The notes under the pieces are model-generated. The model was given only the letters and a program-made list of their open reading frames with translations, searched no databases and was not told where the DNA came from. Shown one piece after another: positions 1-44,202 of a DNA stretch of 44,202 nucleotides. This DNA is from Actinomycetota bacterium. Its GTDB lineage: Bacteria > Actinomycetota > Geothermincolia > Geothermincolales > RBG-13-55-18. The position numbers and the translations under genes are program-made. The DNA is taken from positions 1 through 44,202 of the forward strand of contig JAQVFR010000030.1 of NCBI GenBank assembly GCA_028697145.1. The letters are read 5' to 3'. How positions within the stretch are numbered: position 1 is the stretch's first letter; each line of letters opens with the position of its first letter.

Positions 1-203
1 TTTAGATTACGCCGCCGCAAGCCGAAGAAATACATGGAAGATAGACATAATCCCAGGTGGGGATTAACATATTATTACATGTCTGTGCGGAGCCGCGTGG
101 CGTCGCGCGCGCGCCGGGCTCTTGCGGTACGAGGTGTGGAGGCCGGAAGGGAGAACACCGCCGTCAAGGCCGAACGTGCCGGGCGGGATACGAAGGGGGT
201 GCG
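1..203. other. leading intergenic stretch with a small hairpin
   Basis: No gene is assigned here. One frame reads open from base 1 to a TAA at 65-67, so the tail of an upstream gene is possible but too short to identify. A 7-bp perfect hairpin lies at 48-66 (TAATCCC, loop AGGTG, GGGATTA), followed by AT-rich sequence. It could be the terminator of an upstream gene. The reading frame of the next gene stays open back to a GTG at 57, but that extension is arginine/glycine-rich and lies before a clear signal peptide, so I treat it as non-coding. Confidence 0.35.
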
Positions 204-1289
204 GTGACAGTGGATGAAGCAAGGATGAGCAAGGGCTGGCGGCGCCTGGCGGCGATTACCTGCACCCTGCTGCTCGCGGGAAGCCTGTTCCTGGTCCTGG
301 GCGTGACGGTATGGGCGCAGGAGCAGCCACAGCCGACGGAGCAGCCGGCGGAGACCGGGCAGCCTGCCGGGACCACCCAGCAACCGGCACAGACGGGACA
401 GACCACCCAGCAGCAGGGTCTCACCATAGACTACTGGGAGCCCCAGGTGGGCACGCGGACCGTGCACTACGTCGAGGATATCAACGACATCCACGGCAAT
501 ATCTTCGGGACGAGCATGCTGGGCTACTGGGACGCCGCGCTCCTTTATTCGACGAGCATCAGCCGGATCAATTACGCCAGCTCTTTCTATCGCGGCGTCG
601 AGGCGATCAGCAACATGAATCCCGTTTACTTCGATCTCAAGGGGCCCTGGTATTTCAGCATGACCACTCCTTTCAAGTACGTCGAGGAGGTAATCGGCAT
701 CCACGAGGCGCCGGAAGCCGCTGAGTTCCCCCAGGCGACCTACGCCGTGCGGTACCTGATCATCGGGTCGGGTGGTAACAGGGTGTGGGGCACGGTTTAC
801 CGCAGTTGTGACGCGGCCGAGAAGAAGTGGCTGGAATGGGGCATGACCATGGAATACTTCCCCTCGGGGAAGGAACGCGCCGTGAAGGAGACCATACATT
901 ACCGCAGCCCGAGCGATAGGAAGATGGCGGTGCCCCAGGTCATCATGACGTTCCCGTTGAGCGTTGGCACCACCGGCTCCATCGACGCGTATTATGCGGC
1001 TGGAGGCGGAATCAACGAGGTCTCAGGATCGGGCACTTTCGAGGTTATCGCGGAGGGAAAGATAACCGTCCCCGCCGGCACCTTTGATGCCCTGCTGATC
1101 AAGGGCAGCATTACCTCGCCTCCCAGTGGAAAACGATTCACGCAGATGGAATACGCCTGGTTCGTCAAGGACCTGGGCGTGGTCGCGGATGCCAGCAGCC
1201 TCGCGAACGAGTCAGACCCCCTCTTCGAGACGGCCACGGATATCGCCGTCATCGAGGAACAGACCGGTCCGGGGGCTCCTGGCAAGTAG
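204..1289 (+). CDS. exported protein of unknown function with Q/P/T-rich linker
   Basis: Family not recognised. From the GTG at 204 the protein is about 361 residues. It opens with a basic stretch (KGWRR), a hydrophobic core and a likely signal-peptidase site after VWA near residue 38. A 35-residue low-complexity linker rich in Q, P, T and G follows, then a globular region of about 280 residues with many aromatic residues and beta-type alternation. A single N-terminal signal and no C-terminal anchor or LPxTG motif suggest secretion or cell-wall association. GAAGGGGG lies just upstream of GTG 204; GTG 210 and ATG 225 are alternative starts. A stem-loop follows the stop, so it is probably monocistronic. 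The coding call is firm; the function is unknown. Confidence 0.8.
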   Translation: MTVDEARMSKGWRRLAAITCTLLLAGSLFLVLGVTVWAQEQPQPTEQPAETGQPAGTTQQPAQTGQTTQQQGLTIDYWEPQVGTRTVHYVEDINDIHGNIFGTSMLGYWDAALLYSTSISRINYASSFYRGVEAISNMNPVYFDLKGPWYFSMTTPFKYVEEVIGIHEAPEAAEFPQATYAVRYLIIGSGGNRVWGTVYRSCDAAEKKWLEWGMTMEYFPSGKERAVKETIHYRSPSDRKMAVPQVIMTFPLSVGTTGSIDAYYAAGGGINEVSGSGTFEVIAEGKITVPAGTFDALLIKGSITSPPSGKRFTQMEYAWFVKDLGVVADASSLANESDPLFETATDIAVIEEQTGPGAPGK

Positions 1290-1310
1290 AGCAGGGCCGA
1301 GAGAAACAAG

Positions 1311-1336
1311 GAGGGCGGTCCCGCGGGGCCGCCCTC
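1311..1336 (+). terminator. stem-loop after the first exported protein gene
   Basis: GAGGGCGG pairs perfectly with CCGCCCTC around a CCC/GGG-rich loop, 21 bases after the stop codon. The following bases (TCTC) are only weakly U-rich, so intrinsic termination is probable but not certain. Confidence 0.6.
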
Positions 1337-1461
1337 TCTCATGCGATATCCGTGCCGCTGCACCCCTGCCTCTTCCCGCGTTTCCCGCAAGCATCAGGCG
1401 CGAGTTGCGGGAGGACATCAGCCGTGCCCGGGTCTCGAGTTCCCCCGACCTGCTCCGAGGT

Positions 1462-1467
1462 TATAAT
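1462..1467 (+). promoter_or_regulatory. possible -10 box (TATAAT) for the repeat protein gene
   Basis: A perfect TATAAT in an AT-rich island about 60 bases upstream of the start codon of the next gene. No convincing -35 hexamer is seen at 16-18 bp, so this is a weak call. Confidence 0.3.
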
Positions 1468-1526
1468 GAAAAAAGTTACGTGATATATTACTCGGGGCCG
1501 CCCTTGAAGGACTAGCCTGGAGGCGA

Positions 1527-3146
1527 ATGATGCGTTGGATCAAGATGTTCCCCGTCCTTTTCCTGCTCACCGTGGTGCTGGCGGCCGCCGTCCCCCCCGC
1601 CGCGGCCCAGGGGATCGCAGGGGTGCCGGCCATAGAGAACATCCTTCCAGGTGCGAACTGGAGGGGCCTGCCCGTGGCCATCCAGGGGAAGGACTTCGGG
1701 AGGCATCAGGTGCCCTGCTTCAGCACGGTGACCTTCAACGGGGTTGACGCCGGACAGGCGATCATCTGGACGGACAACTATATCGTGGTCGTGGTTCCGG
1801 AGGGGGCGACCTCGGGCCCGGTGGTGGTGAGCAATATATGCGGCTCGAGCGAGCCCTACGATTTCACCGTTTACGAGCAGCCGGCCGCCGTACCCTGCTA
1901 TTTCGCGGAGGGCACCACGCGCGCCGGTTTCGAGGAATGGCTTACCGTATACAACCCGCATGACGTCGAACATACCGCGACCGTGACTTACCTGCTGGCC
2001 GAGGGGGCTAACCGCATCCGTTATTACAACGTGCCCGCGCACTCCCGCATGAACGTCTACGTGAACTCGGAGATCGGCTCGGACCGGGACGTCTCGCTGG
2101 TCGTGACCTCCACCGAGAGGCTTTACGCCGAGCGGCCCATGTACTTCCGCTACAAGAACGAGTGGACGGGCGGTCACTGCGCCGAGCCCGCCCTGGATAC
2201 CAGCAGGACCTGGCACTTCGCGGAGGGCACCACGCGCGCCGGTTTCGAGGAATGGCTGTGCCTGGCCAATCCCGGCGCGGCGGATGCCACGGTCCACGCG
2301 ACCTACTACTTCGCGGACGGCGGGTCGCTTACCATTCCCTACACCGTGCCGGCATGGAGGAGGTATACCGTTGACGTAAACGCCACGGTGGGCCCGGAAA
2401 GGGACGTGGCCATAAGCATCAATTCAGACCAGCCCATCGTCGCCGAGCGGCCCATGTTCTTCGCTTATCGCGGCGCATGGGACGACGGCCATATCACCGC
2501 GGGAGCCACGTCTCCGCATGAGACCTGGTTCTTCGCCGAGGGCACCACCCGCGCCGGTTTCGAGGAATGGCTGTGCCTGGCCAATCCGGGTGAGGAAGCA
2601 GCCGAGGTGGAGGTGACCTATGGCCTCTCCACCGGAGGGATTACGAAGCAGAAGTTCTCCGTTCCGGCCATGAGGAGACACACCATACTGGTGAACTCCG
2701 TCGTGGGCCCGGAAAGGGACGTGGCCATAAGCATCGATTCCGACCGGCCCATCGTCGCCGAGCGCTCCATGTATTTCGACTACCGCTCCAAGTGGAACGG
2801 CGGACATCTCTCCCTGGGGGCGCCCGCCGCGTCGACCTCATGGTTTTTCGCGGAAGGCACCACCCGCGCCGGTTTCGAGGAATGGCTGTGCCTCTTCAAC
2901 CCCACCGGCGAGGAGGCGCTGGTCGAGGTGAAGTACGTTTTCCAGGATGCGAGCACGCAGACCCAGGATGTCCTGCTGGCGCCGGGCCGGCGCTTCACCG
3001 TGTACGTGAACGAGCTGGTGGGACCCGACCGGGACGTGGCGGTGTGGGTGGAGTCGGAGCGGGAGATCGTGGCGGAGCGTTCCGTGTACTTTTCGTATCA
3101 CGGCGCCTGGGACGGGGGCCACAACGCCATGGGGACCGCCCCCTGA
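1527..3146 (+). CDS. secreted protein with IPT/TIG-like domain and four 105-residue repeats
   Basis: About 539 residues. A signal peptide (residues 1-27, ending AAAQG) leads into an IPT/TIG-like beta domain (about 30-120) and then four tandem repeats beginning near residues 126, 231, 336 and 441. Each repeat opens with FAEGTTRAGFEEWL and carries later motifs such as VGPERDVAI and IVAERxMYF before a GGH near its end. This looks like an extracellular beta-rich adhesin or surface protein; the ligand is unknown. There is no sortase motif or C-terminal membrane anchor. TGGAGG at 1518-1523 serves either ATG 1527 or ATG 1530, the second having better spacing. Domain assignment is from pattern recognition, function is inference. 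Confidence 0.85.
   Translation: MMRWIKMFPVLFLLTVVLAAAVPPAAAQGIAGVPAIENILPGANWRGLPVAIQGKDFGRHQVPCFSTVTFNGVDAGQAIIWTDNYIVVVVPEGATSGPVVVSNICGSSEPYDFTVYEQPAAVPCYFAEGTTRAGFEEWLTVYNPHDVEHTATVTYLLAEGANRIRYYNVPAHSRMNVYVNSEIGSDRDVSLVVTSTERLYAERPMYFRYKNEWTGGHCAEPALDTSRTWHFAEGTTRAGFEEWLCLANPGAADATVHATYYFADGGSLTIPYTVPAWRRYTVDVNATVGPERDVAISINSDQPIVAERPMFFAYRGAWDDGHITAGATSPHETWFFAEGTTRAGFEEWLCLANPGEEAAEVEVTYGLSTGGITKQKFSVPAMRRHTILVNSVVGPERDVAISIDSDRPIVAERSMYFDYRSKWNGGHLSLGAPAASTSWFFAEGTTRAGFEEWLCLFNPTGEEALVEVKYVFQDASTQTQDVLLAPGRRFTVYVNELVGPDRDVAVWVESEREIVAERSVYFSYHGAWDGGHNAMGTAP
1902..3146 (+). repeat. four in-frame tandem repeats, period 315 bp
   Basis: The conserved segment encoding FAEGTTRAGFEEWL starts at 1902, 2217, 2532 and 2847, exactly 315 bases apart each time. 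DNA identity is very high over this segment in all four copies and lower elsewhere, so the motif is either under strong selection or homogenised by gene conversion. Confidence 0.95.
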
Positions 3147-3193
3147 CCACGAGGAGTTGCGCCTGATGCTCAAAGTGTCGCGTTTTCCTTCCG

Positions 3194-3202
3194 TGCTATA
3201 AT
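3194..3202 (+). promoter_or_regulatory. extended -10 promoter for the sirtuin gene
   Basis: TGCTATAAT is a perfect extended -10 (TGn followed by TATAAT), about 59 bases upstream of the proposed GTG start. A -35 box is not obvious, as is usual for extended -10 promoters. Confidence 0.5.
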
Positions 3203-3260
3203 CTCATGGTGTGAGATCGGCTGGCGGCTGTTGCCCTTTGTTTTCCGGCAGGAGTTCGAG

Positions 3261-4028
3261 GTGGATGAGGTCTGTATAAAACGCGCGGCGCAGATGATCC
3301 TGGAAGCCGTCCAGGTGGTGGCCCTTACCGGCGCCGGCATATCCGTGGAGTCCGGCATACCGGATTTCCGGTCGCCTGGCGGGCTGTGGACCAAGTACGA
3401 CCCGCTTCTTTACGGCACCTACGAGGCCTTCGTCAACCACCCGGAGCGCTTCTGGGAGATGGCCAAAGAACTCAACCCGCTGCTGGAGAACGCCGAACCC
3501 AACCCCGCCCACATCGCCCTGGCCGAACTGGAGCGCCTGGGGAAGTGCCGGGCGGTGATCACCCAGAACATCGACCACCTCCACCAGAGGGCCGGCTCAA
3601 CGGACGTCCTCGAGCTCCACGGCACCCACCGCTCCGGGCACTGCACGAGCTGCAGCCGCGTGTTCACCCTGGAAGAGATGAAGGAGTTGAGCTGCGGCGG
3701 AGACCAGGTGGCATGCTGTCCGCACGATCAGACCAGCATCAAGCCCGACGTCGTATTCTTCGGGGAGCCGCTCGATTCCAGGGTGCTGTCCCGAGCCGCC
3801 GAACTTGCCTCCACCTCGGACCTCATGCTGGTGGTGGGATGCAGCCTCGAGGTCTATCCCGCCGCCGCACTGCCCGACTATACCAAGCGGAGGAAGGGAC
3901 GCTTGATATTTTTCAACACCGTCTCCACCCATCATGACGCCCAGGCCGACCTGGCCTGCCTGGGCATGGCGGGCGAGTCGCTTCCGGCCGTGGTGGAGGC
4001 CTACAAGAAACTGGCTGGACTGAGCTGA
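3261..4028 (+). CDS. Sir2-family NAD-dependent protein deacylase
   Basis: A sirtuin of 255 residues, expected to remove acyl groups from protein lysines using NAD. Visible motifs from GTG 3261: the NAD-binding GAGISVESGIPDFRS (24-38), TQNIDHLHQRAG (101-112) and catalytic His120 in ELHGT. The zinc-ribbon module has C128 and C131. In its second half the usual CPxC reads CPHD, so the fourth Cys is replaced by Asp156, although C145, C152 and H155 are nearby. GTG 3261 is chosen because GGAG lies 8 bases upstream and the family starts shortly before the Rossmann fold. It is transcribed alone or with UPF0182 downstream. Acyl specificity cannot be read from the sequence. Confidence 0.93.
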   Translation: MDEVCIKRAAQMILEAVQVVALTGAGISVESGIPDFRSPGGLWTKYDPLLYGTYEAFVNHPERFWEMAKELNPLLENAEPNPAHIALAELERLGKCRAVITQNIDHLHQRAGSTDVLELHGTHRSGHCTSCSRVFTLEEMKELSCGGDQVACCPHDQTSIKPDVVFFGEPLDSRVLSRAAELASTSDLMLVVGCSLEVYPAAALPDYTKRRKGRLIFFNTVSTHHDAQADLACLGMAGESLPAVVEAYKKLAGLS

Positions 4029-4151
4029 GTCACTTCTGATTTGATAATAGGAAGGACAGGCGGGAGCGGGTCAGGGTACCCGGAAACGGCCGCGGCCCAG
4101 GGCCGCCGCCTCGAGACGGGAGCCGGCCCGAGGCTTAAGGAGGATGACAGC

Positions 4152-7076
4152 GTGCCTGAAGATAAATTTCCATGGGACTCCCTGTTCCGGGGAGGGGGTG
4201 GGGGCGGAGGCGAGCTGCCCTCCATATTCCGCCGCAAGGAGGGTAAGGCTTCCGGGCCGAGCTTCAAGGAGAGATGGGACAAGATCAAGCCCCGCACCAA
4301 GTGGATAGTGGGCATAGTGATCGTCGCGCTCGTCATCATATTCCTCAGCGCCTCCTGGCTGTCCACTTTTTATACCGACCTCCTCTGGTACCAGGAGGTC
4401 GGATACACCTCTGTCTTCTGGAAGCGCATCGTCACCCAGATATGGCTTTTCTTCGCCTTCGGCCTGCTTTTCTTCGTCATCCTCTATGGCAACATCTGGC
4501 TGGCGCGCCGTTTCACCCCCCGTTACGAGAAGCCGCCCGGGGACCTCAACCCCATAGAGGAGTCCCTCGCGGGCTTCCGGGAGAAGGCGGGAAAGTGGCT
4601 GGGGCGCGGCCTGCTCGCCGCGTCGGTGCTCATCTCGTTCATCGTAGGGTGGACTTCCGCGGGGCAGTGGGAGAACGTCCTCAAGTTTTTCAACCATACC
4701 TCGTTCGGAAAGGTTGACCCCATCTTCGGCAAGGACCTGGGGTACTACGTCTTCGAGTTCCCGTTCCTGCGCTACTTCAGCGGGTGGCTGTTCGCCTCGC
4801 TTGTCGCGATCCTCCTGCTCACCGCGGCCGTCCATTTCCTCTACGGCGCCATCAATTTCGGCGCCGGCAAGGGCCAGCGCTTCGCCACCCACGTAAAGGT
4901 GCACCTCTCCGTGCTGGCGGGCGTCATCCTGCTCGTCCAGGCATGGCGCTTCCGCCTGGACATGCTGGCCCTCCTGTACTCCCCACGTGGCACGGTAATC
5001 GGGGCCAGCTACACGGACGTGCACGCCCAGATCCCCGCCTACTGGATATTGATAGTCGCCTGTTTCATATGCGCGGGGCTCTTCATCCTCAACATCCGCT
5101 ACAAGGGATGGAAGCTTCCCCTGGCGGGAGTGGTGGGCATCGTGGTCGTTGCCCTGCTGGCCGGGGCCCTCTATCCCGTCATCATCCAGAACTACGTGGT
5201 GAATCCCAAGGAACTCTCGCGGGAGAGGGAATACATCGGCTATAACGTCGAGTTCACCCAGGATGCCTACCGCATCCAGGAAGAGGGCGAGAGCGCCGTG
5301 CTCGAGAAGAGGGAATTCCCCGCCAACTTCGACCTCACCTACGACGATATCCTGGCCAACACGGCCACCATAGACAACGTCCGGCTTTGGGACCCGCACC
5401 AGATGGCGCAGGTCTTCTACCAGCGCCAGGTGCTGCGCCAGCTCTACAACTTCAACGACGTGGACGTGGACCGCTACACCGTGTTCGACGGCACCTATAC
5501 CCAGATGATGGTGGCCGGCCGCGAGCTGGTCATAGACCAGTTGCGGGAGGACGCAAAGACCTGGCAGAACACGCACCTCTCCTTCACCCACGGCTACGGC
5601 ATGGTCATGGCCCCCAGCAACGAGTTCACGGTCGCGGGCGACCCTAACCTGCTCATCGGGGACATCCCGCCCGTATCCGAGGCCGGACTGGGCTTGGAGA
5701 TAAAGAGGCCCGAGCTGTACTACGGTGAGCTGACGCACGATTACGTGGTGGTGCGCAGCGGGGCGGAGGAGATCGACTACCCCATGGAGAACACCAACAA
5801 GCTCGTGGATCCCTACTACGAGGGCGAGGGGGGCATACCCGTCTCCAATTTCCTCAAGCGCCTTGCCTTCTCCATCCGCAACACGGACATCACCTTCCTC
5901 TTCAGCGGCTACATCAACAGCGAATCGCGGCTCATGTTCCGCCGCAACATAAAGGACAGGGCGCTGGAGGTCGCTCCCTTCCTCAGGCTGGACGGAGACC
6001 CCTACCTCGTCATCACCGACGACGGCCGCCAGAAGTGGATCCTGGACGCCTATACCACTACGGACCTCTATCCGTACTCCGAGTTCCTCGAGATCGAAGG
6101 GGAGCGCATAAACTACATACGCAACTCCGTGAAGGTGGTCATCGACGCCTACGACGGCACCCTCACCTATTACCTCGTCGACCCGGAAGACCCCATAGCC
6201 GCCACCTACGGCAAGATCTTCCCCGACCTCTTCACTCCCATGGAGGAGATGTCCGCGGACCTCAAGAAGCACCTGCGCTACCCCGAGGACCTCTTCGTGG
6301 TGCAGATGGAGCTGTACAAGACCTACCACATGAACGACGTGGAGGCCTTCTACCAGAAGGAGGACGTGTGGGAGGTCTCCACCGAGACCTACGGGGTCAA
6401 CCAGTCACAGCCGGTGACGCCCTATTACGTCATCCTCAAGCTGCCCGGCGAGGAGAAGGAGGAGATGGTGCTCATGCTCCCCTTCAACCCGCGCGGCAAG
6501 AGCAACATGGTGGACTGGGTGGCCGCGCGCTGCGACGTCCCGAACTACGGCACGCTGATCAACTTCACCTTCCCCCCCGGGAAGCTGGTGAAGGGGACGC
6601 AGCAGTTCGAGGCGCTGGTGGACCAGAACCCCGAGATATCGCAGCAGATAACCCTGTGGAGCCAGGCGGGTTCCACGGTCATCCGCGGCAACACCCTGGT
6701 CATACCCATAGAGGACTCGCTGCTCTACGTGGAGCCACTCTACCTCGAGGCCACAAATCCCGCCATACCCCAGCTCAGGCAGGTGATCGTCGGTTACGGC
6801 GACACGGTCCTGATGAGGCCAAACCTCACGGAGGCGCTGCAGGCCATCTTCGGCGCCGAGCCGCAGCCCGAGCCCGAGCCGCAGCCCGAGCCCGAGCCGC
6901 AGCCCGAGCCCGAACCCGAGCCGCAGGCGGACCTCGCGCAGTTGATCCAGCAGGCGAACCAGGTATACGACGAAGCCCTGGAGGCCCAGCGCAACGGCGA
7001 CTGGACGACTTACGGGAGCAAGATAAACCAGCTTAGCCAGATACTGGACCAGATGGCGGCGCTCGCCGGGCAGTGA
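4152..7076 (+). CDS. UPF0182 (COG1615) large membrane protein
   Basis: About 974 residues from GTG 4152, which has an excellent site (AAGGAGG at 4137-4143) 8 bases upstream. The first 350 residues after a glycine-rich head carry roughly seven hydrophobic membrane segments. The remaining 550-600 residues form a large, probably extracytoplasmic domain rich in Y, D and T. The tail holds a Glu-Pro-Gln low-complexity stretch followed by a short helical segment. Length and architecture match UPF0182, which is widespread in Actinomycetota and Cyanobacteria and has no established function. A reading frame continues upstream to TTG 4041, but without a ribosome site. Confidence 0.93.
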   Translation: MPEDKFPWDSLFRGGGGGGGELPSIFRRKEGKASGPSFKERWDKIKPRTKWIVGIVIVALVIIFLSASWLSTFYTDLLWYQEVGYTSVFWKRIVTQIWLFFAFGLLFFVILYGNIWLARRFTPRYEKPPGDLNPIEESLAGFREKAGKWLGRGLLAASVLISFIVGWTSAGQWENVLKFFNHTSFGKVDPIFGKDLGYYVFEFPFLRYFSGWLFASLVAILLLTAAVHFLYGAINFGAGKGQRFATHVKVHLSVLAGVILLVQAWRFRLDMLALLYSPRGTVIGASYTDVHAQIPAYWILIVACFICAGLFILNIRYKGWKLPLAGVVGIVVVALLAGALYPVIIQNYVVNPKELSREREYIGYNVEFTQDAYRIQEEGESAVLEKREFPANFDLTYDDILANTATIDNVRLWDPHQMAQVFYQRQVLRQLYNFNDVDVDRYTVFDGTYTQMMVAGRELVIDQLREDAKTWQNTHLSFTHGYGMVMAPSNEFTVAGDPNLLIGDIPPVSEAGLGLEIKRPELYYGELTHDYVVVRSGAEEIDYPMENTNKLVDPYYEGEGGIPVSNFLKRLAFSIRNTDITFLFSGYINSESRLMFRRNIKDRALEVAPFLRLDGDPYLVITDDGRQKWILDAYTTTDLYPYSEFLEIEGERINYIRNSVKVVIDAYDGTLTYYLVDPEDPIAATYGKIFPDLFTPMEEMSADLKKHLRYPEDLFVVQMELYKTYHMNDVEAFYQKEDVWEVSTETYGVNQSQPVTPYYVILKLPGEEKEEMVLMLPFNPRGKSNMVDWVAARCDVPNYGTLINFTFPPGKLVKGTQQFEALVDQNPEISQQITLWSQAGSTVIRGNTLVIPIEDSLLYVEPLYLEATNPAIPQLRQVIVGYGDTVLMRPNLTEALQAIFGAEPQPEPEPQPEPEPQPEPEPEPQADLAQLIQQANQVYDEALEAQRNGDWTTYGSKINQLSQILDQMAALAGQ
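6858..6926 (+). repeat. 18-bp tandem repeat encoding EPQPEP units
   Basis: Three near-perfect copies of GAGCCGCAGCCCGAGCCC plus a partial one, inside the UPF0182 gene. It is a length-variable linker between the extracytoplasmic domain and the C-terminal helix. Confidence 0.85.
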
Positions 7077-7173
7077 GCGAGCCCGGGGCCGGGCAGTGAA
7101 GCCCCTCCGTCGGGGTTAGCACGCCCGGACGCGGAGAGGCCGTCACGGTCCGCGCAAGGGGTGGTGAGGCGCG

Positions 7174-8274
7174 ATGGCCTTGAAACGCTGCAGGAAATGC
7201 GGCCTTCCGCTGCAGTTGTCCAGGAGGTATGTCTGGCCCGGCAACGGCGTGATCCTCTCGCGCAGGGATCCCGGTATGCGCATGATCATGTTCGAGGCGG
7301 ATTACTTCGCCCACATGTGGTCCGCACTGGAGGAACTGATAGGTGTAAACATGGCGGATGCCATGATCCGTGGGCAGCATGCGGCTTCGCAGGACTACAT
7401 GGACAGTAACGTGTTACTTGGATGGCGAAAAACCGCCGTGCGCCACCTGCCGCTGCGGACCATATTCGATCGTACCGTCAGCGAGCTGGCCCTCTTTGGT
7501 TTCGCCGGCGTCGAGCTAATGGAGTACAGGCCCGGCAAGATGCTCGTCATGAGGGTCAAGCACCCCTTCGATATCATCTCCATCGCCTGGGGCGCCAAGG
7601 GGCTGGCCGAGTTCAAGGAGGGGATGAGTTCGGAGCTGGCCTGGAAAAGGGAGGGGGACGACTACATCCTCACCATGATCTTCGAATCCGCCGGGCGCCG
7701 TGGCGACGGCGAAACGCTGGAGACGATGAGGTATATGAGGGACGCGAAGAGGGAGCTGTCCTTGGAGGGAGAACTACTGCCGCCGCAGGGAGACAGGGGA
7801 GAGCCGTGCCCGTCATGTGGACTTCCCGCGGCATTGACGGAACTGGAGTGGAACGAGGGCGAGGGGACGATCAGGCGCATCGACAACGGCAGGAGGTATA
7901 TCTTCTCCACCGGTCATGTATTCCTGGGCATAGTGAGGGACCTGGAGGAGAGGACCGGCCGCGACCTGGGGCCCCTGATCATGAAGTTGACCAAGGACTA
8001 CCATCTTCGCTTTCTACAGGGCATACCCATCCGCTCCAGGAACGGAGCTTACCGCGCCGCCGCCAGATACCTCTTCGCGGGAGGGTTCGGAAACGTCCAG
8101 GGCTGCGATTGCGGGGAGGGATACCTCGAGATGACCATCGGCAACCCCTTTTACGTCCCCAGGCTCGTGGGCCGTATCGCGGGATTGTTCGAGTATATAG
8201 AGGACGAGCAGGCTGACATCGGTTACCGCAGCCCCCAGCCGCAGTTGCTGGAGCTGGAGATCAGGGCCACCTGA
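7174..8274 (+). CDS. two-half cysteine-motif protein, unknown function (paralogue of 22135-23208)
   Basis: A 366-residue soluble protein, family not recognised. It is built of two similar halves, each opening with CxxCxxP (CRKCGLP at residue 6, CPSCGLP near 210), followed after about 15-25 residues by a short beta segment and a helix with a Glu/Gly-rich turn (LEELIGVNMADAMI; LEERTGRDLGPLIM). The second half resembles the paralogue closely (CPSCGLPAALTELEW versus CPSCGGPAALSGFEW). A CDCG motif occurs near residue 310. The region after each helix faintly recalls V4R-type small-molecule-binding domains, which is speculation. The cysteine pairs suggest zinc ribbons. The start ATG has a purine-rich GGTGGTGAGG upstream. 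Confidence 0.8.
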   Translation: MALKRCRKCGLPLQLSRRYVWPGNGVILSRRDPGMRMIMFEADYFAHMWSALEELIGVNMADAMIRGQHAASQDYMDSNVLLGWRKTAVRHLPLRTIFDRTVSELALFGFAGVELMEYRPGKMLVMRVKHPFDIISIAWGAKGLAEFKEGMSSELAWKREGDDYILTMIFESAGRRGDGETLETMRYMRDAKRELSLEGELLPPQGDRGEPCPSCGLPAALTELEWNEGEGTIRRIDNGRRYIFSTGHVFLGIVRDLEERTGRDLGPLIMKLTKDYHLRFLQGIPIRSRNGAYRAAARYLFAGGFGNVQGCDCGEGYLEMTIGNPFYVPRLVGRIAGLFEYIEDEQADIGYRSPQPQLLELEIRAT

Positions 8275-8282
8275 GCCGGGGG

Positions 8283-8927
8283 TCATTCGCCGCCCTTCAT
8301 TTCCTCGACCGGCGTGAAGGCCTTGAGTGCGGCGCGCACCACCAGCCGCAGCGTCGCGTCGCCCTCGGGGGCGCAGGTGGTAAGGGTGAGAATCGGTTCC
8401 TCGGTCTGCAGGGTGACGTTCTCGCTGGGGTCGATGTAGCGAAGTTCGCTCACCTGGTACTCGTAAACGCCCCGCGGGTTCTGGATGAATATGGCATCTC
8501 CCGGCTTTAGCTCGTCGAGGCGGTTGAAGGGCCTGGTGCAGGTGGTACGGTGTCCGGAGATGACGCAGTTGCCCGGCCAGCCCGGAAACCCGGTATGGGT
8601 GAGATGCACCGGTCCCATGGAAAGGGTGGTATACAGCTCCCCGTCGATGTCGCTCCCCTCCCGCACCTCCTCGTCTATCTCGGCGGCGGGGATGCGGATG
8701 AACGCCGGGGTCTCGAAGGAGAGCGGGGGACCCAACAGATCGTCGTGGGTGAGCGGCCGGGATTCATCCGCCTCCGTCGTGTTCCTGCCGGCCTCCGCCG
8801 AGCTGCGGCGCATCCGGTCGTAGAGGTACGGGCCAAGGATGGCCAGTGCGACCACAACAGCGGCTGAAAGCGTTACCGCGGTAACCGTGCCCTTACGTCC
8901 CAAGATCCTTCCCCTCCGGGATCCCAT
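8283..8927 (-). CDS. sortase (class E/D-like transpeptidase)
   Basis: A 214-residue membrane-anchored sortase, expected to attach or link surface proteins by cleaving an LPxTG-like signal. From the ATG at 8927 one transmembrane segment spans about residues 14-33, with a linker and then the beta-barrel domain. Catalytic residues are visible: His126 (VISGHRTT), Cys185 (TLTTC) and Arg194 (ATLRLVVRA). The start is fixed by a good promoter ending about 16 bases upstream of it; an upstream in-frame ATG at 9077 would lie before that promoter. No LPxTG-like substrate is encoded in this window, so it is probably a housekeeping enzyme. It faces the 7174 gene convergently. Confidence 0.92.
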   Translation of the reverse strand: MGSRRGRILGRKGTVTAVTLSAAVVVALAILGPYLYDRMRRSSAEAGRNTTEADESRPLTHDDLLGPPLSFETPAFIRIPAAEIDEEVREGSDIDGELYTTLSMGPVHLTHTGFPGWPGNCVISGHRTTCTRPFNRLDELKPGDAIFIQNPRGVYEYQVSELRYIDPSENVTLQTEEPILTLTTCAPEGDATLRLVVRAALKAFTPVEEMKGGE

Positions 8928-8949
8928 GAATGCCTTCGCTTCGTTAAAA

Positions 8950-8979
8950 ATTGTATCGGGTTGCCCTTCGCGTTGACAA
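8950..8979 (-). promoter_or_regulatory. sigma-70-like promoter of the sortase gene
   Basis: On the minus strand TTGTCA (8979-8974), an 18-bp spacer and TACAAT (8955-8950). The predicted start of transcription lies about 16 bases before the sortase ATG at 8927. Confidence 0.65.
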
Positions 8980-9102
8980 CGTTGCGGGAGGTAGCCTCTC
9001 GCCTGGCGCGGACGGCGCTTCCCGGCGGGCTCACGCAACCTTCCGCGTGTGGGGCCGGGGCGTGGATGGAAACCCAACAGCGGGCACGGGTATCGCCGTC
9101 GT

Positions 9103-9131
9103 TTTCCATTCCTTGCCTCTGCATGTATAAT
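9103..9131 (+). promoter_or_regulatory. promoter of the tRNA-fMet gene
   Basis: TTTCCA (9103-9108), 17-bp spacer, perfect TATAAT (9126-9131). The mature tRNA begins 19 bases downstream, leaving a very short leader. Confidence 0.7.
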
Positions 9132-9149
9132 GTAAACGTTGAAAATCGA

Positions 9150-9226
<77 letters not shown>

Positions 9227-9236
9227 GCGAAACACC

Positions 9237-9261
9237 AGGCCGGGGACCATATCCCCGGCCT
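9237..9261. terminator. terminator between tRNA-fMet and the radical SAM gene
   Basis: A perfect 10-bp stem (AGGCCGGGGA / TCCCCGGCCT) with loop CCATA, starting 11 bases after the tRNA and ending one base before the stop codon of the convergent gene. It is likely to work in both directions, although U-tracts are weak. Confidence 0.75.
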
Positions 9262-9262
9262 G

Positions 9263-10720
9263 TCAGTATTTCGTGGTCAGGTACCACTCCCAGGGCAGGC
9301 GCCGCAGCAGCCGCTCCGCAGCCTTCCTCTTCCACTCATGCGGTATGCGTTCGCTTGAGAGCGCGAAATCGGCTGCGCGCTCCAGGGGGCGGGACAGCCC
9401 TTCCGGCAGGGCGAAGATCTCGTGGTACATCCAGGCCAGCGCCGTGAAGTATTCGCTCACCAGCTCCAGCTGCGCGGGGTTGATGCCGTCGAGCTTGAGG
9501 GCGGAGCGGCGGGTGAAAAGGGTGTCGGTGGCCTCGTCCGCGAGAAGGCCCTGCTCGCGGCAAGCGTGGTAGAGCTCGGTGCCCGGGAAAGGATAGAAGA
9601 CGGTTATCTGCGTGATGCCCGGCTCGGCGCGCCCGTTGAGCTTGATGGTGTCCAGGACCATGGAGAAGTCCTCCTGGGGGAAGCCCATCATGTTCAGGGA
9701 TACGGTGCCGATGCCGTACTTGCGGCAAAGGCGGAAGGCGTCGAGGATCTTCTTGTCGCTCATCCTGCGGCCGAGCACGTTCCTGCGCAGCCAGGGATTA
9801 CCGCTCTCGATGCCCATGCATATCGTCTTGCACCCAGCCTCCTTGAGCTTGGCGATCTTTTCCTCGTCCAGCAGGTCCACGCGCGAATTGCAGATGAAGG
9901 GCAGGTCCACCCGGCGGCGGTACTGCCTCGCGAACTCCTCGAACCACCTGGGGTGCAGGGTGAGGATGTCGTCGTCGAAGCGTACGTGGTCCACGCCCTC
10001 GGCGTGCTCGGCAAGCCCCTCCACCTCGGTGAGCACGTTGTCCACGCTGCGGAAACGCACGTAGCGTGCGGCGTTGGGGTAGGTGCTGCGCTGGGCGTGG
10101 TTGGAACAGTAGCGGCAGCGGTAGGGACACCCGCGAGAGGCCATGATGCTGATCCTCTCCGCCTGGTCCGGCGCCATCCTCTCCATGTCGAAGATGGAGC
10201 GGTCCGGGAAGGGCAGCAGGTCGAGGTCCTCCAGGAGGGGGCGCACCGGGTTGGCGAAGTCCCGGCCGCGCCAGCGCCCCATGAGGCTCGTCACCTCGTC
10301 CACCTCGCCCCGTCCCTCCAGGGCTTCGGCCAGTTCCACCAGCACCGCCTCGCCCTCGCCCACGCATACGAAATCTATGCTTTCCTCCTCCAGGCTGCCG
10401 AAGGGGTCAAGGGTGGGGTGCACTCCGCCCGCCACCACCGGCAGGCCTGTCTCCTCCTTGGCCCAGCGCGCCATCTGGCGTACCTTGGGGAACATCAGGC
10501 TGGTGGAGGAGAAGGCGACCAGGCCGGCGTCCCGCGAGTTCAGCCATTCCAGGAAGCACTCACGGGAGATGGGCTCCACCAGGTGCAGAAAGGCGGTGTC
10601 GTGGCCGGCCTGCTTGAGGCAGGCCGCGAGATAGCCGCTCCCCAGGTGGATCCTTCCCTGCGGCTCGCCCTCGATGCAGCCTGACTGGTAGTAATCGGGA
10701 TAGACAAGGGCTACGCGCAT
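9263..10720 (-). CDS. B12-binding-domain radical SAM protein
   Basis: A 485-residue protein from ATG 10720. The N-terminal 150 residues look like a cobalamin-binding Rossmann domain, opening MRVALVYPDYY. The radical SAM core has CPYRCRYC (C198, C202, C205) binding the 4Fe-4S cluster, and a TIM-barrel region with GIESGN and MMGFPQE. Such class-B proteins carry out methylations and rearrangements in cofactor, lipid or natural-product metabolism; the substrate is not predictable here. ATG 10720 has a purine-rich GGGAGGGAG about 10 bases upstream; an in-frame ATG at 10783 lacks a site. It lies downstream of the acyl-CoA ligase in the same direction with a 116-bp gap. Confidence 0.9.
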   Translation of the reverse strand: MRVALVYPDYYQSGCIEGEPQGRIHLGSGYLAACLKQAGHDTAFLHLVEPISRECFLEWLNSRDAGLVAFSSTSLMFPKVRQMARWAKEETGLPVVAGGVHPTLDPFGSLEEESIDFVCVGEGEAVLVELAEALEGRGEVDEVTSLMGRWRGRDFANPVRPLLEDLDLLPFPDRSIFDMERMAPDQAERISIMASRGCPYRCRYCSNHAQRSTYPNAARYVRFRSVDNVLTEVEGLAEHAEGVDHVRFDDDILTLHPRWFEEFARQYRRRVDLPFICNSRVDLLDEEKIAKLKEAGCKTICMGIESGNPWLRRNVLGRRMSDKKILDAFRLCRKYGIGTVSLNMMGFPQEDFSMVLDTIKLNGRAEPGITQITVFYPFPGTELYHACREQGLLADEATDTLFTRRSALKLDGINPAQLELVSEYFTALAWMYHEIFALPEGLSRPLERAADFALSSERIPHEWKRKAAERLLRRLPWEWYLTTKY

Positions 10721-10836
10721 CCCGTGGTCAACTCCCTCCCTCTCCGCGAATCCGGCTACTACATGATAGTCGATGGCAGCCATGCGGTGAAGGAAAGGAG
10801 GTCAGGTCTCAAGGCAGGAGGCCCTTTGCGCCCCGC

Positions 10837-12357
10837 TCATTCCCTCTCTTTCAAGATGTACTTCAAGACCTTGCCGGAAGGGTTGCGCGGCAGGGCATCG
10901 ATGAACTCCCATTGTCTGGGGATCTTGAAATCGCCCAGCTTACCTTTACAGAACTCACTGAGTTCATCGCCCGTGGCCTCAGCTCCTTCCTCGAGGACTA
11001 CGAATGCCTTGACCGTCTCGCCGTAGATCTCGTGGGGCACACCGATGACCGCGGCGTCGGCCACCTTGTCGTGGGAGAGCAGGACGTTCTCTATCTCCCT
11101 GGGATATATGTTCTCGCCGCCCGAGATGAGCATGTCCTTCTTGCGATCGACCAGGGTCACGTAACCGTCATCGTCGACCACCGCCAGGTCCCCCGTCCTC
11201 ACGTAACCGTCCGGGGTCAGGGTCGTGGCCGTCTCCTCCGGGTTCTTGTAGTAGTAGAGCATGTTGCTCTCGCAGCGTACCAACCACTCTCCTACCTCGC
11301 CCACCTTCACTTTCTCGCCCTCCTCGTTGACAACCTTGCATTCGCAGTTGACCACGGGAAGCCCTCCCGCACCCGCCTTGGCGACCTGGTCCTCGGGACG
11401 CAGTCGGACTCCCCCGGGTCCTCCCTCGGTGAGGCCGCAGAGGCAGAAGAACCTGTCCGTCTTGAACATGTCTATGGCCTTGAGCACCTGCTCTCGGGAC
11501 ATGGGAGCGGCCCCGTAAGCCCAGTACTTGACCGAGCTCAGGTCGTATTTCTCGAAATCGGGCTCCTGCATCATGAGCAGGAACATGGCGGGCGGGCCGA
11601 AGAACTGTGTGATGCGCTCTTTCTCGACCGTCTCCAGGGTCAGCTTGGGAATGAAGAACTTCATCACCACGTGGGTCGCGCCCATGAAAGTGCCCGGCCA
11701 GAGGTAGAGGTGGAGTTCCGCTGAGTGAAACAGCGGTGCCGCGTGAAGGATGCGATCCTGTTCGCCGATACTCACCTCGGCCAGCATGGCCGTGCCTATG
11801 CTCAGGTGGCAGTAATGGTTGAAGACCGCCCCCTTGGGCTTTCCCGTCGTCCCCGAGGTATAGATGATCGCCGACTCGTCGAAGAGTCCTATCTCCACCC
11901 CGGGCTCGGAGGGATCCCCCTTCTCCAACATGTCAGGCAGATACATATAGTCGGCATCCGCCTCCCCGTCGGCAAGGATCCAGTGCTCGATGCGGGGAAG
12001 TCTTTCCCTGATCTCCCCGGTCAAAGGCAGGAACTCGTTCCCGAAGACAAAGAAGCTGGAATCGCTGTTTTCGAGTATATACTCCGTTTCCGGGCCGGCC
12101 AGGCGGAAATTGAGGGGCACCACTATACCACCCGCCTTCATGACGGCGAAGTAGGTGATGACGAAGGAATCGGAGTTGAAGCTCATCATGCCCACCTTGT
12201 CGCCCTTCTCGAGGCCCAGGGCTATGAGCCTGTTCGCGAGCTTGTTCGCGGTATCGTTCAGCTCCCTGTAGGTGTAGCGCTTGCCCTCGTATACGAGCGC
12301 CTCCTTCTCTGGGAATTTCCTGGCATTGCGGGCCAGCAGCTCGCCGGTGTTTATCAT
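10837..12357 (-). CDS. class I AMP-forming acyl-CoA synthetase
   Basis: A 506-residue member of the ANL superfamily that activates a carboxylic acid to its acyl-AMP and then acyl-CoA. Motifs: P-loop YTSGTTGKPKG in the first half, GYVRTGDLAVVDDDG, the hinge DRKKDMLISGGENIYP, and the C-terminal catalytic lysine in NPSGKVLKY. Full family length. The ATG at 12357 follows GGAGGGGGCAAG. The substrate is probably a fatty or other hydrophobic acid, but this cannot be fixed from motifs. It may form a transcription unit with the radical SAM gene. Confidence 0.93.
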   Translation of the reverse strand: MINTGELLARNARKFPEKEALVYEGKRYTYRELNDTANKLANRLIALGLEKGDKVGMMSFNSDSFVITYFAVMKAGGIVVPLNFRLAGPETEYILENSDSSFFVFGNEFLPLTGEIRERLPRIEHWILADGEADADYMYLPDMLEKGDPSEPGVEIGLFDESAIIYTSGTTGKPKGAVFNHYCHLSIGTAMLAEVSIGEQDRILHAAPLFHSAELHLYLWPGTFMGATHVVMKFFIPKLTLETVEKERITQFFGPPAMFLLMMQEPDFEKYDLSSVKYWAYGAAPMSREQVLKAIDMFKTDRFFCLCGLTEGGPGGVRLRPEDQVAKAGAGGLPVVNCECKVVNEEGEKVKVGEVGEWLVRCESNMLYYYKNPEETATTLTPDGYVRTGDLAVVDDDGYVTLVDRKKDMLISGGENIYPREIENVLLSHDKVADAAVIGVPHEIYGETVKAFVVLEEGAEATGDELSEFCKGKLGDFKIPRQWEFIDALPRNPSGKVLKYILKERE

Positions 12358-12745
12358 CTTGCCCCCTCCTGTCCGATAGATTCTCGCCCGCTCAGGATGT
12401 CAGGACCTCTGGCCGTCCCGCATCCTGACGACGCGAGACTGGTTATCCGTGCAGCCTTGGCGTAGCATTCTCCATATATGCACCTCCCTGTATGCCTTCC
12501 GATGCCCGACCTGTCCCTCTGGTATTTCCAGAATGCAGCTCCTGACGGCTCCCGATATCATATTTCTACCCCTACCGCACAGATGGAAACCTCGATTAAC
12601 ACTTTATGTTGCACGAACTGATCGGCGCAGCGGTCCCGTCATCTGGCGTCTGATATTCCAGCCTCAGACGTGCGTCGGGATCGAGCCTGGGATAATATTG
12701 AGGCATACCTTGACGCGAGACCCGACCCCGAAGGAGGGAGAACGC
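12358..12745. other. 388-bp intergenic region between divergent units
   Basis: No gene or repeat recognised. It must hold the promoters of the minus-strand ligase and the plus-strand small gene/crotonase unit. A GATAAT at 12691-12696 could be a -10 box for the plus-strand unit, but no good -35 is seen. The plus-strand reading frame open from 12449 is arginine/cysteine-rich and looks non-coding. Confidence 0.4.
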
Positions 12746-13001
12746 GTGCCCCGCCCGTTTCCGGCACGTGGCCGGCGTCCTCGCCGGGGCGGGGATAGAA
12801 CCGGAAGAGGTCAAGGTGGACAAGGCGAGGAAAAAGGAACTCGACGAGAAGATCCATGCGCTGGTGGGCCCGCCCACCTTGAAAAAGGTGAAGCAGATGC
12901 TCGCAGACGACAAGAAAAGGGCGAAGCTGGCCAATGCGCTCAAAGGCCTGAAGGAGGGCGCGGGCCGTTCTCGCATGCCGAAACAAGATGGCCACGGGTG
13001 A
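12746..13001 (+). pseudogene. small lysine-rich protein gene with apparent +1 frameshift
   Basis: A strong site AAGGAGGGAG (12731-12740) sits 5 bases before a GTG at 12746, but that frame becomes arginine-rich nonsense. The next frame, entered by removing one C from the CCCC run at 12749-12752, reads VPARFRHVAGVLAGAG and continues to the stop at 13001 as a well-formed lysine/glutamate-rich helical protein of about 84 residues (DKARKKELDEKIHALVGP, then LADDKKRAKLANALKG). Without a shift the only start in that frame is GTG 12768, 28 bases from the site. It may be a real mutation, a sequencing error or programmed shifting. It directly precedes the crotonase gene (27 bp). Function unknown. Confidence 0.6.
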
Positions 13002-13027
13002 TGCGTGGCCGGCAGGGAGGATCAGGA

Positions 13028-13813
13028 ATGGAACCCGAGGTATTCAAGGTGGAGATCTCAGGCGGCGTCGCGCGCTGCAGCATGAACCGTCCCCGGGACA
13101 TGAACGCACTCAGCGTGGAGCTTGGATTCCCCATGGTGGAGGGCCTGACGCGGGTGCTCGACGACGACTTGGTAAGGGTGGTCGTGCTGCGAGGCGAGGG
13201 TGGGCATTTCTGCTCAGGCGCCGACCTGACCCTGTTGGGGGATAACCTCGACCCGACTTTCCTCAACCAGAGCATGCGCAGACTAGGGGAGGTGATCCTC
13301 AGGCTGTACGAGGGGCCCAAGCCGGTGATCACGGAGGTGGACGGCTTCGCGGTGGGAGGCGGGCTGGGGCTGGCCCTCGCGTCGGACATCACCTACGCCA
13401 CGGAGAGGGCGCAGTTCAGCATGGGCTTCATCAAGATCGCCGCCACCCCCGACATGGGCAGCTCGTTTTTCCTCGCCGAGCGCGTGGGATTGGTCAAGGC
13501 CAAGGAGATGGCCTTCACCGGCGACATCGTGGGGGCGGAGGAAGCCCTGCGCATCGGCCTCGTCAACGGGGTGGTCGCTCACGAGGAGATATCGGGTGAG
13601 GTCATGAAGCTCGCGTCCTATATCGCCACCAAATCACCGCGGACCCTGGCCGATACCAAGCGCATGATGAACCGCTCGCACCTGCTCGACCTGCGCTCCG
13701 TACTGGAGCTCGAGGCAAGCGTCCAGCCCGTCATGCTCCTCTCCGAGGAGCACCGTGCCGCCATAAGAAAGATCTTCGCCCGCTGGGAACAGGGCCTCGG
13801 CGCCAGCGAATGA
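13028..13813 (+). CDS. enoyl-CoA hydratase/isomerase (crotonase) family protein, atypical active site
   Basis: A 261-residue crotonase-fold protein. The oxyanion-hole segments are present: HFCSGADL (60-67) and FAVGGGLGLALASD (107-120). The two glutamates used by enoyl-CoA hydratases are absent: the GGGxEL glutamate is Gly114, and the one in the QPE motif is Phe134. It should still bind an acyl-CoA thioester and stabilise an enolate, but simple hydration is unlikely; isomerase, hydrolase, dehalogenase or non-catalytic roles are possible. The start ATG follows GGAGGATCAGGA. It sits 27 bp after the small frameshifted gene. Confidence 0.9.
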   Translation: MEPEVFKVEISGGVARCSMNRPRDMNALSVELGFPMVEGLTRVLDDDLVRVVVLRGEGGHFCSGADLTLLGDNLDPTFLNQSMRRLGEVILRLYEGPKPVITEVDGFAVGGGLGLALASDITYATERAQFSMGFIKIAATPDMGSSFFLAERVGLVKAKEMAFTGDIVGAEEALRIGLVNGVVAHEEISGEVMKLASYIATKSPRTLADTKRMMNRSHLLDLRSVLELEASVQPVMLLSEEHRAAIRKIFARWEQGLGASE

Positions 13814-13825
13814 CCACATCCGGGG

Positions 13826-13960
13826 TCAGTGGTGTTGGATCAGCGCTATCCGGGCTCCGTTCGGGTCTTCCAGGAATGCAAGGGTCCCAACTGTTATCTC
13901 TATGGGTTCCATGGTGATCTTGGCATCTTTAGACCTGAGTTCCACCCCTGAATACCCCTG
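13826..13960 (-). pseudogene. C-terminal relic of a VOC (glyoxalase/dioxygenase-fold) gene
   Basis: On the minus strand a frame open from 14020 to a TGA at 13826-13828 encodes a tail of about 45 residues matching the end of a VOC domain: [12 protein letters not shown], then [19 protein letters not shown]. The pattern of strand, FLEDPNGxRIxLIQ and stop is characteristic of glyoxalase/bleomycin-resistance proteins, whose domain is about 120 residues. Upstream sequence loses resemblance and meets a stop at 14021-14023, so the N-terminal two-thirds is gone. It is a decayed remnant downstream of the K+ channel gene. Confidence 0.65.
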
Positions 13961-14043
13961 TCGTTGACTGCAAACCCTGGACCTGAGATCTCTTATATGC
14001 ACATCCTTATAAACCCGATGCTACCCGGATGCTGGCTTCCCTC

Positions 14044-15108
14044 TTACTTGCCGCTGCCGGGGGGTCTCTTCTCCGAGATGATCGTGAGGAAATCACCGTC
14101 CTCGAGACGGTAATCATCTTCCCGCGGCCTCAGTCCGCCGGCGGTGGCGATGGCCAGCAGTTGGGCGCCGAGTTCCTTCATCAGCCTCGATTCCGCCTCG
14201 GCCCTGGTCAGCCCCGCCATATCGCCAGCCGGGACCGTGTAGATACGGGCTCCCGCTTCCCGCGTCACCATGCTGGATACGGTGTCGATGAGCCCGTAGT
14301 GCAGGGCTGACCTGGCGATGAGGTTGCCCAGGAAGGAATTGGTGTCGAGTATCTCGCTGACCCCGGCGAGCTGCAGGTGGTGGGTGTTCTCGGGCTCGAG
14401 CACCTCGGCGGTCATATTGACCTCGGGGTTGATGTCGTGGATGGTCAGGGCGGTCAGCACCGTCCTGGCGTCAACGTCGCGGCTGCTTCCCCCTTGGCTC
14501 TCGTCGGCGAGCAGGATGACCCCCCTGGCCTCGGCCACGTTGACCCGCCGCAGATCGTTTTCGCTGGCCGGGTTCCCCCTCATGAAGAAGACCTTCTCGT
14601 CGTCGATGGGGGACTCCTCCAGGTCACAGAGGACGATGACCAGGGAGCGCTCGTTTTTCAGCTCGTCCTTGAGCCTGTCGATGACGAATTTCCCCCGGCT
14701 GTTCCAGCCGCAGACGACGATATGGCCCCTGCTCTCGGTTTTTTCCTCCAAGCCGCTGTACCTCCTTTTGGCCTTCTCGGCCCTCTTGGTGGCCATCAGG
14801 GTGATGAAACCGCTGAGGGCGCCTATGCCCAGGATGAGGGTTATGATGATGACAGCCCTGCCGACGGTGGTGATGGGGGCGATGTCGCCGTACCCGACGG
14901 TGGCGATGGTGATGAACACCATGTACAGGGCATCGAAGTAACCGTCGATCGCGGGGTTGCTCTTCCTCTCTACGTAGAAGACTATGAGGGCGCTGAGGAG
15001 GACGACGGCGACGAGGTTCAACAATATCCAGGAACCGAAACGCCTGCGCGAGAAGCGCAGCTGCGCGGCCTCCCACCTGAAGGACAGACGTTCTCTCAGC
15101 TCACCCAT
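14044..15108 (-). CDS. RCK-domain potassium channel
   Basis: About 354 residues from ATG 15108. Two membrane helices flank a pore loop with the K+ selectivity filter TVGYGD. A cytoplasmic RCK/TrkA-N Rossmann domain follows (HIVVCGWNSRGK nucleotide-binding turn, CDLEESP), with a TrkA-C-like domain at the end (LEDGDFLTI). The protein is expected to form a tetrameric, ligand-gated K+ channel (MthK/Kch type). GGGAGG lies 6 bases before the chosen ATG; ATG 15123 in the same frame is an alternative. It is divergent from the 15192 gene across an 83-bp gap. Confidence 0.92.
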   Translation of the reverse strand: MGELRERLSFRWEAAQLRFSRRRFGSWILLNLVAVVLLSALIVFYVERKSNPAIDGYFDALYMVFITIATVGYGDIAPITTVGRAVIIITLILGIGALSGFITLMATKRAEKAKRRYSGLEEKTESRGHIVVCGWNSRGKFVIDRLKDELKNERSLVIVLCDLEESPIDDEKVFFMRGNPASENDLRRVNVAEARGVILLADESQGGSSRDVDARTVLTALTIHDINPEVNMTAEVLEPENTHHLQLAGVSEILDTNSFLGNLIARSALHYGLIDTVSSMVTREAGARIYTVPAGDMAGLTRAEAESRLMKELGAQLLAIATAGGLRPREDDYRLEDGDFLTIISEKRPPGSGK

Positions 15109-15191
15109 GGCCGCCTCCCGCATGCATGCATGTCGCCCGTGGATATATGCTATCAGATAGCAGTCAGAAACGGGGACCACAGGAGGTTGAC

Positions 15192-15866
15192 ATGGCCCAC
15201 TACGACCACCGCGAAGAGGAGTCCTGGAAAGACTTCGAGTTCAATTTTCCCTTCCGCAAGGGTCTCGAGAGGCTGAGGGAGGAGGTGCTGGCGAAAACGG
15301 ATTTCGACCCCGTCGTGCTCTGGGTCTGGGGCACAATGCAGGCCATGGCGGTCATCCGCATCCTGGAGGATTGCGAGGAGGAGTTCGGCGAGGAAGGCCA
15401 GCGGGTGGTGAAGGAGGCGCTACGCAGGGTCGGTCACGACATCGGCAGGCAGATGATGGAAGGCCTGGAAAGGCCCGGGACCCTCAGTGACGCCGAGATG
15501 GCCAGCTATTTCGCCACCACCATCAACCGCATCGCCTATGCTTCGCTGGAGGACCCGTGCATCGATTCCGGGGACAAGGTGAGCTTTCATATCCTGTGGT
15601 GCCCGCACCAGGACCATTACTCCGCCTTCGATTGTCGCGTGCAACGCTACTTCGTGCAGGGGATGCTGGAGGCGGCGCGGGAGAAGGGGATGCTCGAGGG
15701 CTGGCAGGTGCGCTTCACCCAGACCATTCCCGCGGGCGCCGACACCTGCCGCTTCGAGCTGTGGCGCGCCCCCGACGGGGAGAGGTCGCAGTGGGAGCGC
15801 CACTCCGAGCTGCTGGAGCTGAAGGCGCTGGAGATAGCCGCGAAAAGAAAAGCCGCTCGCGGCTGA
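15192..15866 (+). CDS. ATC-hydrolase-like protein (L-2-amino-thiazoline-4-carboxylate hydrolase family)
   Basis: 224 residues, cytoplasmic. The helical first two-thirds are followed by segments typical of this family: WCPHQDHY, the FDCRVQRYFVQG helix and the strand pair VRFTQTIPAGADTCRFELW, in which the Gly-Ala-Asp-x-Cys turn is the family hallmark. The characterised member opens a thiazoline ring on the way to cysteine, but most relatives in anaerobes are of unknown substrate. The start ATG has AGGAGG 5 bases upstream; earlier in-frame starts lack a site. The C-terminus is a charged helix ending KRKAARG. Confidence 0.65.
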   Translation: MAHYDHREEESWKDFEFNFPFRKGLERLREEVLAKTDFDPVVLWVWGTMQAMAVIRILEDCEEEFGEEGQRVVKEALRRVGHDIGRQMMEGLERPGTLSDAEMASYFATTINRIAYASLEDPCIDSGDKVSFHILWCPHQDHYSAFDCRVQRYFVQGMLEAAREKGMLEGWQVRFTQTIPAGADTCRFELWRAPDGERSQWERHSELLELKALEIAAKRKAARG

Positions 15867-15879
15867 TGCGGCTTCTCGC

Positions 15880-16695
15880 CTAGAAGGGGCGGCCGCGCTC
15901 CTCGTGCATGCTCTCGAAGGACTTCTTGGCCCCCAGGGTGCCGAAGGACAGGTCGACCAGCCGCGGCAGGCCCAGGCCGCGCACGGCGGAGGCGACGAGG
16001 GTCATGAAACGCGGCACGAATATCTCCGCCTTGTTCTTCTTCACCGCGTCCACCAGGGCGTCCGCCACCTTCTGGGGGTCCTGCCAGTGGGTTATGACGG
16101 GCACCTTGGCGCCCTCGAACATGCCGGTGGCGATGTAGCCGGGGTTGACGATGGTGAAGTTCACCCCGCTGCCCTTGAGCTCCTGGCGGATGGTGTCGGT
16201 GATGCTGAGCAGGGCGGCTTTGCTGGCGTTGTACGCACCCAGCTTGGGGGGCGCGACCTTGGCCACGATAGAGCAGACGTTGACGACGTGGCCGCGCTTG
16301 CGCGCGAGCATCCCGGGGATGACCGCGTGCATCATCCACACCGGTCCCAGGTAGTTCACGTCGATGATACGGCGGAAGGTGCTCTCGCTCGTGTCCATGA
16401 CGTACTCGGCCGTGGTGATGCCCGCGTTATTGACCAGGACATCTATGGGTCCTACCTCCGCCTCCACCCTATTCACCAGCTCGAAGCCGGCCTCGCGGTC
16501 AGAGACGTCCTGGAGGTAGGGGAACACCTCGTACCCCGCTTCCCTCATCTCGGCGGCGGTCTTCTCGAGTTCGCTCTCGTCCAGGTCGGTGACGACCACC
16601 CTCGCGGCCTCGCGGGCGAAATTCCGGGCGTGCAGTTTGCCCATGCCGCGTGCGCCGCCGGTGATCAATACTACTTTTCCCGCCAGGTCCTTCAT
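15880..16695 (-). CDS. short-chain dehydrogenase/reductase
   Basis: A 271-residue classical SDR, NAD(P)-dependent. From ATG 16695: cofactor motif TGGARGMGK, acidic residue after strand 2 (VVTDLDE, favouring NAD), NNAG, catalytic serine in VNVCSIVAK and YNASK active-site Tyr/Lys. A hydrophobic C-terminal extension with a LGLPRLVDL segment suggests a lipid-like substrate or membrane contact. ATG 16695 is chosen because the fold begins right after it and GGAGACGGAG precedes it. It converges with the 15192 gene, leaving only 13 bp. Confidence 0.9.
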   Translation of the reverse strand: MKDLAGKVVLITGGARGMGKLHARNFAREAARVVVTDLDESELEKTAAEMREAGYEVFPYLQDVSDREAGFELVNRVEAEVGPIDVLVNNAGITTAEYVMDTSESTFRRIIDVNYLGPVWMMHAVIPGMLARKRGHVVNVCSIVAKVAPPKLGAYNASKAALLSITDTIRQELKGSGVNFTIVNPGYIATGMFEGAKVPVITHWQDPQKVADALVDAVKKNKAEIFVPRFMTLVASAVRGLGLPRLVDLSFGTLGAKKSFESMHEERGRPF

Positions 16696-17034
16696 CTCCG
16701 TCTCCTCTCTATCCCGGGATCTCGCTGCAATCCTCTTTATCCCGCACCGGAGGCGTGCCCGCACAGCGCGCCGGCCTGGGGCAAGGACGCCGGAAACGCG
16801 CCTGGAACCGAATGCCACCGTGATTCTACCATACAGGGCCGCGAATAATGTCCGCTCGCAGTAGTGCAAGCTATCCTTGCGGCGCGATGTGGATTATGAT
16901 TCCAGGTAAGGATGGTCGAGGGGAGCGAAGATGGAAACCCGCTCCGCTCCCGGCTCGTGCGCGGCAAACGGCGACGGGACTACGGACGGGTCTTCTTTCC
17001 AGGCACGTTTTCCGCGCGTTGAAGGGAGGCTGAC
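16696..17034. other. 339-bp divergent intergenic region
   Basis: It separates the minus-strand SDR from the plus-strand MFS gene. A minus-strand extended -10 candidate (TGGTAGAAT, core 16828-16823) could drive the SDR with a leader of about 120 bases. No clear plus-strand promoter, repeat or RNA was seen. Confidence 0.35.
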
Positions 17035-18285
17035 ATGGAAGGAGAGGAAGAGTACGGCAGGTATCGTTACCGTTGGGTGGTCCTGGCCGCGTTCATGTTC
17101 GTCGCCGCTCTCACCCAGATGATGTGGCTGAACTACGCCCCCATTCTGTCGCGTACACAGGAACTCATGGGTTTCACCTCCGAGATGCCTATCGTGATCC
17201 TCATGCTCATGTTCCCGCTGGTGTACATACCCGTTTCCATCCCGGCCGGGTTCATCATCGACCGCAAGGGCTTCCGTTACGCGGTGATGATCGGCGCCCT
17301 CTTCACGGCGGCGTTCTCTTTTCTGCGCCTCTTCGTGGACAACTATGCCCTGGTGCTCATCGGTATGATCGGGATCTCCATCGGGCAGCCCTTCGTCCTC
17401 AACAGCATCACCAAGATGGTGAGCACCTGGTTCCCAAGCGAGGAATCGGGCCTGGCGAGCGGCTTGGCCACCCTGTCCCTCTTCCTGGGCATGATCGTGG
17501 CGCAGGCCCTCACCCAACCGTTGCTCGAGGGTTTCGGCGACGATCTCGGCGCACTGCGCATGTTGGTACTCGTCTACAGCCTGGCCGCCGCGGCGGGGTT
17601 CCTGCTCTTCGCGATCTTCGGCAGGGCGAAGCCGCCCAAATCCCCCAAGAGGACGGAGACAGAGGCGCTGGGGGAGGACGTGGCCATCAACATGAAGAGC
17701 CTGCGCTCGCTCTTCGGACTGCATAACTTCCGCATATTGTGCCTGGTCATCCTCATCGGCAACGGCTCCTTCGTGGGGCTCATGCAGTTGATCGAGGACA
17801 TCCTCGGGCCCAAGGGCATCACCTCCGAGACGGCGGGATATATCGGCGCCGTGATGGTGCTGGCCGGGGTCGTAGGGTGCGTCGCCATCCCCGCCATCTC
17901 CGACAAGCTGATGCTGCGCAAACCCTTCCTGCTCCTGGCGGCGTTCATGGCCGCACCAACCCTCTTCCTGGTGGGCGCCTTCGAGAACACCGCCCTCATC
18001 TTTGTCGTCGGCGGGTTCCTGGGCTTCTTCCTGCTCAGTGCGCTGCCCATCCTGCTGACCTTCGCCGAGGAGACCACCGGGGCGCATCTCACCGGGACCG
18101 CGACGAGCATGCTTTTCCTGCTGGGAAACGCCGGAGGCGTGGTCCTCACCCTGGCCATGGAGGGCATCAAGGCGGCCACGGGTGGGGAGAACTACTTCTG
18201 GGCCATGGTCTTTCTGGCCCTGCTGTTCGTGGCGCTGATCCCCTTCGTGTTCCGTATCCGCGAGAAACGCGGCGCGCGGGATTAA
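17035..18285 (+). CDS. major facilitator superfamily transporter
   Basis: 416 residues with about 12 hydrophobic helices in two halves of six, separated by a charged loop near residues 198-220 (RAKPPKSPKRTE). The loop between helices 2 and 3 carries the MFS signature variant GFIIDRKGFR. Conserved residues in helix 1 (QMMWLNYAPI) recall the FLVCR-like branch, but the substrate is not assignable. The ATG follows GAAGGGAGG. It is followed by the exported metallophosphoesterase 126 bp downstream, probably under its own promoter. Confidence 0.88.
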   Translation: MEGEEEYGRYRYRWVVLAAFMFVAALTQMMWLNYAPILSRTQELMGFTSEMPIVILMLMFPLVYIPVSIPAGFIIDRKGFRYAVMIGALFTAAFSFLRLFVDNYALVLIGMIGISIGQPFVLNSITKMVSTWFPSEESGLASGLATLSLFLGMIVAQALTQPLLEGFGDDLGALRMLVLVYSLAAAAGFLLFAIFGRAKPPKSPKRTETEALGEDVAINMKSLRSLFGLHNFRILCLVILIGNGSFVGLMQLIEDILGPKGITSETAGYIGAVMVLAGVVGCVAIPAISDKLMLRKPFLLLAAFMAAPTLFLVGAFENTALIFVVGGFLGFFLLSALPILLTFAEETTGAHLTGTATSMLFLLGNAGGVVLTLAMEGIKAATGGENYFWAMVFLALLFVALIPFVFRIREKRGARD

Positions 18286-18411
18286 CCGCCGCGCAAACGC
18301 GTCAGAGCGCGGGAGGGGGAGCCCGCCCCGCTTGCCACGTGTCATTCCCGGCATGCGGGAGCCTGCCTGTATAATCATTTGAGGTACCGGTCTTGGACGC
18401 GGAAGGGTATC

Positions 18412-20193
18412 ATGGTTCCTTTCTCGAGAAAAGCGGCTCGGGCGCTCCTCGTCCTCGCGCTCGTGTGCGTGGGAGTGTCGGGAGCGGCCCTCTCGTTCCT
18501 GCACTCGCCGTTCTTCCGCTATGCGGCGGACGGGGAATACCCGGCGCCGCGCATCGACGAGCTCATCTGGCCCACTGTCGGGTACCCGTCCCTGGTCACG
18601 CCGGGCGAGGAGCTGGTGGTGGAGGTGGACCTCTCGGGCGGCGGGGAGGAGGGGGCGGAAGCGGAGCGCGCCTCGGGATGGCGGGCTAGCATAGAGCCGT
18701 CCCGGGAGGAGCTGGCGGCCCTTTCCATCGAGCTGGAGCCGGTCGGCGCCGAGCTGGCTCCCTCGCGGCGCTGGCCCTGCCGCGGTGGAGAAGGCGGCGA
18801 GGCGGTATGGCACGTCTCCTTCCGCGTCCCCGAGGGGGCGCCCCCCGAGCTCTATGACCTGAGACTGGAGGCGGACGTGGGCGGTGAGCGCATCGCGGAC
18901 GCGCAGCCCCATGCGGTTGCCGTCATGGAGGACGACGATGACGACTTCACCTTCATCACCCTGGCTGACGTCCACGTGCACGAGCGGGACAACTCGTCGC
19001 TTTTCCAGCGCCAGACGGACAAAGGTATAGGCGAGGGCGGGGAGCCCGTATTCCTCGCGGAGGCCGCCGGGCAGGTCAACCTCATCCGGCCCGATTTCGT
19101 GCTCGTGCTCGGCGACTTCGTGCGCGGGCAGCGCCGCCCCGGCGAACTGCTGAGCGAGTTCGAGAGTTTCTACGAAGCGCTGATGCAGCTGGAGGTCCCA
19201 GCCTTTCTCCTCGCCGGCAACCACGACGGCTACGTAAACGAGATAGACGGAAAGAGGTGGTACGAGGACAACCTGGGCCCCCTCTACTATTCCTTCGACG
19301 TCGGGGGCTGCCATTTCACCTGCCTGGACACATACCAGTGGCCGGAGGACGACCGCGTGGTGATGAACAAGCTCATCTACATGGAACCCAGGAAATGGCA
19401 GGGGCAGGTCCTCGGCGCGGAAGACGAGGGCGATCCCGCGACCTATCGGGGTCAGCTGGCCTGGCTGGAGGGCGATCTCTCCGCCCACCGCGGCGCGCCC
19501 CTCAAGGTCATGGCGCTGCACCACGACCCCTACACGCCGGAGGGGAAGGGGTACTCGTACGACAATGTCGTCAGGTTCCCCGCCTACCTGGGGGCGGGCG
19601 GTGGAGCGGGCAGGCGGGCGCTCCTGGGCGTCGCCTCGCGCCACGGGGTGGACGTGGTGTTCGGGGGGCATCAGCACCGGGACTGGGTCGGCTCGGTCCC
19701 CTGGGAGGACGGAGCGGGGGAGACCGCCTACTCCTGCCAGACCTGCGTCTATTTCGGACCGGGAGGCGTGGCCGACAACTATCCCGGCTACCGCCTGGTG
19801 GAGGTGGAGGACGGGGGGATAACATCCCTCGCCTACCTGGACGGTGTCTCGTCGTATCCCTTCTACGACGGGTCCGTGCCCGGCGGCGAGACCGACCTCG
19901 ACTCCCTGGAGGAGCCCGCCCTGTGGGCGCTGCCGAATGAATCGGTGGCGGGAGAGGCCTGGAGCTGCCGCATAGAGGTGGGCAACTACCTCGGCGAGAG
20001 CATGGAGCTGGCCGGGATCGCGCTGGAGGCCCCTTCACCGCCGCCCGGCGGCTACAGGGTGGAAGGGGCCGAACTGTACCGCGTCGCGGAGATAGCGGGG
20101 GAGCCGGGCCGCGTCCTCCTCTACCTGAGGGCGCAGGCGGGCCGGGGCGCCCCGGGCGACGCGGCGATCACCACCATCACCGTCTCCTTTTAG
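18412..20193 (+). CDS. exported calcineurin-like metallophosphoesterase
   Basis: 593 residues. An N-terminal signal or anchor helix (about 7-28) is followed by a beta domain and then the binuclear-metal phosphoesterase core with all its motifs: DVHVH, GDFVRG, GNHDG, ALHHD and GGHQH. A C-terminal beta domain of about 110 residues follows. It likely hydrolyses a phosphoester outside the membrane; the substrate is unknown. ATG 18412 has GGAAGGG 5 bases upstream; a TTG at 18379 is less likely. A TATAAT at 18370-18375 may be the promoter -10 box, but without a clear -35. A 58-bp palindromic repeat begins 12 bases after the stop and may act as terminator. Confidence 0.9.
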   Translation: MVPFSRKAARALLVLALVCVGVSGAALSFLHSPFFRYAADGEYPAPRIDELIWPTVGYPSLVTPGEELVVEVDLSGGGEEGAEAERASGWRASIEPSREELAALSIELEPVGAELAPSRRWPCRGGEGGEAVWHVSFRVPEGAPPELYDLRLEADVGGERIADAQPHAVAVMEDDDDDFTFITLADVHVHERDNSSLFQRQTDKGIGEGGEPVFLAEAAGQVNLIRPDFVLVLGDFVRGQRRPGELLSEFESFYEALMQLEVPAFLLAGNHDGYVNEIDGKRWYEDNLGPLYYSFDVGGCHFTCLDTYQWPEDDRVVMNKLIYMEPRKWQGQVLGAEDEGDPATYRGQLAWLEGDLSAHRGAPLKVMALHHDPYTPEGKGYSYDNVVRFPAYLGAGGGAGRRALLGVASRHGVDVVFGGHQHRDWVGSVPWEDGAGETAYSCQTCVYFGPGGVADNYPGYRLVEVEDGGITSLAYLDGVSSYPFYDGSVPGGETDLDSLEEPALWALPNESVAGEAWSCRIEVGNYLGESMELAGIALEAPSPPPGGYRVEGAELYRVAEIAGEPGRVLLYLRAQAGRGAPGDAAITTITVSF

Positions 20194-20204
20194 GGGGTCA
20201 TTCC

Positions 20205-20262
20205 AGGTCTCGATAATCGAGGAATGTCCCGTTTTCCGGTTGAAACTCGATATTCGAGACCT
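20205..20262. repeat. 58-bp palindromic dispersed repeat, copy 1
   Basis: The 17-base ends AGGTCTCGATAATCGAG and CTCGATATTCGAGACCT are inverted repeats (15 of 17 positions pair) around a 24-base centre containing GGTTGAA. An element of identical length and matching ends occurs at 33883-33940. It lies just after a stop codon, as does the second copy. Confidence 0.85.
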
Positions 20263-20382
20263 GACCGGGAGCGGGGGAGAGAAGGCGCATACGCCGCATC
20301 TATTGTTGAACATGAACGGTTCTCGGGACCGAGCGCGGAACGGGATTAAGGCTGGTTGTATACAAGGAAGGGGGCATAGGGG

Positions 20383-22131
20383 ATGTTCGATCTCATCCTG
20401 GAGAACGCGACGGTGGTGGACGGCACGGGCGGACAACCATACCAGGCCGACGTGGGCATAGGAAAAGGATTGATCGAGGCCTTGGGCGACCTGGAGGGAA
20501 GCGAGGCTGCGAGGAGGATAGACGCGGGCGGCCGCACGGTCTGCCCCGGCTTTATCGACGTCCACTCCCACGCCGACCTTACCATGTTCCGCGAGGATGC
20601 AGCGGAGCTGCTGCGGCCCCTGGTGCGCCAGGGCATCACCACCTTCGTGGGCGGCAACTGCGGCATGGCCCTTGCGCCCGTCAGCGATGAGAACCGCGAG
20701 GGGCTCAAGACCTACCTGGAGATCTTCACACAGATGGATTTCGATACCGCCATCCGCTGGAAGAGCATGGGGGAATTCATGGAACGGGTGGAGGAGAAAA
20801 GCCTCCTCCTCAACATGGCCCTGCTCGTGCCCCACGGCATGCTGCGCATCTCCGCCCTCGGGCTCGAGGACAGGCCCGCGGACGCCGGCGCCATGGGGAT
20901 GATGAGGAGGCAGCTTGAGGAATCCATGCAGGCGGGGGCCTTCGGTCTGTCGACGGGATTACAATATTTTCCAGGGCTCTTCTCCGATACCGAAGAGCTG
21001 GTCAAGCTGTCCGAGCCCCTCTCCCGCTACGGCGGCATCTTCACCAGCCACCTGCGCTCCTACACCTCGACCACCCTGGGCAGAGCCATCGACGAGGTGG
21101 GGGAGGTGTCGCGGGCAAACGGCATAAGGGGCCAGGTCTCCCATATCTTCTCCATCCCCTGGACGGGGCCGGTGCATCCCCTCGCGCTCAGGGCGTTGAA
21201 GTGGATGTGCCGTCACCCCGAGACCACGCTCAAGCTGGCGCCGCATTTCGCCCTGGACGCGTCCATGAATGTCGTGCTCAAGAGGCTGGAGAAGAACCGC
21301 GAGGCCGGCGCGGACATCGCCATGGACATCATGCCGACAACCGCGGGATTCACCCACCTGCTGGCCTTCTTCCCGCCCTGGGTGCTCACCGGCGACCGCC
21401 GCAAGGTGGTGGAGAGGATCTCGGACCCGGGCACGCGCAGGGAGATATTGCGGGACATAGAGAAGGGCAGGCCGGCCTGGCCTCACTCGGGCAGGAACGA
21501 CTGGTCCCTGAACATCATGCGCCAGATGGGGTGGGACGCGGTGACCGTCATGGCCGTGCACAGCGAGAAGAACAGGCACCTGGAGGGGCGCCTATTCACC
21601 GACATCGCGGAGGAGCGGGGCATGCACCCCTTCGACGTCATGTGTGACCTCCTCATCGAGGAGGAGGGGCAGGTGCTGGTCTTCGAGTCCATGTCCGAGC
21701 CGGACGACGCCTTCACCGAGCGCTACACATTCCCGGCCCTGCAGGACCCGGGGACGATGATCACCACCGACACCCTGCTCATGGGGGTGGGGAAACCCTC
21801 CTACCTCTTCTACGGCTGCTACCCCAAGTTCTTCGGGCGTTACGTCAACGACATGAAGCTCCTGGACCTGCCGGAGGCGGTGCGGCGCTGCACCTCCCTG
21901 CCGGCGGATTTCTTCGGCATAAAGGGGCGAGGACTGGTGAGGGAGGGGTACCGCGCCGACCTGCTGGTGATGGACGCCGAAGGCTTCCGCACCGAGGCCG
22001 TCTTCCGCGAGCCCGAGCGCTTTCCCACCGGCCTGGATACGGTGATCATAAACGGCGTCCCCGTGGTGGAGGGCGGGGAGGTCGTGCCGGGCCGCCTTGC
22101 CGGCAGTATGCTCAGGAAGAACGAGCGGTAG
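20383..22131 (+). CDS. N-acyl-D-amino-acid deacylase-like amidohydrolase
   Basis: 582 residues of the amidohydrolase-3 / D-aminoacylase type. Motifs: N-terminal strand domain (MFDLILENATVVDGTG), metal ligands in GFIDVHSHAD, the GGNCGMAL segment typical of D-aminoacylases, SHLRSY, GQVSHIF, a catalytic Asp region (MITTDTLLMG) and the closing beta domain (GYRADLLVMD). It probably hydrolyses N-acylated D-amino acids or a related cyclic amide; substrate specificity is not visible. The start ATG has GAAGGGGGC upstream. It converges with the 22135-23208 gene, only 3 bp apart. Confidence 0.9.
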   Translation: MFDLILENATVVDGTGGQPYQADVGIGKGLIEALGDLEGSEAARRIDAGGRTVCPGFIDVHSHADLTMFREDAAELLRPLVRQGITTFVGGNCGMALAPVSDENREGLKTYLEIFTQMDFDTAIRWKSMGEFMERVEEKSLLLNMALLVPHGMLRISALGLEDRPADAGAMGMMRRQLEESMQAGAFGLSTGLQYFPGLFSDTEELVKLSEPLSRYGGIFTSHLRSYTSTTLGRAIDEVGEVSRANGIRGQVSHIFSIPWTGPVHPLALRALKWMCRHPETTLKLAPHFALDASMNVVLKRLEKNREAGADIAMDIMPTTAGFTHLLAFFPPWVLTGDRRKVVERISDPGTRREILRDIEKGRPAWPHSGRNDWSLNIMRQMGWDAVTVMAVHSEKNRHLEGRLFTDIAEERGMHPFDVMCDLLIEEEGQVLVFESMSEPDDAFTERYTFPALQDPGTMITTDTLLMGVGKPSYLFYGCYPKFFGRYVNDMKLLDLPEAVRRCTSLPADFFGIKGRGLVREGYRADLLVMDAEGFRTEAVFREPERFPTGLDTVIINGVPVVEGGEVVPGRLAGSMLRKNER

Positions 22132-22134
22132 GGT

Positions 22135-23208
22135 TCAACCCCTGCGGGTTATCTCGAGTGAAAGGGTGCCGTCGTCGCGCATCTCCCACTCGACCTCGCT
22201 CTCCGAGCGCGCCGCGGCCTCGAAGTATCCCTGCATGAGGCCGACCACCATGAGATGCAGGACGGCGTTCCTGACGGTGACCCGGAGCGACTTCTCGCCC
22301 AGCTCCATCTCCCGCAGCTCGCCCAGTCCCCGCAGGGCGAGTTGCCTGCGGAAGGCCTCCTCGTCCTGGATCTCCCGGATGCTGTATAAACCGGTATTCG
22401 CGAAACGGCGCTGCGCCTCCACGATCACCCTGGGGATGGTCTCCCCCAGCTCCTTGGCCAGTTCGCTGAAGATGGCGTCCTGGTATGCCGGCCCCAGCAT
22501 CACCAGCCGCCTTCCCGTATCGCGGCTGGTGATCACGCCGCGGTCGTCGTGCCACTCGAAGCCCGAGAGGGCCGCCGGCCCACCGCACGAGGGGCATCTC
22601 TCCAGCTCGATGCCGCTCTCCTGGAAGCCGTATCCCTTCACCTCCAGCCTTCCCATGAACTCAGGGGGGTGCTCGGCCGGACGGCATGTCACCACCATGA
22701 CGTCCTCGCCCTCCATCTCGTAGGTGACGTCGTTGTCCCGGTCCGTCACCGCCTCGGTGGAGCCGGTGAGGTCACCGCACCACAGGGGCACGGAATAGGG
22801 CTCGCGGATACGCTCGGTGACGAAGTCGTCATCGTCCCCCTCGAAGCGGACGCCGACCAGCGTGGTGTTGCCGTAACCCATGATGGAGCTGGTAACGTTG
22901 AGCGCCTCCACCATCGGCTCCACGCTTATCTCGCGCGTGAGGATCATCTCCTTCACTTCCGGTGGGATGATACGGCCGATGTATTCGCGGGTGGCCCTGC
23001 GCTTGGTCTCGATGATTATGCGCTCGATGGGCACGCCGATGATCTCCTCGATGCCCTTGTACAGGGGATCGAGGTTCTCGCTCTCGATGATCACCATGCG
23101 GTGGTCGCGGTCGTTGCTCTGGACGATGATCCCGCCCGCGAGCCAGGCGTGGTTGGTGACCGCCTGCACGGGAACGTTGCACTCCGAGCACCGCTCTATC
23201 TCAGCCAT
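22135..23208 (-). CDS. two-half cysteine-motif protein, unknown function (paralogue of 7174-8274)
   Basis: 357 residues, soluble, family not recognised. Two halves each begin with a cysteine knuckle (CSECNVP near residue 7; CPSCGGP near 207), then a short strand region and a helix (IEEIIGVPIERIII; LAKELGETIPRVIV). The second half aligns clearly with the paralogue at 7174 (GFEWHDDRGVITSRDTGRR versus ELEWNEGEGTIRRIDNGRR). The last 60 residues, LRVTVRNAVLHLMVVGLMQG onward, recall the V4R ligand-binding fold, a tentative reading. The start ATG has GGGGGG closely upstream and a possible promoter about 110 bases further up. Confidence 0.8.
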   Translation of the reverse strand: MAEIERCSECNVPVQAVTNHAWLAGGIIVQSNDRDHRMVIIESENLDPLYKGIEEIIGVPIERIIIETKRRATREYIGRIIPPEVKEMILTREISVEPMVEALNVTSSIMGYGNTTLVGVRFEGDDDDFVTERIREPYSVPLWCGDLTGSTEAVTDRDNDVTYEMEGEDVMVVTCRPAEHPPEFMGRLEVKGYGFQESGIELERCPSCGGPAALSGFEWHDDRGVITSRDTGRRLVMLGPAYQDAIFSELAKELGETIPRVIVEAQRRFANTGLYSIREIQDEEAFRRQLALRGLGELREMELGEKSLRVTVRNAVLHLMVVGLMQGYFEAAARSESEVEWEMRDDGTLSLEITRRG

Positions 23209-23314
23209 GATACCCCCCAGTTCTCGTGGCCCGAGACGAGACCTTCCCCGGGACTCCCGGATGCGGCCGCGCCACCGGCATTAATCGCGTTCGACCGCGT
23301 CACTATCCATGGTT

Positions 23315-23342
23315 ATTCTAGGCCATCCCGCCGGTATCTTAA
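23315..23342 (-). promoter_or_regulatory. possible promoter of the 22135-23208 gene
   Basis: Minus strand TTAAGA (23342-23337), 16-bp spacer, TAGAAT (23320-23315). The leader would be about 100 bases and includes a small hairpin (TCTCGT / ACGAGA, 8-base loop). Confidence 0.35.
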
Positions 23343-23358
23343 CAGCAAGGCAAGCGTC

Positions 23359-25350
23359 CTATGCGCCTCGCAACCTCAGGTAGACCTTCGGCAGCTCCAC
23401 CGGCAAGTCCTCCACGCTCCGCAGCACCAGGTAGCCGTGGGGAGGGCACATGCGGCGCAGGTAATCGTGGCCGGCGGCGTCCACGGTGAGGTTGAAGGGG
23501 ATGATGTGTCCGGCCTCCGCCTCGCGCAGGGCCTGTGCGGTGTCGCGCAGCCCGTACTCGCGGTCGGTGCGGTCCTCGCCGTAGTCGTGATCCTGGGGGT
23601 AACCGTCGGAGAGCAGCAGCATCATCTTGAGAGACGAGGCCTCCGCGTCGAGCAGGTGATGGGCGTGGCGTACCGCCGTTCCCATGCGGGTGCTCTTCAT
23701 GGGCTTGAGCCCGCCGAGCCGCTGCCACACCGTCTCCCCCAGGGGTTCGTCGAATGACTTTATGCGCAGGAACTCCACCCGTTTCCTGCCGTAACCCGAG
23801 AAGCCGAAGATGCCGTAGCGGTCGCCCAGCTGCTCCAGGGCCCTGGCCATGATGGCCACGCTGGCCACCAGCACCTGCAGCACCGTCTCTCCCGCGTGGC
23901 TGCCCCCGCTTATCTCCGTCGAGGTGGAGGCCGAGAGGTCCAACAGGAAGAGGGCGCTGACCTCCCGCGTGACGCGTCGCTTCTCCATGTACACCTTCTC
24001 CGTGGGGGGCAGGCCGCAGCGCAGCGCCACCTGCCTCTCCACCGCCTCGGAGATGTCTATCTCGTCACCCCATTCCAGCCTCTTCCGCCAGCTGCGCTCC
24101 CGCAGGCGCAGCATGCGGAACTGGCGCGTGACCTCGCGCACCAGCTCGTCACGTTCCTCCAACAGCCGCCTGGCCGCCTGCGCGTTCCCCTCTTCGGCCG
24201 TGAGCCCGCACAGGGTAGACCAGTCGCGCCGGTAGCCTCCGGCGAGGTAGTCCCATTCCGGGTAGAGCAGGCGCTGCTCGCAGGCTTCTGCTCCCCCGTC
24301 CTCGGCCCTCTCCCCGCGCTGCGGCCCGTCCCTGCGCTCCGCGTCTCTCTCGCCCAGCTTCCTGCCCAGGGCGTCCTCGGCGAGGAACTCCCCGGCCCCG
24401 GACGGGAGCGGGAAGGAGTAGAAGTCCAGATTGAGCGCCTCCGCCAGCTGCGGCGGTACCAGCTCCATGCCCTCTTCCTCCCGTTCTCTCCCGAAACGCG
24501 TGGCGCGGTTGCCGCGCAGCCCGGGCGTGGTGCCTTCGAAGAAGTCGTCCGCCCCCTCCAGGAGCACGAGCTCCTCTGGAGCGAGCGAGGTCCTGAGGGC
24601 CTCCTCGAGCAGGGCATAAACGGCAAGGGTGGCCTCGAGGCTGATCCTGAGGGTAGCGCCGGGCGGGGAGACAGCGCATGCCGCGTCCATGACCTCACGG
24701 GGATAGCCGCCTTGTGCCGTCCCGCCCGCGGTGGGAGCAAGGAGGTCGAAGAACACGTTCCAAAGCACCGCACGGTGGTCGACGGGCTCGATATTGGGCC
24801 CCAAGCGGGCGAGGAACCACGCCAGGTCAGACGCCAGCCCCGCGTACCTCCGCGCAGCGGCGCTGGACACGCGCGCCGTCTCCAGGGCGATGAAGATATC
24901 CGCCGCCAGGAAAGGCATGGGAAAGCATCCCAGGAAATGGCGCAGGAAGGCCAGGGGCTCCTTCCGCTTCATCCAGGCCTCAGGGCCCGTCCGGACCGCG
25001 GCCTCGCCGGCGCGGGGGCGATCGAAAGTGCCCGACTCCCATTGACCCGCCTGCAAGCCCGCATAGACGCGGTAGACCCTCCAGTTGTCCGCGCGGGTGT
25101 CGAAGAGGTTCACGTAAGGGGGCAGGAATATCTCCCTGCCGTCGCTGAAGGGAATGGGGCGGCGGGGATTGGCCAGGACCGCCGGCGCGTCTCCCAGCGA
25201 ACCCGCCCGCAGGTACCTCTCGCTGAGCCCCTTCCCGAAGAGGGAGAGGCTCGCCCGCGCCTCTTCAAGGGTGACCGTCCCGCCGTCCTCTTCCTCCTGC
25301 CCGTCCAGGAGGGTGCTGGCATAGATGGCGAGGTTGAGGGAAGACGTCAA
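23359..25350 (-). CDS. NorD/CoxE-type VWA-domain protein
   Basis: 663 residues. A long helical N-terminal part (about 1-450) is followed by a C-terminal von Willebrand A domain with the MIDAS motif DLSASTS, LLSDGYPQDHDYGEDR and TVDAAGHDYL, a pattern typical of NorD/CbbO-like partners of MoxR ATPases. Together with the AAA+ gene 22 bp upstream it should form a chaperone that remodels or inserts metal into a client enzyme. No nitric-oxide reductase, Rubisco or CO dehydrogenase gene is nearby, so the client is unknown. The two genes are surely co-transcribed. Confidence 0.9.
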   Translation of the reverse strand: MTSSLNLAIYASTLLDGQEEEDGGTVTLEEARASLSLFGKGLSERYLRAGSLGDAPAVLANPRRPIPFSDGREIFLPPYVNLFDTRADNWRVYRVYAGLQAGQWESGTFDRPRAGEAAVRTGPEAWMKRKEPLAFLRHFLGCFPMPFLAADIFIALETARVSSAAARRYAGLASDLAWFLARLGPNIEPVDHRAVLWNVFFDLLAPTAGGTAQGGYPREVMDAACAVSPPGATLRISLEATLAVYALLEEALRTSLAPEELVLLEGADDFFEGTTPGLRGNRATRFGREREEEGMELVPPQLAEALNLDFYSFPLPSGAGEFLAEDALGRKLGERDAERRDGPQRGERAEDGGAEACEQRLLYPEWDYLAGGYRRDWSTLCGLTAEEGNAQAARRLLEERDELVREVTRQFRMLRLRERSWRKRLEWGDEIDISEAVERQVALRCGLPPTEKVYMEKRRVTREVSALFLLDLSASTSTEISGGSHAGETVLQVLVASVAIMARALEQLGDRYGIFGFSGYGRKRVEFLRIKSFDEPLGETVWQRLGGLKPMKSTRMGTAVRHAHHLLDAEASSLKMMLLLSDGYPQDHDYGEDRTDREYGLRDTAQALREAEAGHIIPFNLTVDAAGHDYLRRMCPPHGYLVLRSVEDLPVELPKVYLRLRGA

Positions 25351-25372
25351 ACCCTACCAGCCCCTTTCAGCC

Positions 25373-26221
25373 TCAGGGGAAGACCACCGCGACCAGGTCG
25401 CGCATGGCCTGCTGCATCACCGGGTCGTCGGAGACCGCCGAGACCACCGCCGTCTCGCAGGCGCGCCGCGCCGCGACCCCCTGCGCGACGAGGCGTGCGG
25501 CGTAGATGAGAAGCCGCGTGGAGGGCCCTTCCTCCAGCCCCCTCTCGCCCAGGTTTCGCGCTTTCTCCCCCAGCAGGGCCAGCCGCCGGGCGGTCTCCGC
25601 GTCCACGCCCCCCTCGCCCGCGATGATGCGCGCCTCCAGCGCGGGGTCGGGGTAGGAGAAATCTATGGCCGCGAAGCGCTGGCGGGTGCTGATCTTCAGG
25701 TCCTTGAGCATGCTCTGGTAGCCGGGGTTGTATGAGATCACGAGGAGGAAGCGGGGGTGGGCGCGGATGAAGCCGCCCTTCTTTTCCAGGGGGAGGATGC
25801 GCCGGTGGTCGGCCAGGGGATGGATGAGCACCATGGTGTCCTTGCGCGCCTCCACCACCTCGTCCAGGTAGCAGATGGCCCCGGCCTTCACCGCCGCGGT
25901 CAGCGGCCCGTCCACCCATACCGTCTCGTCCCCGCGCAGCAGGTAGCGCCCGACCAGGTCGCCGGCGGTGAGGTCCTCGTGGCAGGCGACGGTGATCAGG
26001 GGCAGATCGAAGCCCCCGTCCCTGCCCAGCCGCCACGACATGTATTCCAGGAAGCGGGTCTTACCGCAGCCGGTGGGCCCCTTGAGGTTCACCGGCAGGC
26101 GGGCGCGGTATGCGGCGCGGAAGGTCTCCACCTCGTCGCCCACGGGAACGTAGAAGGGCTCCTCGCTGAAGACGTGTTCCTCGTAGGATATCTCCCCGCT
26201 CATGCGCGTAAGGCCTTCCAT
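25373..26221 (-). CDS. MoxR/NorQ/CbbQ-type AAA+ ATPase
   Basis: 282 residues. Motifs: [12 protein letters not shown] lead-in typical of the CbbQ/NirQ/NorQ group, Walker A GPTGCGKT, Walker B ICYLDEV, sensor region [11 protein letters not shown] and an Arg-rich finger region. Partner of the VWA protein encoded just downstream. Two starts are possible: ATG 26221, with purines immediately before it, and ATG 26203, with GGAAGG about 10 bases before; the homologous region begins after both. It forms hexameric ring motors in characterised relatives. Confidence 0.93.
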
Positions 26222-26355
26222 CCTCTCCCGCTTTCCTTCACCGGGCGGGCCGGTCGCAGGTACCGCCCGCGCTCGAGCCGAGACGCCTTGAATATTCTAT
26301 CAGAAGCGGGCGGCGCGTACGCGCCCGCCAGCGCGCCGCCGCCCGCCACGCCCGT

Positions 26356-26385
26356 TTCCGCAAGGGGGGGCACAGCGGATATAAT
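26356..26385 (+). promoter_or_regulatory. promoter of the amidohydrolase-DUF169 unit
   Basis: TTCCGC (26356-26361), 18-bp spacer, perfect TATAAT (26380-26385), about 55 bases upstream of the ATG at 26440. Confidence 0.5.
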
Positions 26386-26439
26386 ACATGGCGAAAGCAG
26401 GCTGTTTTCGCGAGTCGCAGCATGGAAGGGGAGATGACC

Positions 26440-27315
26440 ATGATCGTCGACGCCCATACCCACATGGAAGCCATCATCCACGGAGTATCGCTGGACCCGC
26501 GGCGCCGCAAGATGACGCGGCTGTTGATGTGGAACTTCGAGCTGATGGGTTTCAACAACCCCTTGTGGAGGGGAGAGCCGCCGGAGTGGGCCCGCATCGT
26601 CATCGCCATGGAAGGCCAGCTGCGCATCTCCATGAGCAGCAAAGACAACCTGCTGCGCTTCATGGACAGGAACGGCATCGACAGGACGGTGGTCCATCCC
26701 ATAGCTCCCTTCGCGGCCCCCGGAGACAACCTGAAGCTGTGCGCCGGGGAGCCGCGCCTCATCCCCTTCACCTGCGCCCACCCTTCCCAGGACCGCTGGG
26801 AAGAGGGCGTGAAGGAGGCCATGGAGGGCGGCTGTAAGGGACTGAAGATCCACCCCATCCTGCAGCGCCTCGCGCCCGAGGACCCCTTCTACTTCGACCT
26901 GCTGGAGGTCTTCGCCCCCTACGGCAGGCCGGTCATGGCCCACGCGGGGGAGTTCGACTACTACATCGTCAAGGACGGCTACTCCGCCTACGGCGACACG
27001 CTGCGTTACGAAAAGCTCATCGCCGCATTCCCCCAGGTGCCCTTCATCCTCGGGCACATGGGGCTGTACTTTCCGGACAAGGGGCTCGATCTCGCGCGCC
27101 GCTACGAGAACGTTTATCTCGAGACTTCCTTCCAGCCCCTGCGCAAGGTCAGGGAGGCCGTGGGCGTGGCGGGGCGCGAGAGGGTGATGTTCGGCTCCGA
27201 CTGGCCGGAGAGCGATTCGAAATACGCCCTGCGCATCGCTCGCAAGGCGGCGGGCGAGGACGCGGATCTGCGAGACCGTATTACCGGCGCAAACATCCTG
27301 GCGCTGGTGTCCTGA
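26440..27315 (+). CDS. amidohydrolase-2 family (TIM-barrel) hydrolase
   Basis: About 292 residues from ATG 26440. It has the full set of family metal/active-site motifs: DAHTHM at the N-terminus, GLKIHP, MAHAGEFD, GHMG and the terminal GSDWP. Relatives include ACMSD-type decarboxylases and lactone or amide hydrolases, so the reaction is open. GGAAGGGGAG lies 6 bases before ATG 26440; ATG 26422 and 26434 are less well placed. It is followed after 21 bp by the DUF169 gene in the same direction, probably one operon. Confidence 0.85.
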   Translation: MIVDAHTHMEAIIHGVSLDPRRRKMTRLLMWNFELMGFNNPLWRGEPPEWARIVIAMEGQLRISMSSKDNLLRFMDRNGIDRTVVHPIAPFAAPGDNLKLCAGEPRLIPFTCAHPSQDRWEEGVKEAMEGGCKGLKIHPILQRLAPEDPFYFDLLEVFAPYGRPVMAHAGEFDYYIVKDGYSAYGDTLRYEKLIAAFPQVPFILGHMGLYFPDKGLDLARRYENVYLETSFQPLRKVREAVGVAGRERVMFGSDWPESDSKYALRIARKAAGEDADLRDRITGANILALVS

Positions 27316-27336
27316 GGGAGAAGCGGAGGTTTGAAG

Positions 27337-28053
27337 ATGGACGAGCCGTGGAAGAGCGATCTGGACGAACTGGTCGAGGTGCTGGGCATAAAGAGCAAGC
27401 CGGTGGCGGTAACCTTCACCAACGACGAGGTAGAGGTGGCGGGCGGGCGCAAGAAGATGTGGATGTGCGGGGCGCTCAAGCAGGCGGCGAAGGGCAAGTC
27501 TTACGTCATCGACCGCGAGACCACGCAGTGTCCCGGAGGGGGCTGGCACTGCGGCCTTACCCCGCCTCCTCCCGGCCCCGCCTTCCGCGGCCTGCAGTGG
27601 TTCCTCACCCGCGGCGAGAAACTCACCCATTCCATCACCAGCTTTCACCGCATGATGAACATGGGAACGCCTCCCCCCACGGGCTTGAGCGAGCGTATCC
27701 TCTTCGCTCCCGTCTCCGAGGCCGAACTGCGGCCGGACCTGGTGGTGTTCCTGGTCAACGCGGAGCAGGCCTGCCGCATCGTTACTCTTGACCATTACTG
27801 GGACGGCATCCCGCTCGATATAGAGTTGACGGGATCGCTGTGTCACGCGGCCATCGCCTATCCCATCGTCACCGGGCGCACAAACGTAACCTTCGGGGAC
27901 TGGACAGCCAGGCGCATGCAGAAGTTCGCATCCGACATCGTCTTCGTGAGCGTGCCCTACGAGAGGGTGCGCAACCTGGCCGCCGCGGTGCCCGAGTGCT
28001 CGGCGGGCTCGGCCGAACTGGAGATACCGGAAGGGTTCGGCCCCTCCAGGTGA
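27337..28053 (+). CDS. DUF169 family protein
   Basis: 238 residues, cytoplasmic. Visible family features are the early segment SKPVAVTF, a Cys-rich middle (MCGALKQAA, CPGGGWHCGL), NAEQACRIV and LCHAAIAYP near the end. DUF169 proteins are common in anaerobes and methanogens and have no settled function; the conserved cysteines suggest cofactor or metal binding. ATG 27337 is preferred because GCGGAGG lies 8 bases upstream; TTG 27331 overlaps that site. Second gene of the amidohydrolase unit. Confidence 0.85.
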   Translation: MDEPWKSDLDELVEVLGIKSKPVAVTFTNDEVEVAGGRKKMWMCGALKQAAKGKSYVIDRETTQCPGGGWHCGLTPPPPGPAFRGLQWFLTRGEKLTHSITSFHRMMNMGTPPPTGLSERILFAPVSEAELRPDLVVFLVNAEQACRIVTLDHYWDGIPLDIELTGSLCHAAIAYPIVTGRTNVTFGDWTARRMQKFASDIVFVSVPYERVRNLAAAVPECSAGSAELEIPEGFGPSR

Positions 28054-28057
28054 TGTC

Positions 28058-28074
28058 GGCGGGGATTGCCCGCC
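28058..28074 (+). terminator. short GC stem-loop after the DUF169 gene
   Basis: GGCGGG pairs with CCCGCC around a 5-base loop, 4 bases after the stop codon. There is no U-tract (GCCGATTAAAT follows), so terminator activity is uncertain. A second hairpin (GCCTGCT / AGCAGGC, 9-base loop) lies at 28165-28187. Confidence 0.45.
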
Positions 28075-28267
28075 GCCGATTAAATCGCATGTAACCCTTG
28101 TGCGCCCCTGCGTGTTTCCCTTTGTAAGCAGAGGGCCGGCAGATGGCTCCCATATTCCTACAAAGCCTGCTTCGGGATTCAGCAGGCCACCACTACGCTT
28201 TCGCTACTGGGGAATCTTTGCGCCTTTTGCGGGGTATCCGGCTGCAGCGGGAAAGGGAGGTGCGCTT

Positions 28268-29947
28268 ATGAGGATGGCGAAGAACGTCTGGCAGGGCATA
28301 CAGAAGGGCCTGTCCCACTCGGAGCGGGGCTTGATCATATTGCAGGAGGACGGCGAGACGGTCTTTACGCCGCGGGAGTTGACGGAGGCTGCGGAGAGGG
28401 CGGCATGCAGTCTCGTGAGGGCGGGGATAGAGCCGGGGGACCGCGTGGGTATCATCGCCCAGACCACTCCCGCGACGGTCATCACTTTTCTCGGATGCTG
28501 GGCGGCGGGGGCGGTCGCGGTACCCCTGCCCCTGCCCATGCGCGCGGTCGAGCCCCATGTATTCATCGAGCAGACCCGCCGCAGGCTGCACAGGGTGGCG
28601 GCGAAGATACTCACCGTACCCGCATCCCTGCTGCCCATGGTGGGCGAGCTGGGGGTGGGTATGCGGATCGTGGCCTGCGAGGAACTCGACGCCGGCGGCG
28701 GCATGCCCCCGGTCCCCACCGGATCCGGCGACGTCGCCCTGGTGCAGTTCACCTCCGGGTCCACCAGTGAGCCGCGAGGGGTGGTGCTCACCCACGCGAA
28801 CGTCATGGCCAACGCGAGGGCCATAAGCCGCAAGGCAAGGGTGAACCACCGCGACAGGATTGTGTCCTGGATGCCCCTCTACCACGACATGGGTCTCATC
28901 GGCTTCCTCATCACAGCCCTCGCATCGGGCGCTTCACTCGTGCTCATGTCGCCGCAGCACTTCGTCTCCGACCCCTCGGTATGGATGCGGGCGATAAGCG
29001 AGCACGGAGCGACCATAACCGGCGGGCCTAATTTCGCCTACGCCCTGGCCGCGCGCACGCTCGCATCGGGCGCCGCGGGCGACCTGGACCTGTCCTCCCT
29101 GCGCCTGGCCTTGAACGGGGCCGAGCCGGTGGACCCGGAGGTGCTGGACGGTTTCGTGGAGGCGGGCGGGCCCCATGGCTTGAATCGGCACGTCCCTTAC
29201 CCCGTTTACGGCCTGGCCGAGGCCACGCTGGCCGTGACCTTCCCCCAGCCCGGCAGGAAGTACCGCCTGGACCATGTCTCCCGTGCGGGGATCGAGGAGG
29301 AGAAATACGCCCGTCCCGCGGAGGCAGGCGAGGAGGGGACGCGCGCGCTGGCTTCCCTGGGAAGCGCACTGGAGGGGCTCGAGGTGAGCGTGGTCAGAGA
29401 GGACGGCAGCGAAGCGGAGGAGAGGGAGATAGGCGAGGTGTGCGTGCGCGGGGCCTCGCTCATGCGGGGCTACTGGGACGACCCGGAGGCCACGGCCCGG
29501 GCGCTGCGGGACGGCCGCCTGCACACCGGGGACCTCGGTTACCTCGCCGGCGGCGAGCTTTACCTGGTGGGCAGGATCAAGGACATGGTGATCATCGGCG
29601 GGCGCAACCTCTTCCCCGAGGACGTGGAGCGCTGCGCCGAACGGGTGAGCGGAGTGCGCAAAGGCAACGCCGTGGTGTTCGGGGTCACCACCCGCCGGGG
29701 GAAGGAGCGCCTGGTGCTGGTGGGGGAGACGCGCCTCTCGTGTCCGCACGCCGCCGGCGAGACCGCGCGCGCCATATCGTCGGCGGTGAGAGGGGAGATC
29801 GGGGTACCGGTGCGCGAGGTGGTGCTGGTGCCCGCGGGGAGCCTGCCTAAGACCTCCAGCGGGAAAAAGAGGCGCTTCCTCTGCCGCGACCTCTACCTGG
29901 ACCAGCAGCTGCAACCAGTCGCCCGCACCGGCGCCTCTATCACCTGA
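28268..29947 (+). CDS. fatty-acyl-AMP ligase-like (FAAL) adenylate-forming enzyme
   Basis: 559 residues of the ANL superfamily. It shows FTSGSTSEPRGVVLTH (P-loop), WMPLYHDMGLIGFL, LMSPQHFVSD and TITGGPNFAYAL, a set typical of FAALs rather than acyl-CoA synthetases, then LHTGDLGYL, GRIKDMVIIGGRNLFPED and SLPKTSSGKKRR with the catalytic lysine region. FAALs normally pass acyl-AMP to an acyl-carrier protein of a PKS/NRPS or lipid pathway, but no carrier protein or synthase is encoded here. The ATG follows AAAGGGAGG. A strong terminator hairpin lies downstream. Confidence 0.88.
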   Translation: MRMAKNVWQGIQKGLSHSERGLIILQEDGETVFTPRELTEAAERAACSLVRAGIEPGDRVGIIAQTTPATVITFLGCWAAGAVAVPLPLPMRAVEPHVFIEQTRRRLHRVAAKILTVPASLLPMVGELGVGMRIVACEELDAGGGMPPVPTGSGDVALVQFTSGSTSEPRGVVLTHANVMANARAISRKARVNHRDRIVSWMPLYHDMGLIGFLITALASGASLVLMSPQHFVSDPSVWMRAISEHGATITGGPNFAYALAARTLASGAAGDLDLSSLRLALNGAEPVDPEVLDGFVEAGGPHGLNRHVPYPVYGLAEATLAVTFPQPGRKYRLDHVSRAGIEEEKYARPAEAGEEGTRALASLGSALEGLEVSVVREDGSEAEEREIGEVCVRGASLMRGYWDDPEATARALRDGRLHTGDLGYLAGGELYLVGRIKDMVIIGGRNLFPEDVERCAERVSGVRKGNAVVFGVTTRRGKERLVLVGETRLSCPHAAGETARAISSAVRGEIGVPVREVVLVPAGSLPKTSSGKKRRFLCRDLYLDQQLQPVARTGASIT

Positions 29948-29960
29948 CCTTCGACAGAAT

Positions 29961-30143
29961 GTATCGCGAAAGAGATTGCGACTGGGGCCAGGATTTATCC
30001 TGGCCCCAAGCTCCTATTACCTCGAGCCCAACGCTCAATCAAGACCAACCCTGCCGTTTGAGACCTGGCCTCTTCCAGGGCGGCGCAACAGTGTCCAGCG
30101 CCGTGACGCGTCCGCGCGGCAGGGCCTTGCACGCGTACTTTTC
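29961..30143 (+). repeat. two-copy intergenic module, copy 1 (upstream of haloalkane dehalogenase)
   Basis: Three blocks also occur upstream of the CoA-transferase gene: TATCGCGAAAGAGATTGCG (29962-29980), GGCGCAACAGTGTCC (30082-30096) and GCCTTGCACGCGTACTTTT (30124-30142). Blocks two and three start 42 bases apart here and 41 in the other copy. This copy carries about 88 extra bases, including a terminator, between the first two blocks. Confidence 0.7.
29983..30008 (+). terminator. terminator after the FAAL-like gene
   Basis: A perfect 11-bp stem (TGGGGCCAGGA / TCCTGGCCCCA) with loop TTTA, 36 bases after the stop codon. It lacks a long U-tract but is the strongest hairpin in the window. Confidence 0.75.
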
Positions 30144-30229
30144 GATGGACGATTGCGGCCCCCGGCGGACGGGGAACAATATAAGCGGCGTCGTGTCGCC
30201 TGTGCGGATCCGGAAAGGGGGAAATAGCG

Positions 30230-31111
30230 ATGGCGGTTCTTCGTACTCCGGAGGAAAGGTTCGCGGAATTGCCCGGCCATCCATTCGAGCCGCATTACCT
30301 GGATTTCGATGGCGTGCGCATTCATTATGTCGATGAGGGAGAGGGAGAGGTCGTCCTCTGCCTGCACGGCGAGCCGAGCTGGTCCTTCCTCTACCGCAAG
30401 ATGGTCCCCGTCCTTTCCAAAAGGCACCGCGCGGTGGCCATGGATTTCATCGGCTTCGGGAGATCGGACAAACATTCCGAACGCGCCGATTATACCTTCG
30501 AGATGCATAGAAACACCTTGGTGCGCTTCATCGAGGAGATGGGGCTCGAGGGCATCACCGCCGTGGTCCAGGATTGGGGCGGGCTGATCGGTTTGAGGGT
30601 GGCGACCCTCATGCCGGGACGCTTCGCGCGCCTGGTGATCATGAACACCGGGCTTCCCGTAGTCGGCGGAAAGATACCCGAGGCCCTGGTGCAGTGGCGC
30701 AGGTTCACGGCGGAGTCGCCGGTCTTTGATATCGGGAAGATCATCCAGTCCGCCACCGTGAGCGAACTGCCTCCCGAGGTCGTGGCGGCCTACGACGCCC
30801 CCTTCCCCGACGACAGCTTTAAAGCTGGGGCGAGGATGTGGCCGTTGCTCATCCCCGTCGAGCCGGGGGACCCCGCCGACCCGGAGATGAGGGCGGCCAG
30901 GGAGATACTGTCGCGGTGGGACGGGCCCGTGCAGGTCATGTTCTCGGACAAGGATCCCATAACGGCCGGAGGGGATGCTTTTTTCCGAAAACTCATACCG
31001 ACCGCGAGCGATCAGCCCGAGATCGTGATAAGGGGCGCCGGCCACTTCCTGCAGGAGGACAAGGGCGAGGAGATCGCAGGCCACGTACTGGAGTTCATGG
31101 AGCGCACATAG
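30230..31111 (+). CDS. haloalkane dehalogenase (HLD-I-like alpha/beta hydrolase)
   Basis: 293 residues. Closely patterned on DhlA-type haloalkane dehalogenases, which convert alkyl halides to alcohols and halide. Visible: oxyanion segment [15 protein letters not shown], nucleophile Asp115 with adjacent halide-binding Trp116 in VVQDWGG, catalytic His272 in GAGHFLQE, and probable acid Asp242 (SDKDPI). Cap-domain Trp156 (VQWRRF) may be the second halide-binding residue. A conserved [13 protein letters not shown] segment supports the family. The ATG follows GAAAGGGGGAAATAGCG. The 282-bp upstream gap carries a module shared with the CoA-transferase gene. Confidence 0.88.
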
Positions 31112-31118
31112 GAATCAG

Positions 31119-31286
31119 AAACCGCGGCCGGTTCGGGGAACATCTGCAGGTGAATCTCCATCTCCGCCTCTTCCGGGGTGAAGTACCTCTGCAGGAGCTT
31201 CAGTTCCACCCCGCTCTCCGTGGCGGAAAACCTCCCGGCAGCCTGTCCAGGGACTCCCGCAGCCTCAAATATACATCCTCGCCCAT
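31119..31286 (-). pseudogene. frameshifted N-terminal relic paralogous to the adjacent ferredoxin-like gene
   Basis: ATG 31286 has a strong site (AAGGAGG, 6 bases before) and encodes MGEDVYLRLRESLDRLPGGF, then hits a one-base shift at the TTTT run near 31224-31230. The other frame continues SATESGVELKLLQRYF and TPEEAEMEIHLQMFPEPA to about 31119. The joined sequence matches the N-terminus of the 31298-32383 protein (MADEVYERLRELLDRHPTG; IIEILKVFFSEEEARVALGL). It ends where the convergent dehalogenase gene begins, so about 300 residues are missing. A truncated, frameshifted duplicate or family member. Confidence 0.75.
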
Positions 31287-31297
31287 CCAAGGCCTCC

Positions 31298-32383
31298 TTA
31301 TGGTTTTATTACTTCCAGGAACGCCTCCAGCTTGCCCTTCTCCTGCAGGATCTTCATGCCCATCTCTCCGGTGGTACCTGGCGGCTCCGGGTGATCCTCG
31401 ATCCTCTCCAGGCGCAGCGCCTCCTCCGGGCAGCCGCTGACGCAGAGGCCGCAGCCGATACAGCCTTCGCGGTCCACGACGGCTAGCCCTTCGGCAACGG
31501 TCACGGCGCCGACCGGGCACCTCTCGTCGGCGCAGATGCCGCAGCCGGTGCACAGCTCCGCGTCGACCGCGGGCGTGAACCCGGAGGGGGTGAAGACGGG
31601 TGCGTTGCCCCATTCCAGGCTCATGCGCAGCAGGCCGCAGCAGCAGGTGCAGCAGTTGCACACGAAGGTCAGGCGCTCCTGCACGTTATTGATCTGGTGC
31701 ACGAGCCCGGCCTCGTCGAACTCGCGCAGCTTCTCTTTCATCTCCTCCTTGCCGAGATAGCGGCCGAAGCCCCTCTCCACCAGGTAGGTGCAGGTCTCGT
31801 CGAAGAGCATGCAGGCTTCGCGCGGGGCGTCGCAATTGCGCTCCATGTCGCGGCAGGCGCAGGTGCCTATGCCCACCACCGCGGCTCCGTCTATCATCTC
31901 GTAGACCTTCTGGTAGGGGAGGACTCCCGGCTCGCTCTCCACCTCCTCCTGGATGGGGATGATGCGCGAGAACCTGGTGTCGGTGCCGCCGAAGCCCCTT
32001 CCCAGTTTCGGCAGGTAGCTCCTCCACAGCGGGGTGAGCCTGGCGCGCATCTCCTCGCTCATCCCCTTCATGTAGGGGAACTCGAAGATGCCGGGCATGA
32101 CGGGGAGGAGCGCATAGCCGCGCCTGCCCTCCTTTTCGCGCACGAAGACCACGGCCTTGTCCGCGAGGGAATCGAGGCAGCTCCCCGCCGTCTCCGCGTC
32201 CACCCCCGCGCGCCGGGCCACGTCATCCACGCTGAAGGGACGGAACCCCAGGCCCAGGGCCACCCGGGCCTCTTCCTCGCTGAAGAACACCTTGAGGATC
32301 TCTATGATCTCTGGTGCCGCCGTACATCCCGTGGGGTGGCGGTCCAGAAGCTCCCGCAGCCGTTCGTATACCTCGTCCGCCAT
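31298..32383 (-). CDS. ferredoxin-like protein with N-terminal winged-helix region and two 4Fe-4S motifs
   Basis: 361 residues. Residues 1-110 form a helical part with a winged-helix-like segment (VDDVARRAGVDAETAGSCL). The middle holds cysteine clusters GTCACRDMERNC and FVCNCCTCCCGLL. The C-terminus has two 4Fe-4S ferredoxin motifs: CTGCGICADERCP (spacing x2-x2-x4, one residue longer than usual) and CIGCGLCVSGCP (standard). It is probably an electron carrier or redox-sensing protein of anaerobic metabolism; the partner is unknown. Its ATG follows GAGGAGGAGACGCTC. It is 87 bp downstream of a TetR gene in the same direction, likely one unit, with a broken paralogue after it. Confidence 0.85.
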   Translation of the reverse strand: MADEVYERLRELLDRHPTGCTAAPEIIEILKVFFSEEEARVALGLGFRPFSVDDVARRAGVDAETAGSCLDSLADKAVVFVREKEGRRGYALLPVMPGIFEFPYMKGMSEEMRARLTPLWRSYLPKLGRGFGGTDTRFSRIIPIQEEVESEPGVLPYQKVYEMIDGAAVVGIGTCACRDMERNCDAPREACMLFDETCTYLVERGFGRYLGKEEMKEKLREFDEAGLVHQINNVQERLTFVCNCCTCCCGLLRMSLEWGNAPVFTPSGFTPAVDAELCTGCGICADERCPVGAVTVAEGLAVVDREGCIGCGLCVSGCPEEALRLERIEDHPEPPGTTGEMGMKILQEKGKLEAFLEVIKP

Positions 32384-32470
32384 GAGCGTCTCCTCCTCGT
32401 CGATCGAAAAAAGCCCGAGTTGATCCTGCTGCTGCCGTTATCTCCTCTTGCGGGAAGGTGCGCCCGCTTT

Positions 32471-33106
32471 TTACCGGCCGCGGTCCTTCAAGTCCGCGAA
32501 CTGCTCGAGCACGAGCGCCACGCTGTTGCGCATGGGCGCCGGGTCCCGGGTGACCTTGCTGATCATGATCCCGCCCTCCAGGGCACTGATGGCGAAATCC
32601 GCGTACCTGGCGCAGTCGAATTCGGAGGGCAGCTCGCCCGCCCGCTTCATCTCCTCCAGCTCCGACGCGATGAGTTGCGACCAGTCCCGGAAAGCCCGCG
32701 CTATCCTCTCCCGGAACCCCTGGTTGGAGTGGCTGGTCTCCAGGGCGAGGTTCCCCAGGATGCAACCGCGGGAGCAGTCCGCCTCCTCCACGATGCCCTG
32801 TACCCCCTCGAGCATGGCCTCGATGCGCTCGCGGGGGGCGAGGCCCGGGCGGTCGAGGGAGCGGCGCATGCTGCCTAGGATATGGTCCGAGGCGTTCTCT
32901 ATCACCGCGTAGCCCAGTTCATCCTTGGACGCAAAGTGGAAGTAGAAGCTGCCCTTGGTCACGCCCGCCGCCGTGATGACGTCGTCTATGGTGGTGCGCG
33001 CGTAGCCCTTCTCGTACATGAGCAGGGTGGCGTGGCCGACGATACGACGCCGCGTCTTCTCCCCCTTGGATACGGCTGTTGCCGGTGCGCTCACGCCTGC
33101 CTCCAT
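32471..33106 (-). CDS. TetR-family transcriptional regulator
   Basis: 211 residues from ATG 33106. The N-terminal helix-turn-helix is clear: RRRIVGHATLLMYEKGY, then TIDDVITAAGVTKGSFYFHF. The C-terminal half (GCILGNLALE, then RIARAFRDW) resembles the AcrR/TetR_C branch with a Cys-Ser-Arg-Gly-Cys pair that could sense a reactive ligand. An imperfect 20-bp palindrome lies immediately upstream and overlaps the alternative TTG start at 33118, so autoregulation is likely. The ferredoxin-like gene downstream is the obvious co-regulated gene. Confidence 0.92.
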   Translation of the reverse strand: MEAGVSAPATAVSKGEKTRRRIVGHATLLMYEKGYARTTIDDVITAAGVTKGSFYFHFASKDELGYAVIENASDHILGSMRRSLDRPGLAPRERIEAMLEGVQGIVEEADCSRGCILGNLALETSHSNQGFRERIARAFRDWSQLIASELEEMKRAGELPSEFDCARYADFAISALEGGIMISKVTRDPAPMRNSVALVLEQFADLKDRGR

Positions 33107-33110
33107 CGAA

Positions 33111-33130
33111 TAGACCAACCAGTCGGTTTA
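33111..33130. promoter_or_regulatory. putative TetR-family operator
   Basis: TAGACCAACCAGTCGGTTTA is an imperfect inverted repeat, 7 of 10 positions matching between halves (core ACC-ACC / AGTCGGT). It starts 5 bases upstream of the regulator ATG, the usual place for autoregulation. Confidence 0.6.
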
Positions 33131-33160
33131 TTTAATTCTAGCACATTTCCGGTTGGTGGT

Positions 33161-33213
33161 CACATCTTGGACTTCGGATTATCAACCTTATAATGGTAAA
33201 TCGATTGTCGAGA
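33161..33213. repeat. degenerate copy of the 58-bp palindromic repeat
   Basis: TCAACCTTATAATGGTAA and CGATTGTCGAGAC here align with TCAACCATAAAGCGGTAA and TGATTATCGAGAC of the 33883 copy, with a 3-base deletion. The left end is poorly conserved. The TATAAT inside may double as a -10 box for the pyrophosphatase gene. Confidence 0.45.
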
Positions 33214-33372
33214 CAGATCCCTATACGTTCGGGGTCTTCTACCTTGCATGTTTAAGTGCCGCGCTTCGGATTAGAATAAAAGCGGCAGGAGATATAAGGA
33301 GGCGAGACTCGCGTGGACCCAATATTTCCGTCGCGTGGGATTCGTGCCCCCGAACGGGAAAGGAAAGAGAAG

Positions 33373-33858
33373 ATGACGGACAAGGGTTTTCCGGACATAG
33401 TGAAGGTGGTCGTGGAGATCCCCAAGGGCTCGCGCAACAAGTACGAGTACGATCCCGAGAGCGGCCGTATCAAGCTCGATCGCGTCCTCTTCAGCTCCGT
33501 GCACTATCCTGCGGATTATGGTTTCGCCGAGGAGACCATGGCCGAGGACGGCGACGAGGTGGACGTACTGGTGCTGATCGAGGAGCCCACCTTCCCGGGG
33601 TGCCTCATCGAGGCCAAGCCCATCGGTTACCTGGAGATGCGCGACGAAAAGGGCGGCGACAACAAGGTGATAGCCGTCCCCCTGAACGACCCCCGCTGGG
33701 GACAGACGAAAGACCTCCATGAACTCCCGCCCTCGCTGCTGGAAGAGATAGAGAACTTCTTCCTCACCTATAAGAAGCTGGAGTATCGTGAGGTGCGCAG
33801 CGAGGGCTGGCATAACGCCCACGAGGCAAAGGGCTACCTCAAAAAGTGCAGGACATAA
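33373..33858 (+). CDS. ppa: inorganic pyrophosphatase (family I)
   Basis: 161 residues from ATG 33373. It hydrolyses pyrophosphate to phosphate, pulling acyl-CoA synthesis and other pyrophosphate-releasing reactions forward. Signature motifs: VVVEIPKGSRNKYEYD, the metal-binding EDGDEVDVLVL, and VHYPADYGF. Length matches soluble type I enzymes. An alternative GTG at 33313 adds 20 residues and has the stronger site (AAGGAGG, 10 bases upstream); the shorter start (AGGAAAG, 5 bases upstream) fits family length better. Monocistronic, followed by a palindromic repeat. Confidence 0.95.
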   Translation: MTDKGFPDIVKVVVEIPKGSRNKYEYDPESGRIKLDRVLFSSVHYPADYGFAEETMAEDGDEVDVLVLIEEPTFPGCLIEAKPIGYLEMRDEKGGDNKVIAVPLNDPRWGQTKDLHELPPSLLEEIENFFLTYKKLEYREVRSEGWHNAHEAKGYLKKCRT

Positions 33859-33882
33859 ACAGGGTGCGTCAATCCGGGGGGC

Positions 33883-33940
33883 AGGTCTCGAGTATCGGGC
33901 ATTCAACCATAAAGCGGTAAGAAGTTGATTATCGAGACCT
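33883..33940. repeat. 58-bp palindromic dispersed repeat, copy 2
   Basis: Ends AGGTCTCGAGTATC and GATTATCGAGACCT are inverted repeats (12 of 14). Its reverse complement matches the 20205 copy at both ends and in a central GGTTGAA. It lies between the convergent pyrophosphatase and SDR stop codons and may serve as a bidirectional terminator. Confidence 0.85.
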
Positions 33941-33944
33941 GGCC

Positions 33945-34823
33945 CTAGATGGACTGGAAGACCCGCTTGGGCAGCTTCTTGCGCCACCAGGCGAAGAACT
34001 TCGCCACGCCCAGCCCGGAGCGGGTTGCAAGCCGGGGGAAGAGCCGGCGGTAAAGGTAGAGGACCCTGCTCGGCAGGCCAGGTATGACCAGGAACTCGTT
34101 GTCGATTATCGCGTCGACCACGCGGTTGGCGACCTTGTGCGGAGGTCCTCCGAAAAGCTCCAGGAACCTTTCCACCAGTTTAGCCCCCTTGAAGTGCAGG
34201 GGAAGGTCCTTGATCGTCGATGTCCTGGCCAGGGGGGTCCTGACGTAACCGGGACAGACCAGGGTGACGCCAACGCCGTTGCTCTTCAGATCGTAGTAAA
34301 GGACCTCGGTGAAACCGGTGACCGCGAACTTGCTCGCGCAGTAGGCGGACTGCCCTGGGATGGGGATGATGCCGTCGATGGACCCGATGTTGACGATGTG
34401 GCCGTACCCCCTCTCCGTCATGGAGGGGAGGAAGGTCTCGACCGTGTTGATGGTGCCCATGAGGTTGACGTCGATGATGCGATTGCGCTCGTCGTGGTCG
34501 GTAGCGGAAAAATGGGCGATGAGGGTTATGCCGGCGCAGTTGACCAGTATGTCGGGGCTGAGGCCCTGTGCCTCCAACTCTTCCTTGATCGTGCGGAGGT
34601 CCTCCATGGAGGTCACGTTGGCCTGGAAACCGTGCACCCGGTATCCTTCACCGCGCAATTCCGCCAGGGCCTTGTCCAGGGAGTCCTGGCTGATGTCGAG
34701 GAGGATGACCTCGACCCCCTTGCTCGCCAGCCTGGCAGCTACGGCAAAGCCGATACCGCTTCCTCCCCCCGTAACCAGGGCCCTCTTATCCTTTATGACC
34801 ATCCGCTTTCTCACGGCTCTCAT
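33945..34823 (-). CDS. short-chain dehydrogenase/reductase with C-terminal extension
   Basis: 292 residues, classical SDR. Cofactor motif TGGGSGIG, acidic LLDIS after strand 2 (NAD-preferring), NCAG, catalytic serine in VNIGSIDG, and YCASK. A basic, hydrophobic tail (SRVLYLYRRLFPRLATR, FFAWWRKKLPKRV) suggests membrane association and a lipid substrate. ATG 34823 or the in-frame ATG 34802 may be the start; neither has a strong site. It resembles the SDR at 15880 in type but is not closely similar. Confidence 0.9.
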   Translation of the reverse strand: MRAVRKRMVIKDKRALVTGGGSGIGFAVAARLASKGVEVILLDISQDSLDKALAELRGEGYRVHGFQANVTSMEDLRTIKEELEAQGLSPDILVNCAGITLIAHFSATDHDERNRIIDVNLMGTINTVETFLPSMTERGYGHIVNIGSIDGIIPIPGQSAYCASKFAVTGFTEVLYYDLKSNGVGVTLVCPGYVRTPLARTSTIKDLPLHFKGAKLVERFLELFGGPPHKVANRVVDAIIDNEFLVIPGLPSRVLYLYRRLFPRLATRSGLGVAKFFAWWRKKLPKRVFQSI

Positions 34824-35149
34824 CCCTCAAATCCGTAGCACGCCTGCCGGCGTATCGATATAAAGTCTTATGACCATCCGTTTTACGTCCCCTTCATCCC
34901 TTATACCACACCGGCCTGGCCGCCATGCTGATGGACGACGGGATCGCGGTGCGGGGCTTCCAGGCCCCGGACCCTGGATGCGCGCTGTGACTCGTCCTAA
35001 ACCCATGTTACTTGAAATATGAAATGATTGCAATATGCAATTATCATGGGTAAGGAGGCGTCGCACTCGGCCCGCTCACCGTTCGTTTAAGTTGGCATTT
35101 GCTCTATACTATGAAGCGGAACTGCTACGCGAAAAGGAGGGGATGCGTC
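34824..35149. promoter_or_regulatory. 326-bp divergent control region with AT-rich palindrome
   Basis: Between the SDR and the glycerol-3-phosphate dehydrogenase operon. It holds an AT-rich island (35009-35046) centred on a perfect inverted repeat ATTGCA-ATA-TGCAAT (35027-35041), a plausible operator. TATACT at 35104-35109 is a possible -10 box for the downstream operon. No coding sequence was seen. Confidence 0.45.
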
Positions 35150-36631
35150 ATGCCGTTTCATGAAACCGAGGTACTCATCATCGGCGCCGGCGTGCTCGGG
35201 GCCGCGACCGCCCGCGAACTCTCCAGGTACAAGGTCGACGTAACCGTGGTGGAGAAGGGCGTCGACGTGGGGTGGGGCATCACCAAGGCCAACGTGGGCG
35301 TGGTCTGCCAGGGAAGGGACACCCTGGAGTTCCGCCCCGAATACCACCGCACCCGGTTGTTATGGCGGGCGCTGCCCCTCATGGAGCCGCTGTGCAGGGA
35401 GCTGGAAGTCCCCTTTAAAAAGGTGGGGGCGTACATGATGGTCCGGGACCAGGTGCTCAAGGAGAAGCTGGACAAGCTGGCCAAACGCACCGAGAGCCTC
35501 GGGCTGGGCTCCGACAAGTACTATCCCTTCACCGAACTCAGGGAGCGGGAGCCCTACATCTCCCCGGAGATAAAGGGAGGCCTGCACGACCCCGAGATCG
35601 CCGTGGTCCACCCCGTTTACCTCACGCAGGCCCTCATGGAGAACGCCGTGAGCAACGGGGTGAACCTCATGCTGGAGACGGAGGTGACCGGCATCCAGGC
35701 GGGGCACAGCGAGTTCACCGTGCAGACCGACCACGGGGAGATAAAGGCGCGCTACGTCATCAACGCGGCGGGGGAGTGGGTGGACAGGATCGCGGCCATG
35801 GTCAATGCCGATGACTTCGTCCTCTTCCCCATCAAGGGGTACGTGGGCGTCCTGGACAGGAACTGTTCGCAGCTGGCGGGAAGCCTGCTGGCGGTGCTGC
35901 CCGAGGAGCCGGGGGACATGAACATCGTGGTGCCCACGGTGGAGGGGAACCTGCTCTTCGGCATCCAGCTGCAGATAAACCGCCGCCACGACCGCTCCAC
36001 CACCGAGCACATGGCCCGGCTGGCGCTGGCCAACGCGCGCAAGCTCATCCCGGAGATATCCGAGAAGGACGTCATCAACTCCTTCTGCGGCTTCCTCATG
36101 TTCCGCAACTTCGAGATCGGCTGGCACGAGTGCGAGGTGGCCATGTCCGCGCGGGTGCCGCGCTTCGTCAACATGACCATCGGCTATCCCGGCGTGAGCG
36201 CCAGTCCCGGCGCGGCCCTGGAGGTGGTGGAGATCATGCAGGCCGACGGCTTGAAGCTCGAGCCGGACCCCAAGTTCAATCCCCACCGCAAGGATATCCC
36301 CGACTTCAGCGTGCTCACCGAGAAGGAGCGGAAGGCCCTGGTCAGGAAGGACCCCCGCTACGGCCACGTGGTCTGCCGCTGCGAGACGGTTACCGAGGGG
36401 GAGATAGTGGAGGCGGTAAGGCGGGGCGCCACCACCCTGGACGGGGTCAAGTTCAGGGTGCGCCCCGGGACCGGTCGCTGCCAGGGCGGGTTCTGCGGCC
36501 CCCGCGTATCCCGCATCATCGCCCGGGAGCTGGGCATACCCGAGACAGAGGTCACGAAGGCGGGCGGGGGCTCGCCGCAGGTGCCCCTGCGAACCAAGCA
36601 GCTCCTGGAGGAAGGAGGCGGAGATGGCTAA
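35150..36631 (+). CDS. GlpA-like FAD-dependent dehydrogenase with BFD-type [2Fe-2S] domain
   Basis: 493 residues. An N-terminal FAD-binding fold (EVLIIGAGVLGAATARELS) belongs to a DAO-type oxidoreductase (to about residue 360), followed by a C-terminal BFD-like iron-sulfur domain with CRCET and CQGGFC cysteines. This architecture matches anaerobic glycerol-3-phosphate dehydrogenase subunit A, which gives dihydroxyacetone phosphate and passes electrons onward. ATG 35150 follows AAAAGGAGGGGATGCGTC; an open frame back to 35099 lacks a site. It overlaps the next gene by 8 bp, and with the two after it forms the three-component enzyme known from Firmicutes and Thermotogae. 2-hydroxyacid substrates are an alternative. 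Confidence 0.85.
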   Translation: MPFHETEVLIIGAGVLGAATARELSRYKVDVTVVEKGVDVGWGITKANVGVVCQGRDTLEFRPEYHRTRLLWRALPLMEPLCRELEVPFKKVGAYMMVRDQVLKEKLDKLAKRTESLGLGSDKYYPFTELREREPYISPEIKGGLHDPEIAVVHPVYLTQALMENAVSNGVNLMLETEVTGIQAGHSEFTVQTDHGEIKARYVINAAGEWVDRIAAMVNADDFVLFPIKGYVGVLDRNCSQLAGSLLAVLPEEPGDMNIVVPTVEGNLLFGIQLQINRRHDRSTTEHMARLALANARKLIPEISEKDVINSFCGFLMFRNFEIGWHECEVAMSARVPRFVNMTIGYPGVSASPGAALEVVEIMQADGLKLEPDPKFNPHRKDIPDFSVLTEKERKALVRKDPRYGHVVCRCETVTEGEIVEAVRRGATTLDGVKFRVRPGTGRCQGGFCGPRVSRIIARELGIPETEVTKAGGGSPQVPLRTKQLLEEGGGDG

Positions 36632-37877
36632 CAAGGTCGACGTCGCCGTGATCGGGGCGGGGCCGGCGGGCCTGGCCGCGGCCATCGCCGCCCGCGAGCA
36701 GGGCGCGGAGAAAGTGCTGATCATCGAGAGGGCCGAGCAGTTGGGAGGCCTGCTCCCGCAGTGCATCCACAACGGCTTCGGGCTCGAATATTTCGAGCGG
36801 GACATGACCGGGCCGGAATACGAGAAGGCCTTCGTAGAAAGGGCGATGGGCCTTGGGGTGGAGACGCAGCTCGAGACCATGGTCATCGACCTGGACGGGG
36901 AACGGGGAATAACCGCCGTGAGCCGCAAGCACGGCTACATGAAGTTCAAGCCCGGCGCCGTGGTGCTGGCCATGGGCTGCCGGGAGAGGTCGCGGGGGGC
37001 GGTCGGGATCCCCGGCACCAGGCCGGCCGGCGTGCTCACCGCGGGCACCTGCCAGCGGTTCGTGAATATCGAGGGCTATATGCCGGGCTCGCGCTACGTG
37101 GTGCTGGGCTCCGGCGACATCGGCATGATCATGGCCCGCCGCCTTACCCTGGAGGGCGCGAAGGTGGAGGCGGTGGTGGAGATCATGCCATGGCCGGGTG
37201 GGCTCATCCGCAACGAGGTGCAGTGCCTGCACGACTTCGGCATACCCCTGCTGCTGGAGCACACCGTCTCCTTCGTCCACGGGGAGAAGAGGGTGGAGGG
37301 AGTCTCGGTGTGCAGGGTGGACGCCGAGCGGCGCCCCATCGGCGGCAGCGAGAGGTTCATCCCCTGCGACTGTCTGCTCATCTCCGCCGGGCTCATCCCC
37401 GAGAACGAGCTCTCCAGGAGGGCGGGCGTCGAGCTCGACCCCGTGACCGGCGGGCCCGTGGTCGACGAGAGCAGGCAGACCAGCGTCCCCGGCGTCTTCG
37501 CCGGCGGCAACGTGGTGCAGGTGCACGACCTCGTGGACTGGGTGAGCCGGGAGGCGGAGCTGGCCGGCCGCTCGGCAGCTGCCTTCGCCGACAAGGGCAG
37601 GCTGAAGCCCGCTGGCGGGGTGAAGGTGGTCCCCGGCGAGAGCATCAGGTACGTCGTCCCCCATACCATCTCGGGCAGGGAGGACGTATCCCTGCATATG
37701 CGGGTCACGCGGCCCGGCCTCAAGGCGACGGTGAAGGTGGGGGGCGTCGCGAGCAAGAGGTTCCGCTCCGTGCGCCCCAGCGAGATGATCGTAATCGACC
37801 TCAAGGGCGACGCGCTCAAGGAGGCCGGGACCGGCGGGGAGCTGACCGTGGACTGCCGGATGAAGGAGGGTGATTGA
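36624..37877 (+). CDS. FAD/NAD(P)-dependent oxidoreductase of the glycerol-3-phosphate dehydrogenase operon
   Basis: 417 residues of the pyridine-nucleotide-disulfide oxidoreductase fold. FAD motif AVIGAGPAGLAAAIAA at the N-terminus, a second dinucleotide site YVVLGSGDIGMIMAR near residue 155, and the C-terminal FAD contact TSVPGVFAGGNVVQVHDL. GCRERSRG and TAGTCQRFVN are typical of the subunit paired with GlpA/DUF1667. It likely moves electrons between the dehydrogenase subunit and NAD or another acceptor. It starts inside the preceding gene and is translationally coupled. Confidence 0.87.
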   Translation: MANKVDVAVIGAGPAGLAAAIAAREQGAEKVLIIERAEQLGGLLPQCIHNGFGLEYFERDMTGPEYEKAFVERAMGLGVETQLETMVIDLDGERGITAVSRKHGYMKFKPGAVVLAMGCRERSRGAVGIPGTRPAGVLTAGTCQRFVNIEGYMPGSRYVVLGSGDIGMIMARRLTLEGAKVEAVVEIMPWPGGLIRNEVQCLHDFGIPLLLEHTVSFVHGEKRVEGVSVCRVDAERRPIGGSERFIPCDCLLISAGLIPENELSRRAGVELDPVTGGPVVDESRQTSVPGVFAGGNVVQVHDLVDWVSREAELAGRSAAAFADKGRLKPAGGVKVVPGESIRYVVPHTISGREDVSLHMRVTRPGLKATVKVGGVASKRFRSVRPSEMIVIDLKGDALKEAGTGGELTVDCRMKEGD

Positions 37878-37878
37878 G

Positions 37879-38262
37879 ATGGAGGCGCGGGAGACGGTTA
37901 TCTGCATCGGCTGCCCCCTGGGATGCCGCGTGACCGTGCTTCAGGACAAAAAGGGGAACGTGACCGGCTTCAAGGGAGCGGACTGCAAGCAGGGCCAGAA
38001 ATACGTCCTGGATGAGCTGAAAAACCCCGTGCGCACCCTGACCGCCACCGTGCGCACGGGGGACGAGGGCTACCCCCTGCTGCCGGTGCGCACCTCGCGT
38101 CCCGTGCTCAAGGTTCTCATGAGGCCCATCATGCGGGAGACCGCGAAGGTGACGGCCAGGCCGCCGGTGAAGGCGGGGGACGTCATCGTGAAGAACGTAG
38201 CGAAGTCGAGGGCGGACATCATCGCCACCGCGGACTGGCCCGGACCCGGGGGGGAGGGATAG
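37879..38262 (+). CDS. DUF1667 protein, cysteine-motif subunit
   Basis: 127 residues. The N-terminus carries C9-x2-C12-x3-C16 and C36, an arrangement like the 4Fe-4S site at the head of molybdopterin oxidoreductases. The rest (YPLLPVRTSRPVLKVLM, AGDVIVKNVA) is the conserved DUF1667 region. In Firmicutes-type operons this protein is the third partner of GlpA-like dehydrogenase. ATG 37879 has AAGGAGG 9 bases upstream; a GTG at 37870 immediately follows that site and is less likely. The site itself overlaps the end of the previous gene. Confidence 0.88.
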   Translation: MEARETVICIGCPLGCRVTVLQDKKGNVTGFKGADCKQGQKYVLDELKNPVRTLTATVRTGDEGYPLLPVRTSRPVLKVLMRPIMRETAKVTARPPVKAGDVIVKNVAKSRADIIATADWPGPGGEG

Positions 38263-38264
38263 AC

Positions 38265-39149
38265 ATGGCCAACGGCAACGAGATAGACGTAGTCACCCTT
38301 TACCTCGCGCGCAAGGGCCTGCAGGCGGCCGAGCACGTGGCGGCCGACCTCATCGGCTGGTCCTGCAGCATCGTGGTGGTGGACAAGGCCGGGGCGGTGA
38401 TCGCGGGACACCGCATGGAGGGAGCGCCTCCCGCGACCTTCGACATCGGGGTGGAGAAGGCCTGGACCGCGGCCACCTTCACCGCTCCAACCCTCATGCT
38501 GGGCCGCATGACCGATCCCCGCACCGCGGTGATGCCCCTTGACCAACTGCCACTCGGCCACCATGGCATGGGGCTGCAGTTCAAGCACAAGGGCAGGCTC
38601 ACCACCATCATGGGGGGAGTCCCCATCCGGGACAAGGACATGGTGGTGATCGGCGGCGTGGGGACCAGCGGCACCCCCTCAGCCCTGGATGACAACACCG
38701 TGAGCCAGCGCTGCTGGTCCGCCATGTACGACGCCGAGGACCCACCGCTGCAAAGCCGGCTGGACGCTTACGTCAAGGTGGTCGAGAGGGCCATGGACAA
38801 GGCGGAGGAGCTGGGCCTCGCGGTGAGCGTGTGCCTGAGCGACGCCGAGGGCTGGCCCAGGGTGCTCTACCGCATGGACGGGGCGCCTTACCCCACCGCG
38901 GAGCTGGCCCGCGACAAGGCCTGGACGGCGGCCGCTTTCCGCGTGCCCAGCTCGGACATCACCGGATACGGGGTCAAAGGTTTTCCCGGCCTGGGCATAC
39001 CCGCCGGAGGGTGGAACGAACGCGCCTGTTCCATACCAGGCGGCCTGCCCATCTTCGACGCGGAAGGGGAGTTGGCGGGCTCCATCGGGGTGGCGGGCGG
39101 GACCACCGCCCAGGACGTACGCATAGCCAAAACCGCCACGACTGTATAA
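38265..39149 (+). CDS. tandem GlcG/HbpS-like domain protein
   Basis: 294 residues with two copies of the GlcG/HbpS fold, which is usually a single domain of 130-150 residues. Copy 1 shows SIVVVDKAGAVIAGHRMEG, DIGVEKAWTAATF and GGVPIRD...VIGGVGTSG. Copy 2 shows SVCLSDAEGWPRVLYRMDG, ELARDKAWTAAAF and GGLPIFD...SIGVAGGT. HbpS binds haem and senses redox state in Streptomyces, and GlcG occurs in glycolate operons; the role here is unknown. It follows the DUF1667 gene by 2 bp, so it is the fourth gene of the operon. A TATAAT overlaps its stop codon (39145-39150). Confidence 0.87.
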   Translation: MANGNEIDVVTLYLARKGLQAAEHVAADLIGWSCSIVVVDKAGAVIAGHRMEGAPPATFDIGVEKAWTAATFTAPTLMLGRMTDPRTAVMPLDQLPLGHHGMGLQFKHKGRLTTIMGGVPIRDKDMVVIGGVGTSGTPSALDDNTVSQRCWSAMYDAEDPPLQSRLDAYVKVVERAMDKAEELGLAVSVCLSDAEGWPRVLYRMDGAPYPTAELARDKAWTAAAFRVPSSDITGYGVKGFPGLGIPAGGWNERACSIPGGLPIFDAEGELAGSIGVAGGTTAQDVRIAKTATTV

Positions 39150-39224
39150 TAGCGGTGAGCCGTTCGCATCGCAGATGTACGTATAGGTTATCGAGAGAGT
39201 GCTGGGTGCATGGACGGACAAGCC

Positions 39225-39570
39225 CCCGTCTGCGCTACCATCAGCCCGAGAACTACCGGGTCGGTCGCCGTGAGTCCGCGAGCGGGACCGTTACCCGGAG
39301 GCTCGGGCCGGAAGAAAACCCGTCTGCGCTGCCACTGGCCCGGGAACCGGGGGTCGGTCCGAAGCGACCTTCGCGAGCAGTATAAGCGAGAGAGAGAATC
39401 ACGTCGGCTCTGTAAGCCCTGCGAGTGCGGAGCGAGGACCGTTACCACCGGGCACGGGCCCGATATGCAGGGGCCGTTACCCCCGGGCACGGGCCCGATC
39501 TGCGATGGGCCGTTACCCCCGGGCACGGGCCCGATCTGCGATGGGCCGTTACCCGGAGGCTCGGGCCGGT
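39225..39570. repeat. non-coding island of nested direct repeats
   Basis: A 448-bp gap between genes (39150-39597) is filled by several repeat layers. CCGTTAC recurs at 39439, 39474, 39510 and 39546 (period 35-36 bp), with full units such as GGGCACGGGCCCGATCTGCG. A 24-bp sequence starting CCGTTACCCGGAGGCTCGGG occurs at 39288 and 39546. A longer degenerate unit starting CCGTCTGCGCT occurs at 39226 and 39319 (93 bp apart). All units are GC-rich and self-complementary (CCCGGG, CGGGCCCG). Frames on both strands are open but show only repeat-derived Pro/Gly composition. Confidence 0.85.
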
Positions 39571-39597
39571 AATGCACCTGGAGCTAGGAGGGATACC

Positions 39598-40557
39598 ATG
39601 AAAGTCATCGACTGCCTATGCAACCTTCCGACCACCGAGGCCATCATCGACCAGATCACGGGCCTTCCTCCGCAGATGTCGGATTACCTCCGCAGGATAT
39701 ATGGTCCCCGCATAGCGCCCATGCTGGGGCTGACTCCCGAGGAACTGGCGCAAGCCAAGGAGGAGATGAGCGAGGAGGGCCTTTACCGCTTCCTCGAGCC
39801 GCGGGTCGAACCCATGGCTATGAGCGAGGAGCGTTTCCTGGACATGCTCGACGATTGGGGCGTAGAGCTGGCGGTGCTATACAACATGGACGAGGAGACG
39901 GTGGCGGGAGTGAAGGGGCTCTCCAACGATTACTTCGCGGAGGTGGTGAACCGCCACCCGGAGCGCCTTCGCTGCTTCGCGGGCATCGACCCCCACAAGG
40001 GCATGGACGCCGTGCGCGAGGTGGAGCGCTGCGTCAGGGAGCTGGGGCTGCACGGGGTGGCCATGCGCCCCTTCATGCAGCAGATTCCGGCCGACCACCG
40101 CAAGTTCTACCCCATATACGCCAAGTGCGTGGAGCTGGGTGTGCCGGTGTGGCTGCACCAGTCCGTGAGCTTCGCCAGCCTGCCCATGTTCCTGGAGCAC
40201 CCCTCATACCTCGACCAGGTGGCACTGGATTTTCCCGAGCTAAAGGTTATCGCGGGACACGGCGGCTGGCCCTGGACGGCGGAACTGGTGGCGGTGGCCT
40301 GGCGACACCCCAACGTGTTTATCGACTTCGCCTCCATGCGTCCCCGCTACGTGGGAAGGCACAATACCGGCTGGGAGCCGCTGGTGGAATATGGCAACAG
40401 CATCCTCGCGGACCGCATACTCTTCGGCTCGACCTGGATCTTCATGGGCATGAGCGTGCCGGAGATGGTGGAGGAAATAAGCCAGATGCCCCTGAAGGAG
40501 GGGATCCTGGAGAAATGGCTCTACGGCAACGCGGCACGCCTACTCGGACTACAGTAA
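39598..40557 (+). CDS. amidohydrolase-2 family protein lacking the metal ligands
   Basis: 319 residues. TIM-barrel fold is recognisable from CFAGIDPHKG, GLHGVAMRPF, VWLHQSVSF, IAGHGGWPW and the closing ILFGSTW. The N-terminal metal motif DxHxH is replaced by DCLCN, and the terminal GSDxP aspartate by Thr (GSTW), so two of the usual active-site elements are missing while barrel histidines (LHQ, GHGG) remain. It may be a non-hydrolytic or structural relative, or use cysteines for another metal. The start ATG follows AGGAGGGATACC. It precedes the CoA-transferase pair with a stem-loop between. Confidence 0.85.
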   Translation: MKVIDCLCNLPTTEAIIDQITGLPPQMSDYLRRIYGPRIAPMLGLTPEELAQAKEEMSEEGLYRFLEPRVEPMAMSEERFLDMLDDWGVELAVLYNMDEETVAGVKGLSNDYFAEVVNRHPERLRCFAGIDPHKGMDAVREVERCVRELGLHGVAMRPFMQQIPADHRKFYPIYAKCVELGVPVWLHQSVSFASLPMFLEHPSYLDQVALDFPELKVIAGHGGWPWTAELVAVAWRHPNVFIDFASMRPRYVGRHNTGWEPLVEYGNSILADRILFGSTWIFMGMSVPEMVEEISQMPLKEGILEKWLYGNAARLLGLQ

Positions 40558-40562
40558 TACTC

Positions 40563-40600
40563 CCGGACGTTTGCATCGCGAAAGCGATTGCGACATCCGG
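40563..40600 (+). terminator. long stem-loop with GAAA tetraloop
   Basis: Arms 40563-40579 and 40584-40600 pair at 12 of 17 positions (perfect at CCGGA/TCCGG and ATCGC/GCGAT) around a GAAA loop. It begins 5 bases after the amidohydrolase stop. No U-tract follows, so it may be an RNA-stability or regulatory hairpin rather than a terminator. Confidence 0.5.
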
Positions 40601-40669
40601 AGGATGGCGCAACAGTGCCTGTGCCTTAACCCTTCCGAGCGTTTAGGCCTGGCACGTGTACGTACTCTT
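40571..40669 (+). repeat. two-copy intergenic module, copy 2 (upstream of CoA-transferase genes)
   Basis: GCATCGCGAAAGCGATTGCG (40573-40592), GGCGCAACAGTGCC (40606-40619) and GCCTGGCACGTGTAC (40647-40661) match the module at 29961-30143 in order and orientation. It ends 17 bases before the start codon of the CoA-transferase alpha gene. Confidence 0.7.
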
Positions 40670-40685
40670 AATGAGGAGGTAGGGG

Positions 40686-41744
40686 ATGTTAACCAAGTAC
40701 ATGCAAGAAGACAAGCGCATGACGGCGAAGGAGGCGGTGGAGCGCTTCGTGGGCGATGGCGATTCGCTGGTCATCGGCAACTGCCTCTACGCCACGCCCT
40801 ATGCCCTGCTGCACGAGGTGATCAGGCAGGGAAGGAAAGACCTCACCGTCTTCCAGCAGGGCGGCATCGACGAGATCGACCAGCTGATCCTGGGGGGGTG
40901 CGTGAGCAGGCTTCTCATCGCCTACAACTTCCGCATAGCGGGGGAGCGCATGGAGACGGTGCTGGAGAGGGCTCTGCGCCGCGGCGAGGTGGAGATAGAG
41001 GACTACTCCAACTACACCCTGCTGGCCATGCTCCAGGCGGGGGCCATGGGCTATCCCTTCCTGCCGGTGATGTCCGGCATCCGCGAGACTGACGTCTGCA
41101 GGGTGGAGCGCTTCTGCGCGGGCCAGAAGTTCGACGAGGTGGAATGCCCCTTCACGGGGGAGAGGGTGGCGGTGGTGAGGGGGCGCAACCCGGACGTGGC
41201 CGTGGTGCACGTGCAGAGGGCGGACAAGTACGGCAACGCCCAGCTGTGGGGGGCCCTCATCAACACCAAGTGGGCCTGCCTGGCCTCCAGCAGGGTCATC
41301 GTGTCCTGCGAGGAGGTCGTCGACTCTGAGGTCATACGCAGGTCGCCGCATCTCACGGTGGTCCCGGGCTTCCGCGTCTGCGCGGTGGTGGAGGAGCCGT
41401 GGGGGGCCCATCCCTCCGAGCTCCTCGGCTTCTACGACTACGACATGATCTACCGCAGCCTGCTCTTCATGCAGACCATGAGCGAGGAGGGGGGCAAGGC
41501 GTTCATGGACGAATGGGTCTACGGGGTGGCGGACCGCAGGGAATACCTGCAGCACTACGCGGACCGCTTCGGGCTGAGGTATCTCAACGAACTCAAGGCC
41601 AGGCCCTACCTCAGCGTCCCCGCCGACTACGGCGCCACCTGGAGGCGCGCCTGGGACGAGAACGACGTGAGCTTCAACTTCCAGATGACCCGCGGAGAAT
41701 TCCTCCAGGCCCTAGAGGAGAAAGGAGGATTCGTAAGTGGTTAA
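40686..41744 (+). CDS. CoA-transferase family I alpha subunit (GctA/IpdA-like)
   Basis: 352 residues. N-terminal pattern of the glutaconate CoA-transferase alpha family: MTAKEAVERFVGDGDSLVIG, LTVFQQGGIDEIDQLI, EIEDYSNYTLLAMLQAGAMG, YPFLPVMSG, then VHVQRADKYGNAQLWG and VIVSCEEVVDSEVI. Family members move CoA between carboxylates; the IpdAB branch instead hydrolyses a steroid ring-cleavage intermediate. Which applies here is not settled. GAGGAGGTAGGGG precedes the ATG. The beta gene overlaps the last 8 bases, so the subunits are coupled. Confidence 0.88.
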   Translation: MLTKYMQEDKRMTAKEAVERFVGDGDSLVIGNCLYATPYALLHEVIRQGRKDLTVFQQGGIDEIDQLILGGCVSRLLIAYNFRIAGERMETVLERALRRGEVEIEDYSNYTLLAMLQAGAMGYPFLPVMSGIRETDVCRVERFCAGQKFDEVECPFTGERVAVVRGRNPDVAVVHVQRADKYGNAQLWGALINTKWACLASSRVIVSCEEVVDSEVIRRSPHLTVVPGFRVCAVVEEPWGAHPSELLGFYDYDMIYRSLLFMQTMSEEGGKAFMDEWVYGVADRREYLQHYADRFGLRYLNELKARPYLSVPADYGATWRRAWDENDVSFNFQMTRGEFLQALEEKGGFVSG

Positions 41745-42555
41745 GTACACCGAATCCGAGATCATCGTGGCCAACGCCGCCCGGGAGATCGAGGACGGCG
41801 ATATCGTGGTCATCGGGCAGGGCATACCCATGGCGGCGGGTGTGCTGGCCAAGGCCACCCACGCACCCAACTGCATCATCCTCACCGAGGCGGGGCTGGT
41901 GGACATCGACCCCTTCCGCAACCCCCTGCACATCGCTGACCCAACCTGCACCCGCGGCTACGCCTATTCCTGCGACATGATCGACGTCTTTGCCACCATC
42001 GTCAACCGCGGCCTGGTGGACGTCACCTTCCTGGGCGTGGGGCAGATGGACCGCTTCGGCAACATGAACTCCACCGTGTTCGGAGACTACGACGACTTCC
42101 GCATGCGCATGATGGGCGCGGGAGGAGCGCCGGAGTTCTTCGGCTACGCCCGCAAGGCGGTGCTCACCATGCGCGGCGGCAGGTTCGTGGAGAAGGTGGA
42201 CTACGTCTCTTCCCCGGGCTACCTCGACGGCGGCGACGCCAGGGACAGGGCGGGTTTCCCCCCGGGGAGCGGGCCCAAGGTGGTCTACGGCACCAGGGGC
42301 GTCTTCCGCTTCGAGGAGGAGAGCAAGGAGATATATCTCGCCGGTATCTTCCCCGGCCGCAGCCTGGAGGATATCAGGGCCGAGGTGCCCTGGGACCTCG
42401 AGGTGGCGGCGGACCTCGAGGAGCTCCCCGCCCCCTCGCAGGAGGAGGTGGACCTCATCAGGGAGTTCGCCCCGGAGATAGCGGCCGGCCGCAAGCTGCA
42501 GGTCGAGCTGTCCATACCGCGTATCATGAACATCCTCGCCTCACGGGCGGGATAG
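41737..42555 (+). CDS. CoA-transferase family I beta subunit (GctB/IpdB-like)
   Basis: 272 residues from GTG 41737, with AAAGGAGG about 10 bases upstream inside the alpha gene. Family segments: ESEIIVANAAREIEDGDIVV, GQGIPMAAGVLAKATHAPN, ILTEAGLVDIDP (the position near the catalytic glutamate of classical beta subunits), FLGVGQMDRFGNMNST, GAGGAPEFFGYARK and YGTRGVFRFEEESKEIYL. It pairs with the alpha subunit. The organisation, followed by an acyl-CoA ligase, fits carboxylic-acid activation or a steroid/aromatic ring-cleavage pathway. Confidence 0.88.
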   Translation: MVKYTESEIIVANAAREIEDGDIVVIGQGIPMAAGVLAKATHAPNCIILTEAGLVDIDPFRNPLHIADPTCTRGYAYSCDMIDVFATIVNRGLVDVTFLGVGQMDRFGNMNSTVFGDYDDFRMRMMGAGGAPEFFGYARKAVLTMRGGRFVEKVDYVSSPGYLDGGDARDRAGFPPGSGPKVVYGTRGVFRFEEESKEIYLAGIFPGRSLEDIRAEVPWDLEVAADLEELPAPSQEEVDLIREFAPEIAAGRKLQVELSIPRIMNILASRAG

Positions 42556-42685
42556 TCCCTGGCCACGGCCTTTTCCGTTATATCCGCGCCGGGATTGGGA
42601 AAATACTATACACCGGTGGATGGCAAGGGCTGGTTGGAACGGGGGACGCGCTGCGCGCCTCCGGTAGTGAATCGGAGGTTCTGAC

Positions 42686-44202
42686 ATGAACGTGGGAATG
42701 CTGGGCGAGCAACATCTCCAGAGGGTCGGCGAGGCCGTCGCCATCGTCTTCGAGGGGAGGGAGATCACCAACCTCGAGGTGAGGCGCAACTCCGCCCGCA
42801 TGGGAAACGCCCTACGCAGGCTGGGGATCGGGGTTGACGACATCGTGGCGGTGACCATGTCCAACTGCCCCGAGGTCTTCGAGGCCTTCGGGGGGGTCTA
42901 TGCCATAGGGGGCACCGCCTTGCCCATCCTCTTCGTCCTCTCCGCGGACGAGTGCCGCTTCATCCTGGAGGACTCCGAAGCGGTCGCGGTGGTCACCGAC
43001 ACCATTCTGCTCCCCAAGGTACTGGAAGCAACCGAGGGGCTGGAGACGCTGCGGCACGTCATCGTGGTGGGCGGAGAGGACTCCGAGCGCACCCTTTCCT
43101 ACGAGGGGCTGCTGGCCGATTCCTCTCCCGAGCTGGAGATGGTGGACAGGGCGCCCGACGACGTGGCCATCCTCATGTACACCTCGGGGACGACCGGAAG
43201 GCCGAAGGGGGTCATGCTAACCCACAGCAACCTTATCGCCGCGGCCAGGAGCGCCTATCTCGCCAACGAGGTGACCAAGCCGCAGATCACCCTGGTCTGC
43301 CTCCCCATGGCTCATATCTACGGCGTGGGAGCCATGAACGCCGGCAACTTCAGCGATATGCCCGAGACCAAGGCCATCCTCATGCGCTGGTACGAGCCCG
43401 AGGAGTGCATGCGCCTCATCGAGAATCACAAGGTCAATTTCTTCCCCGCCGTCCCCACCATGTATTCGCTCATCCTCAACCACCCCAACGCGGACGAGTA
43501 CGACCTCAGTTCCCTCGAGGACTGTATCGCCGGGGCCGCCCCGCTGCCCCTTGAGCTGAGACGTGACTTCACGGAGAAGTTCGGCTGCCGCATGCGGCAG
43601 CTCTACGGCCTGACGGAATCGGCCGGCATGGGGGCCATCCTGCGGCCCAGCCAGGAGTGGCGGGACGGCTCGACGGGGAAGGCGTACCCCGACGTGGAGC
43701 TGGCCATCGTGGACGAGGACGATAATCCCCTTCCGCCCCGCGGGATCGGCGAGATAGTCATCAGGGGCCCGCACGTCATGAAGGGCTACTACAAGCTCCC
43801 GCGGGATACGGAGGAGGCGCTGCGGGGAGGGTGGCTGCACACCGGGGACATCGGCTACCTCGACGAGGACGGCTACCTGTATATCACCGACCGCAAGAAG
43901 GACATCATCATCAAGGGCGGCGAGAACATCATGCCCGTGCAGATCGAGGAGGTCATATACGCCCATCCCGCCGTGGCCGAGGCCGCGGTCATCGGGGTCG
44001 CCGATCTCACCTACGGGGAGGACATCGTGGCCTACGTGGCCCTGAAACCGGGCGCGGAGGCGACGCCCGAGGAGATACTGGGGTTCTGCCGCGAGCGCCT
44101 GCCCAGCTTCAAGCAGCCCCGCGAGGTGCGCATCCTGGACACCCTCCCGAAGAGCTCCATCGGCAAGATACTCAAGCGCGAACTGCGCAGCCAGTACCAG
44201 GC
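42686..44202 (+). CDS. class I AMP-forming acyl-CoA synthetase, cut by the window end
   Basis: 505 residues are visible with no stop before the end of the window. Motifs: YTSGTTGRPKGVMLTH (P-loop), PMAHIYGVGAM, YGLTESAGMG, WLHTGDIGYLDEDGYL, the hinge DRKKDIIIKGGENIMP and the catalytic lysine SSIGKILKREL close to the end, so only a few residues are missing. It activates a carboxylic acid with ATP and CoA. The ATG follows CGGAGGTTCTGAC. It lies 130 bp after the CoA-transferase pair in the same direction, probably the same pathway. Confidence 0.92.
   Translation, partial: MNVGMLGEQHLQRVGEAVAIVFEGREITNLEVRRNSARMGNALRRLGIGVDDIVAVTMSNCPEVFEAFGGVYAIGGTALPILFVLSADECRFILEDSEAVAVVTDTILLPKVLEATEGLETLRHVIVVGGEDSERTLSYEGLLADSSPELEMVDRAPDDVAILMYTSGTTGRPKGVMLTHSNLIAAARSAYLANEVTKPQITLVCLPMAHIYGVGAMNAGNFSDMPETKAILMRWYEPEECMRLIENHKVNFFPAVPTMYSLILNHPNADEYDLSSLEDCIAGAAPLPLELRRDFTEKFGCRMRQLYGLTESAGMGAILRPSQEWRDGSTGKAYPDVELAIVDEDDNPLPPRGIGEIVIRGPHVMKGYYKLPRDTEEALRGGWLHTGDIGYLDEDGYLYITDRKKDIIIKGGENIMPVQIEEVIYAHPAVAEAAVIGVADLTYGEDIVAYVALKPGAEATPEEILGFCRERLPSFKQPREVRILDTLPKSSIGKILKRELRSQYQ

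Follow-up and report, generated by a model that had tools for sequence, protein, structure and literature searches.

A tandem V4R-like protein family with invariant CxxC knuckles, expanded in one class of Actinomycetota

Two genes in a 44,202-nucleotide stretch of DNA from an Actinomycetota bacterium (the window) encode proteins that resemble nothing named in the usual libraries, and the question raised by this locus is what these proteins are and what they may do for the cell. The first, P0001, is a protein of 366 aa on the plus strand (7174..8274), predicted to consist of two V4R-like modules with zinc-knuckle signatures: half 1 (7174..7776) opens with the CxxC knuckle C6 and C9 (7189..7200), and half 2 (7798..8271) with C212 and C215 (7807..7818). 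The second, P0002, has 357 aa and is built in the same way, with half 1 at 22627..23208 (knuckle C7 and C10, 23179..23190) and half 2 at 22138..22605 (knuckle C205 and C208, 22585..22596). Codon-position GC marks both ORFs as coding. The initial annotation had placed both genes correctly, and had left unstated that the second (22135..23208) lies on the minus strand.

That annotation had also described the two proteins as internally duplicated paralogues with a CxxCxxP knuckle at the head of every half, and each part of this description is borne out. BLASTP aligns P0001 and P0002 over their full length (22% identity, E 4e-28). The halves begin with C6RKCGLP and C212PSCGLP in P0001, and with C7SECNVP and C205PSCGGP in P0002. 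When the alignment of the 26 paralogues of the window's own genome was cut at the second CxxC, the resulting half profiles matched each other with E 5e-28; for 148 distinct members from the wider family the value is E 9e-30, while ten column-shuffled controls gave E 0.1-0.57. Both the internal duplication and the paralogy of P0001 and P0002 are thus far above chance. The E-G turn reported to follow each knuckle is likewise conserved among the 148 members, with G58 at 90%, E253 at 96% and G255 at 96% (P0002 numbering). The members used here for conservation and context counts were picked by profile score and not randomly.

The four modules noticed in 44 kb understate the family. The genome from which the window comes (2.98 Mb in 52 contigs) holds 26 family genes (27 matches, two of which fall in a single gene on C21), and a search with a single-half profile returns exactly 52 halves, all inside those 26 genes, with no lone half found; one match at E 0.014 was taken as noise. 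The chains of this genome are 342-378 aa long and contain two halves and nothing else. The genome probably belongs to the family that holds Candidatus Solincola, Ca. Geothermincolaceae, in the class Ca. Geothermincolia: the family protein at the Ca. S. daggyaiensis locus (L060) has a start identical to that of the match (L033) in G012, a genome of the window's own family. Copies are present in 31/31 genomes of the class (own included), with 2-53 in each and about 524 in total, counts that rest on at most 35 scored candidates per genome, six genomes having been recounted free of this limit. These genomes are metagenome-assembled and incomplete. In contrast, the family is absent from 366/366 genomes of the rest of the phylum, so that the expanded, lineage-specific family suggested initially is, within Actinomycetota, confined to one class. 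The in-depth search covered this one phylum. Restriction beyond it rests on a pattern-based scan of a wider genome contig collection with a closer 11-row alignment, which returned Actinomycetota records alone, including Candidatus Solincola and MAGs; a single-protein scan there gave no match.

Larger genomes tend to carry more copies (rho 0.63, p 2e-4). Family genes occur in head-to-tail arrays of up to five copies (genome G005, contig 9, 54582-61263, part of it in locus L170), and in shorter tandem runs in G001, G002, G007, G009, G011 and G028. In a tree, 13 of the 26 own copies have sister members from other genomes only, which implies that many duplications predate the genome's own lineage. 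Every genome of the taxonomic family (15/15) carries the P0001 orthologue once, at 40-68% identity in those other than the window's own. One family gene, L105 (G030 C16), lies in two adjacent pieces, 6130-6804 and 6828-7151, and is probably broken or mis-assembled. Carriage as mobile-element cargo was considered and rejected: plasmids, viral contigs and PHROGs are all devoid of family matches.

Searches of Pfam, NCBIfam, PHROGs and PDB sequences gave no significant match for the family. Neither of the two results that the initial annotation had named as speaking against its proposal turned up: the halves do align with each other, and no characterised family matches over the whole length. Its claim of a new family is accordingly right as far as names go, since the family is unnamed in these four collections, but the fold is already known and is that of the V4R/MopR/H-NOX/Bet3 superfamily. 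Membership of Pfam V4R at the curated cut-off was not found for the 26 members, PF02830 being absent from the best 25 of the 33 Pfam families listed for them (E up to 10). A genome-wide PF02830 search identified one gene only, separate from the 26; this sole Pfam-V4R protein of the genome (L102, C49:39941-40114) has about 248 aa and carries the usual C-terminal Cys motif.

The case for the fold comes from structure models and profile comparison. AlphaFold2 with 26 sequences models P0002 at pLDDT 91.7 and pTM 0.90, each half running from the knuckle through a short helix, a beta hairpin, helices, two strands and a helix to two further strands. Against the PDB, Foldseek matches the full model to H-NOX, DmpR, PoxR, MopR, Bet3/TPC6, the V4R protein MJ1460 and YslB, with H-NOX at the top (E 9e-5) and PoxR/MopR at TMt up to 0.56. 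Half 2 of P0002, folded alone (pLDDT 89.6), finds MopR 7vqf first (E 4.5e-6); its MopR and PoxR matches range from E 4.5e-6 to 3e-5 with TMq about 0.5-0.55 (0.55 for PoxR 5frz), and H-NOX (3e-5), BcsD, YslB (TMt 0.59) and a chain of the Bet3-Trs33 heterodimer (TMt 0.58) are further matches. For the full and half models alike, the matches to V4R, MopR and Bet3 structures have probability 1.00. Their TM-scores of 0.50-0.59 are evidence on fold and not on function. In hhalign comparisons with a profile of 12 V4R proteins of the phylum, half 2 scores 44.7 (E 1.5e-6, probability 90) and half 1, more weakly, 31.5 (E 3.5e-4, probability 37), against peak scores of 18.2 and 21.8 in 40 shuffles per half; gap-rich columns were taken out before shuffling, and with them in, one half 1 shuffle scored 131.7. 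The V4R lead of the initial annotation is therefore right at the level of the fold.

The family nevertheless stands apart from each of its structural relatives. V4R and Bet3 proteins are described with one pair of glycines in helix 2 and another in helix 5, three residues separating the two glycines of a pair (PMC2253512). Like V4R proteins such as MJ1460, the family retains the helix-5 pair as small-x3-small, in 145/148 and 146/148 members, along with the fold and the profile similarity; unlike them, it lacks the helix-2 pair. TRAPP Bet3/Trs33/TPC6 and bacterial YslB resemble the half model at TMt 0.51-0.59, but share only about 10-16% sequence identity with a family that is tandem, bears knuckles of zinc type and has no link to vesicle tethering. 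Taken together, the models and profiles strongly support the V4R/MopR/Bet3 fold, of which the family forms a separate, tandem branch outside Pfam V4R. What we propose below on its function is drawn by analogy.

The cysteines C7, C10, C205 and C208 are invariant in 148/148 distinct members, although two members share a median of only 27% identity. These members have no further conserved Cys and no conserved His; the commonest His column reaches 75/148 (51%) and is located in the linker. In the P0002 model the knuckle sits in a loop and not at a helix start. A single CxxC supplies two ligands, and two symmetry-related knuckles supply four, so that the simplest reading is a single Zn(Cys)4 site. 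The two CxxC pairs would then be close in space, and one zinc on the pseudo-two-fold axis would clasp both halves. The four invariant cysteines, the lack of lone halves and the loop position of the knuckle all argue for such a clasp, as does the precedent of DmpR, whose sensor domains dimerize via intertwined N-terminal segments (PMC7264223). The putative site differs from the one in that protein, where Cys151, Glu172, Cys177 and Cys185 bind zinc (PMC7264223): the Cys-Glu-Cys-Cys site of MopR and DmpR has no conserved counterpart in the 148 members. In having two invariant CxxC knuckles the family is like Zn(Cys)4 zinc-knuckle proteins, the zinc itself being our deduction. An Fe-S or heterodisulfide-reductase reading was rejected, as just two CxxC pairs are conserved per chain; with four conserved cysteines and no conserved His, the haem and heterodisulfide-reductase options of the initial annotation find no support.

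From these features we propose that the family proteins are zinc-clasped tandem V4R/MopR-like ligand receptors that lack an output domain and act in trans on a local system, an explanation to which we give about an even chance. Each protein would be a soluble single-chain pseudo-dimer of two ligand-binding domains, in which the two knuckles meet on the pseudo-two-fold axis and bind one zinc. Most members are without a predicted membrane segment, to judge from their sequences; 24/148 exceed the usual hydropathy threshold, and in a V4R-like fold the segment concerned is a core helix. MopR, DmpR and other V4R domains have a pocket that is small and mostly hydrophobic, and each half may hold one like it. 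A hydrophobic or aromatic metabolite bound there would shift the relation of the halves, and the change would be read by a separate partner, since the chain has no output domain of its own. V4R domains in general are believed to take up hydrophobic ligands, with signalling either in cis or in trans (PMC2253512). The nearest parallel is offered by the NtrC-type regulators MopR, PoxR and DmpR, whose XylR_N/V4R domain heads the structural matches of a half, works as a dimer and includes zinc as part of the sensor. In the present family, however, the knuckles lie at the N-terminus of each half, the two domains share one chain, and fused AAA+ or HTH/DNA-binding output domains are missing. The pocket residue His100 of DmpR has no conserved counterpart either, which makes the ligand class a guess. 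Duplication would have raised such receptors to 2-53 copies per genome, with at least some of them fixed as orthologues tied to one local gene system.

The gene neighbourhoods bear on this last step. P0001 lies between an upstream UPF0182 membrane protein (4041..7076, plus strand) and a convergent downstream sortase (8283..9077, minus strand), both kept in 13/13 orthologue loci. P0002 is the last gene of a minus-strand run that starts with a CbbQ/NorQ-type AAA+ ATPase (25373..26221) and continues with a VWA-domain protein (23359..25350); the run is kept in loci L070 and L073, which hold the closest relatives of P0002 (64-71% identity). In the L078 group the flanks are kept in 14/14 loci, and a B12-radical SAM gene adjoins 11 of them. 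With duplicate loci removed, a flank is shared with the matching own locus in 39/87 loci, versus 50/2175 among non-matching control pairs. These counts, together with the single-copy P0001 orthologue in 15/15 genomes, are the grounds for assigning dedicated roles to copies. The initial annotation had held that the neighbours differ and that function cannot be read from them; this holds from one paralogue to another, but within some groups of orthologues the flanking genes are retained, so that the statement is only partly true. Elsewhere the neighbours include acyl-CoA ligases and dehydrogenases, radical SAM proteins, TetR, nitroreductase, ABC and EamA transporters, and others, and a search across the family loci for one constant partner gene or a common theme found none. 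This lack of a shared theme counts against the receptor explanation, as does the lack of a conserved flank in several orthologue-like groups (0/11 loci in the L084 group and 0/6 in the L080 group). Often a family gene closes a series of genes on one strand and the next gene points towards it; gaps to neighbours are roughly 75-300 bp.

Among the rival explanations, the one that survives best is that these proteins are one-component local regulators that bind nucleic acid or RNA polymerase, the knuckle face contacting DNA or the transcription machinery and the V4R halves sensing ligand. V4R domains frequently share a chain with transcription modules (PMC2253512, PMC3729527), copy number scales with genome size as it does for regulators, and the knuckles resemble nucleic-acid-binding ribbons, with weak, non-significant matches to ribosomal L37 (E 0.46-2) and to Pfam zinc-finger families. 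However, Pfam searches reveal no helix-turn-helix or other known DNA-binding domain, the median net charge is -8, and genes at the end of a run with a convergent neighbour are unlike the typical divergent local regulator; we consider this explanation unlikely.

A second rival, which we place just after the first and also consider unlikely, makes the proteins adaptors, scaffolds or maturation chaperones of the Bet3 or YslB type, each copy assisting one neighbouring enzyme or membrane system. The structural matches include Bet3-Trs33, YslB and BcsD, and the kept partners are specific to their groups, namely UPF0182 and sortase for P0001, the AAA-VWA pair for P0002 and the B12-radical SAM gene in 11/14 loci of the L078 group. 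AAA+ ATPases paired with VWA proteins are metalloenzyme activators, as in CbbQ/CbbO and NorQ/NorD, which fits an assisting role. On the other hand, no partner is common to the family, and the gaps given above speak against tight operons in most cases.

That the two CxxC pairs form disulfides instead of a zinc site, making the proteins thiol redox sensors, is in our view quite improbable. Disulfide chemistry is conceivable because V4R cysteines are proposed to act as redox switches in MsvR, a methanogen regulator whose V4R domain, like the present one, has functionally important cysteines, and in which the conserved cysteines affect DNA binding with redox state (PMC3729527). Yet a loop with CxxCG-x-P has the form of a zinc knuckle rather than that of the helix-start CxxC of thioredoxin-type proteins, and the four cysteines never vary, though two independent switches could be lost separately. 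Finally, an H-NOX-like haem or tetrapyrrole gas sensor, suggested by the first place of H-NOX in the Foldseek search with the full-length model and by the likeness of the half, was rejected as barely credible, given that the 148 members share no conserved His that could ligate haem and only 3/148 have the YxSxR haem motif.

Other features of the window are recorded here in their own right. The gene at 1527-3146 (plus strand) encodes 539 aa with an unusual mix of TIG, ASRT (sensory rhodopsin transducer-like) and DUF5719 matches. About 1.7 kb at 12358-14043, between AMP-binding and ion channel genes, contain no ORF, whatever its size, with normal codon-position GC. At 15126-15866 (plus strand), adjoining an opposite-strand ion channel gene, lies a gene for 246 aa whose Pfam match to ATC_hydrolase (PF14196, E 1.5e-5) is weak and falls short of the cut-off. 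The protein encoded at 31298-32383 (minus strand) joins an N-terminal winged-helix-like region (weak DprA_WH, TrmB and MarR matches) to a C-terminal two-cluster ferredoxin domain, and is possibly an Fe-S regulator.

With this family the V4R/MopR/H-NOX/Bet3 superfamily gains a branch that had gone unannotated, and several hundred proteins not recognised by Pfam, NCBIfam or PHROGs can be named after their fold. Its tandem layout and apparent metal clasp are not described in the V4R, DmpR and MsvR literature cited here (PMC2253512, PMC7264223, PMC3729527). In 2008 Ignicoccus hospitalis was singled out for having unusually many V4R proteins for an archaeon, seven in all (PMC2253512); the bacteria considered here reach 53 proteins of two modules each, or roughly 1% of their genes. 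As a more tentative extension of the receptor proposal, to which we give distinctly less credence, tens of zinc-clasped, single-chain tandem V4R receptors per genome, all lacking an output domain, might form a control layer specific to the class, in which a single protein design used over and over reads many metabolites for varied local systems through a common partner. An expansion like this, restricted to a single class of Actinomycetota that is largely uncultured, is the mark of a major lineage-specific function.
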